In this document: piece after piece, positions 1-64,000 of the stretch | How positions within the stretch are numbered: the stretch's first letter is position 1 | How the letters are laid out: each line of letters starts with the position of its first letter | Assembly: GCA_949710005.1 (NCBI GenBank) | Contig: OX453272.1 | Location: 40,517,373 to 40,581,372, forward strand | DNA: 64,000 nt | Direction: 5' to 3' | Source of the DNA: Ricordea florida | Lineage: Eukaryota; Cnidaria; Anthozoa; Corallimorpharia; Ricordeidae | Position numbers and translations under genes: made by a program | Notes under the pieces: generated by a model | Database searches by the model: none | What the model was told of the DNA's origin: nothing | The model's input: the letters and a program-made list of their open reading frames with translations, nothing else

Positions 1-1180
1 CTGCTACCCGCTGCCCTCACCCTCAGCAAACGATCTGCGGTTAAGGGGGACCTACTGGATGGTCACTCTCTCTGTGCGTCCCTAGCTCCGTGAACTAAAA
101 CTACGGAAGACCTTAGTAAGAATCTGATCCATCGTAGGAAAGATTTCTACGACAGACTTACGTGCACGTCTGCCTCAAGTTTTCATGGGCTTCCAACTAT
201 TCTATAACGTCAACCAACCAACAATAAGGGAATGGTCAAAACTACATGTACAATGCTTTTTCGGCGCTGGAGTTTACATGTAGTTTCAAGTGACTTAGAT
301 GTAAACAAACCGCGAATGTGCAGGCGACCGTTCTCAAGCAACTCATAACACCTACATGAACTACTAGTCACTATTTGAACTTTCCGTTATCAATTTTGTT
401 CCATCTCTTAAAGTCGAATAGTCCAAAGTTTAAAAGCCTAAAGGAGAGGGATGACAGCGACTTTAACGCCATGAATATCATAAAAGCTTAAAAATATTTG
501 CAGAAACGAGTACTTTCAGAGCGCGGATATTTAAAATCGTCCATAGATGAAATTGCCTCTGTCGTTAGCTCAAAGAATGATTTTGTCAGTCTGTGCAAAC
601 CTCGAAAAGGACCTTACTAACGATGCAGACAATTTAATAATTGACTAATTCCCAATTCATTTTCTGTGTGGAGCATCTTACAACTCCTTGCCGTCGTTTA
701 TATGATATTTTACAAAACGACAAGCAGGGACTAGCCGCTTAAAAGTCATTTGGCGATTATCTTTTATTTTATGATGATAATGTAGAGCCTCTAATAACTG
801 CGTAATTAAATAAACCAGTGTTTATGTACTGTAGCGCAAAATGTGGCCTTTAGTGTAAATCGAAACGAAACCGATGAAGGACTTTAAAAACCTTGTAATT
901 GATTTCATTCTAGAATTCTATGCATTTACTGTCAAGAAAACGATTCAATGACACCAGGAGAGAACCACACACTTCTGATCCTAGGAATTTTAAAAATGAT
1001 TTTACAAAGAAAATACTGTTGGTCAGCGGTTTTGCTCTGTAAAATACGAGTTCGCCGTATTGGAATAAAGTGATGTTCAAGAGTTTGTTCTGTGTATTGA
1101 CCGTTAGACTTGGTGTCAGGAGTCATCTCTTTCGATTGCTCCACCCTAGTTCTTGACAAATTGTCTTAATTTTACATTTT
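1..1180. other. No recognised feature
   Basis: Only short open frames without family resemblance. Nothing that I can assign. Confidence 0.4.
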
Positions 1181-1183
1181 ACC

Positions 1184-2800
1184 ATGCCTAATGTGACAGT
1201 AAGCTCTTTAAAAAAGGAAAATGAAATTCTTAAGGATGAAATCGCTCCGGGGGGGGGGGGTACTCCCATAAACGTCGGACAGCTGTGTGCTGTGAGGATG
1301 AAGCAAACGAAAATTGATACTCTATTTAAGGCCCAAACACGAAAAATGACACCCTATGCTAGGGAAAAACAAAAACTAACGGGTCAACTTTATTTCGTTT
1401 CTGTATGATTACTGGAAGTTAGCATCAAGCATAGTATAGTGGACTGCCTGATACAATTTAGGCACCCTATCTAAGGATCACACCGGTAACACTATGCCAA
1501 AATGGGCAAAAATGACAAAAATGATACCCTATTTAAGGATCGAGAACTTCAAAACCCATACCCTATCCCGCGGCACATACCTATAGAGCCCATATATGGG
1601 AGTACCCTCCCGGGAAATCGCTGCCCTTAAGCGAAATTTGGAAGAGCTGCAGCAGTCCATCAAACGACAAGATCCGCAAGCCTGCACAACCAGCAATGGC
1701 GGCGAGCAATCCACTTTCTCCATTACAGATGCTGAGACCTTCAACACATTGGAATTCTACGGAAAATCTTACGACGATCTACGAACAGAATCTGCGAATA
1801 GCCAGGTCTGGTCACGTTTAAATTTGCTTTTATCTCGAGTCGAAGAGGTCGGAGATTCAATTGAACAACTGCAAAGGTATAGTTTTCAGAGTACAATATT
1901 AAGGTTATTGGCCTCCCAGAAAGCAAGACGCAGGAATCGACCTCCAAATCCACCTCTTTGTGTATTAATCTCATTGAAGCCGTTGGAATTGAAATTACAA
2001 ATCAAGACATCGACATTGGCCACCATATTCCTAAAAAAAATGCCATTTTGGCCCCCGACTGACCACGTGCTGAAAATTCACAAGGAGAATTGTGAAAGAA
2101 CAAGTTATGGATGCACGCAAAGAAGCTTACTGTGTTATACATTAATTTATCCTTATATTACTTACTGTAACTCCACATGGTCTTCTACCTACGTATGTAA
2201 CTTAAACAGAATTTACTATCTTCAAAAGCGGGCTGTGCGAGCTATCACTAAGTCAGGATATCGAGCACATAATGCTCCCCTATTTTCCAACTTAGAGATT
2301 TTAGATATTTTTAAAGTCAATACGCTTGAAATTGCTAAATTCATGTTTCGCTTCCACAATTATCTGCTGCCTCCACTCTTTCTCAATCTGTTTAAGACAA
2401 ACAGTCAAATTCATAGATATGATTGAAGAACAGCCAGTAATTATCGAGTGCATCCATGTCGTACAAATATTAAGAAATTCACAATTCTTTATCAAGGACC
2501 AATCATCTGGAGTTGCTTTCCTGCAGATCTATTACAAACTTGTCAATTTTTAATATTTTTAAGAAAAAGGTGCTAGAGTTTTTAATTAAAATAGCTGCTA
2601 AATTATCCTAGCCCCGCACCTTCGCAGTCCCTATTTAATTCTTATTTCTTATCATATTCCGATGTCGAGGTGGCCTCTCCTATAAGCCTGGTGGTTTCTT
2701 GAGGCCGGCGTCGCCTAACAACTACTAACATGCTGTACTCTGTGAAACTTATTCTAATATAAAGGCTAATAAATGATGATGATAATGAAGATGTCGAACC
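1184..2800 (+). mobile_element. CR1/L2-like LINE copy, internally deleted
   Basis: ORF1 starts at 1184 (MPNVTVSSLKKENEILKDEI), a coiled coil interrupted by a 367-bp MITE and continued as ALKRNLEELQQSIKRQ. The SIEQLQRYSFQ region follows after a frameshift near 1890. At about 2130 the sequence jumps to the C-terminal part of a reverse transcriptase (YPYITYCNSTWSSTY, then LQKRAVRAITKSGYRAHN), so most of ORF2 is missing. The 3' end has a short untranslated region and a TGATGATGATAATGA-like tail near 2770-2795. Confidence 0.72.
1247..1613. mobile_element. MITE inserted in LINE ORF1, 9-bp target duplication
   Basis: Inverted ends CCGGGnGGGTACTCCC and GGGAGTACCCTCCCGG. Perfect 9-bp duplication GAAATCGCT at 1238-1246 and 1614-1622. 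Removing the element rejoins the ORF1 coiled coil in frame. A 9-bp duplication fits Mutator-like or related superfamilies. A related internal segment recurs near 9300-9385. Confidence 0.82.
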
Positions 2801-2829
2801 TGAAGAGACCGGAATTAAAGGTAATGCAA

Positions 2830-3420
2830 GTGAGAATTTTAAAGAACTTTGAGCTCCGATTCAACGACTATTGCGTTCAAGCGACATATCGTGAGTAAGC
2901 AAAGGATCCATTAACACAATGTAACGGGCACTACAAGAGCCCACTTCTTGAGATTTCCACCCTCCGCTCATCACTTCCTGATGAAGCACTCTCCTTGCTA
3001 CGTTACACAATAGTGGTGCAGATAGCAGATGCGGATAATATGGATGGATAAGCTTAGAGCACGTTATACGGGCACCACGGGAAGCTCGCTACCCTCCGAC
3101 CTATTCAAATTCTGGATGTCAGTCATCCCAAGCCCCACACAAATCCATTCAAGAGTGGGAGGTCAAAGTAAGACAGGCTGCGAGCCTTTGTAGCTATGGC
3201 GCACTCAGTGAGAGAAATTAATTTTTGGTCGTATTTGGAGAAAGGGTGAGAACTGAGCTGAAGAGCAGAGAGAAGACTCTAAGCGAGATAGTAACAGAAG
3301 CGAGAGCTATAGAGCCTGCAATCAAGCAAACAAGCTCATAGCTGACTCCTGCAAAGCTACAGAAGAAAAAGTACACTGGACCGGTCTCAGGCACAGTCAA
3401 ATAAAGCTTAAAAGAGAACC
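2830..3420. other. Gypsy-type gag debris, unresolved
   Basis: Sequence upstream of the zinc knuckles; no frame is clearly preserved. Probably the remainder of the gag region. Confidence 0.35.
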
Positions 3421-3421
3421 A

Positions 3422-3548
3422 GGGGCATGTTTCTGTAGTGGCGATCGGAAGGGTCCCCATCCGTGGAAAGTATGTCCCGCGAACGCTAGAGCCTGTGCTA
3501 ATTGTGGTGACAACGATCACTTTGCCCGCGTCTGCCTAGAAGAAAGAA
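3422..3548 (+). pseudogene. Retrotransposon gag zinc-knuckle fragment
   Basis: Frame encodes a Cys/His cluster: CFCSG...HPWKVCP then ACANCGDNDHFARVC. The second knuckle is a clean C-x2-C-x4-H-x4-C and the pair matches gag nucleocapsids of cnidarian Gypsy elements. Confidence 0.7.
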
Positions 3549-3979
3549 GACCTCCACAACAAAAACCCTTGTCTTCCAAGACCTGCCAGATTCAGCCGTT
3601 GGTTCTAAGCCGACCTACTCTCGAGCTCAGGGTGAAACAGTGAACGCCTGGATCTGATCAAGTTACAAGGAGACGAGATCCATTTCCATTGTGCTCTTGG
3701 CGGAGTAGAGTGACAAGTGACCTGCCACCCGGGCATCGACTCTTAAATCCAAGTGAAGAGAGCAACGCACTGATAACCACAAAATATCCAAACAACTCAG
3801 GACCCCTAATGATCTGCAACCATCTGCAACAAAAATAAAAAAAGAAAAAGAAAAAAAAAACGAAATTACCGCGGATCAGAGCAACCCGCCTCTCTCCTTC
3901 ATGCCCAATCAAAATCAACTACAACCGCCACCTGAAGAAAGAAGACATTCTGAGTGAGAACGCCAATAGTCTCACAGGA

Positions 3980-4398
3980 ATTGGAAACCTCGGAACTCCG
4001 GCTCATTTTCAAGTCGACGAAAATGTACATCCAATACAGATGCCAGTCCACCCCATACCGGTAGCAGAGCGCTGAAAAGAGAAGGAAGCCCTGAAAAAGG
4101 AATTATCACTGAAGTGAACGAGCCAAGAAGCAGATGCTTGATCGAGCTTATTCGTGAGACTCCCAGGAAATTCAGAGTGTGCATATATCCAAGCCAAACA
4201 GTGAATAAGGCTGTCCAAAAAACGATACACCTGATGCCAAGACTTAATGAGGAACTTTATCGACTAAGTACAGCAAAATGCTTCTCCGTGGTTGACATTA
4301 AGGAAAGTTTTCTTCACATTCTCCTCGATAAAGAATCATCGTGGATGACAACACGCATCACACGGAAGGTACAAATGGCTCCGTCTCCAACTTGGTAA
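3980..4398 (+). pseudogene. Gypsy-type reverse transcriptase fragment
   Basis: From about 4150 the frame encodes RKFRVCIYPSQTVNKAVQK and then LSTAKCFSVVDIKESFLHIL, the RT segment that precedes the catalytic YxDD in Ty3/Gypsy polymerases. Upstream, VDENVHPIQMPVHPIPVAER matches the usual lead-in but hits a stop. No protease, YxDD, RNase H or integrase was found. Confidence 0.75.
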
Positions 4399-4559
4399 TT
4401 GACGCGGTCGGGACGGGTAGTGAAGGCCTCAGAGAAGTTTAAACACTATATCCTCAACTGCATATCGTTGGGAGTTAATTCACTGAACGCTAGCATTTGT
4501 TACAGTGCTTTGTCAAGTCAACGCTATAGTCTGTTATAATGTATTTGTAACCACCTTTT

Positions 4560-4930
4560 TTTCAAAAGGGGGGAGATGTGCCTCTTTTCGCTAAATCTTA
4601 TCTGTACACACAAAATTAGCGTTAAAGAAGATCTATTAAGGAGAATTCTAACTCCAGGTCTCCCTACTTACAAAAGTGAAAGTTGAGCCGAGGAAAATTT
4701 GTTAGTAATCAAGTTGTTATATCATATGAGAGGTTGATACATCGGAAATGTCTAGGCTTTTTGTTGTAGGAAATTTATCCCTGGTGGAGTGAGACCGTAA
4801 ATGAGTTTCTTTGTGTGGGCACCACCAGTTAGTGTTCCCATGTATTGTGACCTGTATTGCATACAATCTGGACTTCACCGAACTTTGCAAACTTCGGGTG
4901 TTTTTTATTTTTAGCAGGGTGCCGGGTTCG
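4560..4930 (+). mobile_element. Polypurine tract and possible 3' LTR of Gypsy element
   Basis: CAAAAGGGGGGAGA followed directly by TGTGCCTC, the usual arrangement of a polypurine tract and LTR 5' end. The LTR right boundary is not clear and no 5' LTR partner was recognised. Confidence 0.45.
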
Positions 4931-5740
4931 AGCTCTTAAATCTTTGTAATGTATTTGATAAGAAAATCCCTGACAGCGAGATCAGATTTCAGTCCCGTCC
5001 AAAAAAGAAAAACATCAAAAAAAAGGAAGAGGCCAATAGTGAGTCAAGGTATACCCTTATTTGGAGCAGTCATGATTTACACTGTGAGACAAATCAGTTC
5101 ACTGTACTTCACATATTGGTTCTTGCGGCTGCGTTTCGGTGTTTCATGGGCGCAGAATTTAATACTCTTCCTCATCAGTGTGGAAAGCCAATCCAAGTTA
5201 ATTCCTTCCAGGTAGCTTTTTTGTATCAGTTTTTTGGATTAGGTTTGTTTTTCTTCATCAGAAGGATGAATGCAAAAATTCTGACAACGCTCGAAGCCAC
5301 ACTAGCAAGAAATTGCCAACTTGTAACTTGAGCTACCCTGAGTAACAACAGTTCTTCTGTTAAATCACTCTCAGCATAAAGCATTGTGATTTTCCAGCAT
5401 TCCTCTCCCTCATCCCCTTTAATGTTGTACGTTTGCAAGAAGGCGGCAAGGGGGGAGGGAACTTTAATTTGTGAGACCATAGTTAAATTACTGACACACC
5501 AAAAAGGTGCAGTGTCTCAAGTGAATTTGCACCTTGTTATAATCACAGCTGCCCAGGAATCTTGGAAGTGGATGATGTTCAGCTGCGGAAATTGCTTTCT
5601 TTCATTCACATTGATGCTGTTGGATACATGTTTCGCGTGCATAAATACAGCGTCGCTTCAGTCGATGTCTGGTTGGTGTGCACTCGGTTGCAAGGTGTAC
5701 ATATCAACATATAACTACAAAATCGGTATTGTCTAAGATT
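4931..5740. other. No recognised feature
   Basis: Overlapping short frames on both strands (for example 5386-5736 plus and 5226-5480 minus) with no family resemblance and no splice context. Confidence 0.35.
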
Positions 5741-5765
5741 TAATAATAATAATAATAATAATAAT
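5741..5765. repeat. (AAT)n microsatellite
   Basis: About eight AAT/ATA units directly before the hairpin at 5766. Confidence 0.85.
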
Positions 5766-5855
5766 AACTTCCAACTTCACGTTCACGGCGATTCGCTTCA
5801 AGTCAACTTTAAGGAGTACATGAAGCGAATCGGCGTGAACGTGAGGTTGGAAGTT
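5766..5855. repeat. 35-bp arm hairpin within RT sequence
   Basis: Arms 5766-5800 and 5821-5855 match at 33 of 35 positions with a 20-bp loop. The right arm is coding sequence of a LINE RT tail, so the left arm is an inverted copy of it. Confidence 0.8.
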
Positions 5856-5915
5856 ATCCAGAAAACAGTATCGTTGGGGACAGCAAAGATACTAAGGAAA
5901 GTATTGACTCTGTAA
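5803..5915 (+). pseudogene. LINE reverse-transcriptase C-terminal end
   Basis: Frame encodes FKEYMKRIGVNVRLEVIQKT and SLGTAKILRKVLTL before TAA, matching the conserved terminal QKTALLGTARILRKVL-type segment of cnidarian non-LTR polymerases. Sequence 5' of it is missing. Confidence 0.6.
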
Positions 5916-6890
5916 GAAGAAGGAAAAGAGCGTCTTGGGAACTGTGGTGACTAAATACCAGGCCGAACATCCCAGTTTAGCCTGAGTCTACAAGGAATGG
6001 ACTTTGCCTGTCCTGCTTCTTAAGGCGCAAATTGCATCCACACAGTTCACAATCTTATTAGAGTGAATAGTAGGATACACAGGTGCCACATAACAGAATA
6101 AGTGATAGATCATCACACCGGGGACTAGGTCCCCTACTCTTTCCGAACAGTGTGTAGGTTCTTTAACGTCGCACACCAGTAATGTGAGACGATGATCTTG
6201 ATCATCATTTGATCTTATTGTACTTAAGGTAAAATTGCTAATTGCTAGTTTAATTTAGCGGGTCGGCACAACGCAAAGGAGGCGTCAACTGTAAGATTCT
6301 TTCGTAATTTACAAAAAATACGTATTTGGACTTAAATGATAATTATGATCACATTGCAACCAGGTGTACGACTTAATCGACACAAACGGAAACGAAATAA
6401 GATATAGAATCAGATCCCCAAGCCAGCTGGCCTTTGTTTACTGCCCCCTTTCCTGCTTTCGTTTTGCGTTTGTACTTTCGTTTCATTCATTGAGTCATAC
6501 TTGACAACTGAATCGCTTTTAGCGTGAGAAATGCTGCACATTGCGGTTCAACACAGTCGCCCCTTAACCCTAGCTTATTCAACAACACTGTCTGATAACA
6601 GACGGTATATGGACTAAAATAAAGCAACGATATGATTCATTCTTCCACTTGCTAAAAAAAGCCTGATGTTAAGAGTTGACATTGAAGTTTAAGGCCATCT
6701 TGCAACAACATAATTTTACTTCTTTGACAATTCATCGAGGTGCATGTAGAATAAGGTGAGCAGAAACATTTTTATGTGTTTGAATGTTTTAATTGTCGAA
6801 CTCTTAGTATTGCTTCAGTAGTTAAATTCATTAGCACTATATTTTATAAAATCGCTCGTTAATATCGTTTTACAACTGCCAGTCAGAGTT
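5916..6890. other. LINE 3' tail then unassigned sequence
   Basis: 5916-6200 probably continues the LINE 3' region. Otherwise nothing recognised. Confidence 0.3.
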
Positions 6891-7194
6891 CTAATAATGA
6901 TGATAATAGTAATAATGACGTTTATTTGAGTGTCAACTGAAGTTAGCACTGATGTACTAATTGGGGACACTGTAGAGGCTGAGCATAAATGAAATCAAAT
7001 CAAACCATTCTAAACAAAATCAAATCAAATGTTGAGTTTTGTGGAGAGGGAAAACCGGAGTACCCGGAGAAAAACCTCTCGGAGCAGAGATGAGAGCAAT
7101 AAACTTAGACCACATATGGCGCCGGGGCCAGAAATCGAACCCGGGCCACATTGGTGGAAGGCGAGCGCTCTCGCCACTACGACAACCCGGCTCT
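6891..7194 (-). mobile_element. tRNA-derived SINE, copy 1
   Basis: Read on the minus strand: head GCCGGGTTGTCGTAGTGGCG with an A-box-like core, a B-box GGGTTCGATT at about 7131-7142, the shared body CTCCGAGAGGTTTTTCTCCG, the ATTTGATTTGATTT motif, and the tail CACTCAAATAAA plus a trinucleotide run. Same family as copies at 17041 and 63607. Confidence 0.88.
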
Positions 7195-9290
7195 AAAAGC
7201 ATACTATATTTCAGTTTATAACTAAATAAACTTTAGTGCGCGTTACAAGGAGAACCTTCTAGAATAGTTGATATTCATCCTCAAGTGGATATTTCAAAGG
7301 AGATCGTGAGTTGAAATGTCAGTGGCGACAAAAGCTATTTAGTTTTGAACTTGAAACAGCTTGTTAGCCTATATTTAAGTTAACTGAGGCTTCCCTAGCA
7401 GACTACTTGAATTTTAGTTGTTAGTTTCAAATAAATAGTTGCGTTCGTAGCGGAAGTACGTTTGTCACTCTTTTCTGCACGGACAAGACAGGCTTATTCA
7501 TTTGTATTTGTTGTCTCGTAGCAGTGCGTGTCACATACAGTGCGTGTCTTTCATAGTTACAACGGAGAGCCGAGGATTGAGTGCACGCATTCACTGAATC
7601 TGAGATCAGAGTTAAAATCCTTTTCAAAATACGATGCAAAGTAAAGAGAAGTACGCTATGTTTGCAATGTCTTCTTAGTGTTCGAGATAGATAGTTATAC
7701 GCACACTTTCCATTAGCTGCACTGTTTTGTTCCTCGAAAACATAAAAATGTGAATTTGGCCAGGAAATATAGCTACACTATGCATAAGTATTGAGTTATA
7801 CAGAAATCTAGTCTAAAGCTCTTATCTTTGGTTTTCCTTGGCTGTTCTTCTGAACCAGGCACTGTGTAATTGTGAATGAAGCTAATTACCCTCAGGAAGT
7901 GAGCATAAGACCTCAGGTCAGAAATTTGTGGAATTCGTACTCATTTTGCCTTATTTGTCTTGTCTTCTAGCACACAGCGGCCGGAGGGTGGGGAATTTCG
8001 TAAAGGAGGCGTTCTATTTACCCGTCTGAATTTCCATCCTTTTCATGTTTATGTCGCGTTTTGAGAAGCTTCATGATAGAATGTTGCTGTCGATATATTA
8101 AGGGCAAGTTTTCAACGTGTTTACATGCTGTATTTGCTGTATGTATTCTTTGGTCCCCGCGGGATGAAGCCTCAGTTATTCATAGCCGGATAGAGTTTTC
8201 TCACTCATATACAAACCCGTTTTCTCTAAAATTCGAAAAGCGGTCCATGGATAATAAGCCTGAGCTACCGTTTTCTGAAACAGACCACTGACCGCCGCTT
8301 TGGTTTACTTACAACAGTTTTCATAATGCTTTTTAGTGAGCGTTATCTACACTTCTTAAAAGAACGGTGTAAATATAAAGACCAATACAGATGTATTCAA
8401 TAGTTCGACCCCCTGATATCACCTTACTACTAACAGAAGCTAAATAAGAAAACGAAGCGACCAAATAGAAACAACAACAAAAGGGATCCTGATGGCTCTG
8501 GACGAATTCAATTTAAATTGTTTGATCTCGTTAGAATTGTTAACTCGAAGTTAAAATTCAAGCGAACAATAACGAGGTCCGAGGTACCCGGAACCCTTCG
8601 ACTCTGCGAAATTGTCAGTTTTCCTTTCTTTAATTAATGCCCGGGGATACGGACATTTCATCGCAGTTGGACGCCATATGTGTCCTAGGTGCGGAGTGGA
8701 ATTTGAACAAGCACATCACAAAGATACAAAAGGTTTGAACTGATCGGTGATTATGTCTTTGTCGCTTTGTTGTGTTGTTCTTACTATAGCGGCGTCTGTC
8801 TGTTTTAAGATAAGTGTAGAACCGCGTCAATTATCGGGATTTGGTCTCTATTTAGATGCTATGGCTTATGCTGAATGAGTTACCTATGATGGGAGAACTC
8901 TTCATCCGATTCCGCTATCCACTGAAATCCGTTCGGATTGGAAGCACAAGCTAGCGTAGCAAACACAAACAGGCAATATCAACCGGTTCGCACGCTCAGA
9001 CTACTGCGACGTCACAAGCTGAGCTAGGGATTAAGCCGTGCTAATTAATTATTTGTTATCAGACAAAATCTAATCTGCCTCAGCCCCACTGAGTTGTAGG
9101 AATTTCCTTATCTGCTTTAAAAGTGCAGCAGATCAGGTGGCGTTTCGCTGGTTCAGCTGATTTTTCTTGCCCTCTTACACGCTTTCTTTGGTTTTAAACT
9201 TATTTTTGGATAAATCTAAATTTACCAGTTGTATTTTTTGGAGTGGCAATCCTCGGTAGACAAAAATCCCAAGCTAACTGATCAGGTTCC
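7195..9290. other. No recognised feature
   Basis: No coding or repeat signature that I can assign on either strand. Confidence 0.35.
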
Positions 9291-9390
9291 AAAAAATGAT
9301 GCCATATTATTAACCCGACCACTATAAAATCCTACCCTTCACAGCGGCACATACCTATATATCCAATATCCATGCCGTACCGTGCCGTTT
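9290..9390. repeat. Partial relative of the 1247-1613 MITE
   Basis: Contains CGGCACATACCTATATA, closely similar to the CGGCACATACCTATAGA segment near the right end of the MITE at 1247-1613. Ends not resolved. Confidence 0.4.
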
Positions 9391-9639
9391 AATGGCCATT
9401 ACGTAATAAAAATGTTTTATACTTTATGCCTCTTGGCAGTGGGAAATTGAAACGACAATGGTTCTCAGTTTTGAGTTAAAAGAATAAATGAAAGGCAATT
9501 CACGTATAATATCAAAAACGTCTTTTCCTGACGCTGTTGTATCTTGTGTATCTTGTGTGTATTGCCCGGGGCAGGTCGGGTTAATGCCATATACCTGCAG
9601 TCAAAGATAAAAATCTAAGTATGTACGGTAACTCAAGCA

Positions 9640-10545
9640 GTGTCACAATGGGCATACTTTTCATTAGTTTTCCAAAGATTGTCCACGCTGAATAGTTTCA
9701 TGCACCGATAAGCTATCGCGTAATTGTCTAATGAACAGTAAAAAGGCGTGTATACCCGCGAGCGAAGATGAAAAGCTACACTGTAAAACGAAAAGGTTCT
9801 CACTGGGTACAGTTTCCATAAGCTTTCCAAAGATTGTCCACACTGAATTGTTTCATGCACATACATTGTATATATATTGAACCGCCAAGGGACGTAAGAA
9901 CTTCAGCTGTGCTTATTAGTGCATTTTGGTAAACCGTTTACTCGACAAACATTAATATTGGATAAAATAGGAATCAACAGGCCATTACGTAACAGCTAAT
10001 GAACAGTAAGTCTACAGACAGACGATCTAGATGCCTGCGGCTAAAGATTAAAAAGTTATACGGTCAGTGTCCACAGTAGGTACTAGTCAGTGGTTTTCCA
10101 AAAATTGGTCACACTGCATGGTTTGATCCACGGATGAAAAACGTATAACCAGGTGTGTAGTTAAACAAACAGAAGCACACTACAGTACTGTTCAGTAGCT
10201 TTCCAAAGAATGTTAACAATGATGGTGTGGATTAAACAGTGTATAGTACAGTGTTGTACTGGTTGTAAGCTTCCCAAAGAATTCTCATGTGCACCGCAGT
10301 ACTATCTGTTGCATAATGGTAGAACCACACTGTGTAGTAAAAGACGTAAAACAAACCGTACCACAGTGCAGTTCTAATCAGTAGCTTTTCATAGACTAAT
10401 CAAGCTGCGTGGTTTCATTCATACTCAGCGAAAATATATGAAAAAGTCAAAATCGAACTGTACAGTCAAACAAATAGTAATACAGTGCCTTTTAGCAGTT
10501 TTCCAGAGAACGGTCGCTTTGCATTGTTTTATGCTTAGATTTTAG
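9640..10545. repeat. Decayed tandem array, ~107-bp unit
   Basis: At least seven diverged units, each containing TTTTCCAAAGATTG-like and CACACTGCATGGTTTGATCC-like segments. The best unit (10080-10200) is the inverse complement of the array unit at 52090-52616. Confidence 0.65.
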
Positions 10546-12693
10546 AAGGCTAACAGGTTTGTAGAATGAATCGCTCGTATGACTTCAGTTAATACGTGTT
10601 TTTTTTTTGCAGGGCACAGCTTATCCTTTGGACACTGGCACACCGGCAAGCCTTGAAGAAATGGGCCTTAGCTTTCCTCGCATAGTTTTGCAGGAAAAGT
10701 TACATTTTGAAAAGATATGCATGCTCAGACTAGCACCAAAACTGACTGATTCTCTGAACTCAGCATGCTATAAACTGATCGTGGAACATACTGTTCTCAT
10801 GGTATGCTCACAGCTGGTAATTATCTATATGCACTCTTCATTTTCTTTTCTTTCAATAACGCAACCAGGACATTGATATGGCAAAAATGGTTTAACTGGT
10901 TTAAATTACTTACACCTTACGCACAACAATTGGGTTTCTGTTATTCATAATACATAAAACATTTAGGGGGCGTCGAATGAATGGGAACGTTTCCCTATTA
11001 CTTCGCGGGTGGTAAAACGGTACCTCGTGCAAATTGGAGAAAAGTCACTAGACCAGAAGACTGTTTTTATGGTCTCCAGCAAACTGAGAAAAGAACCTTG
11101 GGGTCATCGCTTTTGGCGCAAATCTAAGCTGCGTCAAATCAATCAACATAGCATGAAATGGCAATCTGACTAGAAAACCTACAAGGCTACCCTGAGCATG
11201 AGTCTGTGACTTCATCTGAGACCGTTCAGACCTGGACTGCTTCAGAAGATGTTCTCAAATCGATACGAGATAGCTCCAAATATGGCGAGCGTGTTCAAAG
11301 GGCTTTAACTGACTTAGCTAGCAAATACAACTTCCGAAAAAATATCGAAATCTGATCCGCGATATAGAACGCTTTTGTCGAGTGAAGCATTAGTCTATGT
11401 TCCCTGTTCCGAACTGTGCGAGGGTAACAAAAAAGCTAACGATAACACTACACTCCCGAAGGAGTACGTCAGTCCCTTGCAAGTCCCACGAGGGCACCAT
11501 CGCTCCACCTCGATTATCTCTCCTACAGAGCGGGAAAAGATTGAGACTGAAAGACCCTGAAATATTCAAAACATGGTCGCATACGAACATAAGGGAGATC
11601 GATTCTTTACTTGTTAAAGCTGTTTGCCGATAGGACAGGATAATAAAAGTTTTTCTACCCAATTAGTGGCCAACATAGGCAGAGTTGTTTAGAAATGGCT
11701 TATTAAGAGTTGAAGCACATCGGCTTTTTACCGTTGCTATTAAACTTTGCCTGTTTCAGCCCCATCCGAGCTCATTCCGTGTTCCTTCCGATGATGACAT
11801 TTTATCGCCGGCACCCTTTATACTCCTTGTTTTCGGAAACAACATCGCCCGAATAGCAAGATATTGATCAGGACGTCACCAAATAAACGGGGTTAATAAA
11901 AATGAAACTGCACGTGCAAAATTCGCTCTGTTTTATTAATAGACGTAGTGTTAAGGGTCAAATAAACAAGAAGAATCCCGAACTAAAACAGTCAAACCAT
12001 TATATAGTCTTAAACAAACTTGAAGAAATAAAGCAAGCCTCCTGCGTCAAATCTGAAATAGGAACTATTTACACGTGCCTTACCAGGAATAAGAAGACAA
12101 CTGAATTACTTACTCAGTAAAAAGTGAAGTTTAGATGCTGCTTTTTTAAAATCAATATTACTTCTCGGGTTTACCTCGTTGTAAAAACCTCTGGAGTTTT
12201 TCTTTTTTTTTTTTTCACAATTATTTTCCTTATCTCTATTGTTTTGTTTCCTTTGTTTCCTTTGTTTTACGTGTTAACTCGTGAACGTAATAGGTTTTTA
12301 CACCGAGGATGAGCCTACTTCTCCACTCTGTTGAGCAATATTTTTTACTGATTTGCTGGGGAATACAGAACTTGTTAATTAGTTAGGACATTTTCAGCAT
12401 CTTCATGGTTGTTTGTACAAAATGCCACTTTGTCCATATATTAAAGAAAACTAACATTTCACTCCAGCTTGTTGAGGATGTTAACATAACGTTTATGTTT
12501 TTCATGTAAAAAAATTACGACTAAAAAATGATGTGTATCTTATATTTATGTTAGCACAGAGAATGTGATATCATGATAATATCAGGAAAAAAATAGGTGA
12601 TCAGTTCCTTCATTCTCATAAGCTAAATGTTTGATTTGTATTGGGAAGGTAAGAGGAAGATATCATGATTACCGACGCTCAAATATCCTCCCT
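10546..12693. other. No recognised feature
   Basis: Short frames at 10607-10876 and 11397-11633 show no family resemblance. Nothing assigned. Confidence 0.35.
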
Positions 12694-13037
12694 CTTAAGG
12701 AACCGTTCATTTTTTACAAGGGAGGGGGGGCTAGTGGGATTTAGGTGGGGGACATGCAAACAGAAACTGTTTTTAAGGGGGGCCATCCCAAAAAATTAGG
12801 GGAAAGGGGATCACATGAAATATTTTAGCAATACTTTTATGTCATGTTTTAATCCGAAATTGACTTCTCTTTCTTTTGATTTGCACACTCTGATAAACAG
12901 CTCTCTGTGGTATTAGAAATTGGGGGGAGGTCATCCAAAAAAAACTACCACTACAAGAGGGGGTCAAGCAATTTTTAAATGGTGCTTCCCGAATCACACC
13001 AGCCGCCCTCCCTCGTAAAACATGAACGGTGCCTAAG
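12694..13037. mobile_element. MITE with AAGGAACCGTTCAT-type inverted ends
   Basis: Left CTTAAGGAACCGTTCAT...ACAAGGGAGG and right CCTCCCTCGTAAAACATGAACGGTGCCTAAG are inverted with a few mismatches. G-rich interior. About 0.34 kb, 0.6 kb downstream of the gene 1 stop. Confidence 0.65.
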
Positions 13038-13614
13038 TAAAATATTACTGTCTTCATCAAGGATAAATCAAAGGGCTAAAGCGCTGTAAATCACTTGTTT
13101 CCAAAATGGAGGGTTTAAGGAAACCACGATGGAAATATTACCAAAAACCTCCTCTTAACGTTTGTAGTATGATACTGGTGACCTCTATGACAGGAGAGAC
13201 CTATTACGTCATAAATATCATTGGCCAATGGTAGGAGCTGTTATATTCCATCGTATTTCATCACAACCTATGCGCTGAACTATAACCTCTCTTGCTATTG
13301 GCTATATCGTTTTATGACGTGTCAGGGTCACATCCATCTCGGTGCAACATTAGCATCAAGGGAAAACATATCACACCGTAACTAAAAGTAAAAGTTACTA
13401 TATATGAATCAGCTAGGGGGCTTTGACAACAATAGCTATCAAATAACAGCTTTCCAGGAAAGGGTAGTGAATCTTAAATAACTGCAAATACATGTATAAA
13501 CACAAGGCAGAGGAAAATTAATGCATTAAACTCCTTGACGCTGTAGTATGTATAATTATCAGCCGTTAGATATCTCAGTTGTTTTCATGCAGCGACCGCT
13601 CACTCGATGAATTT
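13038..13614. other. Likely gene 1 3' flank / untranslated region
   Basis: Downstream of the stop on the minus strand. No polyadenylation signal that I trust. Confidence 0.35.
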
Positions 13615-14082
13615 TCATATCTGCTCCTCATAGCTGGGGATCCGAAAAAACAACGCCAAAAACGATGCCGCTAAGCTGATCAGAAAAAACCACATAAATA
13701 TATTGTCCATTATCGAGGCAGCCATCATCCACTCTGCTCTCTGGCTTTCCTCTCGATCTTGGGCCTCTTGTGCTTGGACCAGTTTTACCATCGCATCAGC
13801 AATGGTGCTCTGTTTCTGAATAAGAGCCCTGTTTATCGACCCTCCCTCTCCATGGTCCCGCTCTCGAAGTCCCTCAATGCAACCGTTGTCCGTTCGTACA
13901 CAATTCTGAGAGTGAGGTTTTTTCGATGACTCTTTAGGTTTGCCGTCTCGGATTTTTCTCATGAAAAATTTTCCCAGACAATGTATTATTAAAAACCGTA
14001 TCCAACAAGGCATCTCATGAACAGCAGGATTGGAAAAATGATACTTAAGAACCAGACATGTCCCAATGAGGGCTAAACCAAC
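13615..14082 (-). CDS. Gene 1 exon 8: TM3 end, cytoplasmic loop, TM4, stop
   Basis: 468 nt. It starts [16 protein letters not shown] (end of TM3), gives a cytoplasmic loop of about 90 residues with a charged amphipathic stretch before TM4, then TM4 ([20 protein letters not shown] and onward) and a short tail ending EEQI. The stop is at 13615-13617. The acceptor is ttgtacag. Confidence 0.92.
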   Translation of the reverse strand, partial: VGLALIGTCLVLKYHFSNPAVHEMPCWIRFLIIHCLGKFFMRKIRDGKPKESSKKPHSQNCVRTDNGCIEGLRERDHGEGGSINRALIQKQSTIADAMVKLVQAQEAQDREESQRAEWMMAASIMDNIFMWFFLISLAASFLALFFRIPSYEEQI

Positions 14083-15277
14083 CTGTACAAGTGTTGAGAA
14101 GGAAAGGAATCATGCATCATTTACCAGTTGGGAGGACTGTATTGAGAAAATCTGTGCTGAGTATTTGAATACAGACCAAACCTCCCAGGGCGATACTCAA
14201 AAAACAGGGCATGGTTTTTTTATTAAGAATAAGATTGTTATTTTTTGTAAAACCGAACAAAATGCATGCCAATCTAGAACAAGTAAAAGCTGTAAATACT
14301 GCAAGATTATTTACAAACTTAACAAGAAAGTAGATGGTTATGAAAACAGAGGTACAAATAACAAATCAGTAAAGAAAACGACTTTACTGATAGGTTATTA
14401 TTTACGTTATAATACAGTCAGTTTAGAATGTTTCCAAAGGCAAAGAAAAGGCAAAAAGCGGCAGGTTCCTAAGGCGGCTACCAGCCCCACCCGGATTCAG
14501 CATTATGAGATTTTAATGTATCACAATAAAGAAAAAATGTTTGACTTTGACCCCGATGAAAAGGCGGGGAAAAATTATAATGCGAAAATTAAATTTAGAT
14601 CAGATCGAAAATGGACCTACCTCAAAGATGCAACATGAGTAAAAGATGGAAATAATCGACACTTCGTCTGAAGTTGGAGGAATGATTTCCGCAACTAGAA
14701 GCATAAACACAGTCATGGCGAGAAGATTCGTAATGACCAAGGAGATTCGTTCACCAGAGTCAGGTGGAAGATAAAATGACAGGATGGTCAAAGCTACATA
14801 GTTTAGTAAAAGAAGATGAAAAAGAAAAAAACTTAGTCAATCAGCTAATAAATAAATAAATAAATCTGACAACAAACTTAACTGAAAAATGCGCACGTAG
14901 TGTATTTGATGAATTCAAAAGGCGGAAAATTATTCCGACTTAAACGGAGTTTATGGTAATACCTTAATGTTACTGACCATGCGAAATTTAATACCTAATT
15001 CGTAATGGTAATAGGACTGAGTGGAGTCCAATTCGGTCTGTAATCATACGAGTGATTAACAAAATCGGACGACCGCGTAGCGGGAGTCCGATTTGTTTAA
15101 TAACGAGTATGATTGCAGACCGAATCGGACGACACGAAGTCTTATTACCAATTAATCATAACTGTCACAAAATTTTTTATATATAAACTTATTTTTTCTT
15201 AATCAAAACACATGAAATTCCAAGATTTGTTTTGCTAGCAGTGAAAAAAAAAAGCCATTTAAGCGCGCGCGTGATGG

Positions 15278-15312
<35 letters not shown>

Positions 15313-17208
15313 TGTCCTATTTAACTGTCCTATTAAGGCTGAAATCAGGGCAGTTGATAGCCAATCGGATTTGAGAATTTTGTTATAGTTATGATTATTT
15401 AATTAATTATAGCCAGGATCCATTTGAAGAAATTGGCAAGTCATTTAGCTGGGAGCACAATTCGACGGTGTGATGTAGTATAATCTTGAGTATAGCTTTG
15501 CTTTTAAGCAAAGGGACATGTCAAACTGTTCCCAATTTTTTTATATTATATGGTTTTGTTCAGCGTAATGCAACTATCGCTACGCCAAATCCGTATTATC
15601 CAATTCTGAGACCAACTGTTTATTTCCCTTGTGATGCATTTTTTGATACATTGCGAAAATGTTAAAAGAAACTAAGTTCCTGCGACAATAAGTAACAACC
15701 ACTGAGGTACCTTGGGAATTATAGAGACATGGAGTGTACCATCACGTATTAAAACCCTCGTAAGACTCTAGCTTGATTTCGAAATCCGCGCTTTAAAAAC
15801 CTGTTTCCAAAATTCCTATGGGCTGGTTCACACTTTGACATAAGCATAAGCATAAGCATAAACATAAGCATAAGAAAAATATGTGTGAACCGGGATTACA
15901 TAAGCATAAGCAGAAGCATAAGAAAATGGAAAAAGTTCCATTCCTTGTGCTTATGCTTATGCTTATGTAACCCCGGTTCACCCATATTTTTCTTATGCTT
16001 ATGTTTATGCTTATGCTTATGTTTATGCTTATGCTTATGCTTATGTCAAAGTGTGAACCAGCCCTATCCTATCCTATCTCAAGGTTTTATATATTTACAA
16101 ATTTTCGCCAATTTTAAACGAAATGAAGCAAAATACTAGTATCAGTACCCACTATTCGATCCTTGTTGAATCAAGAAAACCTTACCTACAATAACAAGAC
16201 ACGGTATGACCAAGTTGAAGAAGAAAAACAGAGTCCGTCGACGTATTTTCAGGACATAGGTTACATCGGGATATGGAGCTTCACAGCACACATATTTCAC
16301 TACATTCCTCTTACACGAAGCAGCAATCAGATCCCACTCGCCGTTCCTGACAAACTTAGCAGTATCCGCCGACTCTGTCTCGGGTATCAAATCCAAATGA
16401 AAACCATCATATGTCCATGATCCAATCTTAAGATGACAGTTCTGAGGAAAGAGAAACAAGAAAAATGAAAAAAAAAAAAACCAGTAAATGCTGGGTTGGT
16501 ATGTGGGTCAAACGGTATTGTTGTATTCCTAGACTTTCCGTCAACTTTAACATGGACTACCACTGGTTGATTCTTGGTAATATTATTCGGAATGTATCCC
16601 GAGCTGGACATAAATAGCCCGTTCAGATGCAACAGCACGTGATAAAAGCATGGTGGAGATGGATGACAAAAGGCGGGAAAAACACTGCAGGTGAAAACAC
16701 ATCAGTACAAACTTGCAGTCTCAAGCTATAAGGCAACTAGTTTCGAGGTTATTGCATCTTTTAAGACGAGAGACTTCTTGTTTGAGAATTAAAATTTAAT
16801 TTGTGACAGTTCTTGTTAATACCGACATTGTTTGGATTCGTTCTTTATTCTTTGTCGCTGCTAAAGTGAAAGTCTAACATTAAAATAACATTAAAACAAA
16901 ATTCTTAATGTAAGTTCCAGCGGGAAACCATTAGGACACTCTGGAAACAAAACTAACCGTTTCCCTCAGGACCTGACGGTACGTGTATAATAAATCTGAC
17001 CCTATCTGTAAGGATGAAGTAAACAAACATGAATATTCATAAGGGGAGCAGGGTTGGCGCAGTGTTTGGGAGCAGGGTTGGCGCAGTGTTGGGGAACAGG
17101 GTTGGCGCAGTGTTGGGGAGCAGGGTTGGCGCAGTGGTGAGAGACTTCGCTTTTCACCAATGTGGCCCGGGTTTGATTCCGGGCCCCGGTGTCATATGTG
17201 AGCTGAGT

Positions 17209-17245
<37 letters not shown>

Positions 17246-20200
17246 CGGGTACACCGATTTACCCCTCTCCACAAAAAAAAAAACAACAACATTTGATTTC
17301 ATTTGTGCTTTACAGAGTAAGTTAGTACGTTTGTGCTAGATACAGTTGACACTCAAATAAATGTCATCATTATTAATATTGGTAATTTACATTCCCGTAT
17401 CAGTTCACACCCTTACTAGAGGCATAAAAGCTATGCTATAGAGTTACGTTCTCGGTGAAATTAATAGATGTCGTTTGGTTAAACAGATTTTTAATCCTTA
17501 ATTGTACACTAAGGTACCTGTTTTCTTTCTATTTTTGTTTTCTTTTTTTTTTTGTTTCGTAGTCAAGTCTTATTGAATGATAAAGAGCATTTGAAATATG
17601 GTTAAGTTAGGTCTCAGCCTTTTTAGTGGTTAGCCATGGTTTAGTACTACTTACCTGTTGATCAAAAGGAAAATACTTGACAGTGATTTTGCAAGAGCTT
17701 CGTAGAATGACTGGAGAAAGCCACATATTTCTCCCTTCACTATTGACTTTAATTTGTGTTTTGAACCGGTCTAAGGACCCATCGGTACTGCCATCTGCAC
17801 TGTTGATAAAACACAATATGAAAGTCCTTACTGTAAAGACCTAGAGCCGATATCCTCCTAGTACGGTAAGACATATAAACAACGTTTAAGAGAAAATTAA
17901 ATTTTATGATATATTTATTATTACAATACTTACAACATTACTTACATACTTAGTTACACTTACAGTTACAGTTACTTACAATTACTTAGAATAACTTACA
18001 ATTACATACCGTAATGATTCGATTTAGCGCCCGGGGCGCTTATTTACTTTTAGCATCCCAAGAGAGGGCGCTTATTCGAAACAGGGCGCTTATTCGGAAC
18101 AGGGCACTTATTTAATTTTTTGAGAAACAACCAAATATTCAAAACAAAACTTTAATAAATATCAAAATAACTAGCAACAACAGAAACTGCAACGGTAACA
18201 AATTGATAAAAGTTCAGTTACTTTTCAAAGAACTGTTCATTTTAGCAGTAAATATATACATGTACGGTACGGTGAATGTTCATGAGTTTATCTACGGTAA
18301 CTAACAATAACAGAACCTGTAACAGTAACAAACCGGATCGGGGCGCTTATGAGAATAGGGACCCTTATTAGAATTGGGGCGCTTGTAAGAATGGGGCGCT
18401 TATTAGAATGGGGGCGCTTATTGGAATAGGGGCGCTTACTGACAAAAACACATTCGAAGGGGGGCGCTTGTTCGGAAGGGGGCGCTTATTGGAAGGAGGG
18501 CGCTAAATCGAATCATTACGGTACTCTACAGTTTTCTTTTTTTTAAGAACAAAAAAAAAATAGTTGCGCAATTACCATTTTTTTTCTTTTTTTTTAATAT
18601 TTATATCTATTTATATTATTAAATGACTCTTTTTTTTTCTATTCTTAAGTTAAACAAATAATTACATTTTTACAATTCCACAATTCATCAATAACGTTTG
18701 CTTACTTGTTATAAAGAATAAGATCTGGTTTCCAGACTTCCGACGGGTCGATGTTAATTTCTGATATGCCGCCATAGTACGATTTGTTCCAGCGAAGAAA
18801 AGGGTTGTACCATATCTGCCGACAAAAAATAAAAACAAAAACAATAAAACGTTAATAAACACAGGGGCAGACAAAAATTCTTAGGATGAATTAATAGTTG
18901 TTAAAATTACTCGATTCTGATTGGCTGAGAGCAGTGCAGTTAAGGTGTAACCCCAGTGCAAATTACAAATTGAAATTCTGGATTCACGTAAAATGATGAC
19001 GAAAATTTTCTGCGGAAACTTTGAAAAAAGATTTTCTCGAGTGAGAAAAAATGACTACATTAATCAAGAAAGGTTTACTCTGGCCAATACTTTTTTCATG
19101 TTTAATTATATTATTAAACTTGAGAGTTTTTCAAAAAGATGAAATTGTTCTTGCCGAAGAAGCGGCTCATGCAATTTCAGCTTTTTGAAAAACTCGCTCG
19201 TGCAAATTAATTCCAAATTGAACTCGAAACCGTATGACTACCATTACTAATTTATTAGAGGAGTTTGAAAGGCATCATTTTAGGCATTTATGTTGTTGCC
19301 AGGTCTACCAGTTTCAGTTCTTAAGGAGTTCGTTAATGTTTGGCGAATAGGAGCGATTATTCCACGAAATCGAGTCGTACATGAACTAATAGCCAACGAG
19401 GCGCGTAGCGCTGAGGTTGGCCATAGTTCATGTTCGACGGGTTGGGTGTGATAAATGTTTTATAATATCTTTTAAACCTCTATTGCGAGAAATTGGAACT
19501 AGTTTGCACGACAAGAAGTGACTTTGCTGTAGTTTTGTAAACAGAACTATCGAGCCGATGTGCAAAAAAGTTTCAAACACGAGTCCGGCTCTTTCTTAAA
19601 CATCTCTTCAATGTACTTGTCAAGTGTTTTGTAGTAAGCAAACCACTCGGAGAATTAAGAGTGGAAAAAGTAGGGAGAAGTAAAGAAAAAAAACGCAGTT
19701 TACAGGCTCCACAGATGTTTCAAAATGGCCGCTGTTTGTAAGAGTTTCACTTTAGTTCGTAATTTAAACTAGAAATAGTGTTCACTAGAGCTGCCCGGGT
19801 TTCGCATACCAGTTTATGACAATTTGCATTGCCGGAATATAAATACTGTGAATGCGACTGTTGACAATTTGATGTTTTAAAACTTTTATTGAAGTTAAAA
19901 TCCATGTAAGTAGTCAACATATTTCTCTACAAATTTGACAATGAAATCTATTACAATCATGCTGTATTGTATTAATATTCTGTGTAACAGAAACTTGACC
20001 TTGTTTGTCTGTGAGATTCATAAGCTTTTAGGACAAGAAAGTCCGCCCTAAATAAAGGAAAAACAAATCGTAAACGATGTTTTGGTGTAGGTTTAAACTT
20101 GGTGTAAACAGCAGGAAAACTCACCTGCCTTAGCCAAAGACTTAGTATCATCACCTGATTTCTTTCGTCCTGTAAAAGATTGAAAAAAGAAATATATATA

Positions 20201-23200
20201 TATATATATATATTGCAAACGACGTCTTAATTAAAGTGATGCAAAAATCCGAATAACATCAATTACTAACATTCTTTGAGAGACTAAACAGAGTAAGTGA
20301 ATGTAGCTTTGTAGACAAATAACAACACAAACAATCTTTCCTAATTTTTCCATAAGCCGCAAACACATTTATGCACACTTACAATATCAATCAACTGATT
20401 AAGGGAAATTCCTAAAACGACTGTGACGTTGTCTTCCTTTCGTAGAACAGGCCTGATGCGTTTATCATAACCCTCGAACAAGTCTCTTCGTAATATCAAT
20501 TCCTCACGGTCGGGTGACATGGATGTTATACAATTGCAGGGGGACTTGCGCGACGAGGGAGGCCTAGGAACTGGCTCGCCAGATGAAGTTTGCGTTGGCC
20601 TGGAAGTAGAAACTGGAGGAGCTGCGAGCTCGATCTCCGGACGCTTTTCTAGGTTAGGCGCCATGGGATCAATGCTGGGAAGAGCTGTTGTTTTTTGAAT
20701 CGGTGGCAATGTTGCATTTTGCAGATAGGTGTCTGTAAATAAAAGAAAAAGCAAACAGAGGTACAGACTTTTAGTCCCGAGGGCAAGGACAGAGCAAAGC
20801 AAAACATGAACGTTACACTATGCGATGTGCCTCAAATCGGATAATACACTTAACTAATACCTTAACAGGTGTCATGGAAAAGATTGTCATTCATCATGGT
20901 AACTTCAATGATAATAGCGGGGCTCCCACGCGCGCGAAGCCCCATACTCCTGGAATATGGTCAACCTCTTTTCGTTTGGTTGTCACGTGACTGACAGAGC
21001 GTGCGTACTTACGTACGCGTCTACAGATTCACCGGGTAGGGTAGGGGAGACTATCAAAAGGAAGGGAGGGGTATCTCAGGCGTGTCTTGGCAAATCCACA
21101 TCTTTTAGATTGGACATTCACAATATGGTCAATTGACAGCGCAAGTTTCAAGAATTTATTCTCGCGCTAATAAAAGTTAAGCTAAACACGCCTATGTAGG
21201 ATCTTGCGTATCGCCTGGGAATTTCACCAACAGTTTCCAGAATGTTTTCGGCTTGGATGATGGTTCTTGATGTGCATACATACATACACACACACACACA
21301 TACATTACATACCCATACATATCCTTTATTTAAACACGATTTGGTTTAAGGCTCAAAGCTTGTGGGGTCGTGTGAAAATAATTACAATGTAGAACTATAT
21401 TTAAAATAGGGATAACATTACGTACAAAGCACTACTATCATGATGAATATTTCATAAATTTCTGAACAGATACAATGTAAATTGATTACAGCATTTAAAA
21501 CATAAAATAGTTTAAAGTATTTAGAATCTCGGTAGTTCCTAGGCAGCGACTGGACCGACTGAGCGTTAAACTCTTTAAATTTTAAAATAAAAGTATTTCT
21601 TTACTCTGCTATAAAATTCAGCAAACTGGCCTGTAAAATGAGTCAAGACCGCATTCCAAAGAATAGCTCCTCTATAGCGACTAGAGTTTTTAAGAAACTG
21701 CACGCTGGGAAATTTTACTGCCAAATGTGGCCAAGTTGAGTGCACAATATGTTGGTCAGCCGTAACACCCGACACAATACTTCATGAGTGTGACACTTGA
21801 AAGGCCATGTGTGTTTGGGCACTGAATATGTCTACGAATGAAGTATTAACCTTCCTGATTCGAACAAATTAAAAATGGCTGCTGTTGTGAGGCTACTTCA
21901 TTATGCATGCTGTACTTGAATTGTCTTGGGAAGTTCGCGTGCAAACATTTCTTGCTCGGCTACAACATGCGTAATGAAGTAGGGACCTGAGCGGAAATCA
22001 TTCCGAATATTATCCTCGGTGCACTTACTGTAGGCCGGTCTGAACTATTGTCTCTGGACAATTTAGATAAAGGAAAAGTGGAGAAGGCTTTTGAAGACCT
22101 TAAAAATCTTGTGGAGCCAATTACAGAGCCATTTCGGACCATCGAGGTCAAAACATAGGCATCGCGTTGGCCAGTACTACCCCATGATTTAACGCAAAGC
22201 AGAGAGATGGTACAGGCAGTTTATGAGAAGATTATCGTTTAGGTGTGCTCCAAGAAGTCCTTGGAAAGTTTTTATAAAGGTGGAATTGCCTACAGAATTA
22301 TTCCAAATTATACGGACACTTGCGTCAACCACAAACTACGGCTTATTCACCGGCGAGACCAAAAGAAACACAAGAAGGCTGTCTTGGTGTTTACTTCTTT
22401 TGCCAGGGCCGGTAAAAAGTCTTTTTAATAAGATTATGGGCACCTCTTACTCAGATGATGAGTTTCTCAAGAAGAAGTTCAAGAATAAGAAGAGAATTGA
22501 GGCTATTGTAAATGAGGAGAAGCAGTTTGGAATGACATACGATTTTGATTAGGAAATTTTACAATTTGATTTTTGTTATAGTGTTTGCAATATGCACAAC
22601 TTCCCAATACACACATCGGTACTTCTGTAAGTTGTACTCATTTCCATGAGTTAAAGAGTACACATTTAAACCATGAACAATAACTTGTACTTGTTGATAC
22701 AAAGAAAACATTTTGGTTCCTATTGTCTACGATGTTGTAGGTAACTTATAGTAGAGTGCACTCACTTTATCTGTGAAACAAATAATACTAGCTACTACTA
22801 AATAGTGTTGATTAGACAATAGGAAACAAAGAAATTAGCATAATTTAACACCTATTTTGTACTGTTTATATTTCACGGATTAAGTGTTTGCGCTCTAATA
22901 CATTTATTTGTTTTGTTATAAGGTGCTCATGCTAAATTCATGAATTAAATATTACTAAAGATACAGCTTGCTAAACAGTGTAGAGTAAATACACTTAATT
23001 CCTGAAACAAACATAGTACAAAGTAGGTGATAAATAATGCTAATTTGTTTGTTCTCTATTGTCTCATCAACACTATTTATTGTAACTAGTAATATTTGTT
23101 TCACAGATTTAGTGCTTCTACTCTAGCATAATTTAGTGCTATTTGCTGTGTAATTATACGTTCACTGGTTTAGAGGGAGCACTTAACCATTGTATATATT

Positions 23201-26200
23201 AAATATAAACACAAGGAATGAGTCAAATACAAATAACTTTTATTCCATTAAAACTTGACATACAATTAAAGTCAAATACATAGATATTTTTTTCATAATC
23301 TCATAATCGGTATATATTGAGTAATTAAAGATGCATTTAAAACATACAAACATAAAATAGTTTTGCATTATTCATTGTTATGATTTCCCGGTCAATAGAC
23401 AGTATTTGAAAAGGCACAACATCAAAGGCATAACAACTGTTATTGATTGGTTATAAATAGTTAAAATCAGTTATCAATCAATTTTCCTTCTTTAGAGAAA
23501 CAAAGTCAATTTATTTGAACTGTAAAAAAGTATTGGTGATAGTACTGCACTGTTTTTACTACAGTCGGTCATATTTCTTTTACAGTTTAATGTGAATAGA
23601 ACAAGTCTATCTCAAAATTACTTTTTGGCTCTTTTTAGCATATTTGTACGCAGAGCTTTTGAATATTGATAGATAGATATATACTTTAAGTGGGTATTTT
23701 CAAATGAATAAATATAAAGTTAAAAAATAAAGTTAGAAAGCAAACACTAAAAGTGTGTAACATAACTAGTTCAAAATAAAAACAACAAGAAAACAAACTT
23801 ATTAATTTTTTCCTTCTGCTTAATTTGTGCCATTCAGCTGTCCTAGCTAATTAAAGTAGTACTACTGTTTCATGGATTTAAATGCAATTTTTACTGTACA
23901 TTTTTATATGTACACAATAGAACAGCAATGAAGCAATTAGAGTGGTTTTTATAAACCCATGAAACAAAAAAGTAATCATAAAAGAGTAATAGCCAGATTC
24001 ACACAATAGAAAACAAAGTCTTGAGTTGAATGCATGCATGATTTCCATGACCAGTCCATGATTGTCAGGACAATATTACTTACTTGCTAATTAATTCGGC
24101 TCGAATTCTTCCTCAAAGCATTTAATTGCTTTGATTTTCTTAAAAATTCTTCTTTTAATTTAGGCCTCCTTTGAGCGAGATCGCCTATGGGAAATCGCAG
24201 TTTTTCTGTAGTTTTGGTCGTTCTTCGCGGAGCTCTTCGCTTCTTGCTCCCCATCAGCCACAGCAGCACTCAACGCCACCTAAAAATTCACCAATTTTGT
24301 GACAAATTTTCAATATTAAATAAATAACAATCAATGTTCTCGAGGTTCCAAAAATATTTAGTAGAGTCAAAAGTGTGGTTCTATGGTTTTAATTTGTTCA
24401 TAAATCCTACACGAAGGCAAAAAAATAAGAAATAAAACAAGGTACTCACACTTCATATCGATGATTGCTCTTCAGATGTCTATGCCAACTTTGCTCCGGA
24501 GCAAAAATGCGAAAAAAAAGTGAAAATATAGCAAATTTGGTACGAGAAGAAAGCTCACGATGCGAAGAAACGATTTGTCTTTGGTGCAAAACAGACAAAC
24601 TAGCTGCCAGGCTTCTATGGGCCAATAAAACTACAATACCAGCTGTGGATCGAATGAATCAATATCGGCCGAGCTCAATTGTCTCTTTAAAAGACTGGGA
24701 TCAAGTGGACATTCTTTTGGCTGATTAAGGGGTAGAAATTTCCCACCGTGCTGCGAGTTAAACGCGGGACGATTGTGTTATTGCTCCTTCTGAATTTGTA
24801 CGCAGTACACGGGTTATTTGTCAAGTATGAAAGAGTCACAGGTGCTCCACCTATAAACACGCTATGGAGTAGTTTAATTAATCTAAGCTTATAACAGAAG
24901 GTTATATATAGTTTTCCAATTCGAATGTTGGCATACTTCATCAGTGGGTATATCGCGAGGTAAGTTATATATTATTCTGGCTGCCCTACGGTGAAGTATT
25001 TCCAGAGGATGTAGAAGATCCGCATTTGTGTAGTCGCCCCAAACGACCAGTCCAAAAAACTGATGGCAAAATTATCTTGAAGTACAAGTCCAATAGGGCA
25101 AATCTGCTTAAGAACGCACACCTTTTCAAGAGGATGAACTTGTTAACAAAATTCTTCTTTTTTTCGTTTCTTTTTTACGTACAAAGTCAAGTTTCACTTT
25201 TGGGACAACGACGGAGGCCCCACTGTGTCTTGTATTTACATTGTAGGTTTAAAAAAAACTACGACAGTTCTCAAAAGGACTGCAAACATTGCCTTGTAGG
25301 TAATCAAAAACAAATAAACAGGCCTTTATCTTTAAAATATTTTGAATTGTGGGTAGGCGGATTTTACAGTTTAGACATTTGGGATAAGGCAGAATAGTCC
25401 TGTGGCTTCGTTGTTCCAGATTTCGGATTTGGCACTTGCGTGTATCAGACCGACCATGCATGTGTTGACCACAGTAAGTGAAACTAGGCACTCTCATTGT
25501 TTTATAGATTCGTTCAGCGCTAAAGGTGTCAATGTTAGGACGGACTCGCCGTAATAATTTCACTCTCCCTACAGCTTTCTTGTATGTTTTGTAAAAGTGT
25601 GTGTCAAGATTCAGCGTAGGGTATTCCTTCTGGCTTCCAGCGTAGGGTAATTCTTCATGAAGTACTGCACCTTTGCTGCGTTCTTATCTCAAATGTAATC
25701 TCATTTCTAACTTTCTTGTACCTTGCTTAAATTTTTGGATCTTTACTGCTTATGGCTCCCTTAAACACCTTGAACCATAAATTTATCTTTCGTCTGATGT
25801 CATGATTTGTCCAAGAAGATTGATTCCGGATCTTGACGCGCTTCGATTCATAGGTGCATGCAAATCGCAAATGTCATTGAGGGTAAGGTTGATGTCCTCT
25901 GGGCATGGAACAAATCATTCCGAGCGACGTGAGACGACGCAGCGGTAACATCAGCCCAAAGCTGATCAACCTGAAACTGTCAATCTTAAACTGCTTATAG
26001 TATATTCGACTGCTTATAGTATATTCGATTGTCTGAGATGATATGTCCTTGCAAGCTGGAAACAAAGGCCGCAACCATTTGATCGTAGGCTTCGGAGACT
26101 ATGGAAGAGCTAAAATTGCTATTGTGTGTAGAAGTTGGTCTCGTAGAACAAAATAGCAAAGTAAATCAGTCGATTAAACAGGCGGAAGACAGTCTAGTAC

Positions 26201-29200
26201 CAACGTTACTCCCATCAAAACAGGGTCGACTCCAATACTTTAGATTTTCTTTGCCGGTGATTGCGCTGAGGGTTCACAATAGTGTTCTCAGATCCCGCTT
26301 TCTCGCCCATTTTTTCCTGTTGATCCCGCTTTCCCGCCTTTTTTTACTTGGGAATCCCAATCCCGCCCTATTTTTAAAGACATTTTGCGTTAATTAGTGA
26401 TTTGTTATATAATAATTAACACAATAGGCCTCGCAGACCTCATACGGTCTGATACTAACGTGGGGTAAGCGATAATGGAAACGCTTGACAAGTCCTGATA
26501 GGGTACATGTCCGTTGCTATTCATTACTTGAAACCAGACACAGCTATACAAACAAAAGGTTCATTTCCGCTAGATTGCGGTTTTTGCGCTGGTCAGCTTA
26601 GGATGAAGGCACGTTGGAATTGAAATCCCGTGTCCCGCTCTGTTTCCCTTGCCAATCTCGCATTTCAACCCTATAAGAAATCGAAATCCCGCTCCCAATC
26701 GCAACTGAAATTCCCGCTTCCTGCTCCTACTTTCAGCTCAAATTCCGACTATCACCGCGAAAAAAAGCCAAATCCCGCATCCCGCCAAACCCATTGGGGA
26801 CCCTTAGCACTTTCTCACTGTTATATCCGCCTATTCAACGTAATCAGATTTTGCATTTGGGACTAACAACAACAACAACTTTATTTAAATATATAACAAA
26901 AGATACATTGGGACTGGCCTGCAGTTAGCAAGGCTATTCGAGGCAGGCCAGGCTACATAATTTACATACAAACTAGACAAATACCAGAAAAGAAAGAAAT
27001 TGGATGTGATATAAGTATATATATTTGACATTAAATAAATACTATTCAACTTAAGTTCAAGGACAATTAAAGTGAAATTTTAAAAATAAAATGAAATGAA
27101 AATAACAGAAAAGAGAATTACTTCTTCATTTTCACGATGATCGCATCCACATCAATATAATAGGAGTCTTCAGTTACAAGGATATCAAGTAGCATTTCTT
27201 TTAGTGATCTTTTAAAAGCTTTTTTCGGTCTTTCTTTAAGAATTTGAGGTATCCCATTCCAAATTTTGACCCCAACACGTGAAAAAGCATTTCGTTTGAC
27301 ATTGAGTCGAGATTCTTTAGTATAAAAATGTTCAGAAGTTGAGGCACGTGTGTTGTAAGTATGAACACTAGAAATTCGAGAAAAGAGTTTCAAAATATTA
27401 TCCGGAGCAGTGTTTTTATTTATATCATACATAAGACTACAAACGGATTCATAATATAGAGACTGTAAAGGTAGAATTTTTGCATTTACAAAATAAGGTA
27501 TTGCATGGTCGTTTGTTTCAGCAAAATATATTAAACGCAGTGCACGTTTTTGAAGGACAAGAATTTGGTCAAGGAAAGTTTTACACGCGTTGCCCCAAGA
27601 GATAAGACCATAACTTAGATAAGGTGTAATTAGTGACTGATAACTATTTAGGAGGGTGCAAGTGGGAACAATATGTCTTAATCTCGCAATTAGCCCAATT
27701 GTTTTACTTATTTTGTTTGCAACAGAGTAAATATGGGTCTTCCAAGATAGATTTTCATCGATTAACAGTCCAAGATATTTAATAAAGTTTTTACGTTCAA
27801 GGGTAACGTTTTTATTGCTTTCATTGTCAAAAATATTAACCTGGGGATCGTAGTTGAGTTTTTTTTGGTACGGACTATATTGTCCGCATCAGACAAAGGA
27901 ATATAATTTTTTTCACTAGAAGCTACTTTTTCTGGTTGTAAACTAGAAGGAATTGTGACTTTCGACCGTGTTTGCAAGTGTACGTAGCTGAAACCAATAT
28001 GGCGGAAATTGATTCTGAAGTTTAATACGCGAAAACGATTTAATCATGACATTGTCGTAATTTGCAGTTATGAAATTATTAAAAACAAATAGGTAATGCA
28101 ATTAATTCCCATATCGTGTTTTGACACATTGGTTAGAAAATTAAGACAAGTCTGATTCCTTATCTCGATATTGCAAAGCCGTCAAACGCTCCTAAATTAA
28201 TTAGATTACAGTTTGCTAAGTGAAAATTCGAAGAACTATCGTGAACAGCAGCACGATTTCAGCAGTTACTAAAAAGATTACTTGAAAAGCGATTGACAGG
28301 TGTGATACGCACGAATGAAAACCCAGGAAAAAGACATTTTGGCAAATGATAATAATTTCGTGTAACATGGCCGCATGAAAGTGTTTTACAGAAATATATG
28401 TTCTGCAAACTTCACAAATAGCGCCGCTATTCAAGCTGAACTGGCGGCTATTTCGTGGGCTGAGGAAACACAAAGGTTTAAACAAATGCCGGATTTACAA
28501 AAGCGAAAATTCTCTCTCGCTATTTCTTGGCCCATGGAATAGCCGGAGCTGTTTGTAAAGTTTGTAAAACAGTAACTCCCAGAAGAAGTCTACTTTAGAT
28601 AGAAGAACGCGTTGAAAAATAGCCTGTACCAGGCTCGTGGACACGATAGAAAAGCGGGAGAGCGAGAGCACAAATCGGGGGAGACTCCCGCCGATTTTCG
28701 CTCAACCTCGCTCACCCGCTGGTTCGATCGTGCCTACGAACCGAGAGCCTGGCACAGGCTTGTCGAAAAAAGAAAAGAGTTTTACAACTTCCCTTTTCTC
28801 AGAAGTCACTCACCAGCTTATCTTTTTAAAAGAATATTAAAAAAAAATAGTTAACAAAATCTTTAAAAAAAATCTTTAAAATTTCAAAAAATCTCGACGT
28901 CTCCGGATAAAAAGTCCTCCAGTGATCAAAGGTGTTAGATAGGGAAAGTTGATTATCCCACAGTTTGAGGAAAAACAGAAAAATAATGAAACTGCCTTTG
29001 TTTGGTTGGAAACATATGGAACTGATTTTCAATGCTTGGCTGAGTGCTTCGACAAAATCTGGATCCACTGAATAGGCCTTTCTTTTTGGTAAGGAACATA
29101 AGAATATGTGACATGTGTGTCCGGGATCGGGAAACCTTCAGGATGATGGGATTTAGGGAAGATGTTGTTCGGGATGGCGGGATTGAAGAACCCTATTGGG

Positions 29201-31639
29201 GAACCTCCACTATCCTTTGGTCTGCGAATACTTTGGAAATAGCTCTCTACACTACCTCCGTCTACTGCCCTTGAGGAACTGCACAAAAATATGCTCCTAT
29301 GATAAAGAAGCTCGTTTGTAGGACATGCTACTTACCGTATAGGTAAACATAATTCAAGTATTGATATATGTCTGTAAGCATCTTTCAACACCAGAAAATG
29401 TCAACAACAAGCATTATGCACTGTAATTGTGTGGCAACAAGTGAAATGTACTTGTAACCATATATGTATTTTACCTTAACACCACAATGTACACTTAGTT
29501 ACCTTCGATGACTTGGTAAGTATAAATTCCATGATATATAGTATTTTGGGTGATGGGTAGCAGATAATTAAGGTATAGTAATGGCAGCTATAATTTCTAA
29601 AATTAATCTGATTTATTTTATTCAATCTTCATATTGCTCTTTTTTATCTCAACAGTAATGGTTTAGAACCTGTCGTCCATAACGTATCACAAGTATACCA
29701 TGACAAGCATTATGAATTCCAGATCCAAGGGAAGAAAAAATTTGCTGCTTATGACTAGAACAACAGTCCTATCAAAATAAAGAAGTTTAGAATTGACACT
29801 ACATCAAATGCCAAATATATCCTCATGGTATTTCTCGAAGATTATCAGAGTTACATTTAACAATGAAAATTACAGTGGCAAAAACTCTTTGTGTATATCA
29901 ACATGTTACAATGTTAAGAAGCGGCTAACCTTACCAAGTAAAGAAAGACAGCTCTGGTAAGTTCAGCATGGTATATGCACTTAACTGTAGACTTATCAAT
30001 TTCGATAAAACTGATCCTTTGGAAACGTTTTGTGAACAGTGTACCAGCTGGAAGTATCTATTTATTCTATAATTTAACTGTTACTAGTAAAGATAAGTTT
30101 GCCTAATTAAATATAAATATGTCTCAATACAACACAACCTGTACTGAACAGCAATAAAAATAACAGATGTCATTCGACTAATGCTTGCAGTTGCTCCACA
30201 AGCACCAAAAGAGTATCTAACCACAACTACAGCTGGGGAAACCATTGGTGTAGAAACTCAGTGTAATGAAATACTTGTCCTGTTGCAAGTGCAACAAAAA
30301 GATGCAAGCAACAACATCAATTATCACATAATGACAAAACTGTCATCTGAAACAGAAGGTAGAATCCACTAAAATGAATTGGTATGCCACTGTATTGTTC
30401 AAGAATTACAATAGCAGACTTTTAACTTAATACAGTCTTCAATGCAGCTGTTAAACAAATCAGTTCTAAGAAATTGCTGGGCTCACTGAGGATGAATTAA
30501 CAACAATTTTCCTTGGCCTACCATCTGTGTGTCAGTTACATTCAACAATAAGACAACGATTGTTAGGAATTGCAATCAGGTAACCAAAAAAAAAATGTAA
30601 CCTCGAGATCTGCTTTGTAAACCTGGTTGACATTAAAAGAAGAGAGCTTAATTTCACTCTCACATTTTGACCAGTTAAACCACCAATACTATATATGGTG
30701 GCAATTGAAAAAGATGTTCATGGTTCGTCGTGTGAGGAATAACACGGTAAGTTTCTTGCTAAAGCAGTGACACGAAATTTGAATGACAGTGATAAACACA
30801 GAAACGGAAATAGATTCCTTGTATGTCTGGAATTCATCTTTGGTCGATTTTAACCGAAGGTACATCTATAAGTTGTCAGTTTTTAAATTGCACTTCGATG
30901 CCGGTAATATTAACACAACTTTCAGTGTCTTTTCGACAAGAATGACAATGAACATCATGGAACTCGGGCAGAGAATGGAATGTTTCTTTCAATGTTTATT
31001 ATCACGTCACTTTCACCAACTTAATTAGAGTAACGTAGAACGTTTTGCAAGTCATTAATACCACAGCTGTATTGTCGGCCTGACGATTTTTCGCAATGGA
31101 AGACATATATCTGGCAACTTTTAATAAGCCTGTCTTTGCCGGCACTGTTTGCCTTTCTACAATATGGAAGAGTAACAACGTAAAGTACGAAAACTCACAG
31201 AATAGTGCAGTTATTTTAATAGTCTTAATACCCAAATTGCAATTCTAGTCAGTTAAAGCCAACTGCTCGCAAAGTTTCCTCAAAAGACAAGACACACAGC
31301 AGGCAATCTCCTTTAAGTACTGACTTTATATCGAAATGCTCTAGTTTATTGTGTCACAGCAATACAAGTTTGAGATACGAAGAAAGAGTTGCTAATGTGT
31401 TGAGCTATTTCTGTCCGCAATGTTTAATATTTGCTACCAAAGTCCACAGTATCTTTGGAAAGCATACAGTTTTGACAAACACACAATAAAAGCTTGTGTT
31501 AAGATAAAACATTTGACACACACACAAAAAACCTTCTGATAGTTATCATACAACGTTTAAGCTTACCTGATTTGTTTAAGGCCGTGGCAGGGATAAAAAG
31601 AAGAACTATGCAACAAACCAATGGGTTGTGCACTTTCAT
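13615..31639 (-). CDS. Nicotinic acetylcholine receptor alpha-type subunit, gene 1 (complete, 8 coding exons)
   Basis: Subunit of a pentameric Cys-loop cation channel of the plasma membrane. Coding exons on the minus strand: 31567-31639, 20383-20732, 20125-20169, 18706-18815, 17655-17799, 16186-16441, 14621-14793, 13615-14082. All junctions are GT-AG and the phases close to 539 codons plus stop. Order: signal peptide (1 to about 20), Pro/Ser/Thr-rich extension (about 25-95), extracellular ligand-binding domain, four membrane helices. Seen: loop [11 protein letters not shown], Cys-loop cysteines C229 and C243 with 13 residues between, loop B GSWTYDG, adjacent loop C cysteines C293-C294 (alpha hallmark), [19 protein letters not shown] pore helix and a short cytoplasmic loop before TM4. 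Intron 1 is 10.8 kb. A choline-type ligand is inferred from the family only; cnidarian members may bind other ligands. Confidence 0.93.
14621..14793 (-). CDS. Gene 1 exon 7: TM2 pore helix and TM3 start
   Basis: 173 nt, phase 1 to 0. It contains [19 protein letters not shown] with the glutamate ring next to the pore, which predicts cation selectivity by family knowledge, then [10 protein letters not shown] and the start of TM3. Donor gtaggt. Confidence 0.92.
15005..15152. mobile_element. Palindromic MITE in gene 1 intron 6
   Basis: Arms TGGTAATAGGACT...TCGGTCTGTAATCATACGAG and its inverse; centre GACCGCGTAGCGGGAGTC. Near-complete hairpin of about 150 bp. Confidence 0.75.
15820..16064. mobile_element. 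Harbinger-type MITE with CATAAG arrays
   Basis: Ends GGGCTGGTTCACACTTTGAC and its inverse, flanked by TAT on both sides (3-bp duplication). Both halves are built of CATAAG hexamer repeats in opposite orientation. Lies in gene 1 intron 6, about 120 bp downstream of exon 6. Confidence 0.75.
16186..16441 (-). CDS. Gene 1 exon 6: loops B and C, TM1
   Basis: 256 nt, phase 0 to 1. It begins NC, the second Cys-loop cysteine, then gives GSWTYDG (loop B), [10 protein letters not shown] (loop C with adjacent cysteines), the RRR membrane entry and TM1 ending PCLVIVG. Acceptor ttcctcag, donor gtaagg. Confidence 0.93.
17041..17380 (+). mobile_element. tRNA-derived SINE, copy 2, with amplified head
   Basis: Same body and tail as the other two copies, B-box GGTTTGATTCC at about 17169. 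The first 25 bp (GGAGCAGGGTTGGCGCAGTG) are repeated four times in tandem at 17043-17137, containing the A-box region. Lies in gene 1 intron 5. Confidence 0.88.
17655..17799 (-). CDS. Gene 1 exon 5: loop E and first Cys-loop cysteine
   Basis: 145 nt, phase 2 to 0. It encodes [12 protein letters not shown] followed by the [15 protein letters not shown] segment, which holds the first Cys-loop cysteine and the conserved FPFD. Acceptor atcaacag, donor gtaagt. Confidence 0.92.
18007..18523. mobile_element. TA-flanked MITE made of GGGGCGCTTATT repeats
   Basis: Ends CCGTAATGATTCGATTTAGC and exact inverse, each bordered by TA. The subterminal zones hold about ten GGGCGCTTATT-G/AGAAT units in the same sense. 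TA duplication suggests Tc1/mariner-type mobilisation. In gene 1 intron 4. Confidence 0.8.
18706..18815 (-). CDS. Gene 1 exon 4: loop D to loop A
   Basis: 110 nt, phase 0 to 2. It encodes a strand starting [10 protein letters not shown] and ending with loop [10 protein letters not shown]. The acceptor is tcggcag and the donor gtaag. It has the same length as its gene 2 equivalent. Confidence 0.92.
19124..19195. repeat. Palindrome in gene 1 intron 3
   Basis: GAGTTTTTCAAAAAG and inverse CTTTTTGAAAAACTC with AAATTG/CAATTT inside; the hairpin core of a MITE-like repeat. Confidence 0.65.
19368..19440. repeat. Palindrome in gene 1 intron 3
   Basis: CGTACATGAACTAATAGCCAACG against CTGAGGTTGGCCATAGTTCATGTTCG around a GGCGCGTAGCGC centre. 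Confidence 0.65.
20125..20169 (-). CDS. Gene 1 exon 3: DERNQ...WLRQ micro-exon
   Basis: 45 nt, phase 0 to 0, encoding [15 protein letters not shown], the classic short nicotinic exon covering a ligand-domain beta strand. Acceptor ttttacag, donor gtgagt. An identical-length exon exists in gene 2. Confidence 0.92.
20191..20214. repeat. (AT)n microsatellite
   Basis: Twelve AT units about 20 bp upstream of the acceptor of gene 1 exon 3. Confidence 0.9.
20383..20732 (-). CDS. Gene 1 exon 2: mature N-terminus with Pro/Ser/Thr-rich extension
   Basis: 350 nt, phase 1 in, phase 0 out. The first 70 or so residues are rich in Pro, Thr and Ser, unlike classic nicotinic subunits, and are followed by a Cys-Asn-Cys pair. 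The N-terminal helix and first beta strand come next, ending ISLNQLIDI, equivalent to the conserved L.L.Q.I.V segment. The acceptor is tttacag and the donor gtaagt. Confidence 0.9.
21268..21775 (-). mobile_element. LINE 3' end with (TATG)n tail
   Basis: On the minus strand, a frame ends [20 protein letters not shown] then an untranslated region and a TGTATG/TATG tail at 21268-21320 (read inverted as CATACATACACACA). The terminal domain matches CR1-like RTs. In gene 1 intron 1. Confidence 0.65.
21893..22005. mobile_element. MITE family A, copy 1 (left end truncated)
   Basis: CTACTTCATTATGCATGCTGTA to TGAAGTAGGGACCTGAGCGG AAATC; same ends as copies at 36080, 46573 and 50345. Confidence 0.65.
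22010..22552 (+). pseudogene. Decayed protein-coding sequence, family unknown
   Basis: Successive frames read as coding but shift: [20 protein letters not shown] (about 22020-22155), then [20 protein letters not shown] (22245-22425), then [20 protein letters not shown] ending in TAG at 22552. No family recognised. In intron 1 of gene 1. Confidence 0.35.
22750..23125. repeat. Long inverted repeat, ~120-bp arms
   Basis: Arms around 22752-22870 and 23000-23122 match inverted (TCTGTGAAACAAATAATACTA... against ...TAGTAATATTTGTTTCACAGA) with an AT-rich centre. Foldback element. Confidence 0.65.
23126..24680. other. No recognised feature
   Basis: AT-rich intron sequence. A Lys/Arg-rich minus frame at 24087-24269 and a plus frame at 24465-24728 have no recognised family. 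Confidence 0.35.
24730..25040 (-). pseudogene. LINE RT C-terminal fragment
   Basis: Minus-strand frames encode [20 protein letters not shown] then [20 protein letters not shown], the region after the RT palm in CR1/RTE-like elements. Broken by stops. Confidence 0.6.
25250..25610 (-). pseudogene. Second LINE RT C-terminal fragment
   Basis: [40 protein letters not shown] and [20 protein letters not shown] form an open minus frame of about 100 codons, typical of a non-LTR polymerase tail. It is a different subfamily from the fragment at 24730. Confidence 0.65.
26270..26800. repeat. TCCCGC-rich dispersed repeat
   Basis: Many copies of ATCCCGC, TTCCCGC and CCCGCC in short spacing across the interval; boundaries not resolved. 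Confidence 0.45.
26862..27870 (-). mobile_element. CR1-like LINE 3' part with (TTG)n tail
   Basis: The minus frame from about 27865 to 27121 is uninterrupted for about 248 codons: [51 protein letters not shown], then [20 protein letters not shown]. The 3' region ends in a (TTG)n tail at 26863-26880. 5'-truncated. This is the best-preserved LINE in the window, so a fairly recent insertion into gene 1 intron 1. Confidence 0.8.
28621..28760. mobile_element. Palindromic MITE
   Basis: Ends AGCCTGTACCAGGCTC and inverse GAGCCTGGCACAGGCT; inner GGGGGAGACTCCCGC hairpin. In gene 1 intron 1. Confidence 0.7.
28761..31560. other. Gene 1 intron 1, unassigned
   Basis: Short frames (29044-29286, 30181-30372, 30783-31028) with no recognised family. 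The frame at 30181 and the sequence near 30470-30580 look weakly coding but are broken. Confidence 0.35.
31567..31639 (-). CDS. Gene 1 exon 1: start codon and signal peptide
   Basis: Begins [20 protein letters not shown], a basic start followed by a hydrophobic core and a small-residue cleavage region. The donor is G|gtaagc in phase 1 and fits the phase of exon 2. The 5' leader runs upstream from 31640; no TATA box is evident. It lies 10.8 kb from the next coding exon. Confidence 0.88.
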
Positions 31640-32872
31640 TGTGGCAAGAGAACGTTTCAAGAGCTCGCCGCGTCGAGAGTTAGTCCAAACAGAGACTCCA
31701 GTGTCTGATTAACAGTATGAAAAGGAAGCCCTCACGTGGTATGTAGGTCAAAACGTATCTCATCAATATATCAAGACACACAACGTGAAACGCGCGCACG
31801 GGTCCGCTGCCCACATTTCATTGACATCGTCTCGTACCTCACGCACTACACTGCGGCACGATTGTCTGTTCATAAAGCTCAGATTGCAGTGTTTTTTCCA
31901 TTTAGAGTCAGATTTCTTAAGAAATCATAGGACGGAACAAATCACTTGCAGAAAATTACACAGGAACCATTGAAATAGTGAAACAGACTTGAAGCTGACA
32001 TTTCATTACCATTCAAAAAAAGAAACGAAATCCGTTCCAAATGGAACGCGAGAGTGCTGACATAAATGTTAATTAATAGAGCCTTTGATTTGTTTCCACA
32101 TATGTGATGCACGTCCCAAATATTATACATATTTTATTAATGCGAAAATTTGTACAGTAATTTGGTGAAAAACTTTGTGATAAATTCAAAGATTTCAAGC
32201 TTGGCTCATAACTGTAACACGACAGATAAGCATCAGTAATGGGAATAATAATATAATGTTATGCAGGGGGGGGCTCAGCATATAATAGTTTGCCAAGCTC
32301 TGATAGCCTGCAGTATAATGGACCCAGACATCCCGTCAAAAATATGTCGGCGCCATGCATTGCTTGCAGACCAAGGAACGGATATAGAAAGCCATTGTTT
32401 ATAACAGTAGATCTTGTGAAAAGCGGATGTCTTTGATTTTGCAATTGTTCAAAACTAGATTTGCTAGTTTACTTGATTTTCTTGATGTCCACATTAAACG
32501 TGATTTTCACGGCTGTCATGTCGTTTTTCCAAAAATATTTAAGACGGAATAACATTTCAAATATCAGTTACAACTTTTAATATCTCACTATCTATTCTGT
32601 AGTTTAAAATATTTTTTTCTTTAAAGCTCAAAGATAAGCTTCTAGCTTGTTCGATGTTGGGTAAATAGGGGTCATCAAATCCGTCGATCAGTGCTAGTTT
32701 TTCGCAAAATCCGCCAATCCGCCAATCCGCAGATATTTTTACAAATCCGAACCCACAGTACTGTTATAGAAGTGGGCACCATTCAGTAACTTACCCGTTA
32801 AAGAAATACCTGTCATTAAATTAGCCTACTATTTATCAGGACTTGGCGCCAAAATCGTGTTGTCGTTCCTAA
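31640..32872. promoter_or_regulatory. Gene 1 upstream region
   Basis: Should hold the promoter of gene 1 (minus strand). No TATA or initiator element that I can identify with confidence. A CCGCCAATCCG direct repeat lies near 32709-32730. Confidence 0.3.
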
Positions 32873-33653
32873 GGGCCAAGTCGCACTGGAGGACAAACCT
32901 GTTTACTTATGTCAAAAATTATTCCTCACAAAAAAAACCAAGTGCGACCGGTTTTTTTTACCAAAGGACAAAATGTGGTCGTGGACAGCGGACAAGCTTC
33001 AAAGACGCCGTCGTCTACCTCTGGTGCAGGCCAAACTGAGAAAAATCTTTGAAAACAAAAGGGACGGTGTTTTGATTCGGAAATGATTTGACAGGTAATA
33101 TGTAGCAGGGTCTGTATGCGATAGACTTCGTCATCTGGAGCAATCGAAGTTTCTCTGTTCGTTCGTATTTGCTTCTAAAGTAGTCCCCTGGAATTGTCCG
33201 ATCAGTGTAATGGATCTCGAACCACGATTTGACTGGACGAGGAAGAGTCCAATAATATGGTGCTCGTCTTCGATAACGATTTCGTTGACGGCGAATACAT
33301 CGTGTCAATAGCAAGTTTTGTGCACGTGAATACTGCATAAATAACAGGTAACATATCATTAAATTGATATTTGCCTGCTGCTGATGAACCAGAAAAGAGA
33401 AGAAAAAATTAGTGCAAGATTTCTTCGTGGTAGCATATTTTGAGATTCCTCGTGTCGCTATTTTGTCGATGTAAACAGGAAGTAAAGGCGGCTTCACGGG
33501 AAATCACGCGGCGCTCACAGCGACGCGATGTTTCGTTCACAGATTTTGTTCTCACTCTCGACTGTAGTTTGGACAGATCTCTTGTCACTGGCTGATTTCA
33601 AGTCAGATTTGCCCAGAACAAATCTGAAATTGACCTCTAGTGCGACTTGGCCC
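32873..33653 (-). mobile_element. PIF/Harbinger element remnant, TAA duplication
   Basis: Inverted ends GGGCCAAGTCGCACT(A/G)GAGG; flanked by TAA at 32870-32872 and 33654-33656, the TWA duplication typical of Harbinger. Inside, a minus frame (33015-33497) encodes RRAPYYWTLPRPVKSWFEIH and TIPGDYFRSKYERTEKL, the N-terminal part of a Harbinger transposase. The DDE core is deleted. It ends 180 bp from the 12.5 kb transposon. Confidence 0.8.
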
Positions 33654-33835
33654 TAACAAGAACGTGGACCCTGTATCGAGTTCTGAAACGTCAGTTTTCG
33701 TCTCTTCCTTGGCAGAGCTGTTGTCATATTCAGTCACCTCATCGTCAGCATCACAAACATCTGTCACCATCGGGCATCTCATCTAAATACGGAGCCCTGT
33801 TAGTGCCATACACGCGCGTGTACAGCATCATATTG

Positions 33836-34157
33836 GGGATGCATACTTTTTTCATTCTCGCGAACACTTTCTTACGTTTGGCGCGACTTTTTTTCACCGG
33901 CGCGACTTTTTTTTCTGGCGCGACTTTTTTTCTCTGGCGCGACTTTGTTTCTTTGGCGCGACTTCTTTTTCTTTGGCGCGACCTTTTTTCTTTGGCGCGA
34001 CTTTTTTTTCTTTGGCGCGACCTTTTTTCTCTGGCGCAACTTTTTTTTCTTTGGCGCGACCTTTTTTGTCTGGCGCTCATTTGTATACCGCGGGCTCAAA
34101 GTTCGAACACGTGTGGTTGAGCAAAGATGGCTGACTCGGCTGACAACGATCTAGAGA
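33836..34157 (+). repeat. Left terminal inverted repeat of the 12.5 kb transposon
   Basis: Terminal 45 bp, then ten units of GGCGCGAC followed by T-rich spacer (33880-34078), then a unique segment containing GTTCGAACACGTGTGG and an ATG at 34127. The same order is found inverted at the right end. Confidence 0.9.
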
Positions 34158-37100
34158 AGGCAAGTATTATAGTTTGCTGAATACTTAATGAAGGGGGAAG
34201 GCAGGCAGTCGTAGGTTTTCGCTTTTTTCTGTCTTTACCGTGCAAAAGATACGTGGAAAATCTCAAAACCATGCTAGGAAATTCAACACCTCAAAACCCA
34301 GAGCAGGCAGAACAATTTTGATTCTTACTTTACTCACCTGCTTTACTTTACGCCGATGGGCCGATAGCTATAGTGTAGCAATACTCATTATAAATACAGA
34401 TATAGTCATATATTAAGTTCAAAATTAAATATTAAGAAATCGTTATAAACGGTATATAACCTACAACAGGAATAAGATCTGTTTCAAACATAACAAGCTT
34501 TATTTACTTGAACACTAAAATAATTTTCATCTTATTGTGTTGTTGATCATTGCATTTTCAGGTTTGTAACTTTCTACGAGAAAGGGGAGTTGAAGACAGT
34601 ATTGTTCAGAAGTTTGAGGAGGAAAAGCTTAGCCTTTGGTTGTTTTATACCAAGCACCCCTCCAGGTTATTCTACCATTAACTAAACAACAACATATTTT
34701 ATTACTAACAGAAAACCATCGCTTGCATGGCCGCCTGCTTTTTCTTGTCAGCCTTCCACTTCAAAGTTAAGCACTTATCAATTGAAATCCCCACCCCCAT
34801 GGGCAGACAATGCTTTCAAATGCGATCAAAGGCCTCATATTCCCAACACATTCCCTGACATTGCCCTTTAGCACATGTCACATATTTATTTCATATCATA
34901 TTTAGCCACTCTGTTGGGGATAGTCATTTAACCATGCTCACCCCTCTTATTGAACAAATTCTCTCCGGCCTGACCAATCGATGAAAATCGATGATTGGAA
35001 TTCAATCGATAAATCAATATCAATCGATGATGGTTATTTAATTGATATTGATTGGCATTCGATGACCAATCAATTAAGTTACAAATGAAATTTCCTTAAT
35101 TACATTGATTGACAATGATTGCCATCAGGAGCCCATGACCAGGAGCGTTCCTCTGTGTTGGGTGGCGTCCCCAGCACAGTAGCAGATGTGGTTATTTATA
35201 GAACTCATATTTCCCGCGAAATCGGTTTCCATAGTTTCCGTTGCTTTAAGTGACCAACTCGCTTTCTCTTCCGATCTTTCGCTTTTCTTCGCATCTTTTG
35301 CCCTTTTATCACAAAAGCCAATCCTGAATTTACTCAAAATGTATCCCACAGTTCAAAGAAGGCTTAGATTAAACAATATGTAACTAAACACGATAAAAGT
35401 TGGAGGAATGTTAGAGCTACTTTTCAAGTCGTAAACGCAGCGGTACGGGCTTCTATTGAAACGTTTCACTGTTCAAGAAACTGATGAAGCGCTCAGGAGC
35501 AGAAGAATTAAAGAAAGAAGATTTATTTAAAGTTTCAAAGTTACATTTGCGGAATCCTCGCGACGATTCCATTTATTATGTTCACGAATTGGAAAGCGGT
35601 ACCGTCCCTAATACACCGAGTCCTTCTTCTCAGGCTAGCGAGCATACCCAAATGCAACCAACGCAGTCGATTTTAAGAAAGAAGCTTTGATAAAAGATCT
35701 TCCAGTGTTCTACAGGACTTTTCAAAAGAAAATGATCACTTTTTCGTTGGAAATTGGCGTCAGTGGCGAGAGAAAACTGGCTAGACTTCAGACCTCACTC
35801 CAGTCGACAACGGGAGTTATCGCCGTTTCTTACGGATAAGGCTTCTATTCCTCACTTTGCTTTGGCTGTGTTTCTTAGTGGTACGTGTTGCTACGAGAAG
35901 GAAATTGACCCATTTGAGCCAGTGCGTCTACTACTCGTACCTGATGGTAAATGGCGTCTTAAGTGCGAAGTGTTCAATTACAAAACGCTTTAGCAAGGAA
36001 CAGTTCGATGAATAAATTATATATGACGATGTAATAGAGTCGTTTGATAATTTTAGTATAACTCAGGGGAGATTTTGGAATGATTTCCGCACAAGTCCCT
36101 ACTTCATTATGCATGCTGTAGCCATACTGTTTCATTCTGCAATAACAAGAAATGTTTACATGAGAATTACCCTAAACAATTCATCTGCTGCATGCCTAAT
36201 GAAGTAGGGACCTCTAAGGAAATCTTGCCGAAATTTTTTATGTTTCAATTATGTTATTTATTCCTAGACATGGGATCTCCAGAGGGTTGTTGCTCATGGA
36301 TTCCTTTCCTTCTGTGAGTGGTTTTTCAGCAAAGTATTACCGAATGATCAATACTTTATAGGTCCACTATGCATGAACAGAGGTGCCCTGGAGTCTGTCT
36401 TCAGTGTTTTAAAGCACGCAAGTGGTGATAATTTGTCACCATTGAGCTATGGTCCTTCTTTCGGAAAGCTGATTTACAGGAAAGGGGGATTTGATTAAAA
36501 CATGTACTCTGAAAAGGGATATAGAGATGTGAAATTGAGCATAGATGGCATTGATGATACAGATTCTACTACAGTTGTTATTAGAACAAATATCTAGCCG
36601 GATTGTAAAGTTTCAATTCCCTGAGAGGATCTCTCAGTCAACACTTGGTGACAGGCAAGACATGAATGCCTGTACAATTATTTCAGTTGTGTTTGGTTGC
36701 TTTTGTGCATCCAAAGCACTGGACATTTCACTCCTGTGGCAATAGCTACCTCAGGCGTGGACTAACTGCCTTATAAATGCTATCTGTGGAGGAGACAAAT
36801 GGTATGATGACCTTTATGCTGATGCTGCAGTCAACCTTAGTGCTGCTGGTAATGAATGTTGTGTACAGTCTACTGATCCTGTATTTGACTTCACTAATGT
36901 TGATAATTCAATTATATTATAATTATGTTCAGGGATCTTCTGTTTCTGATAGATATGGAGTACTCATTGGATTTAACATTTGTTGGGCTCTATGTAAAGC
37001 AAAATGGGCTTTGTGCTCTTATAGACAGTCATCATGCTTTTGAAAAAGTTGGCACAGTTATATCCATATCAGACAGGTTCACTGCTCTGGTAGGTGACTA

Positions 37101-40100
37101 TACTGGAGTTTTGCAGGGACAACAACACACTTAAAGCAGAGGCACATTAACATGGATTGAATATATGTATAAAAAAGTGATTAGTTCTTCATTTTGTATT
37201 TCCAAGAAGTTGATAATACAGATTACATTCACTGAATCATAAAAAGAACATTTATTTATGTTTGGTCCCATAGAGTGACCTTTTAACTTAACCCTATCCA
37301 AGGCACAACATTTTCTTATAAGGATATCACTAGGTGTGCCTTGTATTGAAAGATTAAATGGTATAAAATATATTAGTGTTGATCCAAACACTTTGACAAC
37401 TTTAACCCTTAAAACACTAATGTTAAGATGGAACTTTTTCTTCATAGTATTGACAGTTTAACATTGGTGATCATTCCCTCATAACCATATATTGACATCA
37501 CCAGAAAAAATTGGATGCTAATCACTGTCATCAATTATTTTTACATACTTTCTTAAAAATGTGATACAGTTTAAGACTTGTTGATTGTCTTTACTAATGA
37601 GTGGAACACGTAAGTAAAAACCTGTTAACAAAAGCTCACTGGCAATAACAAGAATGATATTATTATCATAATGATAGTCTACAGTTATTTTCTTAGTAAA
37701 ATGAAGTGAAAAACAAGTCCAGTGTTAAAGGCACTGCACAGGGGAAAAAAAGACTATTGGAGCCACTCATGTTTATACACATGTTCCTATAGAAATAAAA
37801 TGACATGACACCCTTCCGAAAATTAACAGTGTATTCTCATTGAGTACAATGGCCCTTAATATACAAAATGTAAACAAAAACCTAAGGAGGCTAATTGAGA
37901 AAAATCTGCTGTACCTGTAAGATGAATTTCGGAATTCAAACCCATATAATAAATGAAACGTTAATATTCTCACTATTATAAGCAAAATCGTAAATACTGT
38001 ATACATGAAGAGAATGGGTGCACCAGTTCTTCATACCAAGTAACACCAAAGAATGAAACCTACTTCCCTGATGCCTGACGAGAAAGCAAGTCATAGTTTT
38101 TCAACTTTGGCCTTAACATTTAAACTGTATCAACCACTTTATTCTGGACCTTGAGATCCCTATTGGTTTTTGCGTTGAGAAATTAATTAATTCTAGTATT
38201 TGCAAGTTTAGAAAGCAACCCACTGAAAATTCTAGATACAAGACGCACATCACTTGGGATTGCAGATGCAACTGTTGACGCAACTATTGTTTTGAAATCC
38301 ATCTCCAATTTGTCATTATTTGAGACGCAACTTTGACAAATGTCAACAAATTTCGATCGAAACTTCTTAGGATTCCTGTCTGCGGCAAATTCGCGCACCT
38401 CAGCTCAAAAATTCTGCTCTTGTCGATGACTGGTCAAATGCTTTGCGAACGCTCGCCGTACAGGATACAACTTGATTCTCTCAATTTCCGTTAGAGTTTC
38501 ACGAACCTTCTGTTCCACTTTTCCCGCCTCCCCATAAGAAAAAAATCACGCCGCTAGTTCATCCATTCAGCGAGGTGACTGTTTTATTTCTTGCTGCGGA
38601 TCTTTTACTCTTACCGACTGGTAACTTTCGGAGATTTAGTGGAAGACTTCGTCGCTTTGGCCTGTTGATTCGCTTTTGGGCTTTCGTCGCTATCCTCGGA
38701 ACTTTCTTTCAGACAGGAAGACATAGAATCCTCAGAGGAAAACCCAAAACTATCGCTAGAACTATCCGAAAAATCTTCGCACGACCCGTCGCCATCATCC
38801 GCCATTATAAAAGTGACCGTAGAACTTGCATCAGAAATTAACATGTACGTAGCGCAATTTGATTGGTCGTTGTAATAATACCTTTGTTTTCTTTGCCGCG
38901 AAATAGAAGTTAAAAATAGCACCATCTGCTACTGTGCTGGGGCAAAGGGCTAATATGGGAGAGGAACGCTCCTGGTCATGGGCTCCTGTTGCCATCTATT
39001 AATTTATTATTGCTATCTGTAGTTTCCTTTTTCAATACCCCGTTTACAACTGTGATGCGAAGACTGTGGTATTTGGTTTTTCACTTGCTTTTACTTTTAG
39101 AGATAATAGCAGTCTACCTAGCTCAGCCACTTATTTCCATATTACTTTCCTGTTGCTGTTGATTGAAGTATATATTCATTTGGCTGGTTTAACTTACATC
39201 ATATTGTGCATCCACATTCCACATAACAGAACTTTTGCAGTTGTATTTCTCAAGTATCCTATACACAAATTTAAACCTTGCCCTTTTCTTAATAACGTTG
39301 TTTCTGCTGCATGACACACATAACATTAAAACACAAGGATGAATAAAAGAGGTATTGATTGTTTTAAGAGTCACTGAGTTGACGTAATAACACCCATATT
39401 GGATCAAATAAAAAGACTCTTAGAACGATGGACAAAATTGATTATAGTCATGACAATCAATGACAATCAATGAAAATCGATCATGTTAAAAGTAAAAAAA
39501 TTTTAAGTCATTGATTGGTCATTGATTTTTAATATCAATTAAATTAATTATCATTAATTGTTGGTTTCCTTGAATAGTCAGGCTGGGAATTCCTCAAGGC
39601 TAAAGAGGTTAAGGAACTGTATTGGTTATGTTTTATACAAAAACAGTTATCCCCTGAACTTTAAAGGAGTACATGCATCTGCATTGGAAAAGAGCATTAA
39701 TATACTAATTTAAATTAAATATTTAATTATTCTTTTTTTAGATGGATATTTCAGCAGTCCTAAATGCAAATGATGATGTCCTTAAAGACATGGGGCTCTC
39801 AACAGCAGGGGACAGATTAAGCCTTCGTGGTTTTTGTAGCACCGCGCAAGAGACACAACAGAACAAAGAAAAGGAATCCAAAAGACGAAGACTTCTTGAG
39901 GCATTCTTGTCTTCAAAGAAAGATAAGCCCAAGAAGCAGAAGCCTGTGACTTCTTCAGGCAACCAACAGCAAAAGAAGAAGAAAAAAGAGAAGTCTAAAC
40001 GAGTACAAGTTGGATGGAAACATTTCCGAGAGGAAGTTGAGGACTATGTTCTTGTACCACTGGCTAATGGAGGTGGTAGTAGGTATGCAACCATGCCGAT

Positions 40101-43100
40101 ATCAAGCAACAGAATAGATGTTATGAAAGTTTGCAAATCAATCTTTTTCCCTAATGGGGAGTCATATTTTGGGAAAGTAGAAGACATGCTATTTGCTATT
40201 GGAAATTTTCATAATGAGCAAATGGGTGTTACGCTGGAAGTAAATGGGAGAGAGGTTCCTTTCAATATTGGAAATTACATGGAGGCTTTTAAACTGAAAG
40301 ATGTAAGGCTTTACTTGTTGTCCAAGAACATGACAAGTAGCAGTGATGAAAGTGATGATGGCTTACCAGCTATGATAACCAGTCGTGACCCCACGTCTCC
40401 ATGTACAGCTGGTACTTGTACTGAGGACAGACGAGATGACAGTGAAGGCCTGATTGGTACCACCGAAGAAAGGGAATCACTGAAAAGAGAGCAAGACGTG
40501 GAGTATGAACTGTCACTAAAAGTAGACAGGCAAAAAAGAATTTCCCTTGAAAGGGCAAATGCCGAGGCTGAACATAAGAGGAGAGTTCAGGAGGCAAGGG
40601 CAGCAAGAGTTTTAGCAGAACCTGAAACAGATTTTGTCACTGTAAGGGTCCGACATCCAACAATGGGAGTATGCTCTCGACGGTTTCCATCAGACAGTCA
40701 AGTGGCAGCAGTCTATGACTGGGCTGGGTCTTTGACTCCTGAAATAGTGAATTTCACACTCTGTGACCCTTTAGGCACACCTCTGCTGCCAAGTGGAAAA
40801 CTGGAGGACAGATGTACCATAGTTATGGCCACTACTCCACATACACCATCACTGTCCGAGACAGATAAGGAAATTCAATTTATGGGATTTGGAGATGCTT
40901 GCAATAGTGGTAACACAACACTGCCAGACTGTGAGCTAAACAAAGAGGGAACAGAAATGGATACTGACATGTAAGTGACCTAATGTTCCACTTAAGTGCT
41001 GCAAATAAAGTAACAGTGAGTTATCACAAATTGTTGGATTGAAATTACTTAAATTTCCAACTAGGTACATTTTCAATATGCTTGGACATGATGCTTGGGC
41101 ACTTGAGATACCCAACTTTAACCATGAGCTAATAAATAAATGTCTGACCTACTTTCTAATATGTCTGTTACAAGTAAGGAACTTTGCCCCAAGAATGACC
41201 AACATGAAATTTCTCCTTACAACATCAATACTTAATCAAGAGGAAAGGTCATGAGAATAAATGGAATGATCACAAGAGGGAAATTGCTTTGATCTTTAAA
41301 CAAATTCTCCCAACACATACTATAAGGAAATGTATGGAGATCAGTGAGGAGACGTTGTATTTGGATATTGGGGCTTAAAGGGTGAAGAAAAACTTATTTG
41401 TAGCACTGAACGTACTAATGCACATGTTGTAGAGTACCTGGGACTTCAGGATGGCATTATCCTTACAGGCAAAAGTGCGAGAATTATTGATATTCAGGAC
41501 AAGCATTCAGCATTGAATTTACTTGAAAGTATTTAGCATTGTTGTACAACTCCTGAGACAAGGAAATGTACCTTGGAAATCTGTTCTATAAAGTCAATAT
41601 ACCTAACAATTTGACTGCTTTGTATTTTTTCATCCTGCTGACTGGCTACTCTGACTGGCATCCCTTTCAATTAAATTTTTTACTTAATGTATTAGGCACA
41701 ATCATTATAAAACATTTCCTGTGGATTAATAAGTGGCAAGAGGACCTCAAAGAAACCACCAGGCTTATGCCGTGGGAGGGGGCTTGTTTACAGTTGAAAT
41801 AGCAGATACTTGACTTCATAACAGTTGTAATGGTATTCCAACTTTACTTATATTTTACTAGGTCGATGACTCCAATGCAGTTAGACAACTACTACGCTGC
41901 CATTCTCGTAGAGCCACCTGGAACTAGTATGGAGAATTATGTATCTGACAGTGAAGGTGACATTTCCACCAGTGAAACTCACAATGATCATGACCCCCCA
42001 ACTGTTACTCCTTGTCCGATGAAACCAGCACCTGAGGTACTGAACGAACTAGCAGCCCAGATAGATGATGGTTCCCTTTCCAAATTCAACATTGCCCGTA
42101 ATTTCATGTGGGAAGGAGCAAAAAGAGCAGTGTCCCGTAAAGCATTCTCGCCAGCTAACAAGGTATCTGTTAAGTTCACTGATGATAGTGGGGCAAGTGA
42201 AGGCGCCATCGACTGGGGTGGCCCCATGAGAGAGTTCTTTACCCTGATACTGCAACACATCCATGGTTCTCAACTTCTGTGTGGTCCAGAGAACAGCAGA
42301 TTCCTGTCGTACAATGTTAAGTGTTTAGAAGATAATGACTACTTTGTTGCAAGACTCATCATTGCTATGTCACTCGTGCATGGAGGAATTGCACCACATT
42401 TTCTATCCCCTGTCATGTTCGAAGCTCTTCTCAGTGACCAACCTTCGACAGTGCCATTGCAAGATGTCTATGATTATGAGCTGAAGTCTTCTCTTCAATT
42501 TCTGCATGACTCGGACACGGTAGACAAAGCAAAGAGATGCACAGTGGAAGGCAACTTGTCAACTGTACTTGACCTGGCTGGGACATTGGCAATGCCGATA
42601 GAAACACTGAACGATGCCAAGAAAATGGCTGCCGCAACTTGACAGTGGTTTGTTCTTGGGCGATGTAAACCAGCCCTTGAAAGCTTTCGAAATGGTCTCT
42701 CAGCCCTTGGTGTGTTGGAAGCAGTCCAGACGTATCCTGATAGTTACAGGCCATTGTTTTGTGATCTGCCTGAGAAGCTGACAGCAGAGCGAATGGAGGA
42801 AGTATGCAGGCCTAACACAAGTCCTGTTGGTTCTTCAAAGGGGTTGACTGAGAGTCTTGTTTTGTCCAGATGGAGCGATTATCTGCAGGACATAGAAGAT
42901 GCAGAAGATTCTGACATCACCTTGAGTGACATTTTGTTCTTCACCACTGGCTGCAAAGTATTACCACAACGTGCAATGCCTGTCACCGTCGAGTTTTTGC
43001 ATGAACCTGGAACAGAGGGGTTGTCAAGGTTTCCCACAGCAAATACATGTTCCAACATCCTCCGCCTTCCAGTAATCCATGGTAATTATGAAAGCTTCAA

Positions 43101-43152
43101 AGCTGATATGACCTTTGCATTCCTCAATTCACGGGGTTTTGGTACTGCTTGA
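34127..43152 (+). CDS. Transposon-borne SAM-UBX-HECT E3 ubiquitin ligase (4 exons, damaged)
   Basis: Predicted HECT-type E3 ubiquitin ligase resembling the multi-copy G2E3-like proteins of fish and cnidarians. Exons: 34127-34159, 34562-34627, 39742-40970, 41862-43152. Exons 1-3 together build a SAM-like domain (MADSADNDLEK, VCNFLRERGVEDSIVQKF, then DDVLKDMGLSTAGDRLSLRG). Exon 3 adds a Lys-rich linker, an unnamed domain, a coiled coil and a UBX-like fold (FVTVRVRHPTMGVCSRRFPS). Exon 4 is the HECT domain with FTDDSGASEGAIDWGGPMRE and the catalytic cysteine (TANTCSNILRLP, codon 43048-43050). Intron 1 has a GC donor. Damage: a TGA at 42640-42642 splits the HECT domain, and no GT donor follows exon 2. 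Intron 2 holds a nested transposon. Confidence 0.85.
34975..35118. repeat. ATCGAT/ATTGATT-rich tract
   Basis: Dense, imperfect repeats of AATCGAT, CAATCAAT and GATTGAT. The nested transposon is inserted at its right edge. Similar tracts are at 39440-39560 and 52850-53340. Confidence 0.5.
36080..36232. mobile_element. MITE family A, copy 2 (inside nested transposon)
   Basis: Palindromic element with ends TTCCGCACAAGTCCCTACTTC and the inverse TGAAGTAGGGACCTC...GGAAATC. It shares ends and the ATGCATGCTGTAG motif with copies at 21893, 46573 and 50345. Confidence 0.7.
36288..36497 (+). pseudogene. P-element/THAP9-like transposase C-terminal fragment
   Basis: An open frame of about 70 codons containing GFLSFCEWFF and then NRGALESVFSVLKHASGDN, ending before TGA... 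This resembles the N-x-ALE-x-xFS...GG.N block of P-type transposases, where the glutamate is catalytic. The upstream RNase H part is not recognised. Assignment by motif shape only. Confidence 0.45.
36600..37133 (+). pseudogene. Possible papain-like cysteine protease fragment, frame-broken
   Basis: Separate frames carry FPERISQSTLGDRQDMNACT (candidate nucleophile Cys in NACT) and, about 330 bp on, VKQNGLCALIDSHHAFEKVG (candidate Asp and His in DSH). Spacing and motifs resemble C-type peptidases with a DSH dyad. Several frameshifts lie between. Function is an inference from two short motifs. Confidence 0.35.
38180..38802 (-). pseudogene. Nested element minus-strand protein remnant
   Basis: ATG at 38802 opens a Ser/Asp-rich acidic stretch (MADDGDGSCEDFSDSSSDSF). 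Downstream frames (LTEIERIKLYPVRRAFAKHL, then EVREFAADRNPKKFRSKF to 38183) read like one decayed protein with an in-frame stop near 38404. No family recognised. Confidence 0.4.
39440..39560. repeat. ATCGAT/ATTGATT-rich tract
   Basis: Repeats of GACAATCAATG and related words, resembling the tract at 34975-35118. Both lie in intron 2 of the E3 ligase gene on either side of the nested element. Confidence 0.45.
39742..40970 (+). CDS. E3 ligase exon 3: SAM end, linker, coiled coil, UBX
   Basis: Open for 409 codons after the acceptor ttttttag. Residues 1-35 complete the SAM-like domain, 50-95 are Lys-rich, about 90-195 form an unnamed conserved-looking domain, and about 245-295 are charged coiled coil (REQDVEYELSLKVDRQKR). 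About 300-370 is the UBX-like fold, ending PSGKLEDRCTIVMAT. Donor AT|gtaagt, phase 2. Confidence 0.88.
41862..43152 (+). pseudogene. E3 ligase exon 4: HECT domain with in-frame TGA
   Basis: Acceptor attttactag, phase 2 entry matching exon 3. The N-lobe runs from about 42080 (NIARNFMWEGAKRAVSRKAF). A TGA at 42640-42642 interrupts AAAT*QWFVLG, most simply from TGG. The frame then stays open through the C-lobe to 43152, with the active-site cysteine intact at 43048. A single substitution separates this copy from an intact reading frame, which points to recent decay. Confidence 0.85.
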
Positions 43153-44493
43153 AAAGTAGTGTGCAACATTGCAGCCCGTTTCACTTTGGAACAATTGGAT
43201 TTGGAATGGAGAATCTGTGTACATTAGGTCATTCGTTTTCTCTGAAAGTTGAACAATGGAAATGCATGTGCAATTATATTTTTTTGGCCTGAATTAAAAC
43301 TGTGCGTTCAATTTTCATTTTTCAATTTCTCAGGCGGAAAAAATTAAAATCAAAGTTGGCTTTTTATTTTTCATTAACTAATTTTCAGAAAAAAGTAAAT
43401 ATTGAACACAGATTTATTTTTCAGATTCTGAAAAAAAAATGGAACCTGCATTTTCAATTTTTTTTCTTAGAAAAAATCTCAATATACATACATTCTGTAG
43501 CTTCTCTTGTTTCCATGTTGAGAAGGAACCAAGCACAGCGAAACCATTGCACCTGCCTAAAATAATTCTGTCAGCTGCTGATTAACTGGCTGGAACGTCA
43601 CCATCTTTTTGTTGAAGGCCTGCAAAGCTTATCCAGGCAAAGCTTTATCCAGGCTTATTCAGGCTTATCCATCCAAGCATTGCTGTAAAAGGTTACCGTT
43701 TATTTTTAATGTGAATGCATTCAGGGGACATTTACATTGATGATACACCAAGTCTCACGGTCATTTTGACATCAGTCATATAGCCGTTGATGTTGACATT
43801 TTTAAATGCCACTTACTTCTCAGTGGCATATATTATAATAACCATTTGTTACTGTTACTGTTTGTTAACCCTCAAAATGTCCAATAGTGACTTTTTAAAG
43901 ATTTTACCCTGGCTAACGCCAGACTATTTTACTGATCAAAGAGGCATAAAGCGTTAGAGTTACTGTTTATGATGAATGTGAATGCATTCAGTGCTTACAC
44001 ATTAACATTCTATTGATGATACTCAACATTTCGTGTTCATCAGCATCAGTCAGTTTGTTATTTAATATTTGTTTACCCAGTTTAATTGAACATCGAACAT
44101 ATAAAACCCTTCCCAATGTAATTTCCCATTGTACCTGAAGAAGGCTGGTTTGGCCAGCCAAAATATAGTACACAAATTTAAAACCTTTCTACGTTGTATC
44201 GGTCTCTGCTTTTTTATAGGCTCAACAGTGAATGAACTGGGGTGGAGAAGTAGGGAGCTAGTGATGAACTGATAATATGTGAATGAATACATTCCTTACA
44301 TTCACACCAGTGAGACTGCTGACATGGTTATTTCATATCCCACGCATACACACCCCCAAAACAAAGATTGCCTGGGTCAGTTCTTTCATTTCATGGGACT
44401 GGGAGCACCACAGGGCTGTCTTCTTGGCTTCGCAAGGTTTTCAGTTCAGAATATTTAACACTTTTCAGGTAGACTATTCTCATAAACGTGCAA
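43153..44493. other. Convergent spacer of the 12.5 kb transposon
   Basis: AT-rich and no coding signal recognised. Two diverged copies of a GTGAATGCATTCAG-led unit lie at about 43712-43865 and 43974-44090, and T/A-rich TTTTTCA-type sequence fills 43270-43500. Confidence 0.55.
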
Positions 44494-45668
44494 CTACAGT
44501 AATTTCTCTATCTCGTTCACAAGAGTCAAATAAAGATTCCGTGCCTCATTAGCATTTTCTGGCATTCTAAGACCTTCTTCTGTCATGATTAGCTCGGCAA
44601 GTTCAATAAATTCAGGTGATGAATCCATAGGAAGGTCGTCACAACACATGTCTCTTGCAACATCTATCTCGTCAATGTCAACATCATGCCTGCAATCTAC
44701 GGCTCCTGTCATTTCAGGATGATGGTACAAGAGACAAGGTCGACCATGGGGAGAACTGTTGTTCTTTGTTGATGGTCGAATCCGATGCAGGTTCCACAGT
44801 CGAGCCACTCTTTGGAGTTCCTCACGGATAAGTGTCATGTAGCAAAACAGTAGACATTCCACATGCACAGCATTGGCATCACAGTATAGTCCCCTGTCCC
44901 TCAAATCTTTAAAGTGAGTAATCCACCAATCAGAGGCACCTCTTCGCAGTTGCCCCCACCATGCCTCTATTCTCTGATTAGCAACTGATCTTCCGTAAAG
45001 AAAGCTTTTCTCCCCTGACAAACTGTCTCCTGCTTCATGTCGTAGATAACGTTGAATAGCAGCAATTCTCACGTTTTCTGTTCCCATGTCTCCACGAATC
45101 ACACAGGCGGTGCCCCCAACATTTTGCACACAGTCAATAAAATAGCTAGCTACAACACCGGGATGATTATTCGTACGCCCAACTTCTAGCCACATTATTT
45201 GTCGCGAATATCCGTCAATCCAACCGTGTATACAAAACCCAACCAAGGTTTCAGTTTGTCATATCCGTCCAGGTGCCAAATAAAATTTGGGCCTTTTGCA
45301 TGATATTGTCGCCTTTGGAGTCTGTGCCTTGCGCGCCTTTGGACCCCTTCAGGGTCCATTATTCTTAGTGCATTCCGAACAAATTCCTTGCTAACAGACA
45401 ATTTATGGTCAACTACTAATCTCTGCCACATAGTTCTGTAGCCGACAATGCTTCCACTTCCTTTCAGCTCCCCTTCTATGGCGTCTGCAATCTCATCAAG
45501 GCTGCTGAAGCGTCGTCCAAGATTTTTCTTCTCTAAGATTCTTTTAAGCTGTCGTAGACTTAGGCGTATTTCATTATTTAAAAAGAGGCAATCAATGATT
45601 TCTTTGTAATTGAAGCCCATATGGAAATATTCCTCAATTAAATGATTACGATGATCGTTATCCACCAT
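44494..45668 (-). pseudogene. DDE integrase-like transposase with one frameshift
   Basis: The mobilising enzyme expected for the 12.5 kb element. The ATG at 45668 opens a 158-codon frame with an N-terminal helix-turn-helix-like region (GFNYKEIIDCLFLNN...LRQLKRIL) and the first catalytic aspartate in IWHLDGYDKLKP (near 45270). Just after this the frame shifts by a single-base indel around 45240, and the core resumes as VGFCIHGWIDGYSRQ, then the second aspartate in VIRGDMGTENV and the glutamate in NQRIEAWWGQLRRG. The C-terminal part ends at 44494. Type is integrase core (rve-like). Converges with the E3 ligase gene. Confidence 0.82.
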
Positions 45669-45971
45669 GTTGACTTACTTGAGTGATCGGTGATTTAGGA
45701 CAGCGGTTACTCCCAGAAGGTTTAAAAGACCTTGGTTAAGAAAAGAATTTTTAATAAGACTGATATGTATAAAGAGTATTGCATGCTTTTGCATTCTATA
45801 CTTGAAATTTGTTATTGGCATAAAATAAAGTAACAATAAAACTTGTTCTGCTGGTGTGGTTTTTACACTATAAACACAGAAAGATAAAAGTGAAAACATA
45901 TAAAACTCCGTGCCCTACCTCTATTCATTTACGAATGTGGCAGTATTCAGCACTAACTATAATACATCGTT

Positions 45972-46290
45972 GTCAACCGAGTCAGCCATCTTTGCTCAAC
46001 CACACGTGTTCGAACTTTGAGCCCGCAATAAATCTAGTAGCGGTATATAAATGAGCGCCAGAGAAAAAAGTCGCGCAGGAGAGAAAAAAGTCGCGCCAGA
46101 GAAAAAAGGTCGCGCCAAAGAAAAAGTCGCGCCAGAGAAAAAAAGTCGCGGCAAAGAAAAAAGTCGCGCCAGAGAAAAAAAAGTCGCGTCAGAGAAAAAA
46201 AGTCGCGCCAGAAAAAAAAGTCGCGCCGGTGAAAAAAAGTCGCGCCAAACGTAAGAAAGTGTTCGCGAGAATGAAAAAAGTATGCATCCC
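45972..46290 (-). repeat. Right terminal inverted repeat of the 12.5 kb transposon
   Basis: Inverse complement of the left end: ten AGTCGCGCC-type units at about 46065-46247 and the terminal segment ending TATGCATCCC. It has a 15-bp insertion near 46030 relative to the left end. On the minus strand it also carries the ATGGCTGACTCGG sequence seen in the left end. Confidence 0.9.
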
Positions 46291-46572
46291 TACTTGCCGT
46301 ACTTGCATCTGTCTGAGATATGCAGATGCCTCTGGTAGATAGCCTCCGGCATAATTCCATGCTGAGGAACACAATTTTAACATTCATGACACAGAGGGAT
46401 TTGATCCGTGCGAATCTGATCGCAACTCCGGTCCAAACAATACCCCCTTATTTGCATTTCAACCATTACCACAGCTGATGTGCATAGTTATTAAGAGTCT
46501 ACCTTCAAATAAAGCTCCCGGTTGTGATAAAGTTAACGCCAAAATCCTGAAAGACAGCGCACCAGTTATCGC

Positions 46573-46727
46573 GATAAGATTTCCGCACAGGTCCATGCTT
46601 TATTATGCATGCTGTAGATGCACTATTTCGTTCCTCCAAAATATGGAACGTTTGCGCGTACAATGCCTAAGACGAGACAGCTACAGCATGCATAAATGAA
46701 GTAGGGACCTGTGCGGAAATCTTACCC
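46573..46727. mobile_element. MITE family A, copy 3
   Basis: GATAAGATTTCCGCACAGG to its inverse CCTGTGCGGAAATCTTACC; strongest-conserved copy of the family, 280 bp outside the 12.5 kb transposon. Confidence 0.78.
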
Positions 46728-47571
46728 AGATTTTCCCATCTTCAGATCACTTTCGAGCCAACTGAAATTTATATACTGCCTGTAATCTTGGGTCGACGTC
46801 TGAAGAGCGAATGGTTATCTTTCCGTCATGTTTAGCGCCAGGCCGAGTCAAAGGCTCATGAAATTCAGTCTCCAAGTTGGTCATTGTCCTAACTGGAGAC
46901 ATATAAACTCCTTTTGATTTTAGTAAGACCGCTAATGACGCTAATTGTCCTGTTAAGCTACAAAATCACCACAAACTCTGGCACCGGTACGATACTTCAG
47001 CGTGAACTTGGATGACTTCGGTGGCGACAATTGTCGTCTTCATATCGGTGCTCCCGAGTTCTATCCGACTAATTACGAACAGTGTCTACACCGGAGTGAG
47101 TGAATGAGTGAGTGAGTGGGTGAGTGAGTGAGTGACAATTTGCATATCGGAGTCCCCACAAAAACTCGCAAATACGCTTCGCGTATCCACGAGTTAAAAA
47201 AGGGAGAATTGACGCTATGATTTTTATTTCATTGTCGTCTAGTCATGGCTCGGGGCTAATTCACACAATTCTTTGATTCACAGTTCACGTGCATTGGCTG
47301 TTGCGACGCGGACATGCCTCTATTTTACATTTTGAATTGTTCCCATGGGGCTGCTACAAAGATTCATTCCCATTCAAGCCCACCGATATACAGATATATT
47401 CATTCTGTGAAATCTCCTGCACAATAAAATCAATTTATTATATTTCTCAGTTAGTATGCGCGCTGTGATTGGTCAATTTAGCGGGCATTCATTTTTTAGC
47501 GGGTACTTCACTGTACGGCCCGCTAAAGTTTGTTTTGGTCGCCAAAATGACTCCAGAGATATAATAAATAT
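46728..47571. other. Intergenic, with a short GAGT microsatellite
   Basis: GAGT units at about 47095-47135. Nothing else recognised. Confidence 0.4.
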
Positions 47572-47727
47572 CTTATTAACCTCGTTTTCTCGGTCCGTAC
47601 TGTAAAATACGGATCCTCGTTTTTCCCGTCGATTTATGGCCCGCGCGCTTCGCGCTTGGGCAAAAAATCGACGGGAAAAAACTCGGTCCGTATTTTACAG
47701 TACGGACCTCGAACTCGATTAATAAGA
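47572..47727. mobile_element. Palindromic MITE
   Basis: TCTTATTAACCTCG...CTCGGTCCGTACTGTAAAAT and its inverse ...CGATTAATAAGA; centre GCGCGCTTCGCGC. Almost the whole 156 bp folds on itself. Confidence 0.78.
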
Positions 47728-48284
47728 GGTATATAAACAAACTGCTCGCAAAATTCATGTCTCGTATGAAAAATGTTGACAAGCTAAACTGTACTGAAAG
47801 AGTGTTTTGTTTGAACATGCCACCTTCACTTTATGGAGCAAAAACTATCTTGCGGTATCATGAGCGCATTCTGTAGCATACATGCCGCCGTTAAAAGCTT
47901 TTAAAGTACAGATTGTGTGAAAAATCTTTTCACCACTGGACACTGTACATGATTGCTCAAAATCATTACCTGGATAGCACTTGAACTATATCAGCGAAAA
48001 GGCAACGGGAACTGGTCAGCCGTCAAGGATGGTTTCATTACCTATATATATGCTCTTGTTTGGATCGCCTACTCGAACCTACCCTCGAGGCTTCTTTTCA
48101 TGTTGTAAACAAGAACAAACACTAGAGAATGAAAATCGTTCTACTTACTCGTTTTGGCAGTTGTTTCATTGCGTCGTACGTGTTCACCGGGACGACGCAG
48201 GCATAGTTACCATTACAAGATCTCCTCTTTACATTGAGGTGCGAAATTCTGTTTCTGCACAGTGACTGCGGGGCGTAGCTAGTG

Positions 48285-49060
48285 AGGGGGTTGGTCCTGC
48301 ATGGGGTACCCGTGTGGGGTACCCGTACTCCTGTATGGGGTACCCGTGTGGGGTACCCGTAATCCTGCATGGGGTACCCGTGTGGGGTACCCGTAATCCT
48401 GTATGGGGTACCCGTGAGAGGTACTCATAATCCTGTATGTGGTACCCTGGTACCCGTACTCCTGTATGTGGTACCCTTGAGGGGTACCCGTAATCCTGTA
48501 TGTGGTACAGGTGAGGGGTACCCGTAATCCTGTATGTGGTACCCGTGTGGGGTACCCGTAATCCTGTATGGGGTCCCCGTGTGGGGTACCCGTAATCCTG
48601 CATGGGGTACCCGTGTGGGGTACCCGTAATCCTGTATGGGGTACCCGTGAGAGGTACTTATAATCCTGTATGTGGTACCCTGGTACCCGTAATACTGCAT
48701 GGGGTACCCGTGAGGGGTACCCGTAATCCTGCATGGGGTACCCGAGGAGGGTACTCGCAATCCTGTATGTGGTACCCGTGAGGGGTACCCGTAATCCTGC
48801 ATGTGGTACCTGTGAGGGGTACTCGTAATCCTGTATGGGGTACCCGTGAGGGGTACTCGTAATCCTGTATGTGGTACCCGTAATCCTGTATGGGGTACTC
48901 GTAATCCTGTATGTGGTACCCGTAATCCTGTATGTGGTACTCGTAATCCTGTATGTGGTACCCGTAATCCTGTATGGGGTACCCGTAAGGGTTACCCGTA
49001 ATCCTGCATGGGGTACCCGTCAGGGGTACCCGTAATCCTGTATGGGGTACCCGTAATCCC
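48285..49060. repeat. GGTACCC/AATCCTGTATG minisatellite
   Basis: About 775 bp of tandem units combining GGGGTACCCGT and AATCCTGTATG with lengths of about 22 or 34 bp. Every unit carries a GGTACC site. All three minus frames stay open because of the repeat, giving artefactual proteins of YGYPTRVPHTG repeats. Confidence 0.88.
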
Positions 49061-49319
49061 TCCTTTTTGAACAAATTTCTCTCAAGCTACTTTAACAGCA
49101 GTAGTGGCTGATGAGCAATATGACTAGAATAGAGTTTTTTATGTTTCGAGAAATTTGACCAATCTATGCAGTAATTTGACAGGCTTTCTCATCCCCCATC
49201 GCGCACAGCTCTTCGGAAAAAGATATCACAGCTTGGATGTCAACGTAACAATCTGATAAGTACCTCGGGTGTAGCACAGTGTGGCCCCCTGATCCTACCT
49301 AAGCCCTTGGTACACCACT

Positions 49320-49395
49320 CTACGGTTTATGCCGGCTTATGTTTATGTTTATGCTTATGTTTATACCGTTGCTTATGCTAATGTTTGCGTCACTG
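49320..49395. repeat. CATAAG-type repeat remnant
   Basis: GGCTTATGTTTATGTTTATG run similar to the arrays in the MITE at 15820; ends not preserved. Confidence 0.5.
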
Positions 49396-50344
49396 ACCTT
49401 CTTGTTCTCTTGCTTAGAGAACCCCCCTACTTTGTTACGTTTGCCCCAACGGGAGAGGGGATGAATACTAATGTACCACTGCATGAAAGAAACAAATTTA
49501 GGTTTAACTTCAAGATCAATTTTGTTTACTATAGGATACATCGTTTTTTAGAAACGTCCCCACCCTCAAAATAGCACGTACCTATTCTAGGCGGGAAAGA
49601 GTAGGAATTGGAAATTATCTAAATAGGATTGAGGAGAAAAAGGCTAGGTGAAGAACCACGTTAATTTCATGTACGAGGTACTGAACTCACAATTATAAAA
49701 AAGATCATGTACGAGGTTCTTAAGCATATAAATGATAAAACATATGAAAACGGTGTTTATAATTGCTACCGGCCTCTTTGACTGATTGCTTTCCGTCTCT
49801 TTTAAACGGCTCAAGATGAGGGGTACGATGGAGACCCTTCATCTCTATGAGGGAGTACAATCTTTGCCAAAATACCCAGGACCGATTGACAGAATTTCTT
49901 TTTTTTCTCTTACACATCTTATGACTTATAGAAAACCTTACCCCACATCCCCTCAGACAATGTTGGGATATATTTCCAAATCCAAGACTTTGTCGTATTT
50001 TTTAATTAGCCAACACAGAGAGGAGGAGAAGAAACTGGAGTTCAACTTACCCTTATTCCATTTTGACATTGTCATATCAAGCCACATCCCACAACCTTAC
50101 CATTTTTCATCACATTGAAGAAACTGGAGTGTTTGCCATTTATTCTGAAGAGGCAAAAAATGCCTGTCGGTCCAATATTTTTTCGAAGATTGCAGTCTTA
50201 GTGACCTCAACCAAGGAAGCAAGATTGTTAACTATAACTTGAGGAACCAAGTTATAAAAATTCTAAAGCTCTTTAGTCAACTCTTGCAAATTTGCTAACT
50301 CCCAGTGAAAGAAAGGCCTTACTTTCTAATGTTTCTACATTTGG
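49396..50344. other. No recognised feature
   Basis: A TCATGTACGAGGT direct repeat at about 49668 and 49706. Frames at 49786-50118 show no family. Confidence 0.35.
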
Positions 50345-50496
50345 TAAAATTTCCGTATAATCCCATACTTCATAATGCATTTTGTAGCTGAATTGTTTTG
50401 GGTAATCCACGTGCGAACATTTTTTGTTTTCGCCGGAATGATCCAATTCGCCTACAGCATGTTTAATGAAATATGGGATGATACGGAAATTTAGCC
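50345..50496. mobile_element. MITE family A, copy 4
   Basis: GGTAAAATTTCCGTATAATC to inverse GATACGGAAATTTAGCC, with ATAATGCATTTTGTAG and CTACAGCATG as in the other copies, more diverged. Confidence 0.7.
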
Positions 50497-50834
50497 CCAC
50501 ATGTTATACTTATAAGTCTGAGGAGATGCTGTTAACTGGTGTTTTTCCTTCCGCTATAACTTATTACTCTTAGAGGCGCGGTGTTAACATTCTTTGTGAG
50601 CCGTCACTCTCTCAACTTTAGCCAACTCAAATCTTTTAGGGCTAATTTCTAAAAGACCTTCTATCGACACTACAATAATGACTGTTCATAAGTTGAAATT
50701 CCCATTCAAGAGTCTATTCTGTCACCTGTACAGCGGAACAAAGTAGAACTATAAAACGCAGTAACTGCTGCTACAGTGGCTGTAGGTCTGAGTGGGGTGC
50801 GTATTTCTTTGATTGTTGTATGCATAGACTTCCA

Positions 50835-50990
50835 CTCAATAAAACGAGCACTGTGATTGGTTAATTCTTGGTCACGTGCCCCTGATCAAATTGAAATGTA
50901 TCCCAACCGGGATACAATTGCGCAGTTGTTGCCCGCGCGTCGAATACACCAGCACGTGATCAGTGCATGACTAAATTAATGATGGCGCGA
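50835..50990. repeat. Dispersed repeat, copy 1
   Basis: CACTGTGATTGGTTAATTC...GGGATACAATTGCGCAGTTG...CACGTGATCAGTGCATG. Inverse complement of 61165-61300. Confidence 0.65.
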
Positions 50991-51242
50991 TCTTCTAAAT
51001 ATATAAAAAAAGAACTTAATGTATGGTCCCTCGAGAAACAGTTAGTTTTGCTTTCCCTTGAATCTTCATCCCTGAAAACATCAGGACACTTTCCCTCTGG
51101 ACCAAACATTAAGTGTGTGTCATTCAAAGCACAAGAAGTTATACCCTGCTCCTCCATAATGTTCCTATTCACAATAGCATTCCTTTGAAACAACCAGTGA
51201 GGCCCTCAAAAGTCTAAATACACTATTACCTTAATTGACTTA

Positions 51243-51947
51243 TCAAAATGCGTGCCTCGGGGCCTGCATGAAAATTATGATCGTAGAAAAGCACAGAATC
51301 AACAAAAACATCCGCAATAAGAACTTGTCAACGATCACTGCAATTAGAACCCACTCTTGTTTCATTAACTCAGCGTTTTCTTTGTCTTGAACAGCCTTCG
51401 CCATCACCCTAACGTCTTGCGAGATGGAGGTCTGGGTATCAAGAAGAGCTTTGTTCATGTGGCAGTTCTCAAAGTTTTTACCATTCGGCAGAGAATCATA
51501 TGAGGCAGTATTCTTAAGGTTGTATCTTGATGGGGCTCGACAAGACATGGGAGACAAGTTGTTTGTTAACTGTAAACTGTTGCAACAATCTTTATTTTGA
51601 CCTCTGTGTAAAGACAGTATGTCCAATCGGGGACGGACACCTTCGTGCACCGTTGAATGAGCACTGTTCTCAAGCTGTTGCTGCAAGCTTGAAGCCTTTG
51701 ATTTGTTTGGGGTTTTCTTGCCTGAAAAAGTATCACCTTCCTTGTTGAAATTTTCATCCATCTGGGGGTCATTCTTTATGAACTTCTTAGGGCTCACGCC
51801 TTGGAGTATCCTATTCACAGGTACCTTGACAAGGCGAGCCATCCATCCCAATACCACGTGACGGACCCAGTTTGGAACAGGCGTATGGGAAGGATCGTTG
51901 AAGTAACATCTCAACACAACACAAGTTGCAATCAAAGCCATGGCCAC
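51243..51947 (-). CDS. Gene 2 exon 8: TM3 end, long cytoplasmic loop, TM4, stop
   Basis: 705 nt. Starts [16 protein letters not shown], then a low-complexity cytoplasmic loop of about 150 residues rich in Ser, Asn and Lys, then TM4 and the tail PRHAF. The loop is the region that usually carries trafficking and phosphorylation sites, but I recognise no specific motif. Confidence 0.9.
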   Translation of the reverse strand: MAMALIATCVVLRCYFNDPSHTPVPNWVRHVVLGWMARLVKVPVNRILQGVSPKKFIKNDPQMDENFNKEGDTFSGKKTPNKSKASSLQQQLENSAHSTVHEGVRPRLDILSLHRGQNKDCCNSLQLTNNLSPMSCRAPSRYNLKNTASYDSLPNGKNFENCHMNKALLDTQTSISQDVRVMAKAVQDKENAELMKQEWVLIAVIVDKFLLRMFLLILCFSTIIIFMQAPRHAF

Positions 51948-54900
51948 CTAAGAGAAGTCAATTTCATAAGAAAGGATTTTTTTAACAATAACAAAAATTT
52001 TTAACCTGCTTTTACTGCTCGTGGTTCTGAAGTATTTTTATCTGTACTGAGATCCCGATCAAGTAATGCAATGTGATCATTTTTTGAAAGCTATTGAACG
52101 GTACTGCACTGTGGTACTGTTTGTTTTACTATACAGTGTGGTTCTAACTTTTTCATCTGTGGATCAAACCATGCAGTGTGACCGGCATTCTTTCTAAAGC
52201 TACTGAACAGTACTGTACTATGGTACTGTTTGTTTTACTAAACAATGTGGTTCTAACTTTTTCATCTGTGGATCAAACCATGCAGTGTGACCGGCATTCT
52301 TTGTAAAGCTACTGAACAGTACTGTACTATGGTACTGTTTGTTTTACTAAACAGTGTGGTTCTAACTTTTTCATCTGTGGATCAAACCATGCAGTGTGAC
52401 CATTCTTTGTAAAGCTACTGAACAGTACTGTACTATGGTTCTGTTTGTTTTACTATACAGTGTGGTTCTAACTTTTTCATCTGTGGATCAAACCATGCAG
52501 TGTGACCATTCTTTGTAAAGCTACTGAACAGTACTGCACTGTGGTACTGTTTGTTTTACTAAACAGCTTGGTTCTAACTTTTAAATCGGCGGATGAAACC
52601 ATGCCATGTGACCATTGTTAGGAACGTGGGAGGTTTTTTTTTCGTGTAGAATTTTAAAAGAGAGAATTCCGCTGAGTTGTGCTATTTGTATCAACAGCAA
52701 TAATGAATCTACAGTTACTTGGTGTAGGCATGTTGGTTGGGTGCATTCAAGAGCGTAATTTGGTAGACAAGGTCGTATCCAAGGACGAGGGTAAGGACAG
52801 GGTCTTATTTTATCATTTGAGGCGGATCAAACATTGCAAAAACCAGACGCATTAGATCGATGACATCAATGAAATCAATGAGTGCTAAATAGGTAATGGA
52901 TTGTCAATCAGTTGATTAGTCATTAATTATGTCCGATAATCAACGATTAATCGATGAATAATCGCTAGGCGACAAAATTTTCAAACAAACATACCTGTCA
53001 TGTTCATTTCTCTTTTCATCACAGATCATTAATGTGTACTTTTAGCAAGGTAGTAAGTTATGATGAATAAATTTCTAGGGAATTGTATGGGATGTGTTGC
53101 ACTATAATACCTGTTGTTATCAATAACTAATCGATGGATAATCAATAGGTAATCTGAGTAATCGATCACATCAGTTACTCATTTATGACATCAATGAGCA
53201 ATATAGACCTCAAAATGTTTGGTCATTAATTCGTCATCGGTTACCTCTTGATTATCACTAATGATCAAAGACTAATCAGTTGATTACTCAATTATTACCC
53301 AACAATTTCAATTTCATTCATCATCGATTTATTATGCGTGGTAACAACAGTTCTGCGCCTGAATCGATGCGCTATCCAATTTGGAAGGAGCAAAAGACTA
53401 ACTGTAACATTCGTGGGTACCACTGACAGCTTTGGCTATAGGTTAACAACAAATGGATACTATCTACGGTTGCATTTGCTTGCAAATTAGGCCCTGTTAG
53501 GGTCTTAGGACTATGGATTATTGGGGGTTTTTGGAGAAGGGATAAGGATTATTGGCCACGAAACGTAAGGATTACGAATTATTTGCGTCCTCAGTTTATA
53601 ATTCCGGATTATTATCGAATTGAATCATAAGAATATTACTTTTTTTAATTTCTTTTTTTTTACAAAATTGCCAGGATACGGATAATTCCAAAATTTATCC
53701 AGGATTATGGATTATTTAGATCCTCCTAATATGGCCTCGAAAATAAATTAGGGTTAAACATACCTGAAAGAAGCTGCCGTAGAAATATATGGAGATGAGC
53801 GGCACCGTCTCAGACGTGGCCGGTATTATTTCTACCACCAGCAGCATAAAAACAGTTAAAGCCAGTAGATTGGTAATAACAAGAGTCAGGCGCTCACCGG
53901 AATCAGGAGGAAGGTAGAAAGACAGCAGTGACAAAGCTAAGAATTAAAGCGAAATTTACAACTCGGTAACCACGTTGAAAATGGATATTTTAAGAATAAT
54001 ACATGGGCGCGTAAACATGAAATTTCTCTTCCGGTGTTGAAATCGATATCCCACGAGTGAGCGCAACAAACCAGTGAGATATCGATTCGAATTCTGCAAG
54101 GAGAATTCCATATCGCCAAGCGTCCATGTATCATCATATTATTCTGTTTATCACATAAACAAACAAAAGGTATTTACGTAACATAATTACCATATATATT
54201 GACACACGTAAAATTATCACATTTTTACCGGTATTAAGATACCGTAACGATATTCCTCAGAGGTAGAAATTCATGTAAATTCATGTAAAACAATGTAGTT
54301 TATTTCATTTCCTGAAGCGTTTTTCTTTCAACCAGTTTACAAAGTTGATGTCTGTTTCTTAAATAAATAAAAAAATGTACCAGAGATCGAGAGGAGCAAT
54401 CAAGCAACATGACGTGTTTCAAGATGTTTGGATCTCTGATAAAACAGGGCTCCTTCGAATGCATCGTAATATCTTCTTTTTCAGTAATTTCGACAGAGAA
54501 GCTAACTTAGACACTCAATACACATGAAAGGTGTATTTTTCAGCATTGTGACATGCACACTTAGAAGTGAAACCAAATCCAAGTTCTCCCTGATAGAGAA
54601 CGAACCTACGACTTCCCGGTCAATACAGTCGAACCTTTATTAAGCGGTCACCCTCTGGGAATAGCTAAGTGACAAACAAAAGGGTGACCGCCTAATACAA
54701 GTTGCAAGAAATACAGTTAAAATACAATCAAAATATCATTTTAATGTACAATTTATGAATGACAGTGCTGATAATTGCAACGTGGCTGACTAAGTTCTTA
54801 CAAAAAAGACACCGCCAAATTCTGGAAAGATCATTAGGAAAACGCGCAAACAGAGGAGATGGCTATGGTCTTGAAGTTCCATGTGAACAATTAGCTCAAA

Positions 54901-57900
54901 CAGAAATTAATGAAAGGAGAATTCGATTTCCAGTGCTGATCAGACGTTTTACTTCAAATTACAAACATACATTTCCGGTGTTTTAACGATTTGTTAAAAT
55001 AAAAAAGGAAATCAACTGTTGTACCTCGTGTGCCACAATATTTGAAACTGTATGAACAAGTAATTGACCGTGTTACCGTTTAAAACAGGTCAAGACCGGA
55101 TAGAAAAAGTCCCGTTGGGACTTCGCAAAGGGTGACCGCGACCACTTAATGGAGGTGACCCCTTAATGGAGGTCAAAATTATAATGCATTAAGGGAAGTT
55201 ATTTTCGGGACTTTGAAAACTGACCGCTTAATAGAGGGTGACCGCTTAATATGGTGCCGCTTAATACAGGTTCCACTGTAGTTAGGGTGCTTTACCACAG
55301 AATTATAGAAATATACGTCAGATTTCATCACATATCAAATACCACGCTATTTATCAAAACAATCCCCTGTGCGTCTTATTTTGAATTCTTTTCTCGGTGT
55401 TTTAAAGGTGATGAAGCACGTTATCTCGGGTTTGATACATATCACGAGTACTGTACAGGCCCGCAAATGATCCCGGCCCGCAAATGATCCCAGGACCGCA
55501 AATGATCCCCAAATTGGACCGCAAATGATCCCAGGACCGGAAATGATTATTGGAAGTGATAGCGCAGAAAAATAGATGGCTTGGACTTGGAAAGTTCCTG
55601 TAACTATACCTTTTGGGGGTGTCTCGCGTCTAAACGATATAGCGCAGTCGGAATAAATTGTAAATAGCTAAAACCCTATATCAAATTAAAGCTTATTGAT
55701 CTGGCTTTCAATCTATAAAAACCATTTTGTAGTAGAATGAAATGTAAATCTTTTAGGAACCTGGAAACACGAGCGCCTAAGTCGCCTTCAGTGAAGGCTA
55801 CAAATCAAAGTGAGCAAATTTAGTATTTGATTTGTTCTTTTCATGCGCATGAAATCCTTGCCTTTCCCGCTCTCATTTGTCTTGCATGTTTTTATTACTC
55901 GAAAGATGTACCGACTAAAACACTCAGTTTTGGACTTTTGTTATTGTGGGGTTATTTATTACAAAAATCCGTTTTTTTTTGTTGGACTGTTAAAACTTTA
56001 TTTCTCGTTTAAAATCAGTGCATATTGAGGCGCTATAATAACACTAGTAAGAAAAAGATATGTTACGGTTTTATTGTAATCCCTGACGTTGGATAGAATT
56101 TAGGTTCAAATCGTTAAATACTGTTTGATATTATGTAATTTTGCTCATTTTGCTTGCGTTATCTTTAATAACTGTTGTGTTTTAAGGAAAGGACCAATAG
56201 AAATTACCGGCGGCAGGTGGGGGGGGGGGGGGGGGTTAAACAATTTTTGGTGCGTGGATTTTTGCACGCATATATTTTAGGCCCAACAGCTGGTAGGAAT
56301 TTTCTTAGACAAGTCTCCCTTGCAGGAATTTCTTTTGGGGAAAAGTCACTCCCACCGCTCTCCGGATATTTCTAATGGTCCGCCTTAAAGAAAATAAAAT
56401 GGATTATGTCAATTTCAATCCACTCTCCAAATTCGTGAGTCCATACTTTTTCATCTTATATGGAGAGGCCATCATTTCCGGTCCTGTGATCATTTGCGGT
56501 CCAGGGATCATTTGCGGGCCGGGATCATTTGCGGGCCTGTACAGTACCGACCTAAATGGATTGTTTACTCACCTGATATCAAGAAGCAAGGTGCTATCAT
56601 GTTAAAGAAGTAAAACATGTGTCGTCTTCTTATGTTTAACCTGTAGGTGATGTCAGGGTATGGCTCAGGGCAGCACTGATACAACACCTCATGACGCTTA
56701 CACGGCAAGCTGACAAGCTCCCATTCTCCGTTTTTGATGAATTTTTTGATATCCCCCTCACATTTCCCAGGGTGCTTCTCTGAAAGGAGGTCAAGCCGAA
56801 AGCCGTCATATGTCCAGGAACCGAACTTCATAATACACTCCTGACAAAAAAAGAAAAACCTTTTAATTTGTAATTGGTTGGATGTGTAGTAGCGCTGTAA
56901 GTAAAGAGAACAGGGAAAACAAAATGGCCTGTGCGACTCTTGAAAGTTCAGTCGCGAGAGTAAACGGCACATCAGTCGCGAGAGAAACGGTATTTCAGTT
57001 CAGGAGGCCATGAATTCGATTCTCACTCAAGTCAAACATATTTTGATAGCCTATGGTTCTCATTATTCCTAGTATTAAAGCTAACTCTACAATACAGGGT
57101 TCGTTTGTTTTGTTTTTTTTATTTGCGTTCATGCTTTTAGAGGCACGCGGCATGACATTACATGTATCGTTAACTTCCCTCTCTTGGTTTTGTATGAGAT
57201 AAATCTATATATCATTTTTGCACTGCAGTTTGAAACAAAGTTCAAATTACTATTGACCTGTTCCCAACGTACTCGTTTGGTTACTAAGCCAGAACCAGCA
57301 GAGCGTCGCATCTGGCAGTGGTTAAAAGACTTTATAATATAGCTACGTTCTTACGCGCGCTCTGATTGGTCAAAAACCTAAGTTTTATTAGAGTTTATAA
57401 TATAGCTACGTTATCACGCGCGCTCTGATTGGTCAAAAACCTATGTTTTATCAGAGTATAAAACATAGAAAAAGCGTGTTTTATTGTTTTTCGCCACATT
57501 ACCTCTACTCGACAATTCTCTAAGAGATGGCGAAAAACATTTTCTTTGAAGAAATTCATGATGAAGTTCTCTGCGAAGCAGCAGAAAGTTTTGAAGCTGA
57601 GAATAATAAAACAAATAAAAAAGAAGAAGAAGAAGCAAAACAGTCGAGAAGTTGGTATTACATGGCGTCGGTTTGTCGATCTGTGTGCTTTGTTGTTTCT
57701 ACTCGCGACGTGTAAAATCTATCATCATAAAGTGAATAAAGAAGCCTAAGCCGTGTATTACATTGTGATAAAACACGACGGGCATTTGAGAACACGAGTG
57801 AAATGTAGAAAACACGAGCCGCAGGCGAGTGTTTTCTACATTGCTACTAATCTTGTAATCTGATTGGCTAATTTGCCGTTGTCGATGAAAGTCTAGACAT

Positions 57901-60900
57901 CGCTGCTCGCGTCAATGTGTCACGCAATGCAATAGCCAATCAGGAACGCTAATTTTTGGAAATAAACCAATCGTATTGCGAGAAAGTTATTGACAACGCC
58001 TGCTCTTTCTTTGTGTCACGACCTTGCTCACGCTCTGAAAAAAAAACATTTTCTTTCACGTTGATATTGTGGTAAAAAACAAATCGAATGTAGTTTAGCG
58101 TTGTCTGTACTCTTATCGACAACAATACGCGCCATCACATTCGATTTGTGAAATAGAAAACATTGTACTGTGTTTCTATGAAACACGATTGGAAGTTTGG
58201 GAGAACGAGAAATGCTGCGGCTCGTGTTCCCACAGCTTCTTCGAGTTTTCCCAAACTTTCACGAGTATTTCTATAACTCGATAGAAAGACGAAGAACGTC
58301 TTTTCTATATCTTTTTGAAAACACCGCGACGATAAAAGGGAAAACAACTTGTCAACTTTGATGACCAAAATGTAAATTCTCTTTGCTCGCGTCATCATTA
58401 TATCAACAGCTCGTGCTAGTTCTGTGTTTCTATCGCGTATTTTCTTAGGACTGTTTTCTAAAGGGAGATAATCCTTATCTACATACACATTTCCACCCAT
58501 CTATAGCTATTTCACTTATCTACATACACATTTCCACCCATTCATAACTATTTCACTTATCTACATACACATTTCCACCCATCTATATTTCACTTATGTA
58601 CATACACATTTCCACCCATCTATAACTATTTCATTATATTTTATCGTGTTTGTTTACTCACCTGCTTGTCAAAGGGAAAATGTGTGACATCGAACTTGCA
58701 GGAACTAGACATAATCTTCGGTGCCAACCATAGACTGTTTCCGTTGGAGTTTATCACAACATTAGTTTCAAAGCGATCCAATGAGCCATCTAAAGAATCA
58801 TCCACGCTAAAGAAAAATCATACATGCTTCAGAGATCAGTCTCTTAGCTTGAAGGGGATTCCAGGTTTTTTTTTTATGAGAACATTATTTATTATGAGAA
58901 CATTAAACAAAGCAATTTAACCACCAAAAAAAAGTGACGGGTAAAGGATGAAGACTCTAGACAGGTTTTATTCGTACTTACTTGTTGTACAAAAATATGT
59001 CAGGTTTCCAAACTTTCGAAGGATGAACGTTGATAACCTTTATACCACCAAACTCTGAATGATTCCATTTTAGAAGAGGATTGTTCCACAACTGCCGTAA
59101 ACAAGCAAAAATGTATGATGAAGAATGAAAATGTTATTTTAGCGGGAAGAAATAGACTGGATGGAAACATCCTTCGCTGGTACCGTTTAACTAATGAAGT
59201 TGAGGAATATTTGATTTCACAGGACAAGAACGGTGGCAGAGTTGAGGTTTTATTATCAATAAGGATACAGCAGGTGAGGGAGGGGGCTTGTCACACTGTG
59301 TCACACCCAGCATAGCTACCAAATTTTGTGGGGATAGTTTCTAAAGAAACTGGCACTGCGTCGGTGGGAAATTGAAACACAAGAAACTGGATAAATCAAA
59401 CGAGTTGATTAAGTAGGTTATACAACCGTAAGGTAAAAGGGAGGTGTGACGTTTCGAGCGTTAGCCCTTCCAGTCGTCGGAGCGAACGGAATGAATTCGT
59501 TCCGACGAAGGGCTAATTCATTCGATTCATATGCATTCGCTCCGACGAAGGGCTAACGCTCGAAACGTCAGTACGGTGGTATAACTTATTTAATCAACTC
59601 GTTTGATTTATCCAGTACCGACCAAATTGTCATGTTGACATCTATGTTGTGTTAAAAGAGCACATATTTTCAGGGATGAGCAACAGGCAATGGGGAAGGA
59701 AGAATACTACAAAAAAACTGCATAGATGAGTCAAGATCCTCAAAACTTATAGTACGCTGTAATAAAAGAACTAGACGCCTAGATGCGTGAACTCGGGCTT
59801 CCTCGAGTACGCTTCCAAGGCTCTTGAATCTTTCATTAGGCTTGGTTCCCACTAGCGTCATAACGATCATAATCATAATCATAATGATACGAAGCGTTGT
59901 GTCGCTTATGTCAGAGTGGGAATGCCTGAAAACATAATTATTAGGGAGCTTATGAACGACATAATCATAATCATAAAAAAATGATGGACCATTTTCTTAT
60001 GATTATGATTATGTCCGTGCTTATGATTTATGTCGCTCTCGGTTGTAGTGGGAACGTTAAAACATGAGCGACACATTCATAATCATAACAATGAAAGCGG
60101 CCCATTGTGCTCCAGCCAATGAAAATCTAGTTCCAGTACGCTCAGCTGGTGCAACAGGTTCTCGGAGATTTGTTCTTTGTTTGGATTTACGTGGAGCAAC
60201 CAGACTAAGTAAATGCTCAAATCGCAACGGAGACATTCTTATCGATTTAAAGTGCCACTCTCGATCTCCGAGCCGAAGTTCCTGAATAAGAGTATGATAA
60301 CATTCTAATCTTTGCCGTTCAGTCTGAATGTCGGTCTTACCCTAAAACGCCGTTTGTATTCTTTCTTCTTTCTCGAGCGACATCGTCGTAAATCAAGAAC
60401 AGAATCAGTATGCAGTGCAAGATGACGATCCGTTGTCGATTAAATTCCCCATTTGATGCTGTTAATAACAGCAGGCCCATCATAAGTGCGATCACTGCGT
60501 ATGTTTGTACGGCAGCCATTGCTGAAGCCCGGTACTCGACATAAACAAGTGTAAAACTGCTGTATGACAAGACTTGAGGAATGCGTTCCCACTAGATCAT
60601 AAGAAGCTTACGTTTATGATTGCGATTATGATTAAGATTATGATCGTTATGTCGCTAGTGGGAATCAAGCCTTAGTGGCAGTTTCACCCTTTGTAAAATA
60701 ATTGTGATTCCAGTTTGTTACATTTAGAAAATTTAGATAACTCAGAAGATATAGCAGGATTCTCTATGAGTTCACTTATAAAGGTTCGTCCGTAACTTGT
60801 GCTCTCGTGTAGTTCGCGGACTGATCCGTTCCGAAAACGCTCGACATATTTTAAGGTGAGTCTACCGCGAACGGCGCGTACGCTTGTAAGTAGTTTGAGC

Positions 60901-63434
60901 ATATCACAAATCGAAGTATTCATGGAGGCCACCAAAGAGCTAAACGCTTCGGAAGAAAAATCATCTTGATCATGTCCTCTTATGACTCATTCTACGTATA
61001 CGAGTGCGCTTAATGAACACGCATGCGCTGTAAACAGGAGGGCGATTTGTGATTGAACGCAGAGTCCTAGTGTTTCCCTCGACTTTGTCTCGGAACAACA
61101 TCAGGAGTCGAGGGAAAACAAAACTAACTGGTTTCCTGAGGGACCACATCACGCCATTTTTAATTTAGCCATGCACTGATCACGTGCTGTTGTATTCGGC
61201 GCGCGGGCAACAACTGCGCAATTGCATCTCGGTCGGGATACATTTGAATTTGATCAGGGACACGTCACCGAGAATCAACCAATCACAAAGTTGTTGAGTG
61301 AAAGTCAAGTTATGTAACAGTTCAGCTTTAACTGTTTTTTGTGTTTGAAAAAAGTTGTCAGTATGACTAATTTACATGAACGTAATGATGTTACAGTGTC
61401 AATAAAAGTACAATTCAGATCTCGTTCTGCAAAGTATGTATATTATCACTGCACTCGTGATTTGTTTTTCACTCGAGTAATTGAACTGACTGTTGGCACA
61501 AATAACCGTCAAAAGGGGTGTTGAAGTGACCGATAACGAAAATTCCCCACACTGATCCAGCATGTAGTTTCGTATGCATTTTACGCATGGTAAATGCTCA
61601 AGTAAAACGTTCAACACGAAGCCCGAGTGAACTCTCCTCAAGCGTCTTGTCTCGAACTCGGTTATCTCGAACTCATTTCCTTGGATTGTTTTTTCAGTCA
61701 TTTACCATCGGTTATCTCGAACTCCCGCTATCCTCTCGAACTATTTTTCCTTTCCCTTGAGAGATCGATTTAACGGGGTTCGACTGTACATACATACATA
61801 CTTTATTGACTTTAGAGGCTTTTCAAAGACAATAATTTGAATTTAAATAAGTACAAAATGAAAATAAAATTACAACAATAAAAGTCTACTTTAAAAACCC
61901 TAAAAAAAACATTGACCAGTTTACGTTTCATGCTAAATTTTTAAGTAGATCACGATTTAAGAGTTTTAAGTTAGCTATCCAAGGAGTTCCAAATTCTAAG
62001 TATTCTATGATAAAAGGTCCTATGCCCACAGGCAGTCTTAAAAAGCGGGATATTCAGTATCTGTGAACTTCTTGTGGTACGCCTGCTTAATCCTTCTCGT
62101 TTTATGAAGGCTGGGAGGAGAGGTATTCCGGCACACGGGATGTTAGGCATTTAAAGGGAATGACAGCGTTCCTATCCTACAGCGTAGCCATTGAAGCTCT
62201 TTTAGAACTGCTGTGATATGATAATAATTGGGTGCTCTGGTCACGATTCGAGCAGCGAAGTTCTGGATACTTTGTAATTTACTTACATTACACTTCGATG
62301 TGCGATGTACCCCAAGACCCCCATAGATAGCCTTTGCGGGAGGGATTTTAAAATTAAAACGACTTCAATTATATTCCGATTAGACGTCACTGACAGATTA
62401 TCCCAAATTAAATGGACCCTTCTTTATAGAGCTTGATAAATTAATAAGCTCCTATGTGCGGATTAATAACGTGTAAATCTTCAGGTCAGTGAACGATAGA
62501 TGTGATAGCGCTCTCAGTGACGCAAAGTTCCTTTTGTCTCGGGCTATTCCCCAGGGGACCAGAGTTAAAATTAATTTTGCGTATCAAATGGTTAATCAAT
62601 CTTTTTCATGACAAAAGAAGCTCTTATTATTAATATCTCTTTGCCTCAAGGCACCGATATTGCCCTTTATGACGTAGTTAACTTAATAGCACGATCAAAA
62701 AATACCGTAAATAACTGAGCTATTATAAGGCTTTTTACAAAAGTTATCTTAATACTTCTGTTGACGTTTCCACAAACCTGGCGTATCCACACACTGCTCT
62801 TCACAATTTGATTCTTGAAATCCTATTCAGTCAAAACGTAAAAATACCAGGAAATGTAAAAGAGGACCATAAAGTATTTTCCGTTTCAATTTTTTCTCTA
62901 TCTTCACTAACGTTCCGTGGCTATTAAAATAGAATATTCAGTTGCTTTGCTTTTAACTTTACTATGTGCTTAAATTTTTACACCCTTACCGTCTTTTAGA
63001 TGTGCAAATGTTCTAGAGATTTTAGATTCTGAAATTGACCTTGTCTGCGACATGAGAAATGATGCCTCTCGAAAGGAGCCGGCATCAATTATGCAGAATA
63101 CATGCAGTTTGCGAAACATTGAAAACGAAAGATACCATCAAGCATTTACATCCTGGAACAAACTACATGTAGAATAAGGCTATTAATTAAATTCAACCTG
63201 AGGAGGAGATAACTTCATTCTGATTACAAAAACCATTACGTTGCGTAGCCCACGTACTCCACTGAACAGAGTCAGCTCAACTTACCACATTGATTATCTG
63301 GTGCAGTGAAATTCCAAACCTCACCACCACACTATCAGTCTTGTTCAACACAGGGCGAAGGTTGGGATCGTAATTCTTGAACAAGAAGTTCAAGAGTCGC
63401 TTCTCATCGTCATCAAATAAGGCCTGTTCTTTTG
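51243..63434 (-). CDS. Nicotinic acetylcholine receptor alpha-type subunit, gene 2 (5' exon outside window)
   Basis: Paralogue of gene 1 in the same orientation. Coding exons: 63286-63434, 62778-62822, 58982-59091, 58662-58806, 56573-56840, 53764-53936, 51243-51947; 531 residues are visible. The first visible exon enters in phase 1, so the signal-peptide exon should lie beyond 64000. Seen: loop [10 protein letters not shown], Cys loop of 13 residues between [14 protein letters not shown] and its closing cysteine, loop B GSWTYDG, loop [11 protein letters not shown] with adjacent cysteines, pore helix [19 protein letters not shown], a longer cytoplasmic loop than gene 1, and TM4. It lacks the Pro-rich extension in the visible part. 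Exons of 45, 110, 145 and 173 nt match gene 1 exactly. The introns are crowded with repeats. Confidence 0.92.
52090..52616. repeat. ~107-bp tandem array, five units
   Basis: Units start at about 52090, 52199, 52308, 52414 and 52520 (periods 109, 109, 106, 106) with the core GGATCAAACCATGCAGTGTG. Units are nearly identical. In gene 2 intron 7. Confidence 0.85.
52850..53340. repeat. ATCGAT/ATTGATT-rich tract
   Basis: Long run of imperfect TAATCGAT, CATCAATGA and GATTAGTCATTAA words. Related in style to the tracts inside the 12.5 kb transposon. Confidence 0.5.
53764..53936 (-). CDS. Gene 2 exon 7: TM2 pore helix
   Basis: 173 nt, phase 1 to 0, [19 protein letters not shown] pore helix and [10 protein letters not shown]. 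Acceptor attcttag, donor gtatgt. Confidence 0.92.
54626..55278. mobile_element. Pogo/Tigger-like MITE, TA-flanked
   Basis: Ends CAGTCGAACCTTTATTAAGC and inverse of CAGTGGAACCTGTATTAAGC, each bordered by TA. Both subterminal zones hold GTGACCGCTTAAT-type units. TIR consensus and TA duplication fit pogo elements. A frame at 54759-54986 has no recognised family. Confidence 0.78.
55449..56546. mobile_element. TIR element with CGCAAATGATCCC subterminal repeats
   Basis: Ends CTGTACAGGCCCGCAAATGA and exact inverse, TA at both borders. Four to five (GG)CCCGCAAATGATC units per end. The interior has a run of fourteen or more G at 56220-56235 and no recognised transposase. Ends 26 bp from the donor of gene 2 exon 6. 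Confidence 0.8.
56573..56840 (-). CDS. Gene 2 exon 6: loops B and C, TM1
   Basis: 268 nt, phase 0 to 1, four codons longer than gene 1 exon 6. It contains [17 protein letters not shown], the RRR membrane entry and TM1. Donor gtgagt. A TIR transposon ends only 26 bp past this donor. Confidence 0.92.
57331..57456. repeat. 63-bp tandem duplication
   Basis: Two copies (57331 and 57394) of TTTATAATATAGCTACGTT...CGCGCGCTCTGATTGGTC... differing at a few positions. Confidence 0.85.
57745..57850. repeat. Palindromic repeat
   Basis: TGTATTACATTGTGATAAAACACG...CGAGCCGCAGGCGAGTGTTTTCTACATTG; foldback type. Confidence 0.5.
58140..58285. repeat. Palindromic repeat
   Basis: GGAAGTTTGGGAGAACGAGAA...CGAGTTTTCCCAAACTTTC with a GCTGCGGCTCG centre; foldback type. 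Confidence 0.55.
58475..58632. repeat. 41-bp tandem array, four units
   Basis: Core TCTACATACACATTTCCACC repeated at about 58478, 58519, 58560 and 58596. It begins 30 bp downstream of the gene 2 exon 5 donor. Confidence 0.85.
58662..58806 (-). CDS. Gene 2 exon 5: first Cys-loop cysteine
   Basis: 145 nt encoding [12 protein letters not shown] to [16 protein letters not shown]; acceptor ttctttag, donor gtgagt. A 41-bp tandem array starts about 30 bp downstream of its donor. Confidence 0.92.
58982..59091 (-). CDS. Gene 2 exon 4: loop D to loop A
   Basis: 110 nt encoding [10 protein letters not shown] to WKPDIFLYN; phase 0 to 2. Acceptor acggcag, donor gtaagt. Confidence 0.92.
59385..59617. mobile_element. 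Palindromic MITE
   Basis: Outer arms CTGGATAAATCAAACGAGTT and inverse; inner arms ACGTTTCGAGCGTTAGCCCTT and inverse, plus a GAATGAATTCGTTC core. In gene 2 intron 3. Confidence 0.75.
59839..60671 (-). mobile_element. PIF/Harbinger element remnant with CATAAT arrays
   Basis: Ends GGCTTG(G/A)TTCCCACTAGCG, flanked by a perfect TTA duplication (59836-59838, 60672-60674). Terminal zones consist of CATAAT hexamers. A minus frame at about 60063-60345 encodes [20 protein letters not shown] and [13 protein letters not shown], the start of a Harbinger DDE_4 transposase. The frame then runs into a second CATAAT array, so the catalytic core is deleted. Confidence 0.82.
61165..61300. repeat. Dispersed repeat, copy 2
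   Basis: CATGCACTGATCACGTGCTG...CAACTGCGCAATTGCATCTC...CCAATCACAAAG; inverted relative to the copy at 50835. Confidence 0.65.
61640..61786. mobile_element. Pogo-like terminal fragment
   Basis: CTCGAACTCGGTTATCTCGAAC repeats and the terminus AACGGGGTTCGACTG followed by TA. Only this end is recognised. Confidence 0.5.
61787..62345 (-). mobile_element. LINE 3' end with (TATG)n tail
   Basis: Minus strand: [20 protein letters not shown] and [19 protein letters not shown] (about 62195-62325), then broken frames and an untranslated region to a (TATG)n tail at 61787-61801. CR1-like RT tail, 5'-truncated. In gene 2 intron 3. Confidence 0.7.
62778..62822 (-). CDS. Gene 2 exon 3: 45-nt micro-exon
   Basis: Encodes [15 protein letters not shown] with acceptor gactgaatag and donor gtttgt. 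Same length and phase as gene 1 exon 3. It is too short to be seen as an open frame and was found by homology to gene 1. Confidence 0.88.
63286..63434 (-). CDS. Gene 2 exon 2: ligand domain N-terminus
   Basis: 149 nt, phase 1 to 0. It encodes the N-terminal helix and strand ([20 protein letters not shown], then [11 protein letters not shown]). The acceptor is tatcgcag and the donor gtaag. Much shorter than gene 1 exon 2 because the Pro-rich stretch is absent. Confidence 0.9.
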
Positions 63435-63606
63435 CTGCGATATTCAAGAGTTGATTTTACTCTTATTTGCTGAGCTTTTACTAGCCGCAAGCTTTATCGA
63501 CACTGTCAATTCTTAATGTTTATTCCCAGAACTCAATATCAGTTTTATTTAGAATCTAAAGGGGCGAATTTGAAAGGCAATGAAAAAGTTTATTACGAAA
63601 TTCAAT

Positions 63607-63868
63607 GGGAGCAGGGTTGGCGCAGTGGTGAGAGCGCTCGCCTTCCACCAATGTGTCCCGGGTTCGATTCCCGGCCCCGGCGTCATATGTAGATTGAGTT
63701 TGTTGGTTCTCTACTTCGCTCCGAGAGGTTTTTCTCCGGGTACTCCGGTTTTCCCCTCTCCACAAAAACCAACATTTGATTTGATTTGATTTGTGCTTTA
63801 CAGTGTCCCCAATTAGTACGTCAGTGCTAAATACAGTTGACACTCAAATAAAGTTTATTATTATTATT
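63607..63868 (+). mobile_element. tRNA-derived SINE, copy 3
   Basis: Best-preserved copy: GGGAGCAGGGTTGGCGCAGT head with A-box-like core, B-box GGGTTCGATTCC at 63660-63671, CTCCGAGAGGTTTTTCTCCG body, ATTTGATTTGATTT, tail CACTCAAATAAA and TTA repeats. In the intron upstream of the first visible gene 2 exon. Confidence 0.9.
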
Positions 63869-64000
63869 CGACCAAGGTTTTTTTGTAGGAGATTCGTCTA
63901 CCGTAAGTAAACATACTTTGCTCCGATGGACTCGAAAACTTCATAGAAATTGCTAACCCAGGTAGAGACGAAAGTGTACTAATCTGTAGTTTGTATAGAC

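Follow-up and report, generated by a model that had tools for sequence, protein, structure and literature searches.

Genes and ends of the element in the window

The window, i.e., the whole stretch of 64,000 nucleotides of Ricordea florida DNA that was analysed, harbored two genes between inverted ends, in the order terminal repeat with a 19-20 bp array, ligase gene, transposase gene facing the ligase, and terminal repeat (Table 1). The inverted ends matched over 115 nt at 98% complementarity and over an inner 89 nt at 84%. Comparison with the ends of sister copies placed the left terminus at 33788. The right end was missing its final ~48 bp, positions 46291-46301 may be a degenerate terminus, and target duplication was absent at the window copy because of this loss. 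A preliminary description had placed a 12.5 kb transposon at 33836..46290; the transposon was retained, its left edge was shifted to 33788, and its length proved to be inflated by a nested element. A 22-mer at the 33836 boundary occurred twice in the window and not at all in shuffles, and its exact matches in the genome were those two places only.

Table 1. Features of the transposon copy, in positions of the window
Feature	Position	Strand	Remarks
Left terminal inverted repeat	33788..34153	+	Terminus TACGGAGCCCTG; sister copies end alike
Left subterminal array	33877..34079	+	10 units of 19-20 bp, GGCGCGACTTTTTTTCT-like
Ligase exon 1	34127..34159	+	11 codons; in terminal repeat; GC-type donor next; model by inspection
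Ligase exon 2	34562..34627	+	First part of SAM; donor lost in window copy
Nested element	35127..38988		In intron 2 of ligase gene; inverted ends; 8-bp duplications at 35119-35126 and 38989-38996
Ligase exon 3	39742..40970	+	Rest of SAM; adapter at ~39979-40341; UBX-like region at ~40462-40770
Ligase exon 4	41862..43152	+	HECT domain; stop at 42640-42642; predicted catalytic cysteine codon at 43048-43050
Transposase gene	44494..45668	-	Weak HTH-like N-terminus, rva_4 integrase core, D-D-E triad by alignment; frameshift near 45240
Right terminal inverted repeat	45963..46290	-	Without outermost ~48 bp
Right subterminal array	46055..46255	-	10 units

The nested element (3.86 kb) explained the extra length of the window copy, and its insertion site was read straight across in four of the five other copies of the family (all but the copy on C3). 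No Pfam family was matched by the two pieces of its transposase-like reading; this element may be P-element-like. The window copy was dead, with an in-frame stop in the ligase at 42640, a frameshift in the transposase near 45240 and the loss of the exon-2 splice donor, which was present in the four other copies examined. Elsewhere in the window, neurotransmitter-gated ion channel domains (Neur_chan_memb, 7.7e-12; Neur_chan_LBD, 5.1e-17) were found on the minus strand at 51246-51944 and 56568-56996, marking the host side as an animal-type gene region. A long tandem repeat with three open minus-strand frames occupied positions 48232-49086.

The transposase displayed an integrase core (Pfam rva_4, 4.7e-26), in which D136, D195 and E236 were invariant across seven aligned rows, D195 and E236 being separated by 40 residues, and this D-D-E triad was kept in intact transposase copies. 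Among NCBIfam models, IS3 (25.5 bits, E 7e-6) stayed far under its cut-off of 160 and came ahead of IS481 (13.4). Together with the alignment of the terminal repeats and the HECT match (8.4e-9), the rva_4 match bore out the initial observation of inverted ends around an integrase-core transposase and a HECT gene.

The ligase gene model was predicted from sequence alone. In this model, the start and nearly all of exon 1 fall within the left repeat, in agreement with the first exon having been assigned to the terminal repeat. The HECT domain of the window copy scored 35.9 bits over a Pfam cut-off of 23.9, and intact copies reached 53.4 bits. When exons 1-3 were joined by hand, with the letters of exon 2 taken from a sister copy, SAM_2 scored 26.7 bits against a cut-off of 20.5 (Pfam). 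The UBX-like region was seen in the window family only; it scored 14.7 bits against a Pfam cut-off of 21, and matched FAF1 chains in the PDB at 8e-5. From the SAM-UBX-HECT ligase first described, HECT and SAM were thus above their Pfam cut-offs and UBX remained weak. The adapter domain had no PDB match at E values up to 1, and no Pfam or NCBIfam model reached its cut-off there. The catalytic cysteine column of the C-lobe was invariant in all eight HECT rows, and the profile of these rows retrieved AREL1, ITCH, RSP5 and HUWE1 from the PDB, over both lobes. The predicted second gene is a SAM domain, an adapter domain and a HECT domain with the catalytic cysteine kept, i.e., a putative ligase.

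Sister copies and short derivatives of the window family

Genome search with both proteins retrieved five further close copies (C2:11.86M, C3:19.16M, C7:10.78M, C1:1.68M and C15:10.99M), with transposase identities to the window of 96-98% and ligase identities of 88-96%, some of the ligases being in pieces. Transposase and ligase were both present, and convergent, in all six copies of the window family, which sustains the view that the ligase belongs to the element and is no captured bystander. The ends of the sister copies gave the terminus TACGGAGCCCTGTTAGTGCCAT; TACGG..CCGTA was found at both ends of four copies and at one end in the window and C15 copies. All four copies with both ends were flanked by perfect 6-bp target duplications (GAGATT, GATTTT, AATATC and GCATTG), while the C15:10.99M copy was without its ligase-side end, hence no duplication was visible. 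The C1, C3 and C7 copies were 99.5-99.7% alike over the ligase region (window copy ~96% to them), indicating that the family moved recently. A 393-aa transposase frame was kept in three copies; of three copies checked for the 449-aa HECT exon, two had retained it.

With at most two mismatches allowed, the terminal pattern was found at 55 places in the genome (reversed control, 0). By position, these ends paired into 20 facing pairs and 15 single ends. Four facing pairs were long (8.6-12.0 kb) and corresponded to the four complete copies, and 16 were short (0.46-2.6 kb), too small for both genes; one short pair lay within the C2 copy and was flanked by a CTTTAC duplication. Terminal repeats without the HECT gene, which the preliminary description had considered contrary to its proposal, literally occurred in these 16 short pairs; yet no family copy was found with transposase but without ligase, and for this reason the short pairs, judged from length and ends, were read as non-autonomous derivatives.

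Pairing of transposases with a second gene across the genome

Genome hit lists were lower bounds, and loci were merged from hits. The earlier proposal that many 'host' HECT genes are transposon genes was supported in this genome by a position-blind Pfam HECT search (at least 102 hits), in which at least 19 of at least 76 merged loci lay within 10 kb of one of at least 142 merged transposase loci, all 19 as convergent pairs and in diverged families; random placement gave a mean of 0.44 such neighbours and a maximum of 4 (n=1000). This pairing test was free of the choices made in sampling flank stretches (see below). The window family and its nearest copies accounted for about six of the pairs, and one near-identical family for seven more, so that there are fewer independent families than pairs.

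A broader search combining the Pfam HECT model, the window ligase exon and the ligases of two other families (L070 and L080) yielded at least 193 HECT-like loci. These were found within 10 kb of at least 77 of the at least 142 transposase loci (74 convergent) and within 3 kb of at least 71 (70 convergent), compared with a mean of 1.14 and a maximum of 5 HECT-like neighbours under random placement (n=300). Of the 77 linked loci, 20 were retrieved with the window exon or the Pfam model, while L070 added 24 and L080 another 33. The L070 and L080 queries originate from beside transposases, and the 57 loci reached only through them chiefly indicate pairing among copies of these two families. L080-type genes scored 14.1 bits against the Pfam HECT cut-off of 23.9, the L080 type alone matched no PDB chain, and these genes are termed HECT-like because of an alignment with the cysteine column. 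Paired copies do not represent separate insertion events, since several members of a family, and of a tandem cluster, were each counted. The cluster, at C15:16.83-17.54 Mb (L021-L031), contained eleven paired elements of one kind in ~0.7 Mb, ten of them with the same flank, and is a segmental array around one old insertion, i.e., one event multiplied in place. Among the matches listed with these queries, 56 of 142 transposase loci had neither HECT nor kinase within 10 kb. One HECT in a 499-aa open frame (L040, C12:19956572-19957723), 45% identical to the window ligase, had no transposase nearby among the matches.

Sixteen flank stretches were sampled, seven of them picked for a Pfam HECT match (L067-L071, L073, L074) and L072 for a HECT reading seen in L010. 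The other eight held HECT-like genes in L080, L081 and L082, a kinase in L078, and neither in L075, L076, L077 and L079; at the L079 locus, HECT-like matches lay just past the stretch sampled. A second HECT family, on C6, had its own inverted ends (25/25, TACGGTGGCCCAC) and a 6-bp duplication (GAAAAA). In the C9, C13 and C15-cluster families, no terminus was located on the ligase side within the 3-4 kb of flank examined. Short-repeat arrays just inside the ends were also observed in other families (L091/L092 and L101/L102), with unrelated unit sequences, and these units may be putative transposase binding sites. No relatives from outside the genome were found in viral contigs or phages.

One transposase family was adjoined by a 768-aa frame with a protein kinase (Pkinase-type, 1.6e-49) in place of the ligase. 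Nine of 12 merged kinase loci were paired with a transposase, all convergent, among the matches listed, and the C2 copy of the kinase family had inverted ends (TACGAAAGCCGAGGAGGG) and a 6-bp duplication (ATTTTT). The N-terminal part of the kinase gene resembled exon 3 of the window ligase (30% over 119 aa, 3e-12) and another HECT family (33% over 125 aa, 2e-19). Searching the genome with the adapter domain gave at least 37 places, including all six window-family copies; 28 of the 37 lay within 15 kb of a transposase, all convergent, among the matches listed, and 31 had a HECT-like (20) or kinase (11) domain downstream on the same strand within 8 kb. These alignments suggest that the second gene combines an adapter with a catalytic end that can be exchanged. 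At the N-terminus, L080-type genes matched a zinc ribbon weakly and carried another domain, without recognisable adapter; a common origin of this domain with the adapter was considered and not supported.

Some adapter genes stood apart from transposases. Adapter and HECT occurred in one 821-aa open frame at C11:4645697-4647841, possibly a domesticated gene, and adapter-kinase genes at C5:18047041-18049113 and C16:21386894-21389087; none of the three had a transposase within 15 kb among the matches listed.

Across eight families, identities ranged from 23 to 69% for transposases, five of which were partial (85-246 aa), and from 12 to 47% for HECT domains, HECT identity being below transposase identity in 26 of 28 family pairs. 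Co-divergence of HECT and transposase was not supported over these eight families (Mantel r 0.21; 8455 of 40320 permutations as high). HECTs from C9, C6, C10 and C1 were 40-47% alike, while their transposases fell into two groups. Because of this mismatch of identities, and with five of the eight transposases partial, the catalytic part is read as probably exchanged or recaptured. Second-gene dN/dS was 0.22 between C9 and the C15 cluster, and 0.31-0.59 between the window family and a broken relative (three pieces).

Proposed role of the second gene and comparison with known systems

The element in the window is probably a decayed cut-and-paste transposon of the IS3EU type, equipped with two genes; the protein of the second gene would be an accessory factor. 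The transposase would bind the terminal repeats and move the element, the N-terminal adapter part of the second protein would find a target, and its exchangeable catalytic end would mark that target with ubiquitin or phosphate. The most likely target, at a little under an even chance, would be a host silencing or repair factor, followed in likelihood by the element's own transposase complex. A host target is favoured because the slot changes enzyme and ligases diverge faster than transposases, and because fungal IS3EU elements, in the accessible part of their description, carry a TET/JBP dioxygenase, in their author's view an aid in escaping silencing, and an alpha-kinase (PMC12730594).

Alternatively, the second protein may act on the element. 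Its SAM domain would assemble it onto the complex of transposase and DNA; ubiquitin or phosphate, together with a p97-type unfoldase recruited by UBX, would then dismantle that complex or limit the transposase. The removal of Mu transposase by ClpX is a comparable case. The UBX-like region with its FAF1 match, the convergent and closely spaced genes and the recent near-identical copies would agree with such an action on the element; we regard it as the main alternative, though a tentative one, given that UBX was under the Pfam cut-off and confined to the window family, and that the history of the second gene differs from that of the transposase. The mismatch of HECT and transposase histories, the many broken copies and the short non-autonomous copies without either gene would also be expected if ligase and kinase genes were passengers captured from the host and briefly kept, with no role for the element. 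Such passengers are unlikely to recur across many families at one position and in one orientation, to keep the catalytic cysteine at 12-47% identity, to show dN/dS below 1, and to comprise two different enzymes behind a common adapter. A host ligase gene flanked by repeats by chance, with no transposon, had in its favour only the degenerate right end of the window copy, and was ruled out by the target duplications of the sister copies, in line with six dispersed copies of which three were 99.5-99.7% identical.

With the second protein as an accessory factor, the elements would, as the findings suggest, bring their own protein-modifying enzymes. Whether this extends to animal IS3EU at large, i.e., a dedicated second gene joining a targeting adapter (SAM and a new domain) to an interchangeable HECT or kinase effector that controls host defences or transposition, with many multi-copy HECT genes in such genomes being transposon genes, is in our judgement evenly balanced. 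If true, a ligase or kinase of their own would offer a direct handle on how elements cope with host silencing or control their transposase, and an adapter that two unrelated enzymes share offers a clue to a target common to both. Counts of HECT genes in genomes such as that of Ricordea florida include transposon genes and should be taken with caution; Marin 2010 (PMC2837046) gave 19-20 HECT genes for early animals, the string 'transpos' being absent from the accessible text. The window HECT shares with AREL1, ITCH, RSP5 and HUWE1 the catalytic cysteine and a profile match that spans both lobes, and differs from known HECT ligases in being transposon-borne, very diverged and preceded by SAM and an unmatched domain.

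IS3EU/GingerRoot elements are described with TA..TA termini, 6-bp target duplications and an IS3-like D-D-E transposase, no HHCC finger being noted in the accessible part of the source (PMC10045372). The window family is like them in termini, 6-bp duplications and IS3-like D-D-E, and unlike them in its ubiquitin ligase second gene, which those accessible descriptions do not name. Ginger1 and Ginger2 likewise have an integrase-like transposase, and are set apart from IS3EU/GingerRoot in that part of the source. A comparison with both groups had been proposed from the outset; set against the descriptions available in part, the TACGG..CCGTA ends, the 6-bp duplications and the D-D-E transposase of the window family fit membership in IS3EU. 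The preliminary description knew of no family with the transposase-HECT pair: the element type proved to be a known one, whereas no publication pairing IS3EU with HECT was found in a search of the literature outside Repbase and subscription papers. IS3EU is a known superfamily, and HECT as its second gene is probably new within the literature searched, on the basis of one genome. As far as the accessible text goes, fungal IS3EU families have TAYGG..CCRTA termini and 6-bp duplications, and next to the transposase they carry genes for a TET/JBP dioxygenase and an alpha-kinase, the extra enzymes including a kinase in opposite orientation; the author thinks that escape from silencing was helped by the dioxygenase (PMC12730594). 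The elements of this genome resemble them in termini, 6-bp duplications and extra enzymes including a kinase, and differ in that the extras there are a dioxygenase and an alpha-kinase, and here a HECT domain or a Pkinase-type kinase behind SAM/adapter (PMC12730594, accessible part).
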